Shown in pieces: positions 1 to 50,591 of a stretch of 50,591 bases of DNA. The position numbers were made by a program, and so were the translations under genes. Where the stretch lies: assembly GCA_949289455.1 (NCBI GenBank), contig CASEOA010000011.1:1-50591 (forward strand), in the 5' to 3' direction. Below the pieces are notes generated by a model. The model did no database searches. It was given only the letters and a program-made list of their open reading frames with translations, and was not told the origin of the DNA. Source of the stretch: an uncultured Eubacteriales bacterium. Its GTDB lineage: Bacteria > Bacillota > Clostridia > Oscillospirales > Oscillospiraceae. Within the stretch, counting starts at the first letter, position 1; each line of letters begins with the position of its first letter.

Positions 1-546
1 ACCGTGGCTGGTGCCGATGGCGATGGCCAGAGAGTCGCAGCCGGTCTTGGTCACGAACTCCTCCACCTCTTCGGGGCGGGTGTAGGAAGCGGCATGGGCG
101 GCCACCTTCACGTCGTCCTCAATGCCGGCCAGGGTGCCCAGCTCGGCCTCCACCACCACGCCGTGGTCGTGGGCGTACTCAACCACCTTCTTGGTGATCT
201 CGATGTTCTCCTCAAAGGGCTTGGAGGAGGCGTCGATCATAACGGAAGTAAAGCCGCCGTCGATGCAGCTCTTGCAGGTCTCAAAGTCAGGACCGTGGTC
301 CAGGTGCAGCGCGATGGGGATGTTGGGGCACTCAATGACAGCGGCCTCCACCAGCTTCACCAGATAGGTGTGGTTGGCATAGGCGCGGGCGCCCTTGGAC
401 ACCTGGAGGATCATGGGAGCGTTGACTTCCTTGGCGGCCTCGGTGATGCCCTGGACGATCTCCATGTTATTCACGTTGAACGCGCCTACGGCGTACCCAC
501 CGGCATAGGCCTTCTGGAACATCTCTTTGGTTGTTACGAGCGGCAT
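1..546 (-). CDS. fba: Fructose-1,6-bisphosphate aldolase, class II (3' end outside window)
   Basis: Cleaves fructose-1,6-bisphosphate to DHAP and glyceraldehyde-3-phosphate in cytosolic glycolysis. The 182 visible N-terminal residues begin MPLVTTKEMFQKAYAGGYAV and contain the class II pattern: FNVNNMEIVQGI, the metal-binding HLDHG near residue 80, and EAELGTLAG about 50 residues later. The window edge falls in the IGTSHG motif, so roughly the last third is missing. The start at 546 is preceded by AGGAGATGATTGTT. It is divergent from the PPi-type phosphofructokinase gene, which makes its substrate, and their promoters overlap. Confidence is high for the family. Confidence 0.95.
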   Translation of the reverse strand, partial: MPLVTTKEMFQKAYAGGYAVGAFNVNNMEIVQGITEAAKEVNAPMILQVSKGARAYANHTYLVKLVEAAVIECPNIPIALHLDHGPDFETCKSCIDGGFTSVMIDASSKPFEENIEITKKVVEYAHDHGVVVEAELGTLAGIEDDVKVAAHAASYTRPEEVEEFVTKTGCDSLAIAIGTSHG

Positions 547-577
547 AACAATCATCTCCTTTTTTTGTTGCACCATG

Positions 578-606
578 ATTTTAACAGTTCTCATTGATAT
601 TTTCAA
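578..606 (-). promoter_or_regulatory. Sigma-A-type promoter of fba
   Basis: On the minus strand, TTGAAA (606-601), a 17-nt spacer and TAAAAT (583-578) lie about 32 nt before the fba start. The -35 box falls inside the spacer of the divergent pfp promoter, so the two polymerase sites overlap physically. Confidence 0.65.
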
Positions 607-622
607 GAGGTCGTGGTATGAT
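594..622 (+). promoter_or_regulatory. Sigma-A-type promoter of pfp
   Basis: TTGATA (594-599), a 17-nt spacer and TATGAT (617-622) lie upstream of the pfp ribosome binding site at about 661. It is divergent from and overlaps the fba promoter. Confidence 0.65.
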
Positions 623-674
623 ATTCCCGCAAAAATTATTTTGTAAAAATTTTAACCATCAGGAGGCTACTTTC

Positions 675-1916
675 ATGAGTGAACTGAGAGGCGCTTGTAT
701 CATCGGCCAGTCCGGCGGCCCCACCGCCGTCATCAACGCCAGCGCGCTGGGCGTTATCCGCACCGCCCTGGACACCGAGTGTGTCACCCGGGTGCTGGGC
801 GCTGCCAACGGCATCAAGGGCGTGCTGGAGGACCGGCTGTACGACATGGGCCAGGAGGACGCCGCTGAGCTGGATCTGCTCAAGTACACCCCTTCCTCCG
901 CTCTGGGCTCCTGCCGCTATAAGCTGGCCGACCCCGACAAGGACGACACCGATTACAAGCGGATCCTGGAGATCTTCCAGAAGTATGACGTGCGCTACTT
1001 CTTCTACAACGGCGGCAACGACTCCATGGACACCTGCAACAAGATCTCCAAGTATATGCAGAAGGTGGGCTATGAGTGCCGCATCATGGGCGTGCCCAAG
1101 ACCATCGACAACGACCTGAACGGCACCGACCACTGCCCCGGCTTCGCTTCCGCCGCCAAGTACATTGCCACCTCCTGCGCCGAGGTGTGGCAGGACGCCC
1201 ACGTGTACGACACCGGCATGGTCACCGTCATCGAGATCATGGGCCGTCACGCCGGCTGGCTGGCCGGCTCCGCCGCCCTGGCTTCCCTCACCGGCTGCGG
1301 CCCCGACCTGGTCTACCTGCCTGAGGTGGACTTCGACATGGATCAGTTCGTGGCCGACGTCACCGCCATCTACAACAAGACCGGCAAGTGCATGGTGGCC
1401 GTGTCCGAGGGCATCCACTACGCCGACGGCCGCTTCGTGTCCGAGGCTGAGACCTCCGCCACCGACGGCTTCGGCCACGCCCAGCTGGGCGGCCTGGCCG
1501 TGAAGCTGGCCGACGTCATCAAGAACAAGACCGGCGCCAAGGTCCGCGGCATCGAGCTCTCCCTGCTCCAGCGCTGCGGCTCTCACGTGGCCTCCAACAC
1601 CGACATCGAGGAGGCTTTTGCCGCCGGTAAGGCCGCCGTGGAGGCCGCCGTGTCCGGTACCACCGACAAGATGGTGGCCTTCCAGTGCACCCGCGAGGGC
1701 GGCTACAAGTGCGAGACCGTCCTCCAGCCCCTGGACATCGTGGCCAACTTTGAGAAGAAGGTGCCCCGTGAGTGGATCAACGAGGCCGGCAACGGCATCG
1801 AGCAGCCCTTCATCGACTATGTGCTGCCCCTGGTTCAGGGCGAGCCCAACCGGGCCCTGGAGAACTCCCTCCCCCGCTTCGCCCACCTGAAGAAGGTTCT
1901 CACCACCGAGATGTAA
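675..1916 (+). CDS. pfp: Pyrophosphate-type 6-phosphofructokinase
   Basis: Phosphorylates fructose-6-phosphate, probably with PPi as donor, reversibly. The 413-residue protein starts with the phosphate-binding GQSGGPTAVINAS (about 11-23). At the two positions that separate donor types it has GGNDS (113-117) and PKTIDND (141-147). The Asp in GGND and the Lys in PKTIDND are the PPi signature; ATP enzymes have Gly at both. The first Asp of the usual GGDD is Asn here. The start at 675 follows AGGAGG at 661; an upstream in-frame start lacks a ribosome binding site. The gene is convergent with the ATP-type pfkA, now separated from it by the mobile element. Confidence 0.9.
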   Translation: MSELRGACIIGQSGGPTAVINASALGVIRTALDTECVTRVLGAANGIKGVLEDRLYDMGQEDAAELDLLKYTPSSALGSCRYKLADPDKDDTDYKRILEIFQKYDVRYFFYNGGNDSMDTCNKISKYMQKVGYECRIMGVPKTIDNDLNGTDHCPGFASAAKYIATSCAEVWQDAHVYDTGMVTVIEIMGRHAGWLAGSAALASLTGCGPDLVYLPEVDFDMDQFVADVTAIYNKTGKCMVAVSEGIHYADGRFVSEAETSATDGFGHAQLGGLAVKLADVIKNKTGAKVRGIELSLLQRCGSHVASNTDIEEAFAAGKAAVEAAVSGTTDKMVAFQCTREGGYKCETVLQPLDIVANFEKKVPREWINEAGNGIEQPFIDYVLPLVQGEPNRALENSLPRFAHLKKVLTTEM

Positions 1917-1921
1917 GACCG

Positions 1922-1942
1922 ATACAAAAGAGCGCCGTTCCC
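1922..1942. repeat. Left arm of a split bidirectional terminator
   Basis: These 21 bases are the exact reverse complement of 6805-6825. The arm begins 5 nt after the pfp stop codon, and its partner ends 5 nt before the pfkA stop codon. Together they would form one 21-bp hairpin with A and T tracts on either side, that is, a shared terminator for two convergent genes. The mobile element lies between them. Confidence 0.85.
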
Positions 1943-1946
1943 ATTT

Positions 1947-1968
1947 GGTGAACGCCGATAAGGAAGTA
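1947..1968 (+). repeat. Left terminal inverted repeat of the element
   Basis: Matches the reverse complement of 6777-6798 at 17 of 22 positions without gaps. The inner 11 bases, ATAAGGAAGTA (1958-1968), are identical. Imperfect inverted ends flanking a 2-3 bp crossover are expected for large serine recombinase attachment sites. Confidence 0.75.
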
Positions 1969-2015
1969 TCAAAGACATACTAACTTAACGGCTGACAAAC
2001 AGGGTTGCTAAAATG

Positions 2016-2058
2016 AACCGGCGTGTTATTTCGCAATGAAATGGCACGCCGGTTTTCT
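2016..2058 (+). terminator. Hairpin terminator just inside the element
   Basis: AACCGGCGTG (2016-2025) pairs perfectly with CACGCCGGTT (2045-2054), followed by TTCT. It could stop transcripts entering from pfp now that the native terminator is split, or protect the element from read-through. Confidence 0.6.
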
Positions 2059-2187
2059 ACGCATTTCAAACTGCGTTTTCAAGGGTAAGAATGGCAAGAT
2101 ACCGCCGGCTATCCAAGCACGCTAGAAAGGCCCGGTAACATCGGGTTTTCTACCCTCTAAGTGCGTAGGCATAAACGTCATAATAGT

Positions 2188-2221
2188 AGCGGGCGCAAGT
2201 AGATTTCTGCTTGCGCCCGCT
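2188..2221. repeat. 12-bp perfect hairpin
   Basis: AGCGGGCGCAAG (2188-2199) pairs with CTTGCGCCCGCT (2210-2221) around a 10-nt loop. There is no clear T tract. Its role is unknown; it may be a terminator or a structural part of the element end. Confidence 0.5.
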
Positions 2222-2234
2222 TGGTTACCATACA

Positions 2235-2305
2235 GCAAAGACGGAGGAAGCCGTCAAGGGCGCGAAGCGTTCATCTCGACCCTTGACGGCTTCCTTTGGC
2301 TTTGC
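2235..2305. repeat. Large inverted repeat downstream of the orf8-like gene
   Basis: AGGAAGCCGTCAAGGG (2245-2260) pairs perfectly with 2280-2295, and the outer GCAAAG/CTTTGC extend it after a 4-nt mismatch, giving 26-nt arms around a 19-nt loop. It abuts the stop codon of the HTH gene. Neither strand has a T tract, so a simple terminator role is doubtful. Confidence 0.6.
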
Positions 2306-2541
2306 TATTTCTTTACCACGATGGCTTCCACCAATTTTGCCTGTAAGCGGTGCTTCATGTACTCGTCAATGCCGATGTGCGGCAAACCATCTTTGTCATA
2401 GCGAGTTCGCATACAAATCTTGTTGATGTAGCGGTCGTAGTACCGCAAGATGCGCTCCAATGCTAATGGATCACCGGCGCGGGCCGCTTCGATCACGTCC
2501 ATGGGCAAAAGCACTCTGCCGTTAAAAGTTGGTTGCTTCAT
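2305..2541 (-). CDS. Tn916 ORF8-like helix-turn-helix protein
   Basis: A 78-residue protein beginning MKQPTFNGRVLLPMDVIEAA, rich in Arg and Lys, resembling the short HTH protein that follows the orf7 sigma factor in Tn916-type conjugative elements. It starts one base after the sigma gene stop codon (TAA, then C, then ATG), with AAGGAG about 12 nt upstream, so the two are almost certainly co-transcribed and coupled. A role in controlling element genes is inferred from that family. The conjugation genes that normally accompany the pair are absent here. Confidence 0.75.
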   Translation of the reverse strand: MKQPTFNGRVLLPMDVIEAARAGDPLALERILRYYDRYINKICMRTRYDKDGLPHIGIDEYMKHRLQAKLVEAIVVKK

Positions 2542-2542
2542 G

Positions 2543-2968
2543 TTAGTTTCTCACTCCTTTGGATTTCAAGTCTTTTCGCAGTTCGTTCAATGTCTTTGTC
2601 CTGTGGCGTTGGACGGCGCTGCGGGACATACCAACAAAATCACCCACTTTTCTGTCTGGAAGTTCCAGCGCATAATGTAGAATTAAAATCTGCTGCTCAC
2701 ATTCCGGCAAACTTACAAAAGCGTCTGCCACTAATTCGCTCTGAATATACAGAACATAGCCAAACGCCGAAAATGCAAACCTGTTGCTGGGGTATTCGTC
2801 TACGGTATAAAGTTTATCCATTTCGTGTTGGGACAAGGCGCTTAACTGGATTGCTCGTTTCCGCTGGCGGTTTAGTTCCCGGAAGTAGCTGATGGCCTCA
2901 TGGCGGAGAACGGTTTTGCAGAAAGCGTCGAACTGGTGCCGTGCTCCATATTCATCAAACACAAACAT
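2543..2968 (-). CDS. Tn916 ORF7-like sigma-70 family factor
   Basis: A 141-residue protein beginning MFVFDEYGARHQFDAFCKTV. The N-terminal half resembles a reduced region 2 (YFRELNRQRKR). The C-terminal half holds a region-4 helix-turn-helix: LPECEQQILILHYALELPDRKVGDFVGMS followed by RSAVQRHRTKTLNELRK. Members of this family sit in the regulatory part of Tn916-like elements. The start at 2968 has GGTGAG 6 nt upstream. It forms a pair with the HTH gene downstream. It could direct transcription of element genes; its own promoter was not clear. Confidence 0.8.
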   Translation of the reverse strand: MFVFDEYGARHQFDAFCKTVLRHEAISYFRELNRQRKRAIQLSALSQHEMDKLYTVDEYPSNRFAFSAFGYVLYIQSELVADAFVSLPECEQQILILHYALELPDRKVGDFVGMSRSAVQRHRTKTLNELRKDLKSKGVRN

Positions 2969-3460
2969 TATCTTCTCACCCCCGATCTGCGGGAGAGTGA
3001 GAAGTTGAGGTTGGGGCTACCGCCCCTTGCATTTATGTTGTTGCGGCAGTTCCGGCCCGCACCGAAAGACCGCAATAACAACTCAGTAAAAGCGAATGTG
3101 ATATGCTGATTATTTACATCGTATAGTACATCTTTTAGCCTAAACCTCTCCCATGCCGAGAACAGGCTTTTTTTGAGAAGCTATGTGTTTGGTGCATTAG
3201 CATGGCGGTTTCCTCCATAACCGCCGTTCCTGTGCAGGGCAAACGAAAGCGGCGGCCTTGATTTCTCAAAGCCGCCGCTGGTCGTATGGGCGTGTCAAAT
3301 GGCTGCTAGGCGACGGCTTTTTTCTTTTGCCGTCGTTCGGCAGATTCTTTGATATTTATAAGCTCTTGTATACTATCCTAACCCCAATGTAGGGAACGTG
3401 AAATAGTAGCCATACATTTAGCAGGTCATAGATACGCTTGTCTAGTAATGGGGGAACAAC
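2969..3460. other. Non-coding region with hairpins inside the element
   Basis: About 490 bp upstream of the sigma-like gene with no convincing intact gene. It contains a hairpin of 14-15 bp arms (3248-3279, one mismatch), a smaller one formed by GGCGGTT/AACCGCC at about 3203-3224, CGACGGC (3311-3317) paired with GCCGTCG (3329-3335), and a possible gene relic (3306-3377). A 27-residue minus-strand reading frame beginning MEETAMLMHQTH is also open here but has no supporting evidence. Confidence 0.6.
3306..3377 (-). pseudogene. Possible 3' relic of a truncated element gene
   Basis: On the minus strand the frame reads DSIQELINIKESAERRQKKK followed by AVA and a stop, preceded directly by an in-frame stop with no start codon. 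The charged, Lys/Arg-rich ending looks like the C-terminus of an element-encoded DNA-binding or mobilisation protein cut off when the AT-rich Rgg segment arrived. The parent gene was not identified and chance is not excluded. Confidence 0.3.
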
Positions 3461-3607
3461 TTACAGCGAAAAGACACTTTTTAACGCTTTCCCTAAGAGT
3501 TCGATTTTGCCTATCTTTTCCAAATCTTTCCGTAGCTTTTCTTCACTGCCATGTTTCCCGGCAACAACCTTAATGATTTTTGTTCCCGGGATAGTGCTTT
3601 TTTTCAT
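3461..3607 (-). CDS. Small 48-residue cationic protein, divergent from the Rgg gene
   Basis: The sequence begins MKKSTIPGTKIIKVVAGKHG, continues as a Lys/Glu-rich likely amphipathic helix and ends in the hydrophobic stretch LLGKALKSVFSL. It is not a recognised family. GGAG lies 9 nt before the ATG at 3607 and a good promoter lies just upstream (3631-3658). A longer plus-strand frame over the same bases has no ribosome binding site. Position, divergent and adjacent to an Rgg-type regulator, is where peptide-pheromone or target genes usually lie. It has no obvious signal peptide, so both the pheromone and the target reading remain inference. Confidence 0.55.
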   Translation of the reverse strand: MKKSTIPGTKIIKVVAGKHGSEEKLRKDLEKIGKIELLGKALKSVFSL

Positions 3608-3630
3608 TTGCAGCATCTCCTTTCTCCCTC

Positions 3631-3658
3631 ATTATAAAATCCATGGCTATCAGTGCAA
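3631..3658 (-). promoter_or_regulatory. Promoter of the 48-residue ORF
   Basis: On the minus strand TTGCAC (3658-3653), a 16-nt spacer and a consensus TATAAT (3636-3631) lie 24 nt before the start codon. About 40 bp separate it from the Rgg promoter, leaving room for a shared operator. Confidence 0.55.
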
Positions 3659-3695
3659 AATAAGTCCGAGTATTCAGACCATTTTTATTTGGATG

Positions 3696-3704
3696 TGATA
3701 TAAT
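3696..3704 (+). promoter_or_regulatory. Extended -10 promoter of the Rgg-type gene
   Basis: TGATATAAT is an extended -10 element 30 nt before the start codon of the regulator. The -35 region is weak, which is common when the TG extension is present. Confidence 0.55.
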
Positions 3705-3733
3705 GGATATTAGTAGAGCAAGAGGTGAGAATT

Positions 3734-4609
3734 ATGGAAACATACGGTATCACGATTCGTAAGATTAGATTAAGCAAAGGTTTTTCCCATAAAGAAATAT
3801 ATACTGGCATTTTGAGTAAGTCCTTTGCCATTGATTTCGAGAAAGGGATGTATGACATCAAGTTCAATCTCATATTGAGAATTTTGGATAGGCTAATGAT
3901 TTCTGTAGATGAGCTTCTTCTGATACATAGCCAGTACAAAACAACACCTTGTCAAGAACCTTTGCTAAATGTTAATCTTGAGCGAATAAAAAACGATCCA
4001 TTATATTCTGCTGATATAGAGAAGAAGTTATATGATGAAATGACGGCAAATAAAACCTCATCAAGCAAATTACAACACGCAGAAATAGTAGCATTAAGAT
4101 CTGTATATGGAAATCCTGATTATCAAAATTCATCCGAGTATCAAGCAGCTAAAAGCTACATTCAGAAATATCTATTTGATGTGGAAACCTGGTCATTATC
4201 TGAATTTCGTATATTTTCAGATATGAGCTTTATATTTGAGAATGGTGATGTGAAAACCTCACTTTTTCTTACCGCGTGGGATACTTTGGAAAAATACAGA
4301 GCACATCCAGATTATCAAGTATATCTATCTCATTTGCTAGTCAATAATCTTTATCAACTGATTTGCAGCAGGCAATATACCATTGCAAAAAGAGCAATCG
4401 ATAAACTGCAAGAATTAACTATCGATCCCAATATGCTATCTTGGAAAGTTCCGATGCTCTATTATGACGGTTTGTTAAACTACGTAACAGGCAATCCGCA
4501 ATCAGGTCTATCAAAGATCAAAAAGGCAAAGCAGATTTATCATCTATGTGGCAATGACTTTATGGTTGAGCAAATGGAAATTGGCCTAAAACATCTGCAA
4601 AATCCATAG
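3734..4609 (+). CDS. Rgg/GadR/MutR-type transcriptional regulator
   Basis: A 291-residue protein, usual for Rgg proteins. The N-terminal helix-turn-helix (about 4-65) has the family pattern IRKIRLSKGFSHKEI, ILSKSFAIDFEKG and ILDRLMISVDELL. The rest is helical, like the TPR-type peptide-binding domain of this class. Rgg proteins bind short peptides and control divergent or nearby genes; here a 48-residue ORF is divergent. The ATG at 3734 has AAGAGG 8 nt upstream; a GTG three codons earlier overlaps that site. The gene is strikingly rich in AT beside its neighbours, implying recent transfer, perhaps from a Lactobacillales-like donor (inference). Confidence 0.8.
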   Translation: METYGITIRKIRLSKGFSHKEIYTGILSKSFAIDFEKGMYDIKFNLILRILDRLMISVDELLLIHSQYKTTPCQEPLLNVNLERIKNDPLYSADIEKKLYDEMTANKTSSSKLQHAEIVALRSVYGNPDYQNSSEYQAAKSYIQKYLFDVETWSLSEFRIFSDMSFIFENGDVKTSLFLTAWDTLEKYRAHPDYQVYLSHLLVNNLYQLICSRQYTIAKRAIDKLQELTIDPNMLSWKVPMLYYDGLLNYVTGNPQSGLSKIKKAKQIYHLCGNDFMVEQMEIGLKHLQNP

Positions 4610-4829
4610 AAAGAAGCAATGAACTAATCTATACAAAGTTCTCATTTTGCGGGCAGATTCCGTCCTTTCCAGCGTATTATTGGCGAAGCAAAAAACAAGG
4701 GTTTGGGAAGCTCCCAACAAGCAAAAATCTCCGCTCCGGCAGCAGGCCAGAAACGGAGATTTTGCGGAAGTGTGGCCACACTTCCTATGCTTGCTCTGTT
4801 GTGACTTCCCCGGAAAGGACGGGAACGGA
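4610..4829. other. Region between the Rgg gene and tnpW: hairpin and palindrome
   Basis: About 220 bp. AAAATCTCCG (4724-4733) pairs with CGGAGATTTT (4754-4763), a probable terminator of the Rgg transcript. Directly after it lies a perfect 20-bp palindrome (4766-4785). The open frame running through here into tnpW from 4647 is judged non-coding before 4830. Confidence 0.55.
4766..4785. repeat. Perfect 20-bp palindrome upstream of tnpW and the recombinase
   Basis: GGAAGTGTGGCCACACTTCC is fully self-complementary. It lies 44 bp before the tnpW start. It could be an operator for the excision genes or a leftover transfer or relaxase site; the sequence does not decide between these. Confidence 0.7.
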
Positions 4830-5087
4830 ATGGAAAGGAAACGAAGCACCAAAGAGAGCGATTATCTCCCAAAACGGGGAAATCCGCTGCAAGAAACCGT
4901 CTGTTATAAGCTCGGCGGGACGGTCTATGAAGTACATACTTCCTGCGGTGGGACGGAGCCACTTTATGACAAAATGGTGCGGCTTATTCGTTCGGAAGCC
5001 ATTGCCACATCTGCTGACAAAGAGGACAAACCGCAGTATAATAAGGACAGCAACCTGTTTGCCGGGCGTTCATTACAGGAGGAATGA
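4830..5087 (+). CDS. TnpW-like transposon-encoded protein
   Basis: An 85-residue protein with a central YKLGGTVYEVHTSC...LYDKMVRLIRSEA segment that resembles the TnpW family found next to TnpX-type recombinases. The ATG at 4830 has AAGGAC about 10 nt upstream. It ends 3 nt before the recombinase start, so both are probably one transcript. The biochemical role of TnpW is not established. The family call rests on a short conserved core. Confidence 0.55.
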   Translation: MERKRSTKESDYLPKRGNPLQETVCYKLGGTVYEVHTSCGGTEPLYDKMVRLIRSEAIATSADKEDKPQYNKDSNLFAGRSLQEE

Positions 5088-5090
5088 ACC

Positions 5091-6743
5091 ATGACAGCAA
5101 ACACCAACTATCCCGACAACATTACCGCTTTATACGCCCGCCTATCCCAAGAGGACGCGCTGGACGGCGAGAGTAACAGCATAGCCAATCAAAAGAAAAT
5201 CCTTTTGAAGTACGCAACCGACAACGGTTTCCCTAATCCAAAGTTCTTCATTGACGATGGTGTGTCCGGGGTAACATTTGACCGTCCGGGCTGGAATGAG
5301 GTGATCCGGCTGGCCGAGGCGGGAAAGGTCAGAACCGTCATTGTCAAGGATATGTCCCGCATGGGCCGGGACTATCTGAAAGTGGGCTACTATACCGAGA
5401 GTTTCTTTGCCGAGCGCGATATTCGGTATATCGCCATCAATGACGGCGTGGAAAGCGACAAGGGGGACAACGATTTCACCCCTTTTCGTAATCTGTTCAA
5501 CGACTTCTACGCCCGCGATACCAGCAAAAAGATCCGGGCCGTCATGCGGGCCAAAGGAAACGCCGGGGAACACCTCTGCACCAATCCGCCCTACGGGTAT
5601 CAGAAAGACCCGGCGGATAAAAAGAAATGGATTGTGGACGAGGAAGCCGCCGAGATTGTCAAACGGATTTTTGACCTGTGCATTGCAGGGAAAGGCCCCA
5701 TGCAGATTGCCAAGCTGTTGACCGCCCAGCACGTCCTGACGGTTAAAGCTCACTATGCCCAACGGGACGGAAAGCCGCTGCCGGAGAAGCCTTACAAGTG
5801 GAGTCCCAAGTCTGTTGCGGGAATTTTGGAGCGGCCAGAGTACACCGGCTGCACGGTAAACTTCAAGACCTATTCCAAGTCCCACAAGCTGAAAAGACGG
5901 CTGCATAATGCCCCGGAGAATCAGCGGATTTTCCCCAATACCCAGCCTGCCATTATCGAGGAACAAGTCTTTGCGCGGGTACAGGAGTTGCGGGAGAACA
6001 AACGCCGCCCGGCCAAACAAGCCGAACGGCAAGGGTTGTTTTCTGGCCTGTTGTACTGCGCCGACTGTGGAAGCAAACTGCATTTCGCCACTGGCAAAAA
6101 CATGACACCGCAACAAGACTGCTATCGGTGTTCTCGGTATAAAAGTAACACGGGTGATTGTACCATGCACTTTATCCGGGAAGGAACGCTGAAATTGTTC
6201 GTGTTGCAGCGGATTTTCGATGTGACGGCATTGTTCTTCGACGATGCCATGGCATTTGAGGAAGCGGCGAGAAAGCAGCGTTTTCAAGAAGCGGAGAAAG
6301 AGGCCAAGAAGCGCAAGCGTGAAATCGCCCAAGCGGAAAAGCGCATTACCGAACTTGACCGCATTTTCAAGCGCATTTATGAGGACGACATCATCGGTAC
6401 AATCAGCCATGAACGGTTCTTGAAACTCTCTGCTGACTATGAGGCAGAACAAAAAGAACTGACGGAGCAGGTCAAGGCATGGCGACAAGCGGTAGAAACC
6501 TTTGAACAGGATCAAGCTGATTTTGCCAGCTTTGCAGCCATTGTACGGAAATATGTGGGCATTCGTGAACTGACGCCCACCATCGTCAACGAGTTTGTGA
6601 AGAAGATTATCGTCCATGCGCCGGATAAGTCCAGCGGCCACCGCAGGCAGAAGATCGAACTGGTCTGGAACTTTATCGGAGAAGTCAACCTGCCGGGCGA
6701 CGATCAGACGGTGGAACGGCAAAGAAAAGGCAGGACGGCATGA
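5091..6743 (+). CDS. Large serine recombinase, TnpX-like
   Basis: Catalyses excision and integration of the element. The 550-residue protein has an N-terminal resolvase domain with the nucleophile Ser19 in LYARLSQED, NSIANQKK (29-36) and the Arg-rich VKDMSRMGRD (85-94). A recombinase domain follows (NPPYGYQKDP, then SVAGILERPEYTG), then a zinc ribbon starting CADCGSKLHF at about 323 with a second CYRC pair, and a Lys/Glu-rich coiled coil (about 395-480). These are the parts expected of a complete large serine recombinase, and none is missing. AGGAGG lies 9 nt before the ATG. It is the last gene before the right end, so it is the likely enzyme acting on the ends described here. Confidence 0.93.
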   Translation: MTANTNYPDNITALYARLSQEDALDGESNSIANQKKILLKYATDNGFPNPKFFIDDGVSGVTFDRPGWNEVIRLAEAGKVRTVIVKDMSRMGRDYLKVGYYTESFFAERDIRYIAINDGVESDKGDNDFTPFRNLFNDFYARDTSKKIRAVMRAKGNAGEHLCTNPPYGYQKDPADKKKWIVDEEAAEIVKRIFDLCIAGKGPMQIAKLLTAQHVLTVKAHYAQRDGKPLPEKPYKWSPKSVAGILERPEYTGCTVNFKTYSKSHKLKRRLHNAPENQRIFPNTQPAIIEEQVFARVQELRENKRRPAKQAERQGLFSGLLYCADCGSKLHFATGKNMTPQQDCYRCSRYKSNTGDCTMHFIREGTLKLFVLQRIFDVTALFFDDAMAFEEAARKQRFQEAEKEAKKRKREIAQAEKRITELDRIFKRIYEDDIIGTISHERFLKLSADYEAEQKELTEQVKAWRQAVETFEQDQADFASFAAIVRKYVGIRELTPTIVNEFVKKIIVHAPDKSSGHRRQKIELVWNFIGEVNLPGDDQTVERQRKGRTA

Positions 6744-6764
6744 CCTTTCAGCCATGCCGTCCTG
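6731..6764 (+). terminator. Hairpin spanning the recombinase stop codon
   Basis: CAGGACGGCATG (6731-6742) pairs perfectly with CATGCCGTCCTG (6753-6764). The stop codon (6741-6743) is inside the hairpin. There is no long T tract, so termination may be partial. Confidence 0.5.
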
Positions 6765-6776
6765 CGACAATTAAAT

Positions 6777-6798
6777 TACTTCCTTATGGGAGCGCTCC
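6777..6798 (-). repeat. Right terminal inverted repeat of the element
   Basis: Reverse complement of the left end (1947-1968) with five mismatches. The inner 11 bases (6777-6787) are identical to the left copy. It is followed by the TTT junction repeat (6799-6801). Confidence 0.75.
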
Positions 6799-6804
6799 TT
6801 TACC

Positions 6805-6825
6805 GGGAACGGCGCTCTTTTGTAT
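6805..6825. repeat. Right arm of the split bidirectional terminator
   Basis: Exact reverse complement of 1922-1942. Joined to the left arm it would leave a 7-nt loop (ATTTACC, given one copy of TTT), restoring a symmetrical terminator between pfp and pfkA. Confidence 0.85.
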
Positions 6826-6830
6826 TGCAG

Positions 6831-7814
6831 TTATTGCAGTCCGGTGAGGGCCCGCATAACGGTATAGGTCTGCTGGTCCAGGCCCTTCTTCATGGCCAGG
6901 GCCTCGTGGATGTCGTAGTCCACATAGGATTCGCCGTCCATAGCCACCACGCGGCAGGTCTTGCCCTCGGCCAGCAGGCGCACAGCCTCATAGCCCATGT
7001 AAGTAGCGGCCACACGGTCCCGGAGGGAGGGGGCGCCGCCCCGCTGTACGTGGCCCAGGATGGTGACACGGGTGTCCAGGGAGGTGGCCTCCCGGATGTG
7101 GTTGGCGATATCGTAGGCGCCCCCCTGCACGCCCTCGGCCACAATGACCATGAAGTGGGTGCGGCCGGCCAGGCGGGAGCGGCGGATGGGCTCGATGAGG
7201 TCGTGCTCATAGTCGATGGTCTGCTCGGGCACCACCACGGCGGTGGCGCCGCAGGCCACGCCCACGTTGAGGGCCACATGGCCGGCGTGGCGGCCCATGA
7301 CCTCCACCACCGAGCAGCGCTCGTGGGACTGCATGGTGTCACGCAGCTTGTCAATGGACTCCACGGCGGTGTTGCAGGCGGTGTCATAGCCGATGGTGTA
7401 GGTGGAGCAGGCAATGTCGTTGTCGATGGTTCCGGGGATTCCGATGACGCTCAGGCCCTTGTCGGCCAGGGTGAGCAGGCCGCGGAAGGTACCGTCGCCG
7501 CCAATGCCCACCAGGGCGTCCAGACCCAGCAGCTTGCAGGTGTTGACCGCCCGCTCCCGGCCCAGCTCGGACTTGAAGTCCTCGCTGCGGGCGGAGTACA
7601 GCATGGTACCGCCCCGGCGGGACAGGCCGCTGACGCTGTCAAAGTCCAAAGTAACGAAGTCGCCGTTGATGAGACCGTGATAGCCGCGCCGGATGCCCAC
7701 GCACTCGATGCCCATGTGGACAGCGGTACGCACCACCGAACGGATGGCCGCGTTCATGCCGGGGGCGTCTCCCCCGCTGGTGAATACACCAATGCGCCGG
7801 ACTGCTTTTTCCAT
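6831..7814 (-). CDS. pfkA: ATP-dependent 6-phosphofructokinase
   Basis: Phosphorylates fructose-6-phosphate with ATP, the committed glycolytic step. The 327-residue length is normal for bacterial PfkA. It has the ATP signature FTSGGDAPGMNAAIR (11-25), IGGDGTF (104-110) and IPGTIDND (126-133), with Gly at both donor-determining positions. EVMGRHAGHVAL and VTILGHVQRGGAPS are also present. AAGGAGG lies before the ATG at 7814. It lies 68 nt downstream of purB on the same strand. Its native downstream terminator was split by the mobile element. Confidence 0.96.
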   Translation of the reverse strand: MEKAVRRIGVFTSGGDAPGMNAAIRSVVRTAVHMGIECVGIRRGYHGLINGDFVTLDFDSVSGLSRRGGTMLYSARSEDFKSELGRERAVNTCKLLGLDALVGIGGDGTFRGLLTLADKGLSVIGIPGTIDNDIACSTYTIGYDTACNTAVESIDKLRDTMQSHERCSVVEVMGRHAGHVALNVGVACGATAVVVPEQTIDYEHDLIEPIRRSRLAGRTHFMVIVAEGVQGGAYDIANHIREATSLDTRVTILGHVQRGGAPSLRDRVAATYMGYEAVRLLAEGKTCRVVAMDGESYVDYDIHEALAMKKGLDQQTYTVMRALTGLQ

Positions 7815-7882
7815 GACGATTTCCTCCTTGCACTTGTGGCCCTAGGGGCCGTTTGGGTCTCTCTATGTTAGATGATACGGTC

Positions 7883-9322
7883 TTACACCTTCAGTTCCGC
7901 CTCTTTGCCCTCCAGGGCGGCGGCGTACTGGGCCAGCACAGGCCGCACCTCGGCCTCCAGGAATTCGCTGACCTGCTCCGGGCAGCGGCCGATGTAGCGG
8001 GCGGGCTCCAGGTGGGCGGTGATCTCCTCCCGGCTGAGCATGGAGAAGGCCGGGTGGGCGGCGATGAGGTCGATGAGGTTGTTGGACAGGCCCAGATCCT
8101 TCACGTTGGCCCCGGCCTGCTGGCTGAGCACCCGGATGTGCTCGTGGAGCTCCTGCCGGTTGCCGCCCCGCTTGACGGCGTCCATCATGATGTTCTCGCT
8201 GGCCATAAAGGGCAGCTCCTCCAGCACATGCTTTTCGATGACCTTCTCGTGGACCACCAGGCCCCCGGCCACGTTGGCCCAGATGTTCAGGATGGCGTCG
8301 GTGGCCAAAAATGCCTCGGGCACGCTGAGGCGCTTGTTGGCCGAGTCGTCCAGGGTGCGCTCAAACCACTGGGCGGAGGCGGTAATTGCGGGGTTGAGGG
8401 CGTCGCACATCACGTACCGGGCCAGGGAGCAGATGCGCTCGCACCGCATGGGGTTGCGCTTGTAGGGCATGGCGGAGGAGCCGATCTGGTTCTTTTCAAA
8501 GGGCTCCTCCACCTCCTTCAGGTGGCAGAGCAGCCGCAGGTCGGTGGCGAACTTGCTGGCGGACTGGGCGATGCCCGACAGGGTGGACAGCACGGCGTAG
8601 TCCACCTTCCGGGAATAAGTCTGCCCCGACACGGGGACGGTGTCCTCAAACCCCATCTCGGCGGCGATCTTCCGGTCCAGGGCCTTGCACTTTTCGTGGT
8701 CCCCGTCGAAGAGCTCCAGGAAGGAGGCCTGGGTGCCGGTGGTGCCCTTGCAGCCCAGCAGCTTCAGGGTGGAGATGCGGTGCTCCACCTCGTGGAGGTC
8801 GTAGAGCAGCTCGTTCATCCACAGGGTGGCCCGCTTGCCTACGGTGACCAGCTGGGCAGGCTGGAAGTGGGTGAAGCCCAGAGTGGGCAGGGCCTTGTAG
8901 CGCTCAGCAAAAGCGGCCAGCTTGTCCAGCACCCGGACCAGCTGGTCCCGTACCAGCTCCAGGGCCTCCCGCATGAGGATGATGTCGGTGTTGTCCCCCA
9001 CGTAGCAGCTGGTGGCCCCCAGGTGGATGATGGGCATGGCGTCGGGGCAGGCGTCGCCGTAGGTGTGGACGTGGGCCATCACGTCGTGGCGCAGCTTCTT
9101 CTCGTATTCCGCGGCCTTTTCATAGTCGATATCGGTGAGGTGGGCCTCCAGCTGGGCCACCTGCTCCGCCGTCACCGGCAGGCCCAGCTCCATCTCCGCG
9201 CGGGCCAGGGCTACCCACAGCCGCCGCCAGGTGGAAAACTTCTTGTCCGGGGAGAAAATATACTGCATCTGGTCGCTGGCGTACCGGGAGCAGAGGGGAC
9301 TTTCATATCGGGCGTGATCCAT
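7883..9322 (-). CDS. purB: Adenylosuccinate lyase
   Basis: Cleaves fumarate from SAICAR and from adenylosuccinate in purine synthesis, in the cytosol. The 479-residue length is typical. The fumarase/aspartase superfamily signature SSAMPYKRNP is present, along with HLGATSCYVGDN and the TLGFTHFQPAQ region that holds a catalytic His. The start at 9322 is preceded by AAAGAGGT. A consensus promoter lies immediately upstream. It is divergent from the polyphosphate kinase gene. Confidence 0.96.
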   Translation of the reverse strand: MDHARYESPLCSRYASDQMQYIFSPDKKFSTWRRLWVALARAEMELGLPVTAEQVAQLEAHLTDIDYEKAAEYEKKLRHDVMAHVHTYGDACPDAMPIIHLGATSCYVGDNTDIILMREALELVRDQLVRVLDKLAAFAERYKALPTLGFTHFQPAQLVTVGKRATLWMNELLYDLHEVEHRISTLKLLGCKGTTGTQASFLELFDGDHEKCKALDRKIAAEMGFEDTVPVSGQTYSRKVDYAVLSTLSGIAQSASKFATDLRLLCHLKEVEEPFEKNQIGSSAMPYKRNPMRCERICSLARYVMCDALNPAITASAQWFERTLDDSANKRLSVPEAFLATDAILNIWANVAGGLVVHEKVIEKHVLEELPFMASENIMMDAVKRGGNRQELHEHIRVLSQQAGANVKDLGLSNNLIDLIAAHPAFSMLSREEITAHLEPARYIGRCPEQVSEFLEAEVRPVLAQYAAALEGKEAELKV

Positions 9323-9359
9323 GAGACATACCTCTTTTTTTCTAATTTCGTCTTTTGAC

Positions 9360-9388
9360 AGTATACTATAAACGCACCTGTATCACAA
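9360..9388 (-). promoter_or_regulatory. Sigma-A-type promoter of purB
   Basis: On the minus strand TTGTGA (9388-9383), a 17-nt spacer and TATACT (9365-9360) lie 37 nt before the purB start. Confidence 0.65.
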
Positions 9389-9436
9389 GGAAAATTTGTA
9401 CCTTTTTACGACTGGCTTTGAAATTTTTTGCCGGAC

Positions 9437-9465
9437 TTGCCACCGGGGCTGCCGGGGTGTACACT
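9437..9465 (+). promoter_or_regulatory. Sigma-A-type promoter of the polyphosphate kinase gene
   Basis: TTGCCA (9437-9442), a 17-nt spacer and TACACT (9460-9465) lie 33 nt before the start codon. Confidence 0.55.
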
Positions 9466-9498
9466 GAACTTATCAGATCAATGACAGGAGGTGGAGCT

Positions 9499-10974
9499 AT
9501 GCTCCGGGAATTTGTCTTTGGGCAGGAGCGCCGCACCGAAAGCGAGTGCAAAAGCCTGCTGAAAGTCCGCCGGGAGGAGCTGGCGGCGTTGCAGCAGAAG
9601 ATCAAGCAGGCGGGCCTGCCGGTGATCGTGCTGCTGGAGGGGTGGAGCGCCTCGGGCAAGGGCCGCACCATCCAGGCCCTGATCCGGGATCTGGACCCCC
9701 GGTTCTTCCGGGTGCTCAGCGTGGGCCCCCCTACCCCGGCGGAACAGCGGTGGCCCTTCCTGAAGCGGCACTTCGAGTCCATCCCCGAGGCGGGCAAGGT
9801 GCTCTTCCTGGACACCGGCTGGATGGAGGAGACCGTGCGGGCCTATCTCCGGGGGGATCTGTCCGACCTGGAGTACCAGAAGCGGCTGGACAGCATCAAT
9901 ATCTTCGAGCGGCAGCTCACCGCCGGGGGCTATCTGCTCATTAAACTGTTCCTCCACATCGACGCCCAGTGCCAGAAGGAGCGGCTGGACGGCCTGGCCT
10001 CCGACAAGGAGACCCTCTGGCGGGTCAACGACGAGGACCGCAGGCAGAACAAGAATTATGACAAGAATCTGGCGGTGTTTGAGAGCTATCTGGAGGCGAC
10101 GGACAAGCCCTGGGCCCCCTGGAAGGTCATCGACAGCACCCAGGCCGCCAAGGGCAATCTGGCGGCGGCGGACTGGGTATACCAGCAGATTACCGCCGCC
10201 CTGGAGAGCCGGCCTCAGCCCGTCCACCCGGAGTACCGCTGGGACATGGCCCCTCCCCTCCCTCTGGCCCAGGCCGACCTGACCCAGACCCTGGAGGAAA
10301 AGGAGTACCGCAAGCAGCTGAAAAAGTGCCGGGCCAAGCTGGCCGCCCTCCACAACGAGCTCTACCGGAAGAAGGTGCCGGTGGTCATCGCTTACGAGGG
10401 CTGGGACGCCGCCGGCAAGGGGGGCAACATCAAGCGTCTGGCCTCCGCCCTGGACCCCCGGGGGTATGAGGTCCTCCCCATCGCCGCCCCCACCAAAGAC
10501 GAGCTGGCCCGCCATTACCTGTGGCGGTTCTGGACCCGCCTGCCCAAGACCGGCCACATCGCCATCTTCGACCGGAGCTGGTACGGCCGAGTGATGGTGG
10601 AGCGGCTGGAGGGCTTCTGCTCCACCGACGACTGGCAGCGGGCCTACGACGAGATCAACGAGTTTGAGAAGGAACTGGTGGACTGCGGCATGGTGGTGCT
10701 GAAGTTCTGGGTGCAGATCGACAAGGACACCCAGCTGGCCCGGTTCAACGAGCGGCAGGCCGACCCCGCCAAGCAGTGGAAGATCACCGAGGAGGACTGG
10801 CGCAACCGGGAAAAGTGGGACGCCTATGAGATCGCCATCAACGAGATGCTGGCCCGCACCAGCACCACCTTCGCCCCCTGGCACATCCTGGAGTCGGTGG
10901 ACAAACGCTTCGCCCGCATCAAGGCCATGAAAACCGTCATCGAGGCCATCGAGGCCATCGAGGCAGCGCTGTAG
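9499..10974 (+). CDS. pap: Polyphosphate:AMP phosphotransferase, tandem PPK2 domains
   Basis: Probably transfers phosphate from polyphosphate to AMP or another nucleotide in the cytosol. The 491-residue protein holds two PPK2 domains, as in the two-domain polyphosphate:AMP phosphotransferase family. The C-terminal domain is intact: EGWDAAGKGGNIKR (about 300) and FDRSWYGRVMVER. The N-terminal domain keeps a P-loop-like EGWSASGKGRT (47-57) but the DRSWYGR motif has become DTGWMEE, so it is probably catalytically inactive. The ATG at 9499 follows AGGAGGTGG; the frame is open further upstream, but through the promoter. PPK2 donor and acceptor preferences cannot be read from sequence. Confidence 0.85.
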   Translation: MLREFVFGQERRTESECKSLLKVRREELAALQQKIKQAGLPVIVLLEGWSASGKGRTIQALIRDLDPRFFRVLSVGPPTPAEQRWPFLKRHFESIPEAGKVLFLDTGWMEETVRAYLRGDLSDLEYQKRLDSINIFERQLTAGGYLLIKLFLHIDAQCQKERLDGLASDKETLWRVNDEDRRQNKNYDKNLAVFESYLEATDKPWAPWKVIDSTQAAKGNLAAADWVYQQITAALESRPQPVHPEYRWDMAPPLPLAQADLTQTLEEKEYRKQLKKCRAKLAALHNELYRKKVPVVIAYEGWDAAGKGGNIKRLASALDPRGYEVLPIAAPTKDELARHYLWRFWTRLPKTGHIAIFDRSWYGRVMVERLEGFCSTDDWQRAYDEINEFEKELVDCGMVVLKFWVQIDKDTQLARFNERQADPAKQWKITEEDWRNREKWDAYEIAINEMLARTSTTFAPWHILESVDKRFARIKAMKTVIEAIEAIEAAL

Positions 10975-11002
10975 GTCGAGATAGGAGATAGAAGATAAGC
11001 CC

Positions 11003-11055
11003 AAACCTTCCCCCCTCAGGGGGGAAGGTGGCCCACGGGGCCGGATGAGGGGGCG
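11003..11055 (+). repeat. Dispersed repeat, CCTTCCCCCCTCAGGGGGG family, copy 1
   Basis: CCTTCCCCCC and GGGGGGAAGG form a 10-bp hairpin, followed by GGTGGCCCACGGGGCCGGAT, itself hairpin-forming. Close relatives lie inverted at 30054-30108 and, degenerate, at 30140-30190. It sits between the polyphosphate kinase and aminotransferase genes. Confidence 0.7.
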
Positions 11056-11098
11056 GCGCAAATCACGAACCCGCCCCGGCGGTCGGCATTGCCGCTTT

Positions 11099-11179
11099 CG
11101 TAGGGGCGGGTCCCAGACCCGCCCGGCGTAACGTTTCCCTCATCGGAACGGCGGGCGGGGACAGAGCCCCGCCCCTACG
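11099..11179. repeat. Dispersed repeat, GTAGGGGCG family, copy 1 (full length)
   Basis: 81 bp with 10-bp terminal inverted repeats, CGTAGGGGCG and CGCCCCTACG. Inside are two hairpins: GGGCGGGTC...GACCCGCCC and GGCGGGG...CCCCGCC. Same architecture as 14138-14212 and 33497-33561. Confidence 0.75.
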
Positions 11180-11200
11180 GACACATTATCTCAACTCTAA

Positions 11201-11238
11201 ACGCAAAAGGGCGTGCCTGCCGGCACGCCCGTTTGCGT
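11201..11238 (-). terminator. Terminator of the aminotransferase gene
   Basis: GGGCGTGCC (11209-11217) pairs with GGCACGCCC (11222-11230), with further pairing of the flanking ACGCAAA/TTTGCGT. On the minus strand it is followed by TTTTGCGTTT. It may also stop transcripts from the opposite side. Confidence 0.75.
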
Positions 11239-11240
11239 TA

Positions 11241-12431
11241 TCACTCGGTGAGGAACTTCTTCAGCCGGGCCAGGCCCTCCTTAATATTATCCATGGAGGT
11301 AGCGTAGGACCAGCGGACGAAGTTGGGGGCGCCGAAGCCGGAGCCGGGCACCACGGCTACCAGGCCGTACTTCAGGAAGGCGTCGGCAAACACGTCGTCG
11401 TTGGTGATCTCCACACCGTGGATGGTCTTGCCGATGAGCTCGTTCAGGTTCATCATCACATAGAAGGCGCCCTCGGGCATGATGCAGCTGACGCCGGGAA
11501 TGGCGTTCATCTCCTGGACGATGTAGTTGCGGCGGTCCTCAAAGGCCTGACGCATAACATCCACCTGGACCTGGGAACCGGAGAGGGCGGCGGCGGCGGC
11601 CTTTTGGGAGATGGCCACGGGGGAGCCGGTGGAGTGGCTGACGTAGTTGGCCATGACCTTGGCGATCTGGGCGTTGGCGCAGGCGTAGCCGATACGCCAG
11701 CCGGTCATGGCGTAGGCCTTGGACACGCCGTTGATGAGGATGGTGCGCTCCTTGGCGTCGGCGCTGAGGGAGGCGAAGCTGGTGAACTGCCGGCCGTCGT
11801 AGGCCAGGCAGGCGTAGATCTCGTCGGAGATCACGTACAGGTCGGCCTTCTCACACACGGCGGCGATGGACTCCAGCTCCTCCCTGCCGTACATCATGCC
11901 GGTGGGGTTGGAGGGGTTGTTGAGCAGGATGGCCTTGGTCTTGGGGGTGATGGCCCCTTCCAGCTTCTCGGCGGTGAGCTTGAAGTGCTCGGCCTCGGTG
12001 GCGGTGACCACCACGGGCACGCCGCCCACCATCTTGATGAGCTCGTAGTAGCTCACCCAGTAGGGAGCGGGCAGGATCACCTCGTCGCCGGGATTCACCA
12101 GGGCCCGGAGGGCCAGGTACACCAGATGCTTGGCGCCGCTGCTCACCACCACCTGGGCGGGGGTGTAGTCCAGGTCGTAGTCGGCCTTCATCCGGTCGCA
12201 CACCGCCTGGCGCAGCTCCACGGTACCGGCGGCGGGGGTGTAGCGGGTGACGTTGTCCTGGATGGCGGCGATGCCGGCCTCCTTGATGGGGTCGGGGGTA
12301 TTGAAATCGGGCTCACCGGCGCCGAAACCGATGACGTCAATGCCGTCAGCCTTCATCTGCTTGAACATGGCGTCAATGGCCATAGTGGTGGAGGCCCGGA
12401 CGGCCTGGGCGATGGTGGACAGCTCTTTCAA
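11241..12431 (-). CDS. Pyridoxal-phosphate aminotransferase, aspartate-aminotransferase type (class I)
   Basis: Probably aspartate/2-oxoglutarate transamination. The 396-residue protein has SGAKHLVYLAL (cofactor phosphate region), NNPSNPTGMMY, the PLP-binding lysine in INGVSKAYAMTGWRIGY, and the substrate-carboxylate Arg near the end in FVRWSYATS. The start is a TTG at 12431, chosen because GGGAG lies 8-9 nt upstream and the family N-terminus fits; no nearby ATG does. A strong promoter and a terminator make it a single-gene unit. Substrate choice among class I enzymes is not settled by these motifs. Confidence 0.9.
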   Translation of the reverse strand: MKELSTIAQAVRASTTMAIDAMFKQMKADGIDVIGFGAGEPDFNTPDPIKEAGIAAIQDNVTRYTPAAGTVELRQAVCDRMKADYDLDYTPAQVVVSSGAKHLVYLALRALVNPGDEVILPAPYWVSYYELIKMVGGVPVVVTATEAEHFKLTAEKLEGAITPKTKAILLNNPSNPTGMMYGREELESIAAVCEKADLYVISDEIYACLAYDGRQFTSFASLSADAKERTILINGVSKAYAMTGWRIGYACANAQIAKVMANYVSHSTGSPVAISQKAAAAALSGSQVQVDVMRQAFEDRRNYIVQEMNAIPGVSCIMPEGAFYVMMNLNELIGKTIHGVEITNDDVFADAFLKYGLVAVVPGSGFGAPNFVRWSYATSMDNIKEGLARLKKFLTE

Positions 12432-12465
12432 TGGAATCTCTCCCTTATTACTTTAATCTTGACAT

Positions 12466-12494
12466 ATTATATGCGCCGACTTGCAAAATTGCAA
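12466..12494 (-). promoter_or_regulatory. Promoter of the aminotransferase gene
   Basis: On the minus strand TTGCAA (12494-12489), a 17-nt spacer and consensus TATAAT (12471-12466) lie 34 nt before the TTG start. Confidence 0.7.
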
Positions 12495-12547
12495 GTCCCT
12501 ATTTGAGCTCATCCGGGATTTTTGAATGATGGAGCAGTTATGGCTGC

Positions 12548-12587
12548 AAAAAACTGAGGGCGTCCGTCGATTTGACGGACGCCCCCA
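12548..12587 (-). terminator. Terminator of the coaX-ECF transcript
   Basis: GGGCGTCCGTC pairs perfectly with GACGGACGCCC around a 5-nt loop. On the minus strand it is followed by a run of six T. It lies just after the ECF S-component gene. Confidence 0.8.
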
Positions 12588-12600
12588 GCGTGCGTGAGAT

Positions 12601-13182
12601 TCAGGACCGGGCCTTGACCACCCGGACGATGACGGTGCTGAGCACCAGGTTGATGGCCAGCTCCAGCACGAAGTTGATACCGGTGAGGACGGTAATGATG
12701 TAGAACATCAGGTCGGAGCCACCGGCCCAGGCCACCAGGGTATCGTGGAAGCACAGGGTGAGGCCCACGATGAAAATGCCGGTGTTGACCACCGGGCAGA
12801 GGATACCGGCGGTGATGGCAGCCCCCATGGGGTAATGCCGGGCCATGATGGCCCGGAACACGGCGCCGGACACCAGACCGGCGGCGGCCCCCTTGACCAC
12901 GCACAGGGCGGCGGTGAGCAGCGGGTTGGCGGTAAAGAGGACGTTTCCGCCCTGGTCCCAGCCTGCGATACAGGCGATGAGCACCACCACGCCGAACACA
13001 GCCCCCAGCCAGGCGCCTGCGCCTGCGCCGTACAGGGCGGCCCCGATGATGATGGGGGCCAGGGCCAGGGTGATGGTGAAGGGTCCGAACTTGACGAAGC
13101 TGGCGACTACCTGCAGGACCACGATGATGGCGGTCATCAGGGCCAATCCCGTCAGGCGTCTGGTTTTTTCACTTGCTCTCAT
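12601..13182 (-). CDS. ECF transporter S-component, probably for pantothenate or a related precursor
   Basis: A 193-residue membrane protein with about six hydrophobic segments and the S-component pattern: Arg-rich start (RASEKTRRLTGLALMTAIIV), then LALAPIIIGAALYGAGAGAWLGAVFG, which includes the small-residue region that contacts the EcfT subunit. It would bind a vitamin-like substrate at the cell surface and use a shared EcfA/A'/T module encoded elsewhere. The ATG at 13182 has AGGAGG 9 nt upstream; the frame is open further upstream without such a site. It lies 80 nt downstream of coaX, which suggests a pantothenate-type substrate. That specificity is inferred only from context. Confidence 0.8.
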   Translation of the reverse strand: MRASEKTRRLTGLALMTAIIVVLQVVASFVKFGPFTITLALAPIIIGAALYGAGAGAWLGAVFGVVVLIACIAGWDQGGNVLFTANPLLTAALCVVKGAAAGLVSGAVFRAIMARHYPMGAAITAGILCPVVNTGIFIVGLTLCFHDTLVAWAGGSDLMFYIITVLTGINFVLELAINLVLSTVIVRVVKARS

Positions 13183-13262
13183 ACTGTTTACCTCCTGCTG
13201 CCGCTCCTCCTGTGAGGATGCAGCGCATGTATTTACCCACGGCGTTGCCGTTGAGCACATGG

Positions 13263-14051
13263 TCAGGTCTTGCGGGGCTTGCGGTCGTTTTTCCGATAAA
13301 GCAGGTAGAGCCCCTTCATCACCAGGTCGGGCTCGTAGTGGATCTCCCGCCGGCAGTGGGCCAGCACCCGGGGCCCGCTGCCTCCGGTGGCCACCACCGT
13401 CACCGGCTGGCCGATCTGGGCTTCGATGCGGTCAATGACCCCCTCCAGCATGGCGGCGTGGCCGTACAGCATACCGGAGCGCATGGCCTCCTCGGTGGTG
13501 CGGCCCAGCAGCTCCACCGGGGTGGGGCTCTCCAGGGAGATGGGGGGCAGAGCGGCGGCCCGCTCCGACAGGGCCTCCAGGGCCAGGGTGAGCCCCGGCA
13601 TGATAAGGCAGCCCTCGTACACGCTGCCCACCATCAGGGACACCGAGGTGGCGGTGCCCAGATCCACCATGACGGTAGGGCTGGGATAGGAGGCGATGGC
13701 CGCCACCGCCGAGGCCACGATGTCGCTGCCCAGCTGATTGTGGATCTCCGCCTTGATGTTGAGCCCGGTCTTGATGCCGGGGCCCACCACCATGGGAGAC
13801 TTTCCGATGAGCCGGGTGAGGGCGTCGGTAAAAATGGCTGTCAGGGGGGGCACCACCGAGGACAAAATGGCCCCGCTGAGCGTCCCGGGATCGGCCCGGT
13901 ACAGCTGGAACAGGCCGAACAGGTCGATGGCGCACTGATCCCGGGTCTTGTTCCGGGAGGTCTCCAGGGTGGACCGGAAACTCAGCCTGCCATCCGCTGT
14001 AAACAGCCCCACCGTGGTGGTGGAATTGCCCACGTCTACCGCCAGGATCAT
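13263..14051 (-). CDS. coaX: Type III pantothenate kinase
   Basis: First step of coenzyme A synthesis: ATP-dependent phosphorylation of pantothenate in the cytosol. The 262-residue protein of the acetate/sugar kinase fold has the N-terminal phosphate loop LAVDVGNSTTTVGLF (3-17), LGSDIVASAVA with the conserved Asp, VDLGTATSVSLM and VVATGGSG. Its length is normal for CoaX. The start is at 14051, 6 nt after GGGGAGAG; an in-frame start 20 codons earlier encodes an N-terminus absent from the family. Followed by the ECF S-component gene, forming a probable uptake-and-activation pair. Confidence 0.93.
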   Translation of the reverse strand: MILAVDVGNSTTTVGLFTADGRLSFRSTLETSRNKTRDQCAIDLFGLFQLYRADPGTLSGAILSSVVPPLTAIFTDALTRLIGKSPMVVGPGIKTGLNIKAEIHNQLGSDIVASAVAAIASYPSPTVMVDLGTATSVSLMVGSVYEGCLIMPGLTLALEALSERAAALPPISLESPTPVELLGRTTEEAMRSGMLYGHAAMLEGVIDRIEAQIGQPVTVVATGGSGPRVLAHCRREIHYEPDLVMKGLYLLYRKNDRKPRKT

Positions 14052-14137
14052 GCCGCCTCTCCCCTTTCCGCCGTTGTTTTCCGCCCATGATTGTAGCAGT
14101 TTTGCCCCCAATCGTCAAGTCGGAGCCCATAGCTTGT

Positions 14138-14212
14138 GTAGGGGCGGCCTGTGGCCGCCCGGCGCACCGTTTCCCAAACCAGCACGGGCGGGCGACCGCA
14201 GGTCGCCCCTAC
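14138..14212. repeat. GTAGGGGCG family repeat, copy 2 (full length)
   Basis: 75 bp ending in GTAGGGGCG and CGCCCCTAC. The internal hairpins are GGGCGGCC..GGCCGCCC and GGGCGACC..GGTCGCCC. The arms differ from copy 1 but remain complementary. Confidence 0.75.
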
Positions 14213-14251
14213 GGACGAAATCTCCACGCTCCGCCCAAAGTATCTCCTAAC

Positions 14252-15907
14252 TCACGAAAGTTCCAGGGCGAACAGAGCGGCCCCCAGGGCTCCGTTGAGC
14301 TGGGCCTGGTCAGAGATCACCAGCTCCACCCCCAGCTGCTTTTCGATGGCCGCCACCACGCCCTTGTTTTTGGACACGCCGCCGGTCATCATATAATTGG
14401 GCTCCCCGCCGATACGGCGGCAGAGGGCGCAGGTCTTGGAGGCCACTGACTGGTTCAGGCCGTGGATGATGTCGGCCTGGCGCTTGTTCTGGGCGATAAG
14501 GGAAACCACCTCCGACTCGGCAAACACGGTGCACATGGAGGAGATGGTGATCTCCTCCTTCCAGTCCAGCCCGGCCTGGCTCATCTCCTCCATGGACAGC
14601 TCCAGGGTGCGGGCCATCAGCTCCAAAAACCGGCCGGTACCGGCGGCGCACTTGTCGTTCATGACAAAATTGACCACGTTGCCCTGCTCGTCAATGCGGA
14701 TGACCTTGCTGTCCTGGCCGCCGATGTCGATGATGGTGCGCACCGAGGGGTCCAGGAAAAAGGCCCCCCGGGCGTGGCAGGTGATCTCGGTGATGGACTT
14801 GTCCCCCATCTGGATGGCCGAGCGGCCGTAGCCGGTGGTGACGGTGGCGGCGATGTCCTCTTTGGTGAGCCCCGCCTGCTCCAGGGCGGCCTCCAGGGCC
14901 CGGTCGGCCCCCGCCGCCGCCCCCGCGCCGGTGGGCAGGATCACCCCCGCCACCAGGTTCTTGTCCTTGTCCAGAATGGCCACGTCAGTGCTGGTGGAGC
15001 CGCTGTCGATGCCCACATAGTAATGGCCCTTGTGCATGGCCCTTCCTCCCTCTCTCACGCCCATGGTCTCCGGAGCTAGAGTCTCCGCAAATGCCTCCAG
15101 CCGGGTGCGCAGCTGTCCGCTGCTCTGGACGGTGTAGTCCGACTCCAGCTTCAGCATGGGAACGGTGAGTTCCCCCCGGAGCTGGGCGTATTCAAAGCCG
15201 TAATAGTCGCAGAATTTGACGGTGTGGTAGATGACCCCCTTCAGGTGGGGGTCCTGGGTGAGCTGCCGACGGCCGGAGTTGTCCGCCATACGCATACAGG
15301 GCAGCTGTTCCAGCAGGGCCCCGGCGTACCAGTCCATGAGGGCGTCGAAGTCGTCCTCCTCCGGCGGCATGGCCACGTCCCGGTTGTGGACGCAGGTGTC
15401 GTTGCGCACCGGCAGGGGCATGGACTCCGCCATCATCCGGAACAGGGGCTCCCCCACCCTGCCCCCCAGCACGCTGAGGTAGGGCTGGGTGGGCCGGGGG
15501 TTGGGCGCGAAGGCCGCCCGAAAGGTTTTGGGATCAAAGGTGGTGCCTTTGTACGCCCCATACGCCTTGGCCAGCCGCAGCAGCTCCCCCTTGGTGCGCT
15601 CCCGGGCGCAATCCCCCCCGCAGTGGAGCATGTCCATCAGGAAGAGGAAGTCCAGCTTCCCGTGCTTCAGGAGTACGTCGTAGGCCGAGCGGATGGTGTC
15701 GCAGCAGTTCACCAGCACCAGCTCCTTCACCTGCCCCGACAGGCAGGCCTCCAGCACCGCCTTGCCAAAGCCGCACAGGTTGGGATGGCTCACCTGGTCG
15801 CTGCGGTCGAAGCTGTCCGCCATGCCGTCCAGCACGGCGCACTGTCCGCCCAGTGCGGACAAAAGCTCCACCGGCGTATATTTACAGATGTAGTGGGTGG
15901 TACTCAT
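14252..15907 (-). CDS. 2-hydroxyacyl-CoA dehydratase-like domain fused to an ATP-dependent activase
   Basis: 551 residues. Residues 1-290 resemble a dehydratase beta-type subunit, with Cys in HPNLCGFGK, LVNCCDTIRS and MLHCGGDC. Residues 297-551 form a complete HgdC/BadF-type activase: GIDSGSTSTDVAI, DIGGQDSKVI, and iron-sulfur Cys420 (NDKCAAGTGRF) and Cys459 (SMCTVFAESEV), 39 apart as in known activators. Activases use ATP to push a low-potential electron to the partner. The start overlaps the upstream gene by ATGA. An internal ATG (codon 291, 15037-15035) has GGAGG 7 nt upstream and could give a free activase of normal length. The substrate is unknown. Confidence 0.85.
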   Translation of the reverse strand: MSTTHYICKYTPVELLSALGGQCAVLDGMADSFDRSDQVSHPNLCGFGKAVLEACLSGQVKELVLVNCCDTIRSAYDVLLKHGKLDFLFLMDMLHCGGDCARERTKGELLRLAKAYGAYKGTTFDPKTFRAAFAPNPRPTQPYLSVLGGRVGEPLFRMMAESMPLPVRNDTCVHNRDVAMPPEEDDFDALMDWYAGALLEQLPCMRMADNSGRRQLTQDPHLKGVIYHTVKFCDYYGFEYAQLRGELTVPMLKLESDYTVQSSGQLRTRLEAFAETLAPETMGVREGGRAMHKGHYYVGIDSGSTSTDVAILDKDKNLVAGVILPTGAGAAAGADRALEAALEQAGLTKEDIAATVTTGYGRSAIQMGDKSITEITCHARGAFFLDPSVRTIIDIGGQDSKVIRIDEQGNVVNFVMNDKCAAGTGRFLELMARTLELSMEEMSQAGLDWKEEITISSMCTVFAESEVVSLIAQNKRQADIIHGLNQSVASKTCALCRRIGGEPNYMMTGGVSKNKGVVAAIEKQLGVELVISDQAQLNGALGAALFALELS

Positions 15908-17184
15908 GCGCTCTCCCCCCGTTCCGCCTTGAGCATTTCTACAAAGGCCTCCATCCGGGTGGCCAGCTGGCCCTCGCCGCCGTGGCTGCGGTCGCAGCCG
16001 TCCCCGTCCAGCACCAGCGTGGGGATGCCCGCCCCCTCCATGGTCTCCTTGCCCAGCTGGGCGCCGCCCAGGGTGTGCTTGCACCCCCAGTGGCAGAACC
16101 AGACGGCCCCGTCGGCCTTCACCTGCCGGGCGGCCTGGATGGCCCGGTCAATCCGCCGGGACACCGGACCGTTGAAGGGAGAGTACACCACCCGCTGGGC
16201 CATGGCCTCATAGGGGTCGTGGGAGAACTGGGGCAGAATGCCCTCATAGCACATGTCGCAGCCCACGATCTGGGCCTGTCGGTTGAAGTCCAGGGCGGTG
16301 CGCAGGGGCTCCATCCAGAAGGGGATGGTATGCAGCCACAGCAGCCGCACCCCCTGGGCGGGAGGGGCTTTCTCCACATCCTCCAGACAGCGGAGGGTGT
16401 AGGCCTCGGTCTCTTTGGAGCCCAGCAGGTTGTGGAGGGCGAAGGCGGAGAACATCTCCCCGGTGGCCTCCCCCAGCAGCAGCTTGTCAGACCGCAGGGT
16501 CATATAGCGGTCAAAATTGTTCAGGCTGCGGACGCTCCGGGCCACCGTCTCCTCCAGCAGGTCCTGGTTCAGCTTCTGGCCGGTGTGCTTCTCCAGAAAG
16601 GCCACCATCTGCCGCAGCTGTCCGGCCACATAGTCCACCGCCCCCTGGTCGGCGGCGTAGGGCACGTCCACCACGAACTGGGGCACGTCAAAATACTCCG
16701 CCAGACGGCGGAAGGTGAGCATGTTGGCGTCGCAGGCCAGGGTGGTGTTAAGGATGAACCGGGGCCTGGGCATCAGGCCCTTCTCCGCCGCCCCGATGAA
16801 CACCTTGTGGTAGGAGCAGAAGGTCTCGGGCAGGCCCTCGCTCTCAGCGTACTGGAGGAAGGACTGCTCGGCCTGGGTGCCCGAGAGAAAGCACCCAAAC
16901 CCCTCGCAGGAGTATGGGTGCAGTCCCATGGCCAGCAGGGGCTCACAGGGGAGGAACAGGCTGGCCATGGCCGCCTTCTCCGGATGGGCCAGGGGGGCGA
17001 TCATGGAGTCCATGGTCTGAACCGCCGCCATCTGGGCCGCCCGGCTCACCTCCCTGCCGGGAGCCAGCTGAAGTTGCAGTTTTTTGGCCCGGTAGCCGGT
17101 GGTCAGCCACCACCGGGCACTCTCCGGGTCCTTGTCGCACCGGGTCTGGACCCAGGCGCCAAAAGACGTAACAATATCTTTCAT
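15904..17184 (-). CDS. 2-hydroxyacyl-CoA dehydratase family protein (BcrB/BcrC/HgdB-like)
   Basis: A 426-residue probable iron-sulfur subunit. Family features: PCEPLLAMGLHPYSCEGFGC (about 100-120), VVDVPYA, IVGCDMCYEG and the C-terminal WFCHWGCKHTLGG...GIPTLVLDGDGCDRS. Relatives include 2-hydroxyglutaryl-CoA dehydratase, benzoyl-CoA reductase and the double-cubane cluster reductases. Its partner overlaps it by 4 nt. No CoA-transferase, acyl-CoA dehydrogenase or transporter lies nearby to reveal a substrate, so a double-cubane-type reductase is as likely as a dehydratase. The start at 17184 follows GAGGT; the frame is open upstream without a ribosome binding site. Confidence 0.82.
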   Translation of the reverse strand: MKDIVTSFGAWVQTRCDKDPESARWWLTTGYRAKKLQLQLAPGREVSRAAQMAAVQTMDSMIAPLAHPEKAAMASLFLPCEPLLAMGLHPYSCEGFGCFLSGTQAEQSFLQYAESEGLPETFCSYHKVFIGAAEKGLMPRPRFILNTTLACDANMLTFRRLAEYFDVPQFVVDVPYAADQGAVDYVAGQLRQMVAFLEKHTGQKLNQDLLEETVARSVRSLNNFDRYMTLRSDKLLLGEATGEMFSAFALHNLLGSKETEAYTLRCLEDVEKAPPAQGVRLLWLHTIPFWMEPLRTALDFNRQAQIVGCDMCYEGILPQFSHDPYEAMAQRVVYSPFNGPVSRRIDRAIQAARQVKADGAVWFCHWGCKHTLGGAQLGKETMEGAGIPTLVLDGDGCDRSHGGEGQLATRMEAFVEMLKAERGESA

Positions 17185-17302
17185 GGGATACCTCGCTTGC
17201 GTTGGAGTCTGTGTTTCAACGGAAAGGACAAAATGAGAGTTACGATATAGGGGCGATGATCCATCGCCCGGCCCTTCGTCACCCCACCTGTTCTGTCCCA
17301 TC

Positions 17303-17330
17303 CGTAGGGGCGGGGCTCTGTCCCCGCCCG
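17303..17330. repeat. GTAGGGGCG family repeat, half copy
   Basis: A single hairpin from this family: GGGCGGGG, a CTCTG-type loop and CCCCGCCC. It lacks the second hairpin and the closing terminal repeat. It lies 22 bp after the nuclease stop codon. Confidence 0.6.
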
Positions 17331-17352
17331 GGTCTGACCCAGCAAAACCCCT

Positions 17353-18242
17353 TTAGGGCTTGCAGATGCCGCAGGGGGAATAGCCCTGGTCGATGAGGCT
17401 CTGCCGGTCGCCGGTGTAGTCCTGCCGGTTGTCGGTGCTCATGCTGGCCACCCCCGAGCAGTCGGGCAAATGGAACTTTTTGGAGCTGGTGTTGAGGACG
17501 TAGGTCATCTCCCCGCCGGTGGTCTGGCCGGGGGTGGTCTGGGGCATCTCCTCCCCCGCCAGGGCGCTGAGGCCGGTGGCGTAGTCGATGGTGATGCCGG
17601 GCTGGTTGTTGTAGGCGTAGACGCAGAAGGTGACCCCTTCCCCGTTGTCCTCCACGCTGTAGCCCTCCATCAGCACCCCCCGGGCCACCAGCTCCTCCCC
17701 CACAAAGACGGGGGTCACCCGGTAGAGCACATGGTTCTCCGTCTCAGTGATGTAGTCGGCCACCAGGTTTTCAAAGGGGAGCATCCCGTCCACGTTCATG
17801 GCCCGGGTGCCGGTGATGAGGTTTTTCTCGTTGGCATTCTCCCCGGTGAGCTGGAAGCCGATGAGATGGCAGCGGTTGTACAGGTACTTGCCGTCCACGC
17901 TGTCGTACTGGACGCTCTGCCAGCCGGTGGGCTTCACCTGACTGATGCTCTCCCGGTCCTCGGTGGGCATCAGGTCCACCCCTACGCAGGCGTAGGCCAC
18001 CCCGCACCGGCCCAGGCTATCCAGGTCGCTGTAGGTCTCAAAGGAGGTGGTGGTGTACTCCTCTTCTGTAAAGTAAGGTTGGTTGTCATTGACTGTCACA
18101 TAAGGGGTTCCGGCGTAGTCCGGCAGGCTGGACAGGTCGTAGGACGGGACCTGGGCCTGTCCGCCCCCGGGCATCTGGTCGCAGCCGCTGAGCAGCAGAG
18201 TACACAGCAGCACCAGAGCCGCCAGGATGGAAGAGACGCGTT

Positions 18243-18246
<4 letters not shown>
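17353..18246 (-). CDS. Secreted lipoprotein DNA/RNA non-specific endonuclease
   Basis: 297 residues with a lipoprotein signal (MKRVSSILAALVLLCTLLLSGC, lipid-attached Cys22), so it is anchored outside the membrane. The nuclease core (about 100-200) contains LYNRCHLIGFQLTGENANEK and LITGTRAMNVDGMLPFEN. Here NRCH takes the place of the classical DRGH but keeps the catalytic His; this variant is common in Gram-positive relatives. The C-terminus (about 250-297) is a small metal-binding-like module, KKFHLPDCSGVASM...YSPCGICKP. It overlaps the upstream gene by ATGA. Likely roles are nucleic-acid scavenging or DNA processing at the surface. Confidence 0.85.
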
Positions 18247-21266
<3,020 letters not shown>

Positions 21267-21355
21267 TGTAAAACCGCCTCCTTTTTCCCATCATACCACA
21301 GGAAAAGAGGGCCATGTCTTACGCTTTTCTTACGAACCGGGGCCGGGTGCGCCCC

Positions 21356-22000
21356 CTACGGCCGACTCAGGTAGGTTTGCGGTACCCCCCCCACCAGCAG
21401 GGTCTCGGCCAGGCACACCCGGGCGGACACAGAGGTGTTCCCCTTCCCGCCGGGGAGGAGCAGCGTTACCTCCACGGTCATGTCCAGAAAGATCTGGTGC
21501 AGGGTCTGGTTGACCCCCTGGGCCGTGAATGCATTGGAAAACTCCGCCGCCGGGACGGCGGCGGCATACACCCGCACCGGCACCGACGGCCCCCAGCCCG
21601 AGAGAGCGGGCAGGCCCGTCAGCGCCCCCAGGGGCACGCCCAGGGCGGAGGAGTCCAGTTCGCCTACCTCCTCCAGCATCTGTTCCAGAATCTGAACCCG
21701 CAAGGAATTTAACTTTACAGTATCCACGCTCAGCAGTGTGACCCTGCCCTGCTGATCCTTTTCCACGGCAACCAGGTCGGCATAGGCCACCCCCTCGGAA
21801 TCCAGGGTGCACTCCACCGCCCGGTTGAGGATTTCGGTAACCTGACGCTCCACCTCCGCCCCGGCCAGCTCGGTGAGGACAGGCCCAAGAGCGGCGCTGA
21901 GCAGCAGGATCAAAAGCAACGCAAATCCCACCCCCACAAGGGCCGCAAGCCACAGCCCCTTTTGCCGGCTTATCAGACGGCGCAGCCGGATGCCCCTCAT
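21356..22000 (-). CDS. yunB: Sporulation protein YunB
   Basis: 214 residues with one N-terminal membrane anchor (about 16-42) and an extracytoplasmic domain. The order of features matches YunB: EILNRAVECTLDSEGVAYADLVAVEKDQQGRV, SLRVQILEQMLEEV, VPLGALTGLPALSGWGPSVPVRV, NQTLHQIFLDMTVEV. In Bacillus it is needed for proper spore formation and is made in the mother cell. The gene lies in a long co-directional run with housekeeping genes. Confidence 0.85.
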   Translation of the reverse strand: MRGIRLRRLISRQKGLWLAALVGVGFALLLILLLSAALGPVLTELAGAEVERQVTEILNRAVECTLDSEGVAYADLVAVEKDQQGRVTLLSVDTVKLNSLRVQILEQMLEEVGELDSSALGVPLGALTGLPALSGWGPSVPVRVYAAAVPAAEFSNAFTAQGVNQTLHQIFLDMTVEVTLLLPGGKGNTSVSARVCLAETLLVGGVPQTYLSRP

Positions 22001-22043
22001 GTGCCCACCCCCTCAGGGCAGGCTATGCCGGGGCGGGCCCGTC

Positions 22044-23291
22044 TTATGCCCGCAGCAGCTCGTTCACCGCCAGCATAACGCCGGCCTTGCCGCTCTCATA
22101 GGTAAGGCCGCCCTGGAGATATGCGGTGTAGGGCTCCCGCATGGGGGCGTCGCAGGACAGCTCGATGGAGGCCCCCTGGATAAAGGCTCCGGCGGCCATG
22201 ATGACCTGACAGTCATAGCCCGGCATGTCCCAGGGCTCCGGTGTGACGTAAGAATCCACCGGGGCCCCGAACTGAATGCCCTTGCAGAATTTTTTCAGGG
22301 GCTCGGGTGCGCCGAAATGGATCATCTGAATGATATCGTGGCGGATGGCGTCAGAAGCCGGGTCCACCTGATAGCCCAGCAGCTCCATCATCCGGGCGGC
22401 GAACACGGCGGTTTTCACCGCCTGGGCGGTGGTGTGGGGAGCCAGGAACAGCCCCTGGTACAGGCTGCGGTTGGCCCCGAAGGTGGAGCCGCACTCCTTG
22501 CCGATGCCCGGGGTGGTAAGCCGCATGGCGGCCCCTTCCACCAAATCATGGCGGCCGGCGATGTAGCCGCCGGTGGGGGCCAGACCGCCGCCGGGGTTCT
22601 TGATGAGGGAGCCCACCACCAGGTCGGCCCCCACCTGGGTGGGCTCCAGGGTCTCCACGAACTCCCCGTAGCAGTTGTCCACCAGCACGGCAGCATTGGG
22701 GTTGTTGTCCTTGACCACCTTAGCCAGGGCCCCAATTTCCTCCACCGACAGGGAGGCCCGGGTGGCGTAGCCCTTGGAGCGCTGAATGAGCACCGCCTTC
22801 ACCCGGGGGTCCCGTACCGCCTCCGCCAGGGCGGCGGGGTCGGGAGCATCGTTAAGGAGTTCCACTTGCCTGTACTCGATTCCGTAGCTTTTCAGGGAAC
22901 CGGGGCCCTTGTCCACCACCCCGATGACCCCCAGCATGGTGTCGTAGGGGGCCCCTACGGCGGACACCAGGATATCGCCGGGGCGCAGAGCTCCGAAGAG
23001 GGCGCAGGTGATGGCGTGGGTGCCGTTGACGAACTGCACCCGCACCAGGGCGTCCTCGGTGTGGAAGATTTCGGCGTAGATCTGGTCCAGGGTGTCCCGG
23101 CCCAGGTCGTCATAGCCGTAACCGGTGGTGCCGGCAAAGTGGGCCTCGGCCACCCGGAACTTCTGAAAGGCGGAGAGCACCTTTTGGGTGTTCTCCTCGG
23201 CAATGGCGTCAATCCGGACGAACTGCTCCGCCAGATCGGCCTGGGCCTGGGCTGCCAGGGCTTTCACGTTTTCGCTGATCTGTAAAGTCAT
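22044..23291 (-). CDS. Methionine gamma-lyase family protein (YnbB-like)
   Basis: A 415-residue PLP-dependent enzyme of the family historically called aluminium-resistance protein. Seen: FAGTTGYGYDDLGRDTLDQIYAEIF, FVNGTHAITCALFGALRPGD and the cofactor-Lys region LIKNPGGGLAPTGGYIAGR. The reaction is probably elimination from a sulphur amino acid, but this family is distinct from true methionine gamma-lyase and its substrate is uncertain. AAGGA precedes the ATG. It starts 42 nt after the third M42 peptidase gene, consistent with an amino-acid and peptide catabolism cluster. Confidence 0.87.
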   Translation of the reverse strand: MTLQISENVKALAAQAQADLAEQFVRIDAIAEENTQKVLSAFQKFRVAEAHFAGTTGYGYDDLGRDTLDQIYAEIFHTEDALVRVQFVNGTHAITCALFGALRPGDILVSAVGAPYDTMLGVIGVVDKGPGSLKSYGIEYRQVELLNDAPDPAALAEAVRDPRVKAVLIQRSKGYATRASLSVEEIGALAKVVKDNNPNAAVLVDNCYGEFVETLEPTQVGADLVVGSLIKNPGGGLAPTGGYIAGRHDLVEGAAMRLTTPGIGKECGSTFGANRSLYQGLFLAPHTTAQAVKTAVFAARMMELLGYQVDPASDAIRHDIIQMIHFGAPEPLKKFCKGIQFGAPVDSYVTPEPWDMPGYDCQVIMAAGAFIQGASIELSCDAPMREPYTAYLQGGLTYESGKAGVMLAVNELLRA

Positions 23292-23333
23292 ATTCCTTGC
23301 TTCATCCTGTTCTATCTGTGTTTGTGGGGGCGG

Positions 23334-24329
23334 TCAGTCCAGGCGGTCCTGGGCGAAGGCGGCCGCCAGGGCGGCGCAAGCTAAGGCATCCTCCAGGTTG
23401 GCCGCCTCCAGGGGGGTGTGGACGTACCGGGTGGCCACCGAGATGCCCCCGGTGTACACCCCCGCCCGGCTCTGGTGGATGGCCCCGGCGTCGGTGCCGC
23501 CGAACCGGAGGATGTCACGCTGGAAAGGAATTTCCCTTGCCAGTGCCAGCTCCTCCAGGCGTTTCACCACCTTGGGATGGCAGATCACCGAGCTGTCCAT
23601 CACCTTGATGGCGGCGCCCCTCCCCGCCACGCTGGAGCACTCATGGGGGGCGTCAGGGATGTCGTCGGAGTCGGTGACGTCCACGGCAATGCCGTAGTCC
23701 GGGTCGATGCCGTAGGCGGCGGTACGGGCCCCCCGGAGCCCCACCTCCTCCTGGACGGTAAAGACGAAATAGAGGTCGTTGGGGCTCTCCCCCACCTGCT
23801 CCATGGCCTTGAGCAGGATGGCACAGGCGATCCGGTCATCCAGATAGGGGGAGAACAGGGTACCGCCCGAGACAAAGGCGGGGATGTCGTACACGGCGAC
23901 GTCTCCCACCTGCACCATGGCTCTGGCCTGGGCCGCATCCTTTGCGCCCACGTCAATGTAAAGGTGTTCTAGTTTCCAGTCCTTGGGCTCCACCTTTCCC
24001 TGGACGGCCACCACGCCCCGGGTGCCGTTCTTGAATCGGACGGGGGTGCCGGGCAGATCGTGGGGGGACAGGCCCCCCACCTGGCCGAAGCGGAGGAAGC
24101 CCTTCTCGTCGATGTGGGTGACAATCATGCCGATGGAATCCATGTGGGCGGCGAACATCACCTTTTTGCCACTCCCCGTTTTATGGCAGATCAGGCTGCC
24201 CAGGGGGTCGGTGGCGATCTCGTCCACCCAGGGTTCTGCCATGGACCGGATGGCGGCGGCTACCTCCCCCTCGTCCCCCGAAGGGCCGTGGCAGGCATTG
24301 AGGGCTTTTACGATGTCAAACAGTTCCAT
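23334..24329 (-). CDS. M42 family metallo-aminopeptidase (paralog 3)
   Basis: 331 residues; a cytosolic, di-metal, usually dodecameric aminopeptidase family. All expected residues are present: HMD (62-64), the bridging Asp in YLDDRIA, the catalytic and metal-binding Glu pair in QEEVGLRG, Asp in AVDVTDSDD, and the last His in RYVHTPLE. It follows paralog 2 after only 4 nt, with its own AAGGAGG. It is the third of three tandem M42 genes, and together with paralog 1 is predicted to be active. Confidence 0.92.
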   Translation of the reverse strand: MELFDIVKALNACHGPSGDEGEVAAAIRSMAEPWVDEIATDPLGSLICHKTGSGKKVMFAAHMDSIGMIVTHIDEKGFLRFGQVGGLSPHDLPGTPVRFKNGTRGVVAVQGKVEPKDWKLEHLYIDVGAKDAAQARAMVQVGDVAVYDIPAFVSGGTLFSPYLDDRIACAILLKAMEQVGESPNDLYFVFTVQEEVGLRGARTAAYGIDPDYGIAVDVTDSDDIPDAPHECSSVAGRGAAIKVMDSSVICHPKVVKRLEELALAREIPFQRDILRFGGTDAGAIHQSRAGVYTGGISVATRYVHTPLEAANLEDALACAALAAAFAQDRLD

Positions 24330-24333
24330 ATGG

Positions 24334-25359
24334 TCAGTCCTCCTTGGACAAATGGGTAATAAAAGCCCGGGTCAGGGCAAGCATCCCCGCCCCGTCCTCC
24401 AGGCGGGCCAGAGAGACCGGGGTGTTGGGGTAGCGCACCGGCAGGGCCAGGGCCGCCGTCCGCACGCCGGAGGCCGCCCGCTGGACCGCCATGGCGTCCC
24501 CCTTGCCGGAAATATCTTCCCGGAGCTGCCAGGGGATGGCGTGGGCCTCCGCCAGGGAGCGCAGGGTCTCAAAGAGCCCCCGGTCCGCCAGCACCCCCTG
24601 GTCCATGAAGGGCAATACCACACCCTTGCCCAGGGCGCAGCCCCGCTGGTGGGCGGGAACACCGGGCAGATCGGCGGCGGGAGCCCCCTCCAGCACCAGG
24701 GCCACCTGGGGGTGCACCGAAAAAGCGGCCCCGAAGGCCCCTCGGGCTCCCACCTCCCGCTGGGCGGTAAAGACGAAGGTGCAGTCCATGGGCAGTTCCT
24801 CCGCCAGCAGCGTCAGCAGCACGGCGCAGCCCATGCGCCCGCCCAGGGCCCGGCCCTTCAGCAGGTTGGCCCCCAGGGCCTCGGGGGGGCAGTCAAAGGC
24901 GGCCACGTCCCCCAGCTGAACCAGTTTTTGGGTCTCTTCCTTGTTTTTCGCCCCAATGTCCAGATAAAAGTCCTCCAGCTTGGGGACGTTCTTCTCCTCG
25001 TCCCGGCTCACCAGGTGGTAGGCCTTCAGCCCCACCACAGCGGGCAGCAGCGCAGGCCCCACCAGCACCCGCTTGCCCAGCAGCACCCGGCGGTCGATCT
25101 GACCCACGGCGTCAAATTTCAGAAAACCCTCATCGGTGATATGGGTGACCATCAGCCCCGGCTCGTCCATATGGGCGGTGAGCAGCAGCTTGCTGCCCGT
25201 GGGCTTTTCGCCCTTTTTAAAGGCGATCACGTTGCCCATGGCGTCCACCCTGAGCTGATCGGCACAGGGCCTGGCCTGAGCCAGGATAAAGTCCCGCACC
25301 TTGTCCTCCCAGCTGGACACCCCGGGCAGGGCGCATAATTGTCGCAGCAGTTCTTTCAC
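24334..25359 (-). CDS. M42 family paralog lacking most catalytic residues (paralog 2)
   Basis: 341 residues with the full M42 fold pattern and clean ends, but the active site is altered. HMD (63-65) remains. The bridging DD is replaced by GG (173-174, in ALGGRMG). The catalytic Glu is Arg201 in QREVG; the adjoining Glu202 remains. The metal-binding Asp is Glu224 (LVLEGAP). The final His is Asn312 (RYPNTPV). It is therefore predicted to be a pseudo-enzyme. The frame is intact and has a ribosome binding site, so it is not a decayed gene. The start is GTG at 25359, overlapping the preceding stop by 4 nt. Confidence 0.88.
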   Translation of the reverse strand: MKELLRQLCALPGVSSWEDKVRDFILAQARPCADQLRVDAMGNVIAFKKGEKPTGSKLLLTAHMDEPGLMVTHITDEGFLKFDAVGQIDRRVLLGKRVLVGPALLPAVVGLKAYHLVSRDEEKNVPKLEDFYLDIGAKNKEETQKLVQLGDVAAFDCPPEALGANLLKGRALGGRMGCAVLLTLLAEELPMDCTFVFTAQREVGARGAFGAAFSVHPQVALVLEGAPAADLPGVPAHQRGCALGKGVVLPFMDQGVLADRGLFETLRSLAEAHAIPWQLREDISGKGDAMAVQRAASGVRTAALALPVRYPNTPVSLARLEDGAGMLALTRAFITHLSKED

Positions 25360-26375
25360 AGCGGCCCCTCCTTTCCCAGATCGGTCACAAAAGCCGCCAG
25401 CAGGGCGGCGGTGTGCTCCAGATCGTCCAGGGACAGGGTCTCAATGGGGCTGTGCATATACTTCAAAGGCACCGAGAGCACGGCGGTGGCCACCCCTTCC
25501 CGGCTGATCTGCATTTCCCAGCCGTTGGTGCCGGTGTGGCCGGACATAATCTCCTGCTGACAAGGAATTCTCCTTTCCTCTGCCTTGTCCAGCAGGCGTT
25601 TGGTCATCCACCGGGTCATGTTGGGCCCCACCCCCACGGCGGGGCCGCCCCCCAGGACGAAGGTCTTGTCCGCCGGGCCGTCGGGAGTGCGGCCGTGGGT
25701 CACGTCCACCGCCACGCAGCAGTCCGGCCGGATGGCCCAGGTGCCCACGGTGGCCCCCGCCCCAGAGACCTCCTCCCGGGTGGAGCCCATCACATACACG
25801 TCCACATCCAGCGCCTGCTCCGCCAGCAGCTCCATGCACCGCAGCAGCACGGCGAAACAGGCCCGGTCGTCCATGGCCTTGCCGCACATCTGTCCCTCTC
25901 CCAGGGGGAAGCAGGCCCCCCGGTACACCATGGGGGTGCCGATGAGCCCTTCCGCCTGGGCCTGGGTCAGGCCGGCGTCCACCACCAGCTCTGTTAAGGG
26001 GATCGACTTGTCGGCGTCCGCCTGGTGAGGGCCAGGAGCGGCCACGATCCCCATCATAGGGGGATCGGTGAGGATGGTGAGCTCCCGGCCGGGGAGCATC
26101 CGGGGGTCCACCCCGCCGATGGTGCGGAACCGGAGAAAACCCTCCTCCGCCCCGGTGACCATCAGGCCGATCTCGTCCAGGTGGGCGTCCAGCAGCACCC
26201 GTTTGGCTCCTTCCCTGCCGCACCGGCGGACGCCCACCAGATTGCCCATCCGGTCTATCCAGGTCTCGTCCACAAAAGGCGCTAAGAAGTCCCTGGCCGC
26301 CTGGGCAGCCGGGGATTCAAAACCGGAGGGGGCCGTGCAGCCGCACAGCCCCTCCAGCGTCTGTCTCATATCCAA
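25356..26375 (-). CDS. M42 family metallo-aminopeptidase (paralog 1)
   Basis: 339 residues with a complete M42 active site: HLD (65-67), DD (169-170, in AMDDRACF), EE (201-202, in STREEVSGAG), Asp224 in AVDVTHGR, and His in KYMHSPIE. The start is TTG at 26375 because AGGAGG lies 8 nt upstream; an ATG two codons later is 14 nt away. It is the first gene of the tandem trio, 68 nt after murD. Family members release N-terminal residues from short peptides in the cytosol. Confidence 0.92.
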   Translation of the reverse strand: MDMRQTLEGLCGCTAPSGFESPAAQAARDFLAPFVDETWIDRMGNLVGVRRCGREGAKRVLLDAHLDEIGLMVTGAEEGFLRFRTIGGVDPRMLPGRELTILTDPPMMGIVAAPGPHQADADKSIPLTELVVDAGLTQAQAEGLIGTPMVYRGACFPLGEGQMCGKAMDDRACFAVLLRCMELLAEQALDVDVYVMGSTREEVSGAGATVGTWAIRPDCCVAVDVTHGRTPDGPADKTFVLGGGPAVGVGPNMTRWMTKRLLDKAEERRIPCQQEIMSGHTGTNGWEMQISREGVATAVLSVPLKYMHSPIETLSLDDLEHTAALLAAFVTDLGKEGPL

Positions 26376-26415
26376 ATTGCGTTCCTCCTTGTGAGGGGTG
26401 TCTGAATTCCGCTCT

Positions 26416-26443
26416 GTAGGGGCGGGGCTCTGTCCCCCGCCCG
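26416..26443. repeat. GTAGGGGCG family repeat, half copy abutting murD
   Basis: One hairpin of the family (GGCGGGG, CTCTGT loop region, CCCCCGCC) placed directly against the murD stop codon. Confidence 0.6.
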
Positions 26444-27835
26444 TCAGCTCAGTCCATAGATGATTTTCTTGAAGGCGGCCCCCCGCTCCATAAAGTTCTT
26501 GAACTTGTCAAAAGAGGCACAGGCCGGGGACAGGATGACCACGTCGCCGGTCTGGGCTGCCCGATGGGCGGCCAGCACCGCCTCCTCAAAGCCGTCGATG
26601 ACGTGGATGGGCAGGGCGGCGGGCAGATAGTCGGGGGTGGCCTCTACCGCCTCTTTAATCTTCTGGGCGGTATTCCCTGTAAGGAATAGTTCCTTTACAT
26701 GCGCTGTGATCTCAGGACCCAGCACGTCAAAGGGGATGTGCTTGTCATAGCCGCCGGCGATGAGGATCACCTTCTGCTGGAAGGAGCGCAGCCCGGCGAT
26801 GGTGCGGGAGGGGCTGGAGGCGATGGAGTCGTTATAATACTTCACGCCCCGGAGGGTGCGCACCAGCTCGATGCGGTGCTCCACCCCGGCAAATTTTTGG
26901 GCGAAGGTACGGATCACCTGGTCGGGCACCAGGCCGTCCAGGGCGGTGATGGCCGCCATGTAATTCTCCACGTTGTGCTCGCCGGGGAGCAGAATATCGG
27001 CCACCGGCAGCACCGGGCGCTCGTGCATCTGGTTGCGCACCCAAATCACCCCATCCCGGAGGAAGGCCCCCCGCTCCGGCTCGGTGGTGCGGCTGAACAT
27101 GGCCACCCGCCCGGGGGCCTCGCCGGCAAAGCCCCGGGTGATGTCGTTGTCGGCGTTGACCACCAGCAGGCCGCTCTCGTCCTGGTGGAGGAAAATGTTC
27201 TCCTTAGCCTCCACATATTCCTCCATGGAGGTGTGCACGTCCAGGTGGTTGGGGGCCAGGTTGGTGACTACGGCGATGTTGGGGCTCTGCTGCATGGTCA
27301 TCAGCTGGAAGGAGGACAGCTCCAGCACGGCAATATCATCCGGCTCCATGCCGTCCACGTCGGGTAGCAGGGGCTTGCCGATGTTGCCTCCTACATAGGT
27401 GGTTTGACCGGCGGCTTTGAGCAGTTCGGCAATGATGGTGGTGGTGGTGGTCTTGCCGTCGCTGCCGGTGACGGCAATGGTCTTGCAGGGGCAGACCTGG
27501 AAGAACACCTCCATCTCAGAGGTCAGGATGGCCCCCTTCTGGAGGGCGGCCACCAGCTGGGGCAGGTCGGGCCGCATTCCGGGGGTGCGGAAGATGACCT
27601 CAAAGTCCAGATCCTCCAGGTAGTCCTCCCCCAGCTTCAGGGTGGCGCCCAGGCTCTCCAGCTCCTCCGCCAGACCTGCGAAGGCGCTCATGGGCTTTTT
27701 ATCGCAGGCGGTGACCTTGACCCCCGCCCGGAGCAGCATCTTGATGAGGGGGGTGTTGGACACGCCGATGCCGATGACGGCCACCCGCTTGCCCTTCAGT
27801 CTGGACAGGTATTCCTGTATGGCGGAACGCTTCAT
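26444..27835 (-). CDS. murD: UDP-N-acetylmuramoyl-L-alanine:D-glutamate ligase
   Basis: Adds D-glutamate to UDP-MurNAc-L-Ala in peptidoglycan precursor synthesis, in the cytosol. The 463-residue length is normal. It has the N-terminal nucleotide-binding GIGVSNTPLIKML, the ATP loop VTGSDGKTTTTTIIAELL (about 121-138), LELSSFQL, NLAPNHLDVH and, in the C-terminal domain, YYNDSIASSPSRTIAGL. GGAGG lies before the ATG, and a consensus promoter lies upstream. It heads the long minus-strand run of genes down to 17353. Confidence 0.96.
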   Translation of the reverse strand: MKRSAIQEYLSRLKGKRVAVIGIGVSNTPLIKMLLRAGVKVTACDKKPMSAFAGLAEELESLGATLKLGEDYLEDLDFEVIFRTPGMRPDLPQLVAALQKGAILTSEMEVFFQVCPCKTIAVTGSDGKTTTTTIIAELLKAAGQTTYVGGNIGKPLLPDVDGMEPDDIAVLELSSFQLMTMQQSPNIAVVTNLAPNHLDVHTSMEEYVEAKENIFLHQDESGLLVVNADNDITRGFAGEAPGRVAMFSRTTEPERGAFLRDGVIWVRNQMHERPVLPVADILLPGEHNVENYMAAITALDGLVPDQVIRTFAQKFAGVEHRIELVRTLRGVKYYNDSIASSPSRTIAGLRSFQQKVILIAGGYDKHIPFDVLGPEITAHVKELFLTGNTAQKIKEAVEATPDYLPAALPIHVIDGFEEAVLAAHRAAQTGDVVILSPACASFDKFKNFMERGAAFKKIIYGLS

Positions 27836-27870
27836 GGACAGTTCCTCCTTTTTCTTTGTTTAACCAATTT

Positions 27871-27899
27871 ATTATATCCCACTTGGCGGGAAAATGCAA
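27871..27899 (-). promoter_or_regulatory. Promoter of murD
   Basis: On the minus strand TTGCAT (27899-27894), a 17-nt spacer and consensus TATAAT (27876-27871) lie 35 nt before murD. It is divergent from the rnpB promoter with under 20 bp between the -35 boxes. Confidence 0.75.
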
Positions 27900-27917
27900 A
27901 TAGAGTTGGGGTTTGAT

Positions 27918-27946
27918 TTGACAATCCGGCGGGGATAGGGTAAAAT
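27918..27946 (+). promoter_or_regulatory. Promoter of rnpB
   Basis: Consensus TTGACA (27918-27923), a 17-nt spacer and TAAAAT (27941-27946). The predicted first RNA base is 27953, 7 nt downstream. Confidence 0.85.
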
Positions 27947-27952
27947 AGTCGG

Positions 27953-28306
27953 GCAAGCAAGCTGGACAGCCGCGCGGCCGGGGGGAAACGCCCGGCTGTG
28001 AGGAAAGTCCGGGCTCCACAGGGCAAGGATAACGGGTAACACCCGCCGGGGGCGACCCTAGGAAAAGTGCAACAGAGATATACCGCTGGCGGCCTTCGGC
28101 CGCCAGTAAGGATGGAAAGGCGAGGTAAGAGCTCACCCGATGGCGTGCCAAGCGTCCATCGCTGTAAACTCTATCCGGAGCAACGCCGTGGAGGGACATG
28201 AGGCCGGCCCGGCCGTCCCGGGGAGGCGGCTTGAGCGTACCGGCAACGGTGCGTCGAGATAGATGGCTGTCTTAAAGGACAGAACCCGGCTTACAGGCTT
28301 ACTTGC
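27953..28306 (+). ncRNA. rnpB: RNase P RNA, bacterial class A
   Basis: The catalytic RNA that trims tRNA 5' ends. The ends pair as helix P1 (27953-27962 with 28297-28306). Conserved blocks are present in order: GAGGAAAGTCCGGGCTCC, GGGTAACACCCG, ACAGAGATATACCGC, then near the 3' end AGATGGCTGTC, ACAGAACCCGGCTTA. Length of 354 nt is typical. The promoter lies directly upstream and a strong terminator directly downstream. Confidence 0.95.
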
Positions 28307-28313
28307 AGATATG

Positions 28314-28350
28314 GCGGCCCGGAGCGTGCAGCTCCGGGCCGCGTTATTTT
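28314..28350 (+). terminator. Terminator of rnpB
   Basis: A perfect 12-bp stem, GCGGCCCGGAGC (28314-28325) with 28331-28342, then GTTATTTT. It starts 7 nt after the P1 helix. Confidence 0.85.
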
Positions 28351-28401
28351 GAGACATGGTCGGCGCGCCCGGCAAACTGGCGCTTTTTCTCCCAATTCCC
28401 C

Positions 28402-28432
28402 TTGACACTTCCCTTACGTCAGATGGTACACT
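28402..28432 (+). promoter_or_regulatory. Promoter of the MerR-type gene with a 19-nt spacer
   Basis: Consensus TTGACA (28402-28407) and TACACT (28427-28432) are separated by 19 nt rather than 17. Long spacers are typical of promoters that MerR-family proteins remodel, so the downstream regulator may control itself here. Confidence 0.65.
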
Positions 28433-28456
28433 GGGTTTGGACAAGGAGGGATTGCC

Positions 28457-29098
28457 GTGAAAATGAAAGAGGTGTGCGCCCAAACGGGGCTGACCGAGCG
28501 GGCGGTGCGGTTTTACGTCCAGGAAAAGCTGGTGTCCCCCCAGGCCCAGCGCCGGGGCGGGCGGACCTGGCTGGACTTCTCCCCAGCCGACGTGGCCCGG
28601 CTGCGGGCCATCGCCACCCTGCGGAAGGCGGGGTTCACGGTGGAGGAGCTCCGGACCATGGGAGAGGATTTTGCCGCAAACGCCCCCAACGCCGCCTTTG
28701 CCTTGCGGCGGCGGCTCCAGGAGGCGCTGGACGCCTATGACAAGCTCCGCTTTACCGACACCGCCCAGGCCGACGGCCTGGAGGACTACGCCGCCCTGCT
28801 GGAGCGGGAGGTATCCAGCCGGGAGCTGCCCGCCGCCGACCAGCGGGGCCCCCTCTCCCGGCTGAACTGGGCGTCCATCTGGGAGACCCTGTGCATGATT
28901 CTGGCGGTGATTCTGGCCTGGCGGCTGTACGCCTGGCTGGTGGACGCCCTTTCCAGGGTCTCCGATCTGTTTTTCTTCGCCTTTATGAACGTGCTGGTGG
29001 TGCTGATCCCCTTCCTGGTGGTGTTCCTGCCCATCGCCCTGGTACTGGGCAGCAAGCTGGGCAAGTGGCTGTACCGGCACTTTGAGTACGTGCCCTAG
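28457..29098 (+). CDS. Membrane-anchored MerR-family transcriptional regulator
   Basis: 213 residues. Residues 1-70 are a MerR DNA-binding domain: MKEVCAQTGLTERAVRFYV, then the wing and second helix-turn-helix ARLRAIATLRKAGFTVEELR. A charged linker follows (about 75-135). Two strongly hydrophobic segments (about 143-163 and 171-198) end the protein, replacing the usual soluble effector domain. The GTG start at 28457 has AAGGAGGG 6 nt upstream; the in-frame ATG two codons later is further off. It likely senses a membrane or envelope signal, which is inference. Confidence 0.8.
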   Translation: MKMKEVCAQTGLTERAVRFYVQEKLVSPQAQRRGGRTWLDFSPADVARLRAIATLRKAGFTVEELRTMGEDFAANAPNAAFALRRRLQEALDAYDKLRFTDTAQADGLEDYAALLEREVSSRELPAADQRGPLSRLNWASIWETLCMILAVILAWRLYAWLVDALSRVSDLFFFAFMNVLVVLIPFLVVFLPIALVLGSKLGKWLYRHFEYVP

Positions 29099-29110
29099 GT
29101 CCCGAACCAA

Positions 29111-29151
29111 CGAAAAAGGAGCCTGCCGTCACCCGGCAGGCTCCTTTTTCG
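29111..29151. terminator. Bidirectional terminator between the MerR-type gene and yebC
   Basis: A perfect 18-bp stem (29111-29128 with 29134-29151) with A-rich and T-rich ends, able to end both convergent transcripts. Confidence 0.9.
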
Positions 29152-29157
29152 TATAAA

Positions 29158-29886
29158 TCAGCCCTGATCCCAGTTGTGCCACACGTTCTGCACGTCGTCA
29201 TTGTCCTCCAGCAGGTCAATGAGCTTCTCCATGTTCTTGATGTCGTCCTCATTTTCCAGCTTGACATAGTTCTGGGGCACCATCTCCACGGCGGCCTGGA
29301 CGAAGGTGTAGCCCTTCTCCTCCATGGCGGCCAGCACGGCGCCGAAGGAATCGGGGTCAGTGTACACCTCGAACACCTCGTCCTCCACCTGCATGTCGTC
29401 AGCGCCGCAGTCCAGGGCGTCCATCATGACGGTGTCCTCGTCCAGGTCCTCCTTCTCGATGACGATGACGCCCTTGCGGTCGAAGGACCAGGACACACAG
29501 CCGGTGGCACCCAGGCCCTTGCCGTACTTGTCCAGCAGGTGGCGCACCTCAGGGGCGGTGCGGTTGCGGTTGTCGGTGAGGGCGTCCACGATGACGGCCA
29601 CGCCGGAGGGGCCGTAGCCCTCATACACCACGTTCTCGTAGCTGTCGGTGTTGCCGGAGCCCAGAGCCTTGTCGATGGTGCGCTTGATGTTGTCGTTGGG
29701 CATGTTGGCGGCCTTGGCCTTGGCGATGACGGTGGCCAGGCGGGAGTTGTTATTGGGGTCGCCGCTGCCGCCGGTCTTGACGGCCACGATCATCTCGCGG
29801 GCGATCTTGGTAAACATCTGGGAGCGCTTGGCGTCAGCCGCGCCCTTGGTCTTCTGAATATTATGCCACTTGGAATGTCCGGACAT
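29158..29886 (-). CDS. YebC/PmpR family protein
   Basis: 242 residues beginning MSGHSKWHNIQKTKGAADAK, the highly conserved family N-terminus, followed by KIAREMIVAVKTGG, NMPNDNIKRTIDKALG and VIVDALTDNRNRTAPEVRH. Members act as DNA-binding regulators and, in recent work on the family, as ribosome-associated factors that help at proline-rich stalls. A promoter lies immediately upstream and a shared terminator downstream, so it is monocistronic. Confidence 0.95.
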   Translation of the reverse strand: MSGHSKWHNIQKTKGAADAKRSQMFTKIAREMIVAVKTGGSGDPNNNSRLATVIAKAKAANMPNDNIKRTIDKALGSGNTDSYENVVYEGYGPSGVAVIVDALTDNRNRTAPEVRHLLDKYGKGLGATGCVSWSFDRKGVIVIEKEDLDEDTVMMDALDCGADDMQVEDEVFEVYTDPDSFGAVLAAMEEKGYTFVQAAVEMVPQNYVKLENEDDIKNMEKLIDLLEDNDDVQNVWHNWDQG

Positions 29887-29922
29887 GGTATCGTTCCCTT
29901 CTCGTCGAAAATCAGCGCATAT

Positions 29923-29951
29923 AGTTTATCACTTTTTCCCATGCTTGGCAA
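29923..29951 (-). promoter_or_regulatory. Promoter of yebC
   Basis: On the minus strand TTGCCA (29951-29946), a 17-nt spacer and TAAACT (29928-29923) lie 36 nt before the start codon. Confidence 0.55.
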
Positions 29952-30053
29952 GTCCCCAGCGGAAAGAGATGGGAGACAGGAGTTTTGGTGTCCGGCCTTC
30001 CAATGCCAAACCCATTCTGTCCCCGCCCACGCGTTCCGGGGTTATGGAACGTT

Positions 30054-30108
30054 CCGCCCCCTCATCCGGCCCTGCGGGCCACCTTCCCCCCTGAGGGGGG
30101 AAGGTTTT
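30054..30108 (-). repeat. CCTTCCCCCCTCAGGGGGG family, copy 2 (inverted)
   Basis: Read on the minus strand it matches 11003-11055 almost base for base: a CCTTCCCCCC/GGGGGGAAGG hairpin, then GGTGGCCCGCAGGGCCGGAT, then GAGGGGG. The second hairpin has a different loop (CGCA in place of CACG). Confidence 0.75.
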
Positions 30109-30139
30109 GGCTCTGACGGGGTCAGGTGGTCAACCAACG

Positions 30140-30190
30140 TTTCCCCTCATCCGTCTGGCCTCCGGCTAACCACCTTCCCCAGGGGATGGC
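30140..30190 (-). repeat. CCTTCCCCCCTCAGGGGGG family, degenerate copy 3
   Basis: Keeps the outline (CCCCTGGGGAAGGTGGTTAG, then CCGGA and GGATGAGGGG on the minus strand) with a shorter first hairpin and an altered second one. It lies about 30 bp from copy 2. Confidence 0.55.
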
Positions 30191-30218
30191 TGGAATTATC
30201 TCCCATCTCATCACTATA

Positions 30219-31016
30219 TCAGAGGTAGGAAAACGCCTCCTGATGCACCTGGGTGGTAAGGACCTCCACCTTGGGGAATCCGTCGGCCAGCCATTTGGCC
30301 AGCACCGGCACCACCACCTGCTCGGTGGGGTAGTGGCCGGCGTCGATGAGGTTGACCCCCAGGGCGCGGGCGTCCAGGAAGCCGTTGTACTTCACGTCGG
30401 CGGTGACGAAGGTGTCGCACCCCATAGCCAGAGCGTCCTTAAGCATGTCGGCGCAGGCGCCGCCCCCCACCGCCACCCGGCGCACCGGACGGCGGGCGTC
30501 CACGAACCGGACGCCGTTGGCCCCCAGGGCCTCCTTGACAAAGGCAGCAAAGGCGGGGGCGTACATGGGCACCCCGGTGGTATTGCCCACCCGGCCGATG
30601 CCGTAGGGCCGGCCAGAGGCGTCCACCCCGTCCTGCTTGAGCTGCTCAATCTGGGTGAGGCCCAGCCTCTGGGCCAGGGCGTCGTTCACCCCGCCGCTCA
30701 CCGCGTCCAGGTTGGTGTGGGCGCAGATGGCGGCAATGCCTCCCTCCGCCAGGGAGAGCAAAATGCGTCCGGTGGGATCGGCGTCGGTGATGGACTTGGC
30801 GGGGAAGAAAATCACAGGGTGGTGGGACACGATGAGCTGGCACCCCAGCTGGGCGGCCTCGGCGGCCACCTCCTGGGTGATATCCAGGCTCACCAGCACC
30901 TTGTCCACCTGCCGGTCCCCCCGGCCCACCAGGAACCCGGCGTTGTCAAAGTCCATTTGCAGGGCGAAAGGGGCCAGCCCGTCCAGGTAGCGATAAATCT
31001 CTCTCACCGTTGCCAT
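30219..31016 (-). CDS. Nif3-like dinuclear metal centre protein (YqfO family)
   Basis: 265 residues beginning MATVREIYRYLDGLAPFALQ. Metal-binding motifs are present: IVSHHPVIFF (about 62-71), CAHTNLDA, and near the end DAGHYPTEQ. Family members form hexamers with a two-metal site; their enzyme activity is still debated. Its start lies 13 nt inside trmK, a pairing conserved across Firmicutes. The ATG at 31016 was chosen because the family starts here, while the open frame continues through trmK in another frame. Confidence 0.92.
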   Translation of the reverse strand: MATVREIYRYLDGLAPFALQMDFDNAGFLVGRGDRQVDKVLVSLDITQEVAAEAAQLGCQLIVSHHPVIFFPAKSITDADPTGRILLSLAEGGIAAICAHTNLDAVSGGVNDALAQRLGLTQIEQLKQDGVDASGRPYGIGRVGNTTGVPMYAPAFAAFVKEALGANGVRFVDARRPVRRVAVGGGACADMLKDALAMGCDTFVTADVKYNGFLDARALGVNLIDAGHYPTEQVVVPVLAKWLADGFPKVEVLTTQVHQEAFSYL

Positions 31017-31717
31017 GATAACCACTCCTCTCTCAGTTCCAGCAGGCCGGCGTGGACCTGCTCCATCTCTGCCCGCCGGGGGGCGTCCTCCGGCCGGGTG
31101 GACCGGGCCAGCCCCTCCGCCGCCCGGGCAGTCTGGGCGATGAGCCGGTCCAGATACTCCCTCCGCAGAGGGGCCTCCTCCCCCCTGCGCTGCCGCCCCG
31201 CCCAGGCCTCCGCCGGGGTCAGCGCCCCCATGGGGCCGGGGCGCACCACGAAGGTGGTGTACAGGGTGTCCCCTTCCCGGCTCAGCAGTTCTTTGGCGAT
31301 GGTATAGCCGTGGCCCTGGAGCCACCGCCGCAGCTCCGGCTGGGCGCTCATGGGCTGGAGGAGCAGCAGACAGTCCTCCTTCCACACCCAGGGGGCGGCG
31401 GCCAGAATGTCCGCGATGGTCTCCCCGCCCATACCGGCGATGGCGATGGTATCCGCCTCCCCGGGAGCCACCCCTGCCAGACCGTCGCACAGCCGGAAGT
31501 CCATCTGCTCCGTCAGGTTGTATTTTTCCGCCGTGGCCCTGGCCCGTTCCAGAGGCCCCTTCCGCAGGTCGCAGGCCAGTGCCCTTGTGACGATCCCCCG
31601 CTGGAGGAGCCACACCGGCAGATAGGCGTGGTCGGTGCCGATGTCGGCAAACTTTGCCCCCGCCGGCACCTGCTCCGCCACCGAGCGCAGCCGGGGAGTC
31701 AGCTGGATGGGACGCAT
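31004..31717 (-). CDS. trmK: tRNA (adenine-22-N1)-methyltransferase
   Basis: Methylates A22 of tRNA using S-adenosylmethionine. 237 residues. The N-terminal Rossmann domain has FADIGTDHAYLPVWLLQRG (motif I), ACDLRKGPLERA and IAIAGMGGETIADIL, characteristic of TrmK; a helical C-terminus follows. The ATG at 31717 has GGAGGT 7 nt upstream. A GTG three codons earlier overlaps that site and is less likely. It overlaps the Nif3-like gene, so the two are coupled. Confidence 0.92.
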   Translation of the reverse strand: MRPIQLTPRLRSVAEQVPAGAKFADIGTDHAYLPVWLLQRGIVTRALACDLRKGPLERARATAEKYNLTEQMDFRLCDGLAGVAPGEADTIAIAGMGGETIADILAAAPWVWKEDCLLLLQPMSAQPELRRWLQGHGYTIAKELLSREGDTLYTTFVVRPGPMGALTPAEAWAGRQRRGEEAPLRREYLDRLIAQTARAAEGLARSTRPEDAPRRAEMEQVHAGLLELREEWLSWQR

Positions 31718-31753
31718 CCCGGTCACCTCCGATCAACAATCACTCTGTGCAGC

Positions 31754-31782
31754 AAAAAAGGAGCGGTTGGACCGCTCCTTTT
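31754..31782. terminator. Bidirectional terminator after the DUF1858 gene
   Basis: GGAGCGGT (31760-31767) pairs with ACCGCTCC (31771-31778) around TGG. It has six A on one side and four T on the other, so it works best for the minus-strand DUF1858 transcript. Confidence 0.8.
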
Positions 31783-31793
31783 CCGTTGCCTGA

Positions 31794-32000
31794 TTACTGG
31801 GCATCCGCCATGTCGGCGTTCAGCTTGGCCAGCAGCTCGTTCACGTCCACGCCGTGGACCATGCAGGCCTCCTCCACGGTCTCGCCCCGGGAAGAGGGGC
31901 AGCCCAGGCAGTGCATGCCGATGGACAGGAAGATAGGCGCGGTCTGAGGAGCGATGTCCAGGATATCGCCGATGATGGTATCTTTGGTGATCTGAGCCAT
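31794..32000 (-). CDS. DUF1858 small redox protein
   Basis: 68 residues beginning MAQITKDTIIGDILDIAPQT with CLGC near residue 32, the pattern of the DUF1858 / hybrid-cluster-protein-associated redox disulfide family. The two Cys may form a reversible disulfide or bind metal. No hybrid cluster protein gene is nearby. TGGAGGT precedes the ATG and a terminator follows, so it is transcribed on its own or from radA read-through. Confidence 0.88.
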   Translation of the reverse strand: MAQITKDTIIGDILDIAPQTAPIFLSIGMHCLGCPSSRGETVEEACMVHGVDVNELLAKLNADMADAQ

Positions 32001-32092
32001 AGGGAGAATACCTCCAACTTTCTAGGATATCGGTAGTATATCCTATTTTCAGACTTTTTGCAAGAGGGGATGAAAAAATAGAGTGAAGCTCC

Positions 32093-33460
32093 TCACAGGA
32101 AGGCCAGCGCCTCCCGGATGTTGCGCACCCGGATGAGCTGGAGGCCGTCGGGAACCTCCAGCTTGGCGCCAGTGCGCTGGGGCACCAGGCACTTGGTAAA
32201 GCCCAGCCGGTGGACCTCGCTGAGCCGCTGGCCCAGGGCGTTCACCGACCGCAGCTCCCCGGTGAGGCCCACCTCCCCGATGGCGGCCAAGTCTCCGGGC
32301 ACCGGCCGGTCCCGGAAGGAGGAGGCCAGGGCCACCACCATGGCCAGGTCGGCGGCGGGCTCGTCCAGGAACAGGCCGCCGATGACGTTGATATAGGCGT
32401 CGCAGGAGCTGACCATAAGCCCGCCCCGCTTCTCCAGCACCGCCAGCAGCAGATTGACCCGGTTGAAGTCAAAGCCGTTGGAGGTGCGCCGGGGCACGTT
32501 GAAGCTGGTGGGGGCCAGCAGGGCCTGAACCTCCGCCAACACCGGCCGCACCCCCTCCATGACGCAGGTAACACAGGTACCAGGGGCGTCCTGGGGCCGT
32601 CCTGAGAGCAGCAGCTCCGAGGGGTTGGGCACCTCCGTCAATCCCCCGTCCCCCATCTCGAACACCCCGATCTCGTTGGTGGCTCCAAACCGGTTCTTGG
32701 CCGCCCGGAGGATGCGGTAGGAGTTCTGCTGCTCCCCCTCAAAGTAGAGCACGCAGTCCACCATGTGCTCCAGCACCTTGGGCCCGGCAATGGAACCCTC
32801 CTTGTTCACATGGCCGATGACGAATACCGTGATGCCCTGGCCCTTGGCCAGATTCATCAGGGCCAGGGTACAGTCCTTCACCTGGCCCACGCTGCCCGGG
32901 GCGGCGGTGAGCTCACTGTTGTACATGGTCTGGATGGAGTCCACGATGAGCACGTCGGGCTTTAGTTCCTCCACCGCCTCCACCACGTCCTCCAGACTGG
33001 TCTCGGCCAGCAGGTAGAGCTCGCCCCCCTGTACTCCCAGCCGCTCGGCCCGCAGCTTGATCTGCCGCTCGGACTCCTCGCCGGAGACGTAGAGCACCTT
33101 GGCAAACCGGCACAGGTTGTGGCAGATCTGGAGCATCAGGGTGGACTTGCCGATACCCGGCGCGCCTCCCACCAGCACCAGGGAGCCCTGGACCGCCCCG
33201 CCCCCCAGCACCCGGTCCAGCTCGCTCATGCCGGTGGCAAACCGCAGCTCCTGGGTGGTCTCCACCTCCTCCATCCGCCGGGGCCGGACAATCCCCCGGC
33301 TGGCGGGACTGGATGCGGCAGCCGAGACGGGACTTTTGCGCTTGGGCTCGGCGGGCTGCTCCACAATGGTGTTCCACGCCTTGCAGGCGGGACACTGCCC
33401 CGCCCACTTGGGCAGCTCGTTGCCGCACTCGGTACAATAAAACATGGTTTTGGATTTCAT
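32093..33460 (-). CDS. radA: DNA repair protein RadA
   Basis: A helicase-like motor that extends recombination intermediates. The 455-residue length is normal. It has an N-terminal four-Cys zinc finger (CTECGNELPKWAGQCPACKAW, about 9-29), Walker A GGAPGIGKSTLM (about 97-108), Walker B DVLIVDSIQTM, the RadA-specific KNRFG (about 257-261), and a C-terminal Lon-type domain without the protease serine. GGAGGAGC precedes the ATG at 33460. Confidence 0.96.
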   Translation of the reverse strand: MKSKTMFYCTECGNELPKWAGQCPACKAWNTIVEQPAEPKRKSPVSAAASSPASRGIVRPRRMEEVETTQELRFATGMSELDRVLGGGAVQGSLVLVGGAPGIGKSTLMLQICHNLCRFAKVLYVSGEESERQIKLRAERLGVQGGELYLLAETSLEDVVEAVEELKPDVLIVDSIQTMYNSELTAAPGSVGQVKDCTLALMNLAKGQGITVFVIGHVNKEGSIAGPKVLEHMVDCVLYFEGEQQNSYRILRAAKNRFGATNEIGVFEMGDGGLTEVPNPSELLLSGRPQDAPGTCVTCVMEGVRPVLAEVQALLAPTSFNVPRRTSNGFDFNRVNLLLAVLEKRGGLMVSSCDAYINVIGGLFLDEPAADLAMVVALASSFRDRPVPGDLAAIGEVGLTGELRSVNALGQRLSEVHRLGFTKCLVPQRTGAKLEVPDGLQLIRVRNIREALAFL

Positions 33461-33496
33461 GGGTGGATGCTCCTCCCCTTCTCTTTTGGTATAAGC

Positions 33497-33561
33497 CGTA
33501 GGGGCGGCGTCCTCGACGCCCCGCTGAGTCCCGGCGGGCGGCCCAGAGGCCCGCCTCTACG
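33497..33561. repeat. GTAGGGGCG family repeat, copy 3, supplying the cwlD stop codon
   Basis: 65 bp ending in CGTAGGGGCG and CGCCTCTACG, with hairpins GGGGCGTCG-type (GGCGTC..GACGCC) and GGCGGGC..GCCCGCC. The TAG of its right end, read on the minus strand, is the stop codon of the amidase gene. Confidence 0.75.
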
Positions 33562-34264
33562 AAATCAGATCCTCCTCATACTGGAGCCACGCCCCGGTGA
33601 GGGCGGCGGCCAGCTGGAGCTGGTAGTCCTCCGAGGTCAGCTTGGCCTCCTCCTCCGGGTTGGACAAAAAGCCGCACTCCACCAGGATGGCGGGGCGGGT
33701 GACGTGGTTCATCAGGTAGACGGTGTCGGGGATAGGCTTGGCCTGGCGGGTATTGTCCGGGTCCACCGCCTGGCGCAGCACCTCCTGGGTGTGGGACGCC
33801 CACTCCTGGCTGCCCGCCGTGGGGGCGTAAAAGACCTGGGCTCCGTGGTATTGGGAGCTGGTGTACATATTCTGGTGGATGCTCAGCAGCACCCCGTAGT
33901 CGGTCCCCTCCACCGCCGCCACCCGGTTTTTCAGGTCGGAAGTCTTTTTCTCCCGGAGGGTGTCCGCCGATGGGTCGTGGAGGGACACGTCCTCGCTGCG
34001 CAGTACCACTGCCGCCTGGCCGTACAGTCCCAGCAGCAGGTCCATCCGGCGGGTGATGGCCAGATTGATGGTACTCTCGGGCACTCCGGTGAGGGAGACT
34101 GCCCCGCCGTCCTCCCCGCCGTGGCCGGCGTCCAGCACCAGGGTAACTCCCGGCCGGCCGCCGTACAGAAAGGTCTCCGCCGCCGGTTTCCCTCCGTGGG
34201 CCAGAAAATACAGGCTGCCCAAGGCCAGAGCCCACACCAAGGCCCACTTCCCCGCCAGTTTCAT
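33557..34264 (-). CDS. cwlD: N-acetylmuramoyl-L-alanine amidase, CwlD-like
   Basis: 235 residues: one N-terminal membrane anchor or uncleaved signal (about 5-22), then an Amidase_3 domain with VTLVLDAGHGGEDGGAV (zinc His), ESTINLAITRRMDLL, SIHQNMYTSS (second zinc His) and PAILVECGFLSNPEEE (catalytic Glu). Length and lack of cell-wall repeats fit CwlD, which starts muramic-lactam formation in spore cortex. The ATG at 34264 is chosen over an upstream frame opening because it begins the signal and follows GGGGGGAG. The last codons and stop run into a dispersed repeat. Confidence 0.85.
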   Translation of the reverse strand: MKLAGKWALVWALALGSLYFLAHGGKPAAETFLYGGRPGVTLVLDAGHGGEDGGAVSLTGVPESTINLAITRRMDLLLGLYGQAAVVLRSEDVSLHDPSADTLREKKTSDLKNRVAAVEGTDYGVLLSIHQNMYTSSQYHGAQVFYAPTAGSQEWASHTQEVLRQAVDPDNTRQAKPIPDTVYLMNHVTRPAILVECGFLSNPEEEAKLTSEDYQLQLAAALTGAWLQYEEDLIS

Positions 34265-34330
34265 GCCGCTCCCCCCTATCCACAGGAGCATATGCGCCGC
34301 TCCGGCGGAATAGAAGGGGCCGTCCCCGCT

Positions 34331-34360
34331 ATTCTACCATGAAGAGGCTGGATTGTCCAA
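34331..34360 (-). promoter_or_regulatory. Possible promoter of cwlD
   Basis: On the minus strand TTGGAC (34360-34355), an 18-nt spacer and TAGAAT (34336-34331). CwlD genes are often under a sporulation sigma factor, so this assignment is tentative. Confidence 0.4.
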
Positions 34361-34367
34361 GTTTCTG

Positions 34368-34396
34368 TTGCCTTTTCCCTGCCTAGGCGGTAAGAT
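34368..34396 (+). promoter_or_regulatory. Possible promoter of the yhcH-like gene
   Basis: TTGCCT (34368-34373), a 17-nt spacer and TAAGAT (34391-34396) lie 28 nt before the start codon. Confidence 0.4.
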
Positions 34397-34424
34397 AATG
34401 GTATCAACGACGGAGGTGGTACCC

Positions 34425-34877
34425 ATGATCATCGACAAGATCGAAAATGCGTCTCTGTACTACGGCCTGGGCGAGCGGTTCCAGCTGGCGCTGGAGTGGC
34501 TGGCGGCGGTGGACCCCGATACCCTGCCCTCCGGGCAGAAGGTGGAGATCAAGGGGGACGAGCTGTACGCCACCCGGTTTGACGTGGACACCAAGCTCCC
34601 CGCCGACTGCAAGCTGGAGTGCCACAAGGACTACGCCGACATTCAGTTCGTGGTGTCCGGCACCGAGGGCATGGGCTATTCTCTGCCCGACGCCCCTCTG
34701 ACTCAGCTCAGCGAGTACACCCCGGATATTCAGTTCTTTACCACCGATTGGGATACCCTCACCATCCGGCCGGGCACCTTCTACATCGTCTGGCCCCAGG
34801 ATCTCCACGCCCCCCGGGTGGCCCTGGAGGCCCCCGGCCCGGTGACCGTCATCGTGGCCAAGGTGAAGCTGGCCTGA
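34425..34877 (+). CDS. YhcH/YjgK/YiaL family protein
   Basis: 150 residues, the usual length. It contains VEIKGDELYATRFDVDTK, LECHKDYADIQFVVSGTEGM, YTPDIQFFTTD and FYIVWPQDLHAPRVA: the cupin-like beta-sandwich with its conserved Glu and His metal ligands. Family members are linked to sugar metabolism such as sialic acid or the beta subunit of evolved beta-galactosidase, but no sugar genes flank this copy, so the substrate is open. The ATG at 34425 follows GGAGGTGG. Flanked by a promoter and two terminators. Confidence 0.9.
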   Translation: MIIDKIENASLYYGLGERFQLALEWLAAVDPDTLPSGQKVEIKGDELYATRFDVDTKLPADCKLECHKDYADIQFVVSGTEGMGYSLPDAPLTQLSEYTPDIQFFTTDWDTLTIRPGTFYIVWPQDLHAPRVALEAPGPVTVIVAKVKLA

Positions 34878-34885
34878 TCCCCTGC

Positions 34886-34950
34886 CCCCGCCCTCTTGGG
34901 CGGGGACATTTTTTGGGGCTGCCGCGTTCTGCCGCGGCAGCCCCATTTTT
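34886..34950 (+). terminator. Two tandem terminators after the yhcH-like gene
   Basis: First hairpin CCCCGCCC/GGGCGGGG (34886-34905) followed by six T. Second hairpin GGGGCTGCCGCG/CGCGGCAGCCCC (34915-34944) followed by ATTTTT. The pair also insulates the convergent cotJ genes. Confidence 0.85.
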
Positions 34951-34968
34951 GATCCTCCGGAGGACAGA

Positions 34969-35565
34969 TCACTTGTCAAAGGCGGGATTGGTGAAATAGA
35001 CGTTCTTCTGGTCCATCTTCTCCTTGGCCAGGCGCACCGCCTCGCCAAAGCGCTGGAAGTGAACGATCTCCCTCTCCCGCAGGAAGCGGATGACGTTGTT
35101 CACGTCGGGGTCGTCGCTCATCCGCAGGATATTGTCATAGGTTACCCGGGCCTTCTGCTCGGCGGCCATGTCCTCGGTCAAATCACAGATCACGTCTCCC
35201 TTGACGCCGATGCCGGCGGCGTTCCAGGGAGCGCCGGAGGCGGCGGTGGGATAAACCCCGGTGGTGTGGTCCACGAAGTAGGGGGCAAAGCCCCCCTCCC
35301 GCACCTGCTGGTCGTCCAGGTTCCGGGTGAGCTGGTGTACAATGGCTCCAATCATTTCCAGGTGCCCAAGCTCCTCAGTACCGATGTCGGTCAGCAGGCC
35401 TTTGAGCTCGGGGTATGGCATGGCGTATCGCTGGGACAGGTAGCGCAGGGAAGCCCCCAACTCGCCGTCGGGACCACCGTATTGGCTGATGATAAAGGAG
35501 GCCAGTTTGGGGTTGGGGTTGGCAATTTTGACTGGGTATTGCAGCTTTTTCTCATAAATAAACAT
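34969..35565 (-). CDS. cotJC: Spore coat protein CotJC, manganese-catalase family
   Basis: 198 residues beginning MFIYEKKLQYPVKIANPNPK. A four-helix ferritin-like fold with metal ligands in GTEELGHLEMIGAIVHQL (about 62-78) and DDPDVNNVIRFLREREIVHFQRF. CotJC is part of the CotJ coat complex on the mother-cell side of the spore and is related to Mn catalases. The ATG overlaps the stop of the preceding gene (TAATG). AAGGAGG lies about 8 nt upstream. An upstream in-frame start lies within the fused cotJAB gene and is rejected. Confidence 0.93.
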   Translation of the reverse strand: MFIYEKKLQYPVKIANPNPKLASFIISQYGGPDGELGASLRYLSQRYAMPYPELKGLLTDIGTEELGHLEMIGAIVHQLTRNLDDQQVREGGFAPYFVDHTTGVYPTAASGAPWNAAGIGVKGDVICDLTEDMAAEQKARVTYDNILRMSDDPDVNNVIRFLREREIVHFQRFGEAVRLAKEKMDQKNVYFTNPAFDK

Positions 35566-36041
35566 TACTTCTGACCTCCTTCCTCGTAGTTCCAGGGCCA
35601 TGGACCCTCCAGCCAGGCCGACCACCCGGCGGCGTTGGCAGCTGCGGATTGGGTAACCGGGCCGTGGGCCGCTTCGTACTTGCTCCGGGCCTGCTGCTCC
35701 AGGGCGGCGTACTGCTGATAGAGGGCAAAGGCCTCTTTGTCATCGGCATGGGTATCCAGATAGAGACCCAGCTCCTGGAGCACAAACTCCAGGGCCTGGA
35801 GCTCCGCCAGCTGGGTACCCAGTACCTTCACCGCCTCCTCCTTCACCCGGAAGGGCAGGTTCAGGCCGGGGAACAGGGTGCCGTTGGACAGGGCGTCCTG
35901 CTGATTGTAGCGTTTGGGATTATTTTGCTGAAAGGGCACATAAGGCACCGCCAGCGGTGCGCACTGGGGCAGCATGCCGCTGGCATCCTCACATACGCCC
36001 GGTTTCAGATTGGGATTCGGGTTGTTGCTCTCGGGATACAA
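35565..36041 (-). CDS. Fused CotJA-CotJB spore coat protein
   Basis: 158 residues made of two normally separate proteins. Residues 23-65 match CotJA: CAPLAVPYVPFQQNNPKRYN, then ALSNGTLFPGLNLPF. Residues 75-157 match CotJB: LAELQALEFVLQELGLYLDT, FALYQQYAALEQQARSKYE, ending AGWSAWLEGPWPWNYEEGG. The order and coupling to cotJC reproduce the cotJABC operon with the first two genes joined. The start is TTG at 36041: GAGGAGGG lies about 6 nt upstream and no ATG is suitably placed. Expected to be made in the mother cell during sporulation. Confidence 0.85.
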   Translation of the reverse strand: MYPESNNPNPNLKPGVCEDASGMLPQCAPLAVPYVPFQQNNPKRYNQQDALSNGTLFPGLNLPFRVKEEAVKVLGTQLAELQALEFVLQELGLYLDTHADDKEAFALYQQYAALEQQARSKYEAAHGPVTQSAAANAAGWSAWLEGPWPWNYEEGGQK

Positions 36042-36127
36042 AGGGTGTCCCTCCTCTTATGGATTGGGCCGGGGCGTCTCCCCGTCCCATCCATCCTATG
36101 CGGAGGAACAGGGAGACGCCCCTTACT

Positions 36128-36167
36128 AAAAAGCGGGGCCGCTGCATTCTGTCGCAGCAGCCCCGCT
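36128..36167 (-). terminator. Terminator of the GGDEF/EAL-CheBR transcript
   Basis: AGCGGGG pairs with CCCCGCT, extended inward by seven more bases with one mismatch. On the minus strand it is followed by five T. Confidence 0.8.
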
Positions 36168-36231
36168 CTGGGGTTTGAAACGTGGGTTTATCAGGCTGGT
36201 TTTTTATCGCTCCGCTTTCCATAGTTCTCTT

Positions 36232-38775
36232 TTACCGGCAGTCCGAATGGCTGGCGCTCAGGCTGTCAATGATGGTGATGACCAGCCCCCGGATGTTGTT
36301 CTCGGTGGTGCGGTAAGGGGCGATGCGCAGGGTATAGCACCGGCCGTTCATGGCGGTGACCTCCCGGTCGATGGAGCTCAGGCTCTTCAGCACCGCTCTG
36401 GCGTCCTTCTCGATCTCCTCGTCGGGGAAGCTGTGGGCAAAGATCTGGATGGACCGGCCCACGTCGTGCTCCATGAGCTGGAACTCCCGCCCCACATACT
36501 CGGTAAACTTGCGGATGTTCAGCTTGCTGTCCACAAAGAGGATACCGATCATGGTGGAGGACAGGAAGTTGGACAGGTCGTTGGTCATGGTGGTCAGCTC
36601 GTCCAACTTGAGCTGGTGCTCGGTGTTGACGGTATAGAGCTCCTCGTTCACCGACTGAAGCTCCTCGGTGGAGGATTGAAGCTCCTCATTGGCGGTGATC
36701 AGCTCCTCGTTGGCGGCCTGGAGCTCCCCGTTCACCGTCTCCAGCCGCTGGATGGTGGCCCGCAGGTCGCTCTGGGACACCTGAAACTCCCGCTCCAGGT
36801 CGGCGATGCGTCGGGCGGCGGTGGCGTCCACGTTGTACTTCTCCACAATGCCGCCGGCATCGGTCCGCCTGCCCTCCAGGAACAGAACGGCGGTAAGGGT
36901 GCTCTCCTCCCCCAGCTCCCCCGGGATGGGCTGCACCGTCAGGTCAATGACTTTCCGCCCGGTGGGGCAGTCCACGGCGATGTCGGTATAGGTGACGGCC
37001 TCCCCCTCCGACCGGCAGCGGCTCAGGGCGGTAGAGGCCACCAGGGTCAGGTCCTTGTTCAGCAGGCTGAAGAAATTGAGGGTGGCCTTTCCGGGGGCCA
37101 GGGTGAAGTAATCGGTGTAGCTGCCAAAAAAGTGGACCACCGTGTCGTTCTCGTCCAGCACCACCGAGGCGGGCAGGAATGCCTCCAGGAACTTGGTGTA
37201 GGCGGTCTCCCGCTGGTGATTGACCGCCTTCTCCCTGACCAGGCCGTGGCTTTTGTGGGAGATCGCCTGGATGCTGGGGATGTTGAAGGTGGGCGGCGTC
37301 AGATCCTCCACTTTCCCTTCCCCCTTGTGGAGGTAGATCTTCTCCGCGCCGCACACCGGCTTGAAGATGTTGCTGTACTCCCCGGCGGTCTCGCTCTGCC
37401 CCAGGAAGAGGAAGCCGTTATTTTTCAGCGCGGAGTGGAAGATGGCAAACAGCCCCCGCCGCAGCACCGGCTGGAAGTAGATCATCACGTTGCGGCAGCT
37501 GATCATGTCCAGTTTGCCGAAGGGGGGATCAGAGAACATGTTGTGAACCGCAAAAACGATCATCTGCCGGATCTGTTTGGACACCACATACCGGTCCTCC
37601 TCCTTGTGAAAGAACCTGGCCAGCCGCTCGGGGGTGACTTCGTCCGCGATGCTGCCGGAGAAAATCCCCTTTCCCGCCTGCTCCACCGCCTGTCCGTTCA
37701 CGTCGGTGGCAAAAATCTTCACGTCCCGCTTCACTTGCAGCTCATCCATGGCCTCCTGGAAGAGGATGGCGATGGAATAGGCCTCCTCGCCGGTGGAACA
37801 GCCGGCGCTCCATACCCTGATGGGGTCCCCCTCCTTGGCCCGTTCCACAATCTTGTAGACGGCGTTGTACTTCAGCTTCTCGAAAAAGGCCGCGTCCCGG
37901 AAGAAGCTGGTCACCCCAATGAGGATTTCCTTGATGAGGGTGTTGACCTCGTCCTGGTTGTCTCCCAGCAGCCGGGCGAAGTCCGCCAGGCTGCTGCTGT
38001 GATTCACCAGGATCCGCCGCTGAATCCGCCGCAGGATGGTGGAGCGCTTGTAATAAGTAAAGTCGATGCCGCTGGCGTTTTTCAGAATGGCGTAGATGTG
38101 GGAGAGGGTTTCGTCCCCGGAAAAGAGGGCGTCGTTATCGGAAGGGTTGGCCCACTTGGTCAGGCACAGCAGCGGGGTGCTGGAAAAGCTCAGGATCTCC
38201 TCGGCGATCTCCTCCGGGGAGAGGATGAAATCGGCCAGCCCGCTGCGGATGACGCTGTTGGGCATCCCGTCAAACTTGGCGCTCTCCGGGTCCTGGGCGA
38301 TGACCAGGCCCCCGTTCTCCTTTACCACCTTGACTCCCTTGGTGCCGTCAGAGCCGGTGCCCGACATGACCACGGCGATGGCGTGCTCCCTGGCTTCCTC
38401 CGCCAGGGAGACAAAGAAGGTGTCGATGGGGTGGTTCAGGGTGCCTGTTTTATAGTCGGACAGGATGAGCCTGCCCTGGCTGATGGTCATAACCTTCTTG
38501 GGTGGGATCAGATATACCGTGTCCGGCTCCACTTCCATCTGGTTGGTGGCCTGGAGGACGGTCATGGCGGTATACTTGCCCAAAATGTCCGCCATCAGGC
38601 TTTTATAGTCGGGGGACAGGTGCTGCACCACCACAAAGCTCATCCCGCTGTTGGGCGGCATACAGCTGAAAAATTGCTGCAATGCCTCCACAGCGCCAGC
38701 GGAGGCGCCAATCCCGATGATGAGGGGAGCTCCTCCCTGGCTCTGGGCCTGCTGGGTGTCGTTTGTCATGGTCAT
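36232..38775 (-). CDS. CheB-CheR fusion with coiled coil and PAS domain
   Basis: 847 residues. Residues about 17-195: CheB methylesterase with Ser in GIGASAGAVEAL, His in VVQHLSP and Asp in SGTGSDGTKG. About 215-480: CheR methyltransferase with LIGVTSFFRD, the SAM loop WSAGCSTGEEAYSIA and MISCRNVMIYF. Then a PAS-like region, a Glu/Leu-rich coiled coil (about 640-715, repeated ANEELITANEELQ) and a C-terminal PAS domain. No histidine-kinase domain. In related proteins the two enzymes modify glutamates of a sensor rather than classic chemoreceptors. It overlaps the upstream GGDEF/EAL gene by 4 nt. No chemoreceptor or flagellar gene is nearby. Confidence 0.92.
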   Translation of the reverse strand: MTMTNDTQQAQSQGGAPLIIGIGASAGAVEALQQFFSCMPPNSGMSFVVVQHLSPDYKSLMADILGKYTAMTVLQATNQMEVEPDTVYLIPPKKVMTISQGRLILSDYKTGTLNHPIDTFFVSLAEEAREHAIAVVMSGTGSDGTKGVKVVKENGGLVIAQDPESAKFDGMPNSVIRSGLADFILSPEEIAEEILSFSSTPLLCLTKWANPSDNDALFSGDETLSHIYAILKNASGIDFTYYKRSTILRRIQRRILVNHSSSLADFARLLGDNQDEVNTLIKEILIGVTSFFRDAAFFEKLKYNAVYKIVERAKEGDPIRVWSAGCSTGEEAYSIAILFQEAMDELQVKRDVKIFATDVNGQAVEQAGKGIFSGSIADEVTPERLARFFHKEEDRYVVSKQIRQMIVFAVHNMFSDPPFGKLDMISCRNVMIYFQPVLRRGLFAIFHSALKNNGFLFLGQSETAGEYSNIFKPVCGAEKIYLHKGEGKVEDLTPPTFNIPSIQAISHKSHGLVREKAVNHQRETAYTKFLEAFLPASVVLDENDTVVHFFGSYTDYFTLAPGKATLNFFSLLNKDLTLVASTALSRCRSEGEAVTYTDIAVDCPTGRKVIDLTVQPIPGELGEESTLTAVLFLEGRRTDAGGIVEKYNVDATAARRIADLEREFQVSQSDLRATIQRLETVNGELQAANEELITANEELQSSTEELQSVNEELYTVNTEHQLKLDELTTMTNDLSNFLSSTMIGILFVDSKLNIRKFTEYVGREFQLMEHDVGRSIQIFAHSFPDEEIEKDARAVLKSLSSIDREVTAMNGRCYTLRIAPYRTTENNIRGLVITIIDSLSASHSDCR

Positions 38776-41700
38776 ATTGATTGCCTCCTAGCCATATCCG
38801 CGCCTGTCTGGTTCTGCGCCTGATGCAGGTATTTGTCCTGAAATACATCCGCCGGGACCGGGCGGTCAAAGAAGTAGCCCTGGCCATAGGCGCAGCCCGC
38901 GCTGGAGAGGGCGTCGATCTGGGCCTGAGTCTCCACCCCCTCGGCCACACAGATCATACCGCAGGTGTGGCAGATGCTCACCAGGTCCCGAATGAGCATC
39001 TGACAGCGGACGTTGCTGGTCAGGTCCGCGATAAGGCTCCGGTCCAGCTTCACCGAGTCAAACTTCACGTTGGTGAAGATCGACAGGTTGGCGTACTGGG
39101 AGCCAAAGTCGTCCAGAGAGAAGCGCAGCCCGTAGGAGCGGAACCGCTCCAGTACCTCCGACAGAGAGCGGCTGTCCACGTTGCCGGCGCTCTCGGTGAC
39201 CTCGATCTCCAGCTGGCCGGGGGGAAGCAGCGGATACCGGCTCTGGATGGCCAGCACCGAGGCGGGAGCGGCGGGGTCAAAAAGGGTAAAGCGGGAGAAA
39301 TTCACCGACATGGGCACCGTCTGGAGCCCCAGCTCCCGCCAGTGATCCATCAGGGACAGGGTGCGCTCCAGCACAAACAGATCCAGGTCCCGCACATCCC
39401 CGTTCTGCTCCAGATCCCGGATAAACCGGTCGGGCATTACCAGGTTGCCGTTCTCATCCAGGCCCCGGACCAGGGCCTCCGCCCCAATGAGCTTGCCGGT
39501 GGCCATGTGGACCTTGGGCTGGAGAAAAACCGTAAACCGGCCCAGCCGCACCGCCTCGCCGGCGGAGTGGATGTCGGGGCCCAGGATGGATACCTCTGCC
39601 TGGGGCACCGCCTCCACCTGCTCGCAGCGCATGATGGACTTTGCCTCCTCCACCAACTTCTTCCCACGGAACACCCCTTCTGCCCAGGTTGAGCCGATGC
39701 GCAGGTCCTTGGGGTAGCGCCGCTGGAGGGCGGAGCGCAGGCGGGTGCATCGGCCCACAAAGACCTGCCGGGTGGTGTCCGGGCACAGCGCCACAAACTC
39801 GGCGTCCCAGGTACGGAACAGGAAGGAGTGGCCAAAAATGTCGGCCAGGGTCTTGGACACATACCACAGCATCCGGTCGCCGTACTCAAAGCCCTGGCTG
39901 CTGTTGATGGAGGACAGGCCGGGGATATCCACGCACACTGCCCCCAGAGAGAAATACAGATCCGAATTGATGGAGTGGATCACATTCAGATAGGAGCGCA
40001 GGTTGGGCAGCTCGCTCAGGAGGGCGCAGGACGCCTCCACTCCCTCTATCCGACTGCGGAAGCGTCTGTGCTCCCCCAGGATGTGGGGCAGCAGGGTACT
40101 GAACAGGGCGGCGTCGGCGGGGTGAGCTTTGGCGTTTTCCACGCACAAAAAGCCCACGATGGCCCCCGCGTCATTCAGAGGAACGACGGTGAAGTGCCAA
40201 GGCTCCGCCGGCTGGTCCCCCGCTCTGGTATTGGCAAACTGGAGGGAGCGGCTGAGAAACAGGGGGCAGCGCTCCTCCATGCACCGCTGGAGGATGGGGA
40301 ACCGGGTCACCTGCATCCCGGACATGGCCTGCTGGATGGAGGGCTTGCTCCCTCCCGTCCACTCGAACGGCATGGTGACCACCTGGCGGTTCTCCGCCAG
40401 GGTCAGGATATAGACCCGATCCGCTCGATAGTAGGCGCCGACGTAGCCCAGCACGCTGCGCAGGGAGGCCTCCAAGCCATCGGCGGCCAGCATGGCGGAC
40501 ACACACTGCAGCGCCACCTCCTTTTCCCCCTCGGTCAGGGGGCGGCTCATCTCGGCCTGGTGCAGGGTGATCTGGTCCAGCTCCCCGTTGCGCTGGAGCT
40601 CGCTCCAGGCCCAGTCCTCCTCCCCCTCCTCTTCCTGATAGAAGGTCACGGCGTCCTCTGAGCTGTTCCGGCTGAGCTGGCAGAGCTGGACACACTGGGC
40701 GGTCATATTGACATAGCTGTTCTGCCCCTGCCTGGCCCGGATCAATCCCGCCACAAAGCGGAGGCTCTCCATATCCATAGTGGCCGACTGGGTTATACGG
40801 ACAAAGGCGAAGGCCGACTCCAGCATGGCCTTGATCTGGGGTTTGGTGCACACATCGGGAAAAAAGACCAGCAGCTTGTCCCGGCTGTACTGACCCACCA
40901 CGCACTCCGGCCCCAGACCCACCGACAGGGCGGTGGTGACACAGCGGCGCTTGGTGTTCATCTTCTCGCCGCTGAGGGCGTAGAGCTGCTCCAGACCCAC
41001 CAGCTTGATGATACCCAGCACACACTCCCGGCCCCGGTCCTTGCCCAGCAGGCTCTCCACCAGAGTCCTGGACGTAGCCTGGTCAAACAGGCCGGTTACC
41101 GGATCCCGGGCAATCGTCATCCCCTGCTTGGTCTCCCACTGGCGGCGATACCGGTCCTGAAGCAGATAGGCGAACAGGCACACATGCTGGTTCACCGGGT
41201 CCTCCATCAGGACGGCTGCATGCGTCACCCAGCGGATGTCTCCCCCGCCGTCCACCCGGCGGTACTCGGTGCACAGCCACCGCTCCCCCTGGTGGAATCG
41301 CTCCAGCAGCCAGTTGCGGTCAAAAAAGTTTGCGGCGGCCTGGCGGTCATCAGGGGAAAAAATCTGTTTCAGGCCCCGGCGCAGCATCTGGGAGCAGGGC
41401 ACCCGGGCTCCCACCCCGCTGTAGTCCTTCCCCTCTACCCACAGCTCGGTGACGGTGTCCAAGGTCAGGTCGGCCTGGATCCCTACGATCAAATAGGAGT
41501 TCAGGTGCTCGGGCAGCAGCCGTCTGGGCAGGGTTTTCATCTGCTGCCCCGCCAGCTCCTGGGACAGCCGCTCGATGATGCCCACCGCCTTCACCACCCG
41601 GCCGGCGTCGTCGCACAGCAGCCGGTAGGACAGGGCGGCCCAGCCATAGCAGCCGGTGTCGTGGTGCTGAACCACAAAGTTGCCGTATCCTTGCATCCGG

Positions 41701-42896
41701 CCCTCCAGCAGCCGCTGGGCAAACTCCAGAAATCGGGGCACCGAATTGGGGTGGACCCAGCCGCTGCTGACCAGGGACTGGGGAAAGGCCCCCTGCCGCC
41801 ACACCGGGGGCTGAGCGCTGCCATGGTTGTGGTTGAAGATGGTCACCTTTTTCGCGGGCACGTCCACCTCCCACATCCCCTGGGTGGTCTGTTCAAAGGC
41901 GCTCTCCAGCCGCTGGTTGATTTCCTGGAGCCGCTGCTCGCTCTCCATAAAGCTGGAGATGTCGGTGGTGGTCACCAGCATCACCGGATGGACGTTGCTG
42001 TATTCGATGCGGATGGCCCGCATGTGCCACCAAAACCAGTTCTTCCCGTCCCCGGACACCCGGTGGACGTGGGACACCGGCTGGCCGGAGGCCAGGCCGT
42101 CCCGCAGGGCCTGGGTCAGCCCGGGCAGGTCGTCCGGGTGGATCACGCTCTCCAGGCCCCGAGGCAGCTCAAACTGCTTGGGCTCCACCCCCAGGATGCG
42201 GCAGAAGCTGGGGCTGACATAGATCAGCCGGATCTCCTCCCCCATGTCCAGCAGGACCACCCCGCTGTCCAGGTTCTCCAGCAGGCCGGTGATGGGAATG
42301 GTGCTCACCGGCAGGAAGGACCCGCCGTCCTCCTGGCGCCCCTGGCTATCCTTTACATAGTAGCCGTGTTTGCCGTTTTTCTTGGCCTTGTACAGGGCCA
42401 GGTCGGCGGACTGATACATCTCCTCAAACCGCAGGCCCTGGCCGGAGGCAATGTGGATGCCCACACTGGCCGTCAGGGTGACGGTGGGGCCGCTGCCCAG
42501 AGAGAGCTGGAGCCGCTGGCAGATCTCCTTTCCCTTCCGCCGGACCAATTCATCGCTGATCTTGCCGGACAGAAAGATGATAAACTCATCTCCCCCCAGC
42601 CGGCCCACGATATCGGTGGCCCGGAACATACCGGAAAGGATTTCTGCGGTCTGGCGGATGGCCTGATCTCCCGCCTGGTGGCCCAGGGTATCGTTGAGCC
42701 CCTTGAAGTTATCCAAGTCTACGATAAACATGGCGCAGGATTCATCCGGTCCCGCCTGCTCCAGCCGGTTTTTGATATAGGCCTCCGCCGTAGCCCGGTT
42801 CAGCAGCCCCGACAGGGCGTCTTTTGCCGCCCGCTCCCGGAGTTCCTCAAACTGGCGGCGCAATGCGCCATCCGATTGTCCGTTTGTTACTTGCAT
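38772..42896 (-). CDS. Multi-domain cyclic-di-GMP protein: GGDEF, PAS, GAF, EAL
   Basis: 1374 residues. Residues 25-185: an intact GGDEF cyclase (GRLGGDEF, 98-105) with the inhibitory RATD site exactly five residues upstream (92-95). Then PAS-like sensor regions (about 210-590), a degenerate GGDEF (QYSRDKLLVFF in place of the active loop), a GAF-like domain (about 790-950), a second degenerate GGDEF (FRTWDAEFVAL), and a C-terminal EAL phosphodiesterase (about 1115-1360) with EALVRG (1140), SVNFS, EVTES, DDFG and EGVET intact. Both synthesis and breakdown of c-di-GMP are predicted. It starts at 42896 with a consensus promoter, and ends overlapping the CheBR gene. Confidence 0.9.
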   Translation of the reverse strand: MQVTNGQSDGALRRQFEELRERAAKDALSGLLNRATAEAYIKNRLEQAGPDESCAMFIVDLDNFKGLNDTLGHQAGDQAIRQTAEILSGMFRATDIVGRLGGDEFIIFLSGKISDELVRRKGKEICQRLQLSLGSGPTVTLTASVGIHIASGQGLRFEEMYQSADLALYKAKKNGKHGYYVKDSQGRQEDGGSFLPVSTIPITGLLENLDSGVVLLDMGEEIRLIYVSPSFCRILGVEPKQFELPRGLESVIHPDDLPGLTQALRDGLASGQPVSHVHRVSGDGKNWFWWHMRAIRIEYSNVHPVMLVTTTDISSFMESEQRLQEINQRLESAFEQTTQGMWEVDVPAKKVTIFNHNHGSAQPPVWRQGAFPQSLVSSGWVHPNSVPRFLEFAQRLLEGRMQGYGNFVVQHHDTGCYGWAALSYRLLCDDAGRVVKAVGIIERLSQELAGQQMKTLPRRLLPEHLNSYLIVGIQADLTLDTVTELWVEGKDYSGVGARVPCSQMLRRGLKQIFSPDDRQAAANFFDRNWLLERFHQGERWLCTEYRRVDGGGDIRWVTHAAVLMEDPVNQHVCLFAYLLQDRYRRQWETKQGMTIARDPVTGLFDQATSRTLVESLLGKDRGRECVLGIIKLVGLEQLYALSGEKMNTKRRCVTTALSVGLGPECVVGQYSRDKLLVFFPDVCTKPQIKAMLESAFAFVRITQSATMDMESLRFVAGLIRARQGQNSYVNMTAQCVQLCQLSRNSSEDAVTFYQEEEGEEDWAWSELQRNGELDQITLHQAEMSRPLTEGEKEVALQCVSAMLAADGLEASLRSVLGYVGAYYRADRVYILTLAENRQVVTMPFEWTGGSKPSIQQAMSGMQVTRFPILQRCMEERCPLFLSRSLQFANTRAGDQPAEPWHFTVVPLNDAGAIVGFLCVENAKAHPADAALFSTLLPHILGEHRRFRSRIEGVEASCALLSELPNLRSYLNVIHSINSDLYFSLGAVCVDIPGLSSINSSQGFEYGDRMLWYVSKTLADIFGHSFLFRTWDAEFVALCPDTTRQVFVGRCTRLRSALQRRYPKDLRIGSTWAEGVFRGKKLVEEAKSIMRCEQVEAVPQAEVSILGPDIHSAGEAVRLGRFTVFLQPKVHMATGKLIGAEALVRGLDENGNLVMPDRFIRDLEQNGDVRDLDLFVLERTLSLMDHWRELGLQTVPMSVNFSRFTLFDPAAPASVLAIQSRYPLLPPGQLEIEVTESAGNVDSRSLSEVLERFRSYGLRFSLDDFGSQYANLSIFTNVKFDSVKLDRSLIADLTSNVRCQMLIRDLVSICHTCGMICVAEGVETQAQIDALSSAGCAYGQGYFFDRPVPADVFQDKYLHQAQNQTGADMARRQSI

Positions 42897-42933
42897 ACAC
42901 TTTCATCCCCTGGCAGACAGTCCAATATGTAAA

Positions 42934-42962
42934 ATTATACAGTTTTTCCCGTCTGATTGCAA
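42934..42962 (-). promoter_or_regulatory. Promoter of the GGDEF/EAL-CheBR operon
   Basis: On the minus strand TTGCAA (42962-42957), a 17-nt spacer and consensus TATAAT (42939-42934) lie 38 nt before the start. Confidence 0.7.
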
Positions 42963-43081
42963 GTGAGATCATTGCCGGTAAGGGGGCTTCCGGGGCGCTA
43001 TTTTTCACATGTCCCTACTCCGCCCGAATAAGCCGGGCTGTCTGGGACGTTCCGGGGGTATGCCACGGTTCTTCCCCCAAC

Positions 43082-43115
43082 AAAAAAGGACGCCCCATAC
43101 AGAGCGTCCTTTTTG
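43082..43115 (-). terminator. Terminator of the zinc-ribbon gene
   Basis: CAAAAAGGACGC-type stem (to 43093) pairs with GCGTCCTTTTTG (43104-43115). Runs of A and T on both sides allow function in either direction. Confidence 0.85.
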
Positions 43116-43125
43116 TGTCGGCAGA

Positions 43126-43407
43126 TCAGTTGTGCTCGCCGCGCATACGGGCGAAGCAGTCGCTGCAATAGACGGGACGGTCGGACTTGGGCTCAAAAGG
43201 AACCTTGGCCTCGCCGCCGCAGGCAGCGCAGGTAGCGGTGAAGTACTCGCGGGGGCCGCGGGAGGCAGCCTTGCGGGCGTCACGGCAGGCCTTGCAGCGC
43301 TGGGGCTCGTTCTGGAAGCCGCGCTCAGCGTAGAACTCCTGCTCACCGGCGGTGAACACGAACTCCTGGCCACATTCCTTACATACCAGAGTCTTGTCTT
43401 CGTACAT
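43126..43407 (-). CDS. Zinc-ribbon protein
   Basis: 93 residues with four CxxC pairs: CKEC (about 9-12), CKAC (about 38-41), CAAC (about 60-63) and CSDC (about 80-83), giving two predicted zinc-binding units. The first half (LVCKECGQEFVFTAGEQEFY) is the common zinc-ribbon domain of clostridial small proteins. Function unknown; nucleic-acid or protein binding is likely. It starts 70 nt after sigH on the same strand, so it may be read through from there. Confidence 0.85.
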   Translation of the reverse strand: MYEDKTLVCKECGQEFVFTAGEQEFYAERGFQNEPQRCKACRDARKAASRGPREYFTATCAACGGEAKVPFEPKSDRPVYCSDCFARMRGEHN

Positions 43408-43477
43408 GATGATACCCTCTCTTTGCTTCTTTGCCCAGGTCCGGATGATCCATTTGCTGGGTCAGAGTAATATGCGC

Positions 43478-44113
43478 TCAGCTGGTGCTGATATCGCCGG
43501 AAGTTGTGCGCCCGGCCAGCTTGCGCCGGATGCGCTGTACTGCGTTGTCCACCGATTTCGGGGACTTGTTTACCTCGGCCGCAATCTCGGCATAGGACAG
43601 GCCGCTCAGGTACAGCCGAAGTACATTTGCCTCGAAACCGGACAGCTGGCCCACCAGCGTTTCCATCCGCTCCCGGAAAGACTCCCGGCTGAGGAAAATC
43701 TCCTCCGGGTCCTTTTCCTGGGGTTGGGGCGCGCCATAGGGGTAACGGTCACTGTTCCCGCTAAAAAGAGGGGGATCGAACGAGACAGAGCTGTTCAGCG
43801 GCATATGCTTATCTCTCGCCGCCGCTTTGATGACAGAGAGCAAACGGTTTTTGATACAGACCTCCGCGAAGGTACGGAAGGACGCGGCTTTCTCCGGGTG
43901 GAACTCCCGGATGGCAGCCAGCAAACCCACCATCCCCTCCTGGATCAGATCCTCGCTGTCCCCGCCCGCCAAAAAATAAGGGCGGGCGCAGGCGCGCACC
44001 AGGCGGTTGTACCGCAGCACCAGCTCCTCCTCCGCCTTGCGGTCACCGGCGGCAGCCCGGGCGCACAGTACCTCATCACCCGGGACAGGAGACTGGAATT
44101 GGTCAGCTTTCAT
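43478..44113 (-). CDS. sigH: RNA polymerase sporulation sigma factor, SigH-like
   Basis: 211 residues. Region 2: EELVLRYNRLVRACARPYFL, GDSEDLIQEGMVGLLAAIREF, SFRTFAEVCIKNRLLSVIKA, the pattern typical of SigH. A variable linker of about 40 residues follows. Region 4: LSGFEANVLRLYLSGLSYAEIA and KSPKSVDNAVQRIRRKL. SigH drives the entry into sporulation. A strong sigma-A promoter lies upstream and AAGGAG precedes the ATG. Confidence 0.88.
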   Translation of the reverse strand: MKADQFQSPVPGDEVLCARAAAGDRKAEEELVLRYNRLVRACARPYFLAGGDSEDLIQEGMVGLLAAIREFHPEKAASFRTFAEVCIKNRLLSVIKAAARDKHMPLNSSVSFDPPLFSGNSDRYPYGAPQPQEKDPEEIFLSRESFRERMETLVGQLSGFEANVLRLYLSGLSYAEIAAEVNKSPKSVDNAVQRIRRKLAGRTTSGDISTS

Positions 44114-44130
44114 GCCGTTTCTCCTTGCAC

Positions 44131-44160
44131 ATTATAAGCATATGCCCTAGATTTTGTCAA
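44131..44160 (-). promoter_or_regulatory. Strong promoter of sigH
   Basis: On the minus strand consensus TTGACA (44160-44155), an 18-nt spacer and consensus TATAAT (44136-44131), only 17 nt before the start codon. Confidence 0.8.
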
Positions 44161-44250
44161 GTGTTTCACAGAAATATTTCGGACTGCCCCATAATTTTTT
44201 ATAACATTTGTCAAGAGGAATGCAGCCATCCCTGCATGGGGCCCTTCCGC

Positions 44251-45306
44251 TCAAAAGCTGAGCTGGTCCATGCCCGCCCCGCCGGGGACGGCCAGTCCCA
44301 GATGCTCATAGGCCCGCCGGGTGACGCACCGGCCCCGTGGGGTGCGGGTGAGGAACCCCATCTGCATCAGGTAGGGCTCGTACACGTCCTCCAGCGTAAC
44401 GGCCTCCTCATTGATGGTGGCAGCCAGGGTCTCCAGTCCCACCGGGCCTCCGCCGTAGTGCTCTATGATGGAGGAGAGCATCCGCCGGTCGATGGCGTCC
44501 AGCCCCAGGTGGTCCACCTCCAGGGCGGACAGGGCCACGTCGGCCACCTCCCGGGTGATGACGCCCCCCGCCTTTACCTGGGCAAAGTCCCGGACCCGGC
44601 GGAGCATCCGGTTGGCGATGCGGGGGGTGCCCCGGCTGCGGCGGGCGATCTCCATGGCCCCGTCGGCCTCGATGGGCACCTCCAGGATGCCCGCCGACCG
44701 CTTGACGATGCGGGAGAGCTCCTCCGGGGTATACAGCTCCAGCCGCAGGGTCACCCCGAACCGGTCCCGGAGAGGGGCGGACAGCTGGCCCGCCCGGGTG
44801 GTGGCCCCGAGGAGGGTGAATTTGGGCAGGTCCAGCCGGATGGAGTTGGCCGACGGCCCTTTGCCGATGATAATGTCGATGGCGAAGTCCTCCATAGCCG
44901 GGTACAAAATCTCCTCCACCGACCGGTTGAGCCGGTGGATCTCGTCCACAAAGAGGATGTCGTTCTCCGCCAGGTTGGTGAGCAGGGCCGCCAGATCGCC
45001 GGGCTTCTCGATGGCCGGGCCGGAGGTGATGCGGATGTTCACCCCCATCTCATTGGCGATGATGTTGGAGAGGGTGGTCTTGCCCAGACCCGGTGGGCCG
45101 TGGAGGAGCACATGATCCAACGGCTCGCCGCGCATTTTGGCGGCCTGGATGAACACCTCCAGGTTGCCTTTTGCCTTCTCCTGGCCGATGTATTCCCTCA
45201 AGGTCTTGGGCCGCAGGGAGCCCTCGTTCTCGTCGTCCCGGGTGAGGGACGTGGTCACCAGAGGCTCCTGGGTCTCAAACCCGTCCTCGGAAAACGCAAT
45301 GCTCAA
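44251..45306 (-). CDS. ruvB: Holliday junction branch-migration helicase RuvB
   Basis: The AAA+ motor that drives branch migration of Holliday junctions with RuvA. 351 residues: [20 protein letters not shown], Walker [19 protein letters not shown], Walker [17 protein letters not shown], sensor [18 protein letters not shown], and a C-terminal winged helix ending in [17 protein letters not shown]. The start is TTG at 45306, with AGGAAG 7 nt upstream. Last gene of ruvC-ruvA-DUF6054-ruvB. Confidence 0.96.
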
Positions 45307-45318
45307 GCTCTCACTTCC

Positions 45319-45657
45319 TTATCCGTTCCACTGGTCCAGCAGCTCCTCCACACAGTCCAGAAAAGCCCCCTCCCCCAGGGTGTTGATCTTGAACAGCACC
45401 GCCTGGCTGCCGCCGGAGGTGATGGCGGACAAAAACAGGTTGGGGCCGTTGCCCACCAGGGTCAGGTTCAGGCTCACCCGGTTGCTGCCGATGATACTGT
45501 AGCGCTCATACACCCGGACGGACACCCGGACGGGACCGCTGGCGTAGTCGCTGCTGTCCTCCCAGCTGGCGGAGGCGCTGCCGTTGAGAATGCCGTCGTG
45601 GAGATAGTCCAGCAGCCGGTCAAAGCTGCCGGTGAGCTCTCGTTCCAGTTTTGCCAT
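45319..45657 (-). CDS. DUF6054 family protein within the ruv operon
   Basis: 112 residues beginning MAKLERELTGSFDRLLDYLH, with GSASASWEDSSDYASG, RVSVRVYERYSIIGSNRVSL and AITSGGSQAVLFKINTLGE. This matches a conserved family of unknown function (DUF6054). It lies 12 nt after ruvA and 12 nt before ruvB, so it is translated from the same mRNA. No catalytic motif or membrane segment is seen. A role in recombination is not implied beyond its position. Confidence 0.8.
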   Translation of the reverse strand: MAKLERELTGSFDRLLDYLHDGILNGSASASWEDSSDYASGPVRVSVRVYERYSIIGSNRVSLNLTLVGNGPNLFLSAITSGGSQAVLFKINTLGEGAFLDCVEELLDQWNG

Positions 45658-45669
45658 GGGGGTACCTCC

Positions 45670-46275
45670 TTATCCCTTTACCATTTTCTTCAGGGCCTGC
45701 TTGATGATCTGCTCCAGGCTGAGGGCGTCCACGTCGATGCCCTTCAGGGCCAGGCCGATCTCGGCCTGGGAGTAGCCCAGCACCGCCAAGGCGGCGGCGG
45801 CCTCGGAGGATTTGTTCTCCGGGATGACGGTGACCCCGGTGCCGCCGTAGGACTCCCCTCCGGCGGAGAGCTGGCCCTTGGCCAGCTTGTCCTTCAGCTC
45901 CAGGATAATGCGCTGGGCGATTTTTTTGCCGATGCCCTGGGCCACGGTGAGGGCTTTCTCGTCCCCGGTGATGATGCTCATGGCCAGGGACTCCGGCGTG
46001 GCGGAGGACAGGATGGACAGGGCCGCCTTGGGCCCCACCCCGGACACTGAGATCAAAAGCTGAAAGCAGCTGAGCTCGTTCTCGGTGGCGAACCCGTAGA
46101 GCTCCATGGCGTCCTCCCGGACGTTGAGGTGGGTAAACAGCTTGGCCCGCTCCCCTTTTTTCAGCCGGGAGAGGGTATTGTTGGTGGTGCGGCAGGCGTA
46201 GCCCACCCCGCCGCAGTCAATCACCGCCAGATAAGGGGCGGTGTGGGCCACCGTTCCATCGACATAATAAAACAT
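45670..46275 (-). CDS. ruvA: Holliday junction DNA-binding protein RuvA
   Basis: 201 residues. An N-terminal OB domain (MFYYVDGTVAHTAPYLAVID), helix-hairpin-helix motifs (LISVSGVGPKAALSIL and VAQGIGKKIAQRIILELKDKL), a flexible linker and a C-terminal domain III (EAAAALAVLGYSQAEIGLAL) that contacts RuvB. RuvA tetramers hold the four-way junction. The ATG at 46275 begins the family N-terminus and has AGGAG 10 nt upstream; that site overlaps the ruvC stop codon. Confidence 0.95.
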   Translation of the reverse strand: MFYYVDGTVAHTAPYLAVIDCGGVGYACRTTNNTLSRLKKGERAKLFTHLNVREDAMELYGFATENELSCFQLLISVSGVGPKAALSILSSATPESLAMSIITGDEKALTVAQGIGKKIAQRIILELKDKLAKGQLSAGGESYGGTGVTVIPENKSSEAAAALAVLGYSQAEIGLALKGIDVDALSLEQIIKQALKKMVKG

Positions 46276-46288
46276 AAGTAATAAACTC

Positions 46289-46822
46289 CTAACGGTTCCG
46301 CACGTCATACCGGCCGCTGCCCGGCCGGGCGGCGTCTGGGCTTTGCAGCCGAGAGGTGAAGGAGCGGGCGTGGCACAGGGCGATGGCCACCGCGTCGGCG
46401 GCGTCGTCCGGCCTGGGGACGGCCTTCAGGTTCAGAAGACGGCGAGTCATATCCATGACCTGCCGCTTTTCCGCCTTGCCGTAGCCCACCACCGCCTGCT
46501 TCACCTGGCTGGGGGAGTACTCATAGATGGCCACCCCCCGCCGCTGGGCCCCCAGCAGCAGCACCCCTCTGGCCTGGGCCACCCCGATACCGGTGGTGAT
46601 GTTGCTGTTGAAAAACAGCTCCTCAATGGCCATGGCCTGGGGCTGGAACTGGGTGAGCAGCAGATCCAGGTCGTCGGCGATCTGGCACAGCCGGGCAGGC
46701 AGAGGCTCCCCCGCCGGGGTGGTGATGGCCCCGCACTGGATCAGCCGGGCCCGCCCCCCCGCCGCCTCCACCAGGCCGAAACCCACGGTGGCAAAGCCGG
46801 GGTCGATCCCTAAAATCAGCAT
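46289..46822 (-). CDS. ruvC: Holliday junction resolvase RuvC
   Basis: 177 residues. Cuts Holliday junctions symmetrically. The acidic active site is visible: Asp in LILGIDPGFATVGFG (about 7), Glu in MAIEELFFNSN (about 67), and the Asp pair in PRPDDAADAVAIALCH (about 140). The ATG at 46822 starts the family N-terminus; the open frame further upstream runs through the promoter. First gene of the ruv operon. Confidence 0.95.
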   Translation of the reverse strand: MLILGIDPGFATVGFGLVEAAGGRARLIQCGAITTPAGEPLPARLCQIADDLDLLLTQFQPQAMAIEELFFNSNITTGIGVAQARGVLLLGAQRRGVAIYEYSPSQVKQAVVGYGKAEKRQVMDMTRRLLNLKAVPRPDDAADAVAIALCHARSFTSRLQSPDAARPGSGRYDVRNR

Positions 46823-46856
46823 AGCGTCGGTTCCCTTTCTGTCAATCCATAGAACG

Positions 46857-46885
46857 ATTGTACCACGGCCCGCCCGGCGGCGCAA
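46857..46885 (-). promoter_or_regulatory. Promoter of the ruv operon
   Basis: On the minus strand TTGCGC (46885-46880), a 17-nt spacer and TACAAT (46862-46857), 35 nt before ruvC. Confidence 0.5.
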
Positions 46886-46901
46886 GGAGGAAGTTGCACA
46901 G

Positions 46902-46940
46902 CGCAAAGGCCCGCCGCGCATCACGCGGCGGGCCTTTGCG
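46902..46940. terminator. Hairpin after the SPOCS/LysM gene
   Basis: A perfect 17-bp stem (46902-46918 with 46924-46940) around CATCA. The T tract is short on either side, so efficiency is uncertain. Confidence 0.65.
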
Positions 46941-46951
46941 TTTCGTCCGGT

Positions 46952-48478
46952 CTACCGTTTCCGGGGGATGAGCAGCAGCTGACCCTCGGGCAGTTCCTCC
47001 TCCTCCAGGGCGTTGGCCTGCATCACGTCCCGGCCGGTGGTGCCGTAGGACTTGGCGATGTCCCACAGCCGCTCCCCCTTCCCCACCATCCGCAGGACAA
47101 TGGAGGGCTGTCCGGTGTGGTCCCGGGGGGTGTTCTCGTCAAAGGAGATCCCGGTGACGGCGGCCGTTTTGGCCCCGGTGAGGGCCAGCCAGGAGAAGCC
47201 CACCGGGAAGCGCACCTCCACGCCCCCGGCGGTGGGGGCGGCAAACACCGGGGCGGTCACGGCGCAACGGCAGGTGCACCGGGCCTGCTGGGGCAGGTCC
47301 AGGGTACAGCTCACCGGCACCGCCCGGTCCACCGTCATCAGCTTCTCCCCCTCGCCCCGGCAGAGGACATGGACGTTGGCCTGGACGGACAAGGTAAGCT
47401 TCTCCCCCTCCCGGCTCTGGGCCACCTCTCCCAGGGTCACGTAGGCATCCAGAGCATCCTGGGGCAAATCCCCCGTCTCCAGCAGCTCCCGGACGGCTAC
47501 CTCCCGCTCCCCCCGGTCGGCCAGCCTGGTAAGGGCCAGAGCGCCGGTGTCCACCTCCAGCTCATAGGCGGTGGAGTACACGTCAGCCAGCAGGGTGAAG
47601 CTCCGCCCCTCCCGCACCACCGCCTGGGCCAGCAGGCCCATGGTCAGGCTGAGGGTGCGTCCGTCCCCCCGGTCCAGGCTGCAATCCAGATCGGTGAGGG
47701 TCAGGTCCACCTGACAGACCGACTCCTCCCCGGCGCCCCCCACCTCCATCAGCTGGGAGATGGGCAGCTCAAACTCCCCGGTGTGGAGCTCCCCGTCCAC
47801 CCCCAGGTAGAGGGCCTGGACCTTGGCGCTCCCCTTGAAAATCAGCTTGCTGCCGATGACCTTGGCCTCGGTGCAGGCCAGGGCCGCCCGGCATTTCAGC
47901 AGTTCCTCCCCCTCCGGCCGGCTGCCGGGCAGGGTGAGCTCGTCACTATATGTGAAGGGTTTTTCCTGTACACATACGGTGAGACAGGTCTCGCAGGTCT
48001 CTGTCCGCTGCTCCACCCCCGCCTGGGCCCCCTCGGGCACCCCCTGGGGGGCCCACTGATCCGCCGGGGCGAACACTTGGACCTCCACCAGCAGGTCGGC
48101 CCGCACCAGGGCTTTTCGGGGGTTCACCAGCCGGGCGTCCGCCCCCCGGAGCCGGGGCAGCGCCACTACCTTGCAGTCCGGGGTGATGTCAACCCCGTCA
48201 GCGGCGCAGGTGAAGGGCAGCTCCACGGTTAGCCGCCGGGGCCCGCCCTCCCCTTCGGGCAGGCAGAGGAGCGTGACCTGGATGGTCCCCGTCACCTCCA
48301 GGCGGCCCTCCATGGTCTCCTTCCGGTGGAGGCACACCACCCCCTCCGTATCCAGGATCTCCAGCAGGTCGGGACAGGCGTCCGGCACGATGCTCTCCAG
48401 TGTCTCCTCCTGGGCCAGGACGGTGTCCAGCACAGGGGCAAATCCGTCCAGCGGTATCCGTTCCAATTCCAGCTCCAT
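46952..48478 (-). CDS. SPOCS (DUF3794) and LysM domain protein, sporulation-related
   Basis: 508 residues. An N-terminal repeat region and a SPOCS domain (about 175-260: CVQEKPFTYSDELTLPG, TEAKVIGSKLIFKGSAKVQA) are followed by a second similar domain and a C-terminal LysM peptidoglycan-binding module (about 462-505: KGERLWDIAKSYGTTGRDVM, LLLIPRKR). This architecture is common in spore-forming clostridia, probably on the spore surface or cortex. The ATG at 48478 follows AAGGAG; an in-frame start nine codons earlier lacks a better site. It follows spoVM. Confidence 0.85.
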   Translation of the reverse strand: MELELERIPLDGFAPVLDTVLAQEETLESIVPDACPDLLEILDTEGVVCLHRKETMEGRLEVTGTIQVTLLCLPEGEGGPRRLTVELPFTCAADGVDITPDCKVVALPRLRGADARLVNPRKALVRADLLVEVQVFAPADQWAPQGVPEGAQAGVEQRTETCETCLTVCVQEKPFTYSDELTLPGSRPEGEELLKCRAALACTEAKVIGSKLIFKGSAKVQALYLGVDGELHTGEFELPISQLMEVGGAGEESVCQVDLTLTDLDCSLDRGDGRTLSLTMGLLAQAVVREGRSFTLLADVYSTAYELEVDTGALALTRLADRGEREVAVRELLETGDLPQDALDAYVTLGEVAQSREGEKLTLSVQANVHVLCRGEGEKLMTVDRAVPVSCTLDLPQQARCTCRCAVTAPVFAAPTAGGVEVRFPVGFSWLALTGAKTAAVTGISFDENTPRDHTGQPSIVLRMVGKGERLWDIAKSYGTTGRDVMQANALEEEELPEGQLLLIPRKR

Positions 48479-48564
48479 AGCGCTCCAACTCCTTGTGCGG
48501 GCCATCGCCCAGTCTGTGCAGTTACTGCTAGAGCACTATATGTACAAGATGGGCCGGCTATGCC

Positions 48565-48654
48565 TCACCCCTCTCCGCCCTGACGCTTGAAGCCGAACAC
48601 CAGCTTCAGCAGGCCGCTGAGGGCCTTGGGGGATCTCACCACCACGATCTTCAC
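48565..48654 (-). CDS. spoVM: Stage V sporulation protein SpoVM (very short)
   Basis: 29 residues: MKIVVVRSPKALSGLLKLVF, then GFKRQGGEG. This is the amphipathic helix with a conserved Pro near residue 9 that lets SpoVM bind the curved forespore membrane and recruit the coat ATPase SpoIVA. GTG start at 48654, 6 nt after GGAGGT; another GTG two codons upstream overlaps that site. Its position next to thiamine pyrophosphokinase and rsgA matches Bacillus. It is too short for routine gene calling. Confidence 0.85.
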   Translation of the reverse strand: MKIVVVRSPKALSGLLKLVFGFKRQGGEG

Positions 48655-48656
48655 GC

Positions 48657-48821
48657 TCACACCTCCCTGTCCAGCCAATTACGTCTGAGCCAGCCCAGGC
48701 CCCGGCGGCCCAGCCAGGCCCCCGCCACAAAGACCACCAGCATCCCCGGCCGGAGCAGCAGCACCGCCCCCGCCCCGCACAGCGCCCCAGCGGCCAGCGC
48801 CTTCTTGCCCTGCAACGTCAA
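48657..48821 (-). CDS. Small membrane protein between thiN and spoVM
   Basis: 54 residues: a basic start (TLQGKKALAAGALCGAGAVL), two closely spaced hydrophobic segments and an Arg-rich end (GRRGLGWLRRNW). The TTG at 48821 is chosen because AAAGGAGG lies 10 nt upstream. A GTG start 7 codons earlier would translate through that site. It ends 2 nt before the spoVM start, so it is probably co-expressed with it. No family recognised. Confidence 0.55.
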   Translation of the reverse strand: MTLQGKKALAAGALCGAGAVLLLRPGMLVVFVAGAWLGRRGLGWLRRNWLDREV

Positions 48822-48887
48822 AAAACAGCCGCCTCCTTTCACTGGTTCTGCACCAGTATACGCGGAAGGCGGCTGTGGTGTTCACTT

Positions 48888-49553
48888 TTATGGCGTTTCC
48901 GTGGATTCCCGCTGGCTGCGGATCACCAGGGCCCTGCCTTGGGCGGCAAAGAGCTCCATCACCGGGGCGGCGGGCTCGTTGCTGACGGTCAGGGTGTCCC
49001 CCCGGGTGACCTCCGCCCCCTCCAGTGGGTATTTGACTCCCCGCAAGGTAAGGCCCTTTACAGTCCTGTCCAGGGGAAGCACAGAGAGATAGTGGTAGTG
49101 GGGCTGGTCGGCCAAGGCCAAGGGTGTCCCTTCCTCCAGCAGCCGGGCTTCATTGTCCCCGTCCACCATCACGGCCCGGCCCCCCCGGTCGGCAATCCAC
49201 TCCAGCAGGGTCAGGTTGGAGGCGGTGTGGTCCAGCCGCCCGCCGGTACAGCCGCACAGCAGCAGGGTTTTGATCCCCCGCTCCAGGGCCCAGTGGGCGG
49301 CGGCCTGGAGGTCGGTAAAATCCTTCTCCACCGGCAGCTGGGCCCAGGGGATGCCCTCCGCCGGCCTGCCGCCGGAGTCCCAATCCCCGATGAGGTAGTC
49401 CGGCCTTAACCCGGCGGCCAGGGCGGTGTTCAGCCCCCCGTCTGCGCAGATCACCGTCCAGTCCTTTCCCTCCAGGTAATCCCCCAGAAAAGCCAGTCCG
49501 GCGCAGGGGGCTGCCCCAATGATGAGGCCGTATTCCGTCACTTTCTCTGCCAT
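48888..49553 (-). CDS. thiN: Thiamine pyrophosphokinase
   Basis: Transfers pyrophosphate from ATP to thiamine, making the cofactor TPP. 221 residues with ICADGGLNTAL, YLIGDWDS (usually GDFDS), EKDFTDLQAAAHWAL and CGCTGGRLDHTASNLTLLEW, the core motifs of the N-terminal catalytic domain, then a beta-rich C-terminal domain. The start at 49553 lies 16 nt inside rsgA; the open frame further upstream is the rsgA shadow. The gene order with rsgA and spoVM is conserved. Confidence 0.93.
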   Translation of the reverse strand: MAEKVTEYGLIIGAAPCAGLAFLGDYLEGKDWTVICADGGLNTALAAGLRPDYLIGDWDSGGRPAEGIPWAQLPVEKDFTDLQAAAHWALERGIKTLLLCGCTGGRLDHTASNLTLLEWIADRGGRAVMVDGDNEARLLEEGTPLALADQPHYHYLSVLPLDRTVKGLTLRGVKYPLEGAEVTRGDTLTVSNEPAAPVMELFAAQGRALVIRSQRESTETP

Positions 49554-50419
49554 TCCGGCACTTCCTTTGCCTGCTGGTACAGCCGCACATAGCTGGCGTG
49601 GCGGCTGGCGGGGATCTCCCCCGCTTTTACCGCCGCAAGGACTGCACAGCCCTTTTCCTTTACATGGGCGCAGCCGGTAAACCGGCACCCTTCCAGATAG
49701 GGGGCAAACTCCCGAAACGTGTATTGCAGGCTCTCCGGGGCCCGCAGCTCCATCTCCTCCGTATCGAAGGAGGAGAAACCGGGGGTGTCCGCCACGATGG
49801 CCCCGTTGTCCAGGCGGAAGAGCTCCACATGGCGGGTGGTGTGGCGGCCCCGGCCCAGCTTGTCGGACACCTCCCCCACCTGGATGTGGAATCCGGGCTG
49901 GAGGGCATTGAGGATGGAGGACTTGCCCACCCCGGAATTGCCTGTAAAGGCAGATACCTTTCCAGCAATGGCGGCTCTAAGCCGTTCAATGCCCTCCCCG
50001 GTCTCGGCGCTCACCCGCAGGGTAAGAAAGCCCGCTTTTGTGTAGGTGTCGTAGAGGATGTCGGCCTGATCCAGGTCGCACTTGTTGAGCACGATGATGC
50101 TGTCGCAGCCTCTGCCCTGAGCGATGGACACCACCCGGTCGATGAGAAAGGGGTCGGTCACCGGGATGGCACCGGAGGCCACCACCACAAGCTGGTCGAT
50201 GTTGGCCACCGCAGGCCGCTGAAACTCATTTTTTCGGGGCAGAATGGCGTCCAGGATGCCGCTGTCCCCCTCCAGGGGGGTAAACTCCACCCGGTCCCCC
50301 ACCAGGGGACTTACCTTCTGGTGGCGGAACTTGCCCCGGCCCCGGCAGGCGGTGAGCCTGCCGGAGCCGTCGTCTACATAGTAGAAGCCGCTGAGGGCCT
50401 TTAAGATGATCCCTTCCAT
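49538..50419 (-). CDS. rsgA: Ribosome small-subunit GTPase RsgA
   Basis: 293 residues. Helps late 30S subunit maturation. It has an N-terminal OB domain (MEGIILKALSGFYYVDD), then a circularly permuted GTPase with G4 (VLNKCDL) before G1 (FTGNSGVGKSSILNAL) and G3 (VADTPGFSSF), and a zinc knuckle (CRFTGCAHVKEKGC). This order is diagnostic of RsgA. The ATG at 50419 is 1 nt after the stop of the upstream gene; a start 15 codons earlier would lie inside it. Confidence 0.96.
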   Translation of the reverse strand: MEGIILKALSGFYYVDDGSGRLTACRGRGKFRHQKVSPLVGDRVEFTPLEGDSGILDAILPRKNEFQRPAVANIDQLVVVASGAIPVTDPFLIDRVVSIAQGRGCDSIIVLNKCDLDQADILYDTYTKAGFLTLRVSAETGEGIERLRAAIAGKVSAFTGNSGVGKSSILNALQPGFHIQVGEVSDKLGRGRHTTRHVELFRLDNGAIVADTPGFSSFDTEEMELRAPESLQYTFREFAPYLEGCRFTGCAHVKEKGCAVLAAVKAGEIPASRHASYVRLYQQAKEVPEWQRK

Positions 50420-50420
50420 A

Positions 50421-50591
50421 TCAGCCAAAATTGTAGTTCTGGCTGGAGAAGAGCTCTCCGTCAAAGTACACGTTTACCATCTGGTTGCCGCTTCCTGTCA
50501 GGTTGACCACCTTTACAAGAGTTGCGGTCTGTACGGTCTGGCGGAATTGCTCCTGGCCGTCCACGGTGACCACCAGCACGAGCTCCTCCCG
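50421..50591 (-). CDS. C-terminus of a probable PASTA-domain Ser/Thr protein kinase (5' part outside window)
   Basis: The last 56 residues are visible, reading VLVVTVDGQEQFRQTVQTAT and VKVVNLTGSGNQMVNVYFDG, then ELFSSQNYNFG. They resemble the beta-strand-rich end of clostridial PASTA kinases, but the sequence alone does not prove it. The order kinase-rsgA-thiN-spoVM is conserved in Firmicutes, which is the main reason for the call. The stop codon and the rsgA start nearly overlap (TGATATG). Confidence 0.6.
   Translation of the reverse strand, partial: REELVLVVTVDGQEQFRQTVQTATLVKVVNLTGSGNQMVNVYFDGELFSSQNYNFG

Follow-up and report, generated by a model that had tools for sequence, protein, structure and literature searches.

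Large serine recombinases (LSRs) of the TnpX and TndX type, from Tn4451 and Tn5397, target the dinucleotide GA, and TnpX is the closest solved relative of the recombinase described here (catalytic domain, 2mhc, E 5.4e-39). Circular excision is expected from this relationship. Compared with Tn4451 and Tn5397, our element has no relaxase among its scanned proteins (profile searches), and its ends carry a conserved 8-mer lying 13 nt from a TT core. Helix-turn-helix (HTH) and sigma-like regulators, as encoded by our element, occur in Tn916 too, whose recombinase is a tyrosine recombinase. Tn916 inserts in AT-rich targets and carries near one end a terminator, T1, that blocks transcription from a host promoter (PMC11658703); our element instead has an inward hairpin at each end, and its target itself looks like a terminator.

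Multi-targeting DUF4368 or TndX-like LSRs are already known (Durrant et al. 2022, PMC10083194). They share with our element the DUF4368 domain, many unrelated target genes, a TT core and an A/T-rich outer attB. The terms terminator, hairpin and palindrom- are absent from the main text of that paper, the part checked; here, by contrast, most targets prove to be loops of bidirectional terminators, and the element itself contains terminator-like hairpins. A literature search with preprints and most subscription papers outside its scope, and weak to that extent, found no report in print of terminator loops as LSR targets. Intrinsic terminators do serve as generic targets for bacterial class C (IIC) group II introns (PMC3522654, citing Robart 2007), but these are retroelements inserting downstream of the terminator, whereas our element splits the loop. 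An Rfam search of the element gave no match at gathering score, and its scanned proteins include no reverse transcriptase; identity with a group IIC intron was rejected.

The split terminator between pfp and pfkA

The window, that is the whole stretch of 50,591 nucleotides analysed, contains a 4.86-kb element between two genes whose 3' ends face it. On the left is pfp (669..1916, forward strand), for diphosphate--fructose-6-phosphate 1-phosphotransferase (NF010675, E 6.2e-168; PF00365), and on the right pfkA (6831..7814, reverse strand), for ATP-dependent 6-phosphofructokinase (NF002872, E 9.9e-117). As the first-pass annotation had claimed, two 21-bp arms (1922-1942 and 6805-6825, both given on the forward strand) are inverted copies, complementary at 21/21 positions in an inverted-repeat comparison of the window, with a stop codon 5 nt away from each (pfp, 1914-1916; pfkA, complement 6831-6833). 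TTT, the putative crossover core, is present twice on the forward strand, in attL (1944-1946) and attR (6799-6801). The arithmetic of that annotation also holds: removing one TTT gives a computed empty site with a stem of 21 bp and ATTTACC as its 7-nt loop. The 22-bp element ends proposed there as imperfect inverted repeats (1947-1968 and 6777-6798) agree at 17/22 positions, and a 14-nt part of them appears in the repeat listing. The window's two flanks have a duplex energy of -40.3, whereas mismatched pairs (n=182, 14 same-contig copies) average -10.0 and go no lower than -25.1, and energies of -28 or lower occur at just 0.3% of 60,000 random host positions. The target has the G+C-rich stem, short loop, T-tract and position at gene 3' ends of an intrinsic terminator, and is predicted to act as one.

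Among relatives of the genus, 14 of 16 have an uninterrupted terminator-like hairpin after pfp, five of them with a closely similar stem. The GCCGTTCCC-type stem is found in L190, L191 (one mismatch), L192, L194 and L195, and also in L095. The proposal of a mobile element inside a terminator loop is borne out by these hairpins. The loop is another matter: ATTTACC, expected to join the arms, is absent from the six relatives with this stem, whose loops read ACTCAT, ACCAC, ACGAA, ATCAC, GTCAT and AGATC. At SpoIIR, the site of the F. plautii copy, a hairpin is present in 12/19 relatives. Perfect arms flanking the element could also be its own terminal inverted repeats, or a hairpin made by the insertion. 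Nevertheless, from copy to copy the outer arms vary and the inner element ends are conserved, and the hairpin is present in relatives lacking the element at this site, in six of them with a similar stem. We rejected the arms as element inverted repeats because the hairpin is present where the element is not, and consider this reading almost certainly wrong. By sequence comparison it is confirmed that the arms are the left and right halves of one bidirectional intrinsic terminator (the two halves of attB) serving convergent pfp and pfkA.

Inside the TTT copies, the left end (1947..1968) is a putative attP half-site of 13 nt followed by AAGGAAGT, and the right end (6777..6798) one of ACTTCCTT followed by 13 nt, both on the forward strand and with similar ends in relatives. 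On the reverse strand the element encodes an HTH_16 helix-turn-helix protein (2305..2541; PF12645, E 3.5e-20) and a sigma-70 region 4 protein (2543..2968; PF04545, E 3.8e-6; TIGR02937, 2e-10, slightly under cut-off). On the forward strand are an Rgg/GadR/MutR-type transcriptional regulator, as cargo (3725..4609; PF21259, E 1.5e-21; TIGR01716), a small ORF of 85 aa (4831..5087) and, downstream of it, the recombinase (5091..6743). The four domains of the latter (Resolvase, Recombinase, zinc ribbon and DUF4368) all exceed Pfam cut-offs, which by sequence makes it a TnpX-like DUF4368 LSR. The 85-aa ORF has no family match in Pfam and NCBIfam searches and has tblastn matches of 40-79% in 9/10 other delimited elements; the Rgg-type regulator had none in ten such elements (tblastn at 1e-5). 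These ten copies measure 2 to 10.5 kb, and some copies perhaps reach about 44 kb.

Insertion sites across the element family

Many close relatives of the element were found in other gut bacteria. The first-pass annotation had suggested searching other genomes for the element ends, and other copies do recur in terminators of unrelated genes. In 14 same-contig copies the own flanks pair with a mean energy of -22.4, compared with -10.0 for mismatched flanks (0/20,000 permutations as low), and the own partner is the best-pairing flank in 10 of them. Eleven other-contig pairs, chosen when the flanks had already been seen, gave -22.3 against -12.8 (0/20,000 permutations; own partner best in 7/11). 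A twelfth pair (G807, L133/L009, -6.6, no hairpin) was initially excluded for its sister-group type of left end, a type shared by L131, L134 and L135, which were retained; its addition gives -21.0 against -12.0 (0/20,000; own partner best in 7/12).

Of 24 genomes surveyed, 11 gave these other-contig pairs and three gave same-contig pairs (L018, L050, L011). Excluded were G812 and G817 as ambiguous (the former with three left ends, L142 with L017 giving -30.4 and L120 -5.3; the latter with several, L143 with L025 giving -6.8), G829 and G827 with no right end, and G808, G815, G816, G818 and G822 with no credible left end. L125/L022 was kept as a failing pair, although it is probably no true pair because a miniature element has L125 as its left end; dropping it alters little.

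A hairpin with both an A-tract and a T-tract is found in the window and nine other copies (10/14 same-contig copies), while 184 of 281,925 host positions (0.065%) have the same combination. Targeting of terminator loops, as first proposed, is thus recurrent but not absolute. A strong hairpin is absent in 3/14 same-contig copies (L084, L020, L121/L011), and 5/11 other-contig pairs miss the -16 threshold, or 6/12 with G807. A sister group (about 71% identity; 19 pairs used, L040 being dropped as its left flank is the same as that of L049) has a related palindromic target, with a strong hairpin in 7/19. L066, at 63% identity, lies in a perfect terminator-like stem. In a group at ~53% identity a single fixed pattern did not find the left ends, and neither of two loci on viral contigs gave a usable pair of ends. 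These sequence comparisons support the conclusion that this recombinase family inserts repeatedly, not invariably, in terminator loops.

For 21 other copies the right-hand neighbour has a Pfam match, with a different main family in each, and one neighbour family, PFK (copy L027), is common to the window. Close relatives beside many unrelated genes indicate a multi-targeting LSR. Neighbour orientation was counted from Pfam matches or annotation, and the Pfam-bearing frame may in some cases not be the very nearest gene; ORF length or codon score alone was rejected, as even pfp and pfkA were misread by it. So counted, the right-hand gene ends toward the element in 21/23 determinable cases and the left-hand gene in 11/15. 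Where both neighbours are known (n=13) all copies are intergenic, and the expectation that other copies lie between convergent genes is correct for eight; the remaining five lie between tandem genes and none between divergent ones.

Motif and structure at the target

The core reads TTT at 14 of 30 left ends, TTA at nine and AAA at three, with four others once each; at 33 right ends it reads TTT (23), TAA (4), TTC (3), CTT (2) or ATT (1). The targets have a TT core and an A/T-rich outer attB, with AA-type cores in the minority. As candidates for the crossover dinucleotide within TTT, positions 1-2 are shared in L021 and positions 2-3 in L051 and L015. The geometry is fixed, with A at -16 in 26/30 and T at +15 in 28/33. 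A118-type LSRs have an attB zinc-domain motif at positions 11-19, with thymines favoured at 17-19 (PMC3783163), which is about where our A/T positions fall.

We consider it likely, from the sequences compared, that a serine recombinase integrates this element and that, in practice, loop regions of bidirectional intrinsic terminators serve as its attB, probably read as linear duplex. The recombinase, the presumed catalyst, would read a double-stranded, two-fold symmetric motif at fixed distances (A-tract, G-rich, C-rich, TT core, G-rich, C-rich, T-tract), and in non-coding DNA such a motif would mostly be a terminator.

What the enzyme recognises could instead be structural: a hairpin, a cruciform, or the terminator during transcription. 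Sites with low motif scores and very strong hairpins suggest this (motif/energy 4.6/-40.3 in the window, 8.4/-44.8 in L130-L014 and 8.4/-29.5 in L134-L027). By leave-one-out scoring, the linear motif at the window site is the weakest among 23 sites, yet the hairpin there ranks second in strength, a combination not expected from a purely linear reading. Over all DNA, at thresholds 8 to 12, hairpins make up 0.20-0.29 of background matches against 0.76-0.92 of targets, and the intergenic position of the 13 copies above fits structure recognition as well. However, the gap shrinks at high scores, the background fraction being 0.44 of 48 at a score of at least 14 and 0.86 of 7 at a score of at least 18. 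In non-coding background with a TT/AA core, hairpins account for 0.80 of 30 matches at a score of at least 8, and for 0.92 of 12 at a score of at least 10, compared with 0.82 of 17 real targets; this test is not final, because masking stop-free stretches of at least 80 codons left few sites in the 4.5% of the DNA that remained. Since such sites are as hairpin-rich as the targets, motif plus gene avoidance suffices, and we rejected the hairpin excess as proof of structure recognition. At a score of at least 8, motif matches are about ten times commoner in stop-free stretches than outside (749 against 71), so that selection or a further requirement would remove the rest to leave the 13 copies intergenic. 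The A- and T-tracts at fixed distance from the core, the existence of targets lacking a hairpin and the binding of duplex attB by studied LSRs (PMC3783163) also argue against structural recognition, which we consider improbable. The broader idea that the recombinase senses the folded terminator, and that the whole clade docks on any bidirectional terminator and pays with two terminators of its own, seems to us just as unlikely.

Inward hairpins and the cost of insertion

Integration would split the stem, and each neighbour would thereby lose its terminator. Near each end the element has an inward-facing terminator-like hairpin. In the window the left one (2012..2055, forward strand; -28.3 kcal/mol, TTTTCT at its foot) lies some 65-110 nt in from the left end; it was missed by the pattern scan that called the right one. 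The latter (6730..6765, reverse strand; 16 pairs, tail CTTTTCTTTG) lies 35-70 nt inside the right end, over the recombinase stop. Inward hairpins of -18 or lower are present at the left end in 27/28 copies (2/224 dinucleotide shuffles) and at the right end in 33/33 (6/264 shuffles), where overlap with the recombinase 3' end means that part of the conservation is coding. The first-pass annotation was right that pfp transcripts enter the element, but given these hairpins they probably run into it for only about 110 nt, rather than through it.

We propose that the inward hairpins take over termination for both neighbours, so that transcription would stop near the stop codons and not cross the element; precise excision would restore the old terminator. 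Alternatively, the target may be merely an AT-edged palindromic motif that terminators resemble, its choice non-adaptive and the inward hairpins ordinary insulators. The sister group, with its palindromic target and strong hairpins in 7/19, is consistent with this, as are the insulating terminator of AT-targeting Tn916 (PMC11658703) and the left-end hairpins, terminator-like outward as well in 17/28. On the other hand, left-end hairpins vary in sequence between copies and keep their place and T-tail, an inward hairpin at both ends is what replacement of the neighbours' lost terminators would require, and the more distant L066 also sits in a terminator-like stem. We regard this alternative as possible but doubtful.

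Under the replacement reading, terminators of the element's own could make insertion nearly harmless, and carrying such stand-ins suggests how the element affords breaking a host terminator. If this is true, the insertion rule for a class of multi-targeting LSRs would be bidirectional terminator loops between gene ends, not merely AT-rich DNA, and whether the enzyme reads sequence or structure becomes a testable question. Such loops would let elements land predictably and almost without harm in many genomes, which is relevant to mobile-element biology and to the choice of integration tools.

The element and its empty site

The convergent genes pfp (669-1916, plus strand) and pfkA (6831-7814, minus strand) are each followed, 5 nt from the stop codon, by one of two perfectly complementary 21-nt arms (within 1922-6825), and between the arms lies the element, of 4,858 bp. 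Its genes encode an HTH_16 protein, a sigma-70 region 4 protein, an Rgg-type regulator, a conserved 85-aa ORF and a large serine recombinase (LSR) of 550 aa, whose domains are Resolvase, Recombinase, zinc ribbon and DUF4368 and whose nearest solved chain is the catalytic domain of TnpX. The 85-aa ORF (4831-5087), directly upstream of the recombinase, has counterparts (40-79%) in all but one of the 10 other delimited elements and no match in Pfam or NCBIfam; as a guess, it is possibly a directionality or regulatory factor. Joined as in a circle, the element ends read ACTTCCTT-N13-TTT-N13-AAGGAAGT.

pfp was matched (E <= 1e-150) in 17 of 20 genus genomes, own included, leaving 16 others for comparison. 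A terminator-like hairpin (<= -15 kcal/mol) lies within 100 nt downstream of pfp in 14 of these 16, the exceptions being loci L201 and L202; the split half after pfp in the window scores just -1.1 in the same test. The L189 hairpin does not begin until 52 nt past pfp and appears unrelated. In L190, L192, L194 and L195, pfp is followed by a stem of GAGCCGTTCCC ... GGGAACGGCTC type (starting with GGAG in L190 and L192), and in L191 by this stem with one mismatch; GCGCCGTTCCC ... GGGAACGGCGC adjoins pfp in L095. The stem split in the window is a variant of this type. The first-pass annotation had predicted an empty site with the arms joined by the loop ATTTACC. The unbroken hairpin was recovered, several times with a similar stem, but that exact loop is absent from all six relatives with this stem type. 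A copy in F. plautii (96% identity; right end L008, left end L118, on separate contigs) adjoins SpoIIR, and this site carries an unbroken hairpin in 12 of 19 other genus genomes and none in 7.

Copies in related genomes and their flanks

The scan of GTDB species contigs found 173 relatives and retained 80 of them. In relatives, left and right element ends were located by similarity. Close relatives (E <= 1e-230) are rare, occurring in 4 of 400 family genomes and 3 of 398 phylum genomes, own genome counted; the latter holds one close copy, and its six further matches are all at or below 42% identity.

A minimal copy (L013, 8534-10594; 2,057 bp) has the end hairpins and matches the window proteins only in the recombinase, being in effect an insertion sequence driven by an LSR. 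On the Pusillibacter faecalis plasmid pMM59_01 (L113, ~200-10710), a 10.5-kb copy is flanked by convergent annotated genes; here the same HTH/sigma pair is separated from the recombinase by cargo that includes an ABC transporter and a two-component system. A miniature of ~140 bp (L125, ~1500-1650, in the genome of L022) consists of a left end, one hairpin resembling that at the recombinase 3' end, and right-end-like sequence with no gene between the ends; it looks like a non-autonomous, MITE-like derivative. A 113.9-kb record labelled bacteriophage (L114, MT835476), either a phage or a mislabelled chromosome, holds a copy with 85% identity in the recombinase; its site is of terminator type and is bordered by genes for an ABC ATPase and a P-type ATPase.

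Where one contig holds both ends (14 copies, in three of which the ends are separated by ~28 to 44 kb), a copy's own flanks pair with a mean duplex energy of -22.4, and 182 mismatched pairs average -10.0; no permutation among 20,000 was equally low, and the true partner ranked first in 10 of 14. For 11 pairs with ends on different contigs of one genome the values are -22.3 and -12.8 (0/20,000; 7/11 ranked first), and adding one previously omitted pair gives -21.0 and -12.0 (0/20,000; 7/12). A terminator-like profile, defined as pairing <= -16 plus an A-run and a T-run of at least four each, was found in 4 of the 11 other-contig pairs and at 184 of 281,925 host positions. A copy at 63% identity (L066) likewise lies inside a perfect stem. 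In the 19 copies of the sister group (~71% identity), own-pair complementarity is present but weaker (-12.4 versus -8.4), with a strong hairpin in 7.

Neighbour orientation was scored from Pfam or annotation alone, leaving without orientation evidence 10 of 33 right ends (for two of these a scan gave no match) and 15 of 30 left ends. The 3' end of the adjacent gene faces the element in 21 of 23 right-hand cases (not L061 and L022) and 11 of 15 left-hand cases (not L019, L126, L131 and L134). Where both neighbours are known (n=13), none are divergent, and in the tandem cases the right gene reads into the element four times and the left gene once. Of the 14 same-contig copies, 10 have the terminator-like profile, L084, L020 and L121/L011 failing in the pairing, and 8 of the 13 gene pairs are convergent and 5 in tandem. 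The L027 copy, from a genome with the label Candidatus Mediterraneibacter pullicola, has a phosphofructokinase-family gene beside its right flank, as in the window, either by coincidence or through a shared terminator type. By eye, L038 and L046 have left flanks resembling tRNA 3' ends.

Sequence motif and hairpin content of the targets

In targets aligned at the core, positions -13 to -18 on the left show A (26/30 at -16), -8 to -11 show G, and -2 and -3 show C; on the right, +2 to +5 show G, +9 to +11 show C, and +13 to +18 show T (28/33 at +15). Among left flanks, 25 of 30 have an A-run of at least four, compared with 9.3% of random host 20-mers, and 26 of 33 right flanks have a T-run of that length. 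One target, GATTTTCCGGGGTTTTTGAGCAATTTTGATAC, is common to six right flanks with sister-group-type right ends (L039, L040, L049, L060, L064 and L075).

Leave-one-out motif scores for 23 pairs were compared with background sites of equal score. Over all DNA, hairpins occur in 0.92 of 13 targets versus 0.29 of 136 background sites at scores >= 12, an excess that suggested recognition of structure; the gap is smaller at >= 14 (1.00 of 10 versus 0.44 of 48). Non-coding background with a TT/AA core is as rich in hairpins (0.80 of 30 at >= 8, 0.92 of 12 at >= 10) as the targets at the same thresholds (0.76 of 21 and 0.82 of 17), and less so with the core condition dropped (0.52 of 71 and 0.73 of 22). 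Thus, a linear motif including the core, together with absence from genes, is enough to explain the hairpin-rich targets. The main leftover observation is the window's own site, whose motif score is low (4.6), yet whose stem is very strong.

According to an account of A118-type LSRs (PMC3783163), the zinc-domain motif lies 11-19 from the centre in attB, with thymines preferred at 17-19, and 16-24 from the centre in attP. As the C-T tract of our targets and the 8-mer of the element's attP fall near these respective places, it is tempting to propose that the terminator stem foot and T-tract would form a zinc-domain half-site.

Inward-facing hairpins at the element ends

Both ends carry putative replacement terminators. 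Of the 28 copies with sufficient sequence, 27 have an inward hairpin with a T-rich tail ~50 to 140 nt inside the left end (2/224 dinucleotide shuffles), and all 33 right ends have a minus-strand counterpart (6/264 shuffles). In the outward direction, 17 of 28 left ends and only 1 of 33 right ends are terminator-like. The left hairpins vary in sequence among copies while keeping place and tail, which argues for their being functional. Part of the conservation of the right hairpin comes from coding constraint, as it overlaps the end of the recombinase.

A clade of multi-targeting LSRs in which DUF4368 is frequent, one example having a TT core and T/A-rich edges, is described by Durrant et al. 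2022 (PMC10083194), whose main text does not use terminator, hairpin or palindrom-; nor do these terms occur in a 2026 paper on multi-targeting engineering, or the first two in an IME review. Terminators are already known as targets of class C group II introns, but these insert downstream of the terminator (PMC3522654), whereas the element of the window splits it. In Tn916, an insulating terminator lies close to one end (PMC11658703), in contrast to the inward hairpins at both ends of the elements of this family. Given these precedents, and as far as our literature searches reach, the new features are the class of target and the inward hairpins that the element carries.

The left hairpin of the window has its T-tract partly inside the stem and was not called by the pattern scan. 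The first-pass annotation had pfp transcripts now entering the element; given the inward hairpins predicted near the left end, they would probably do so for a short distance only, rather than running through.
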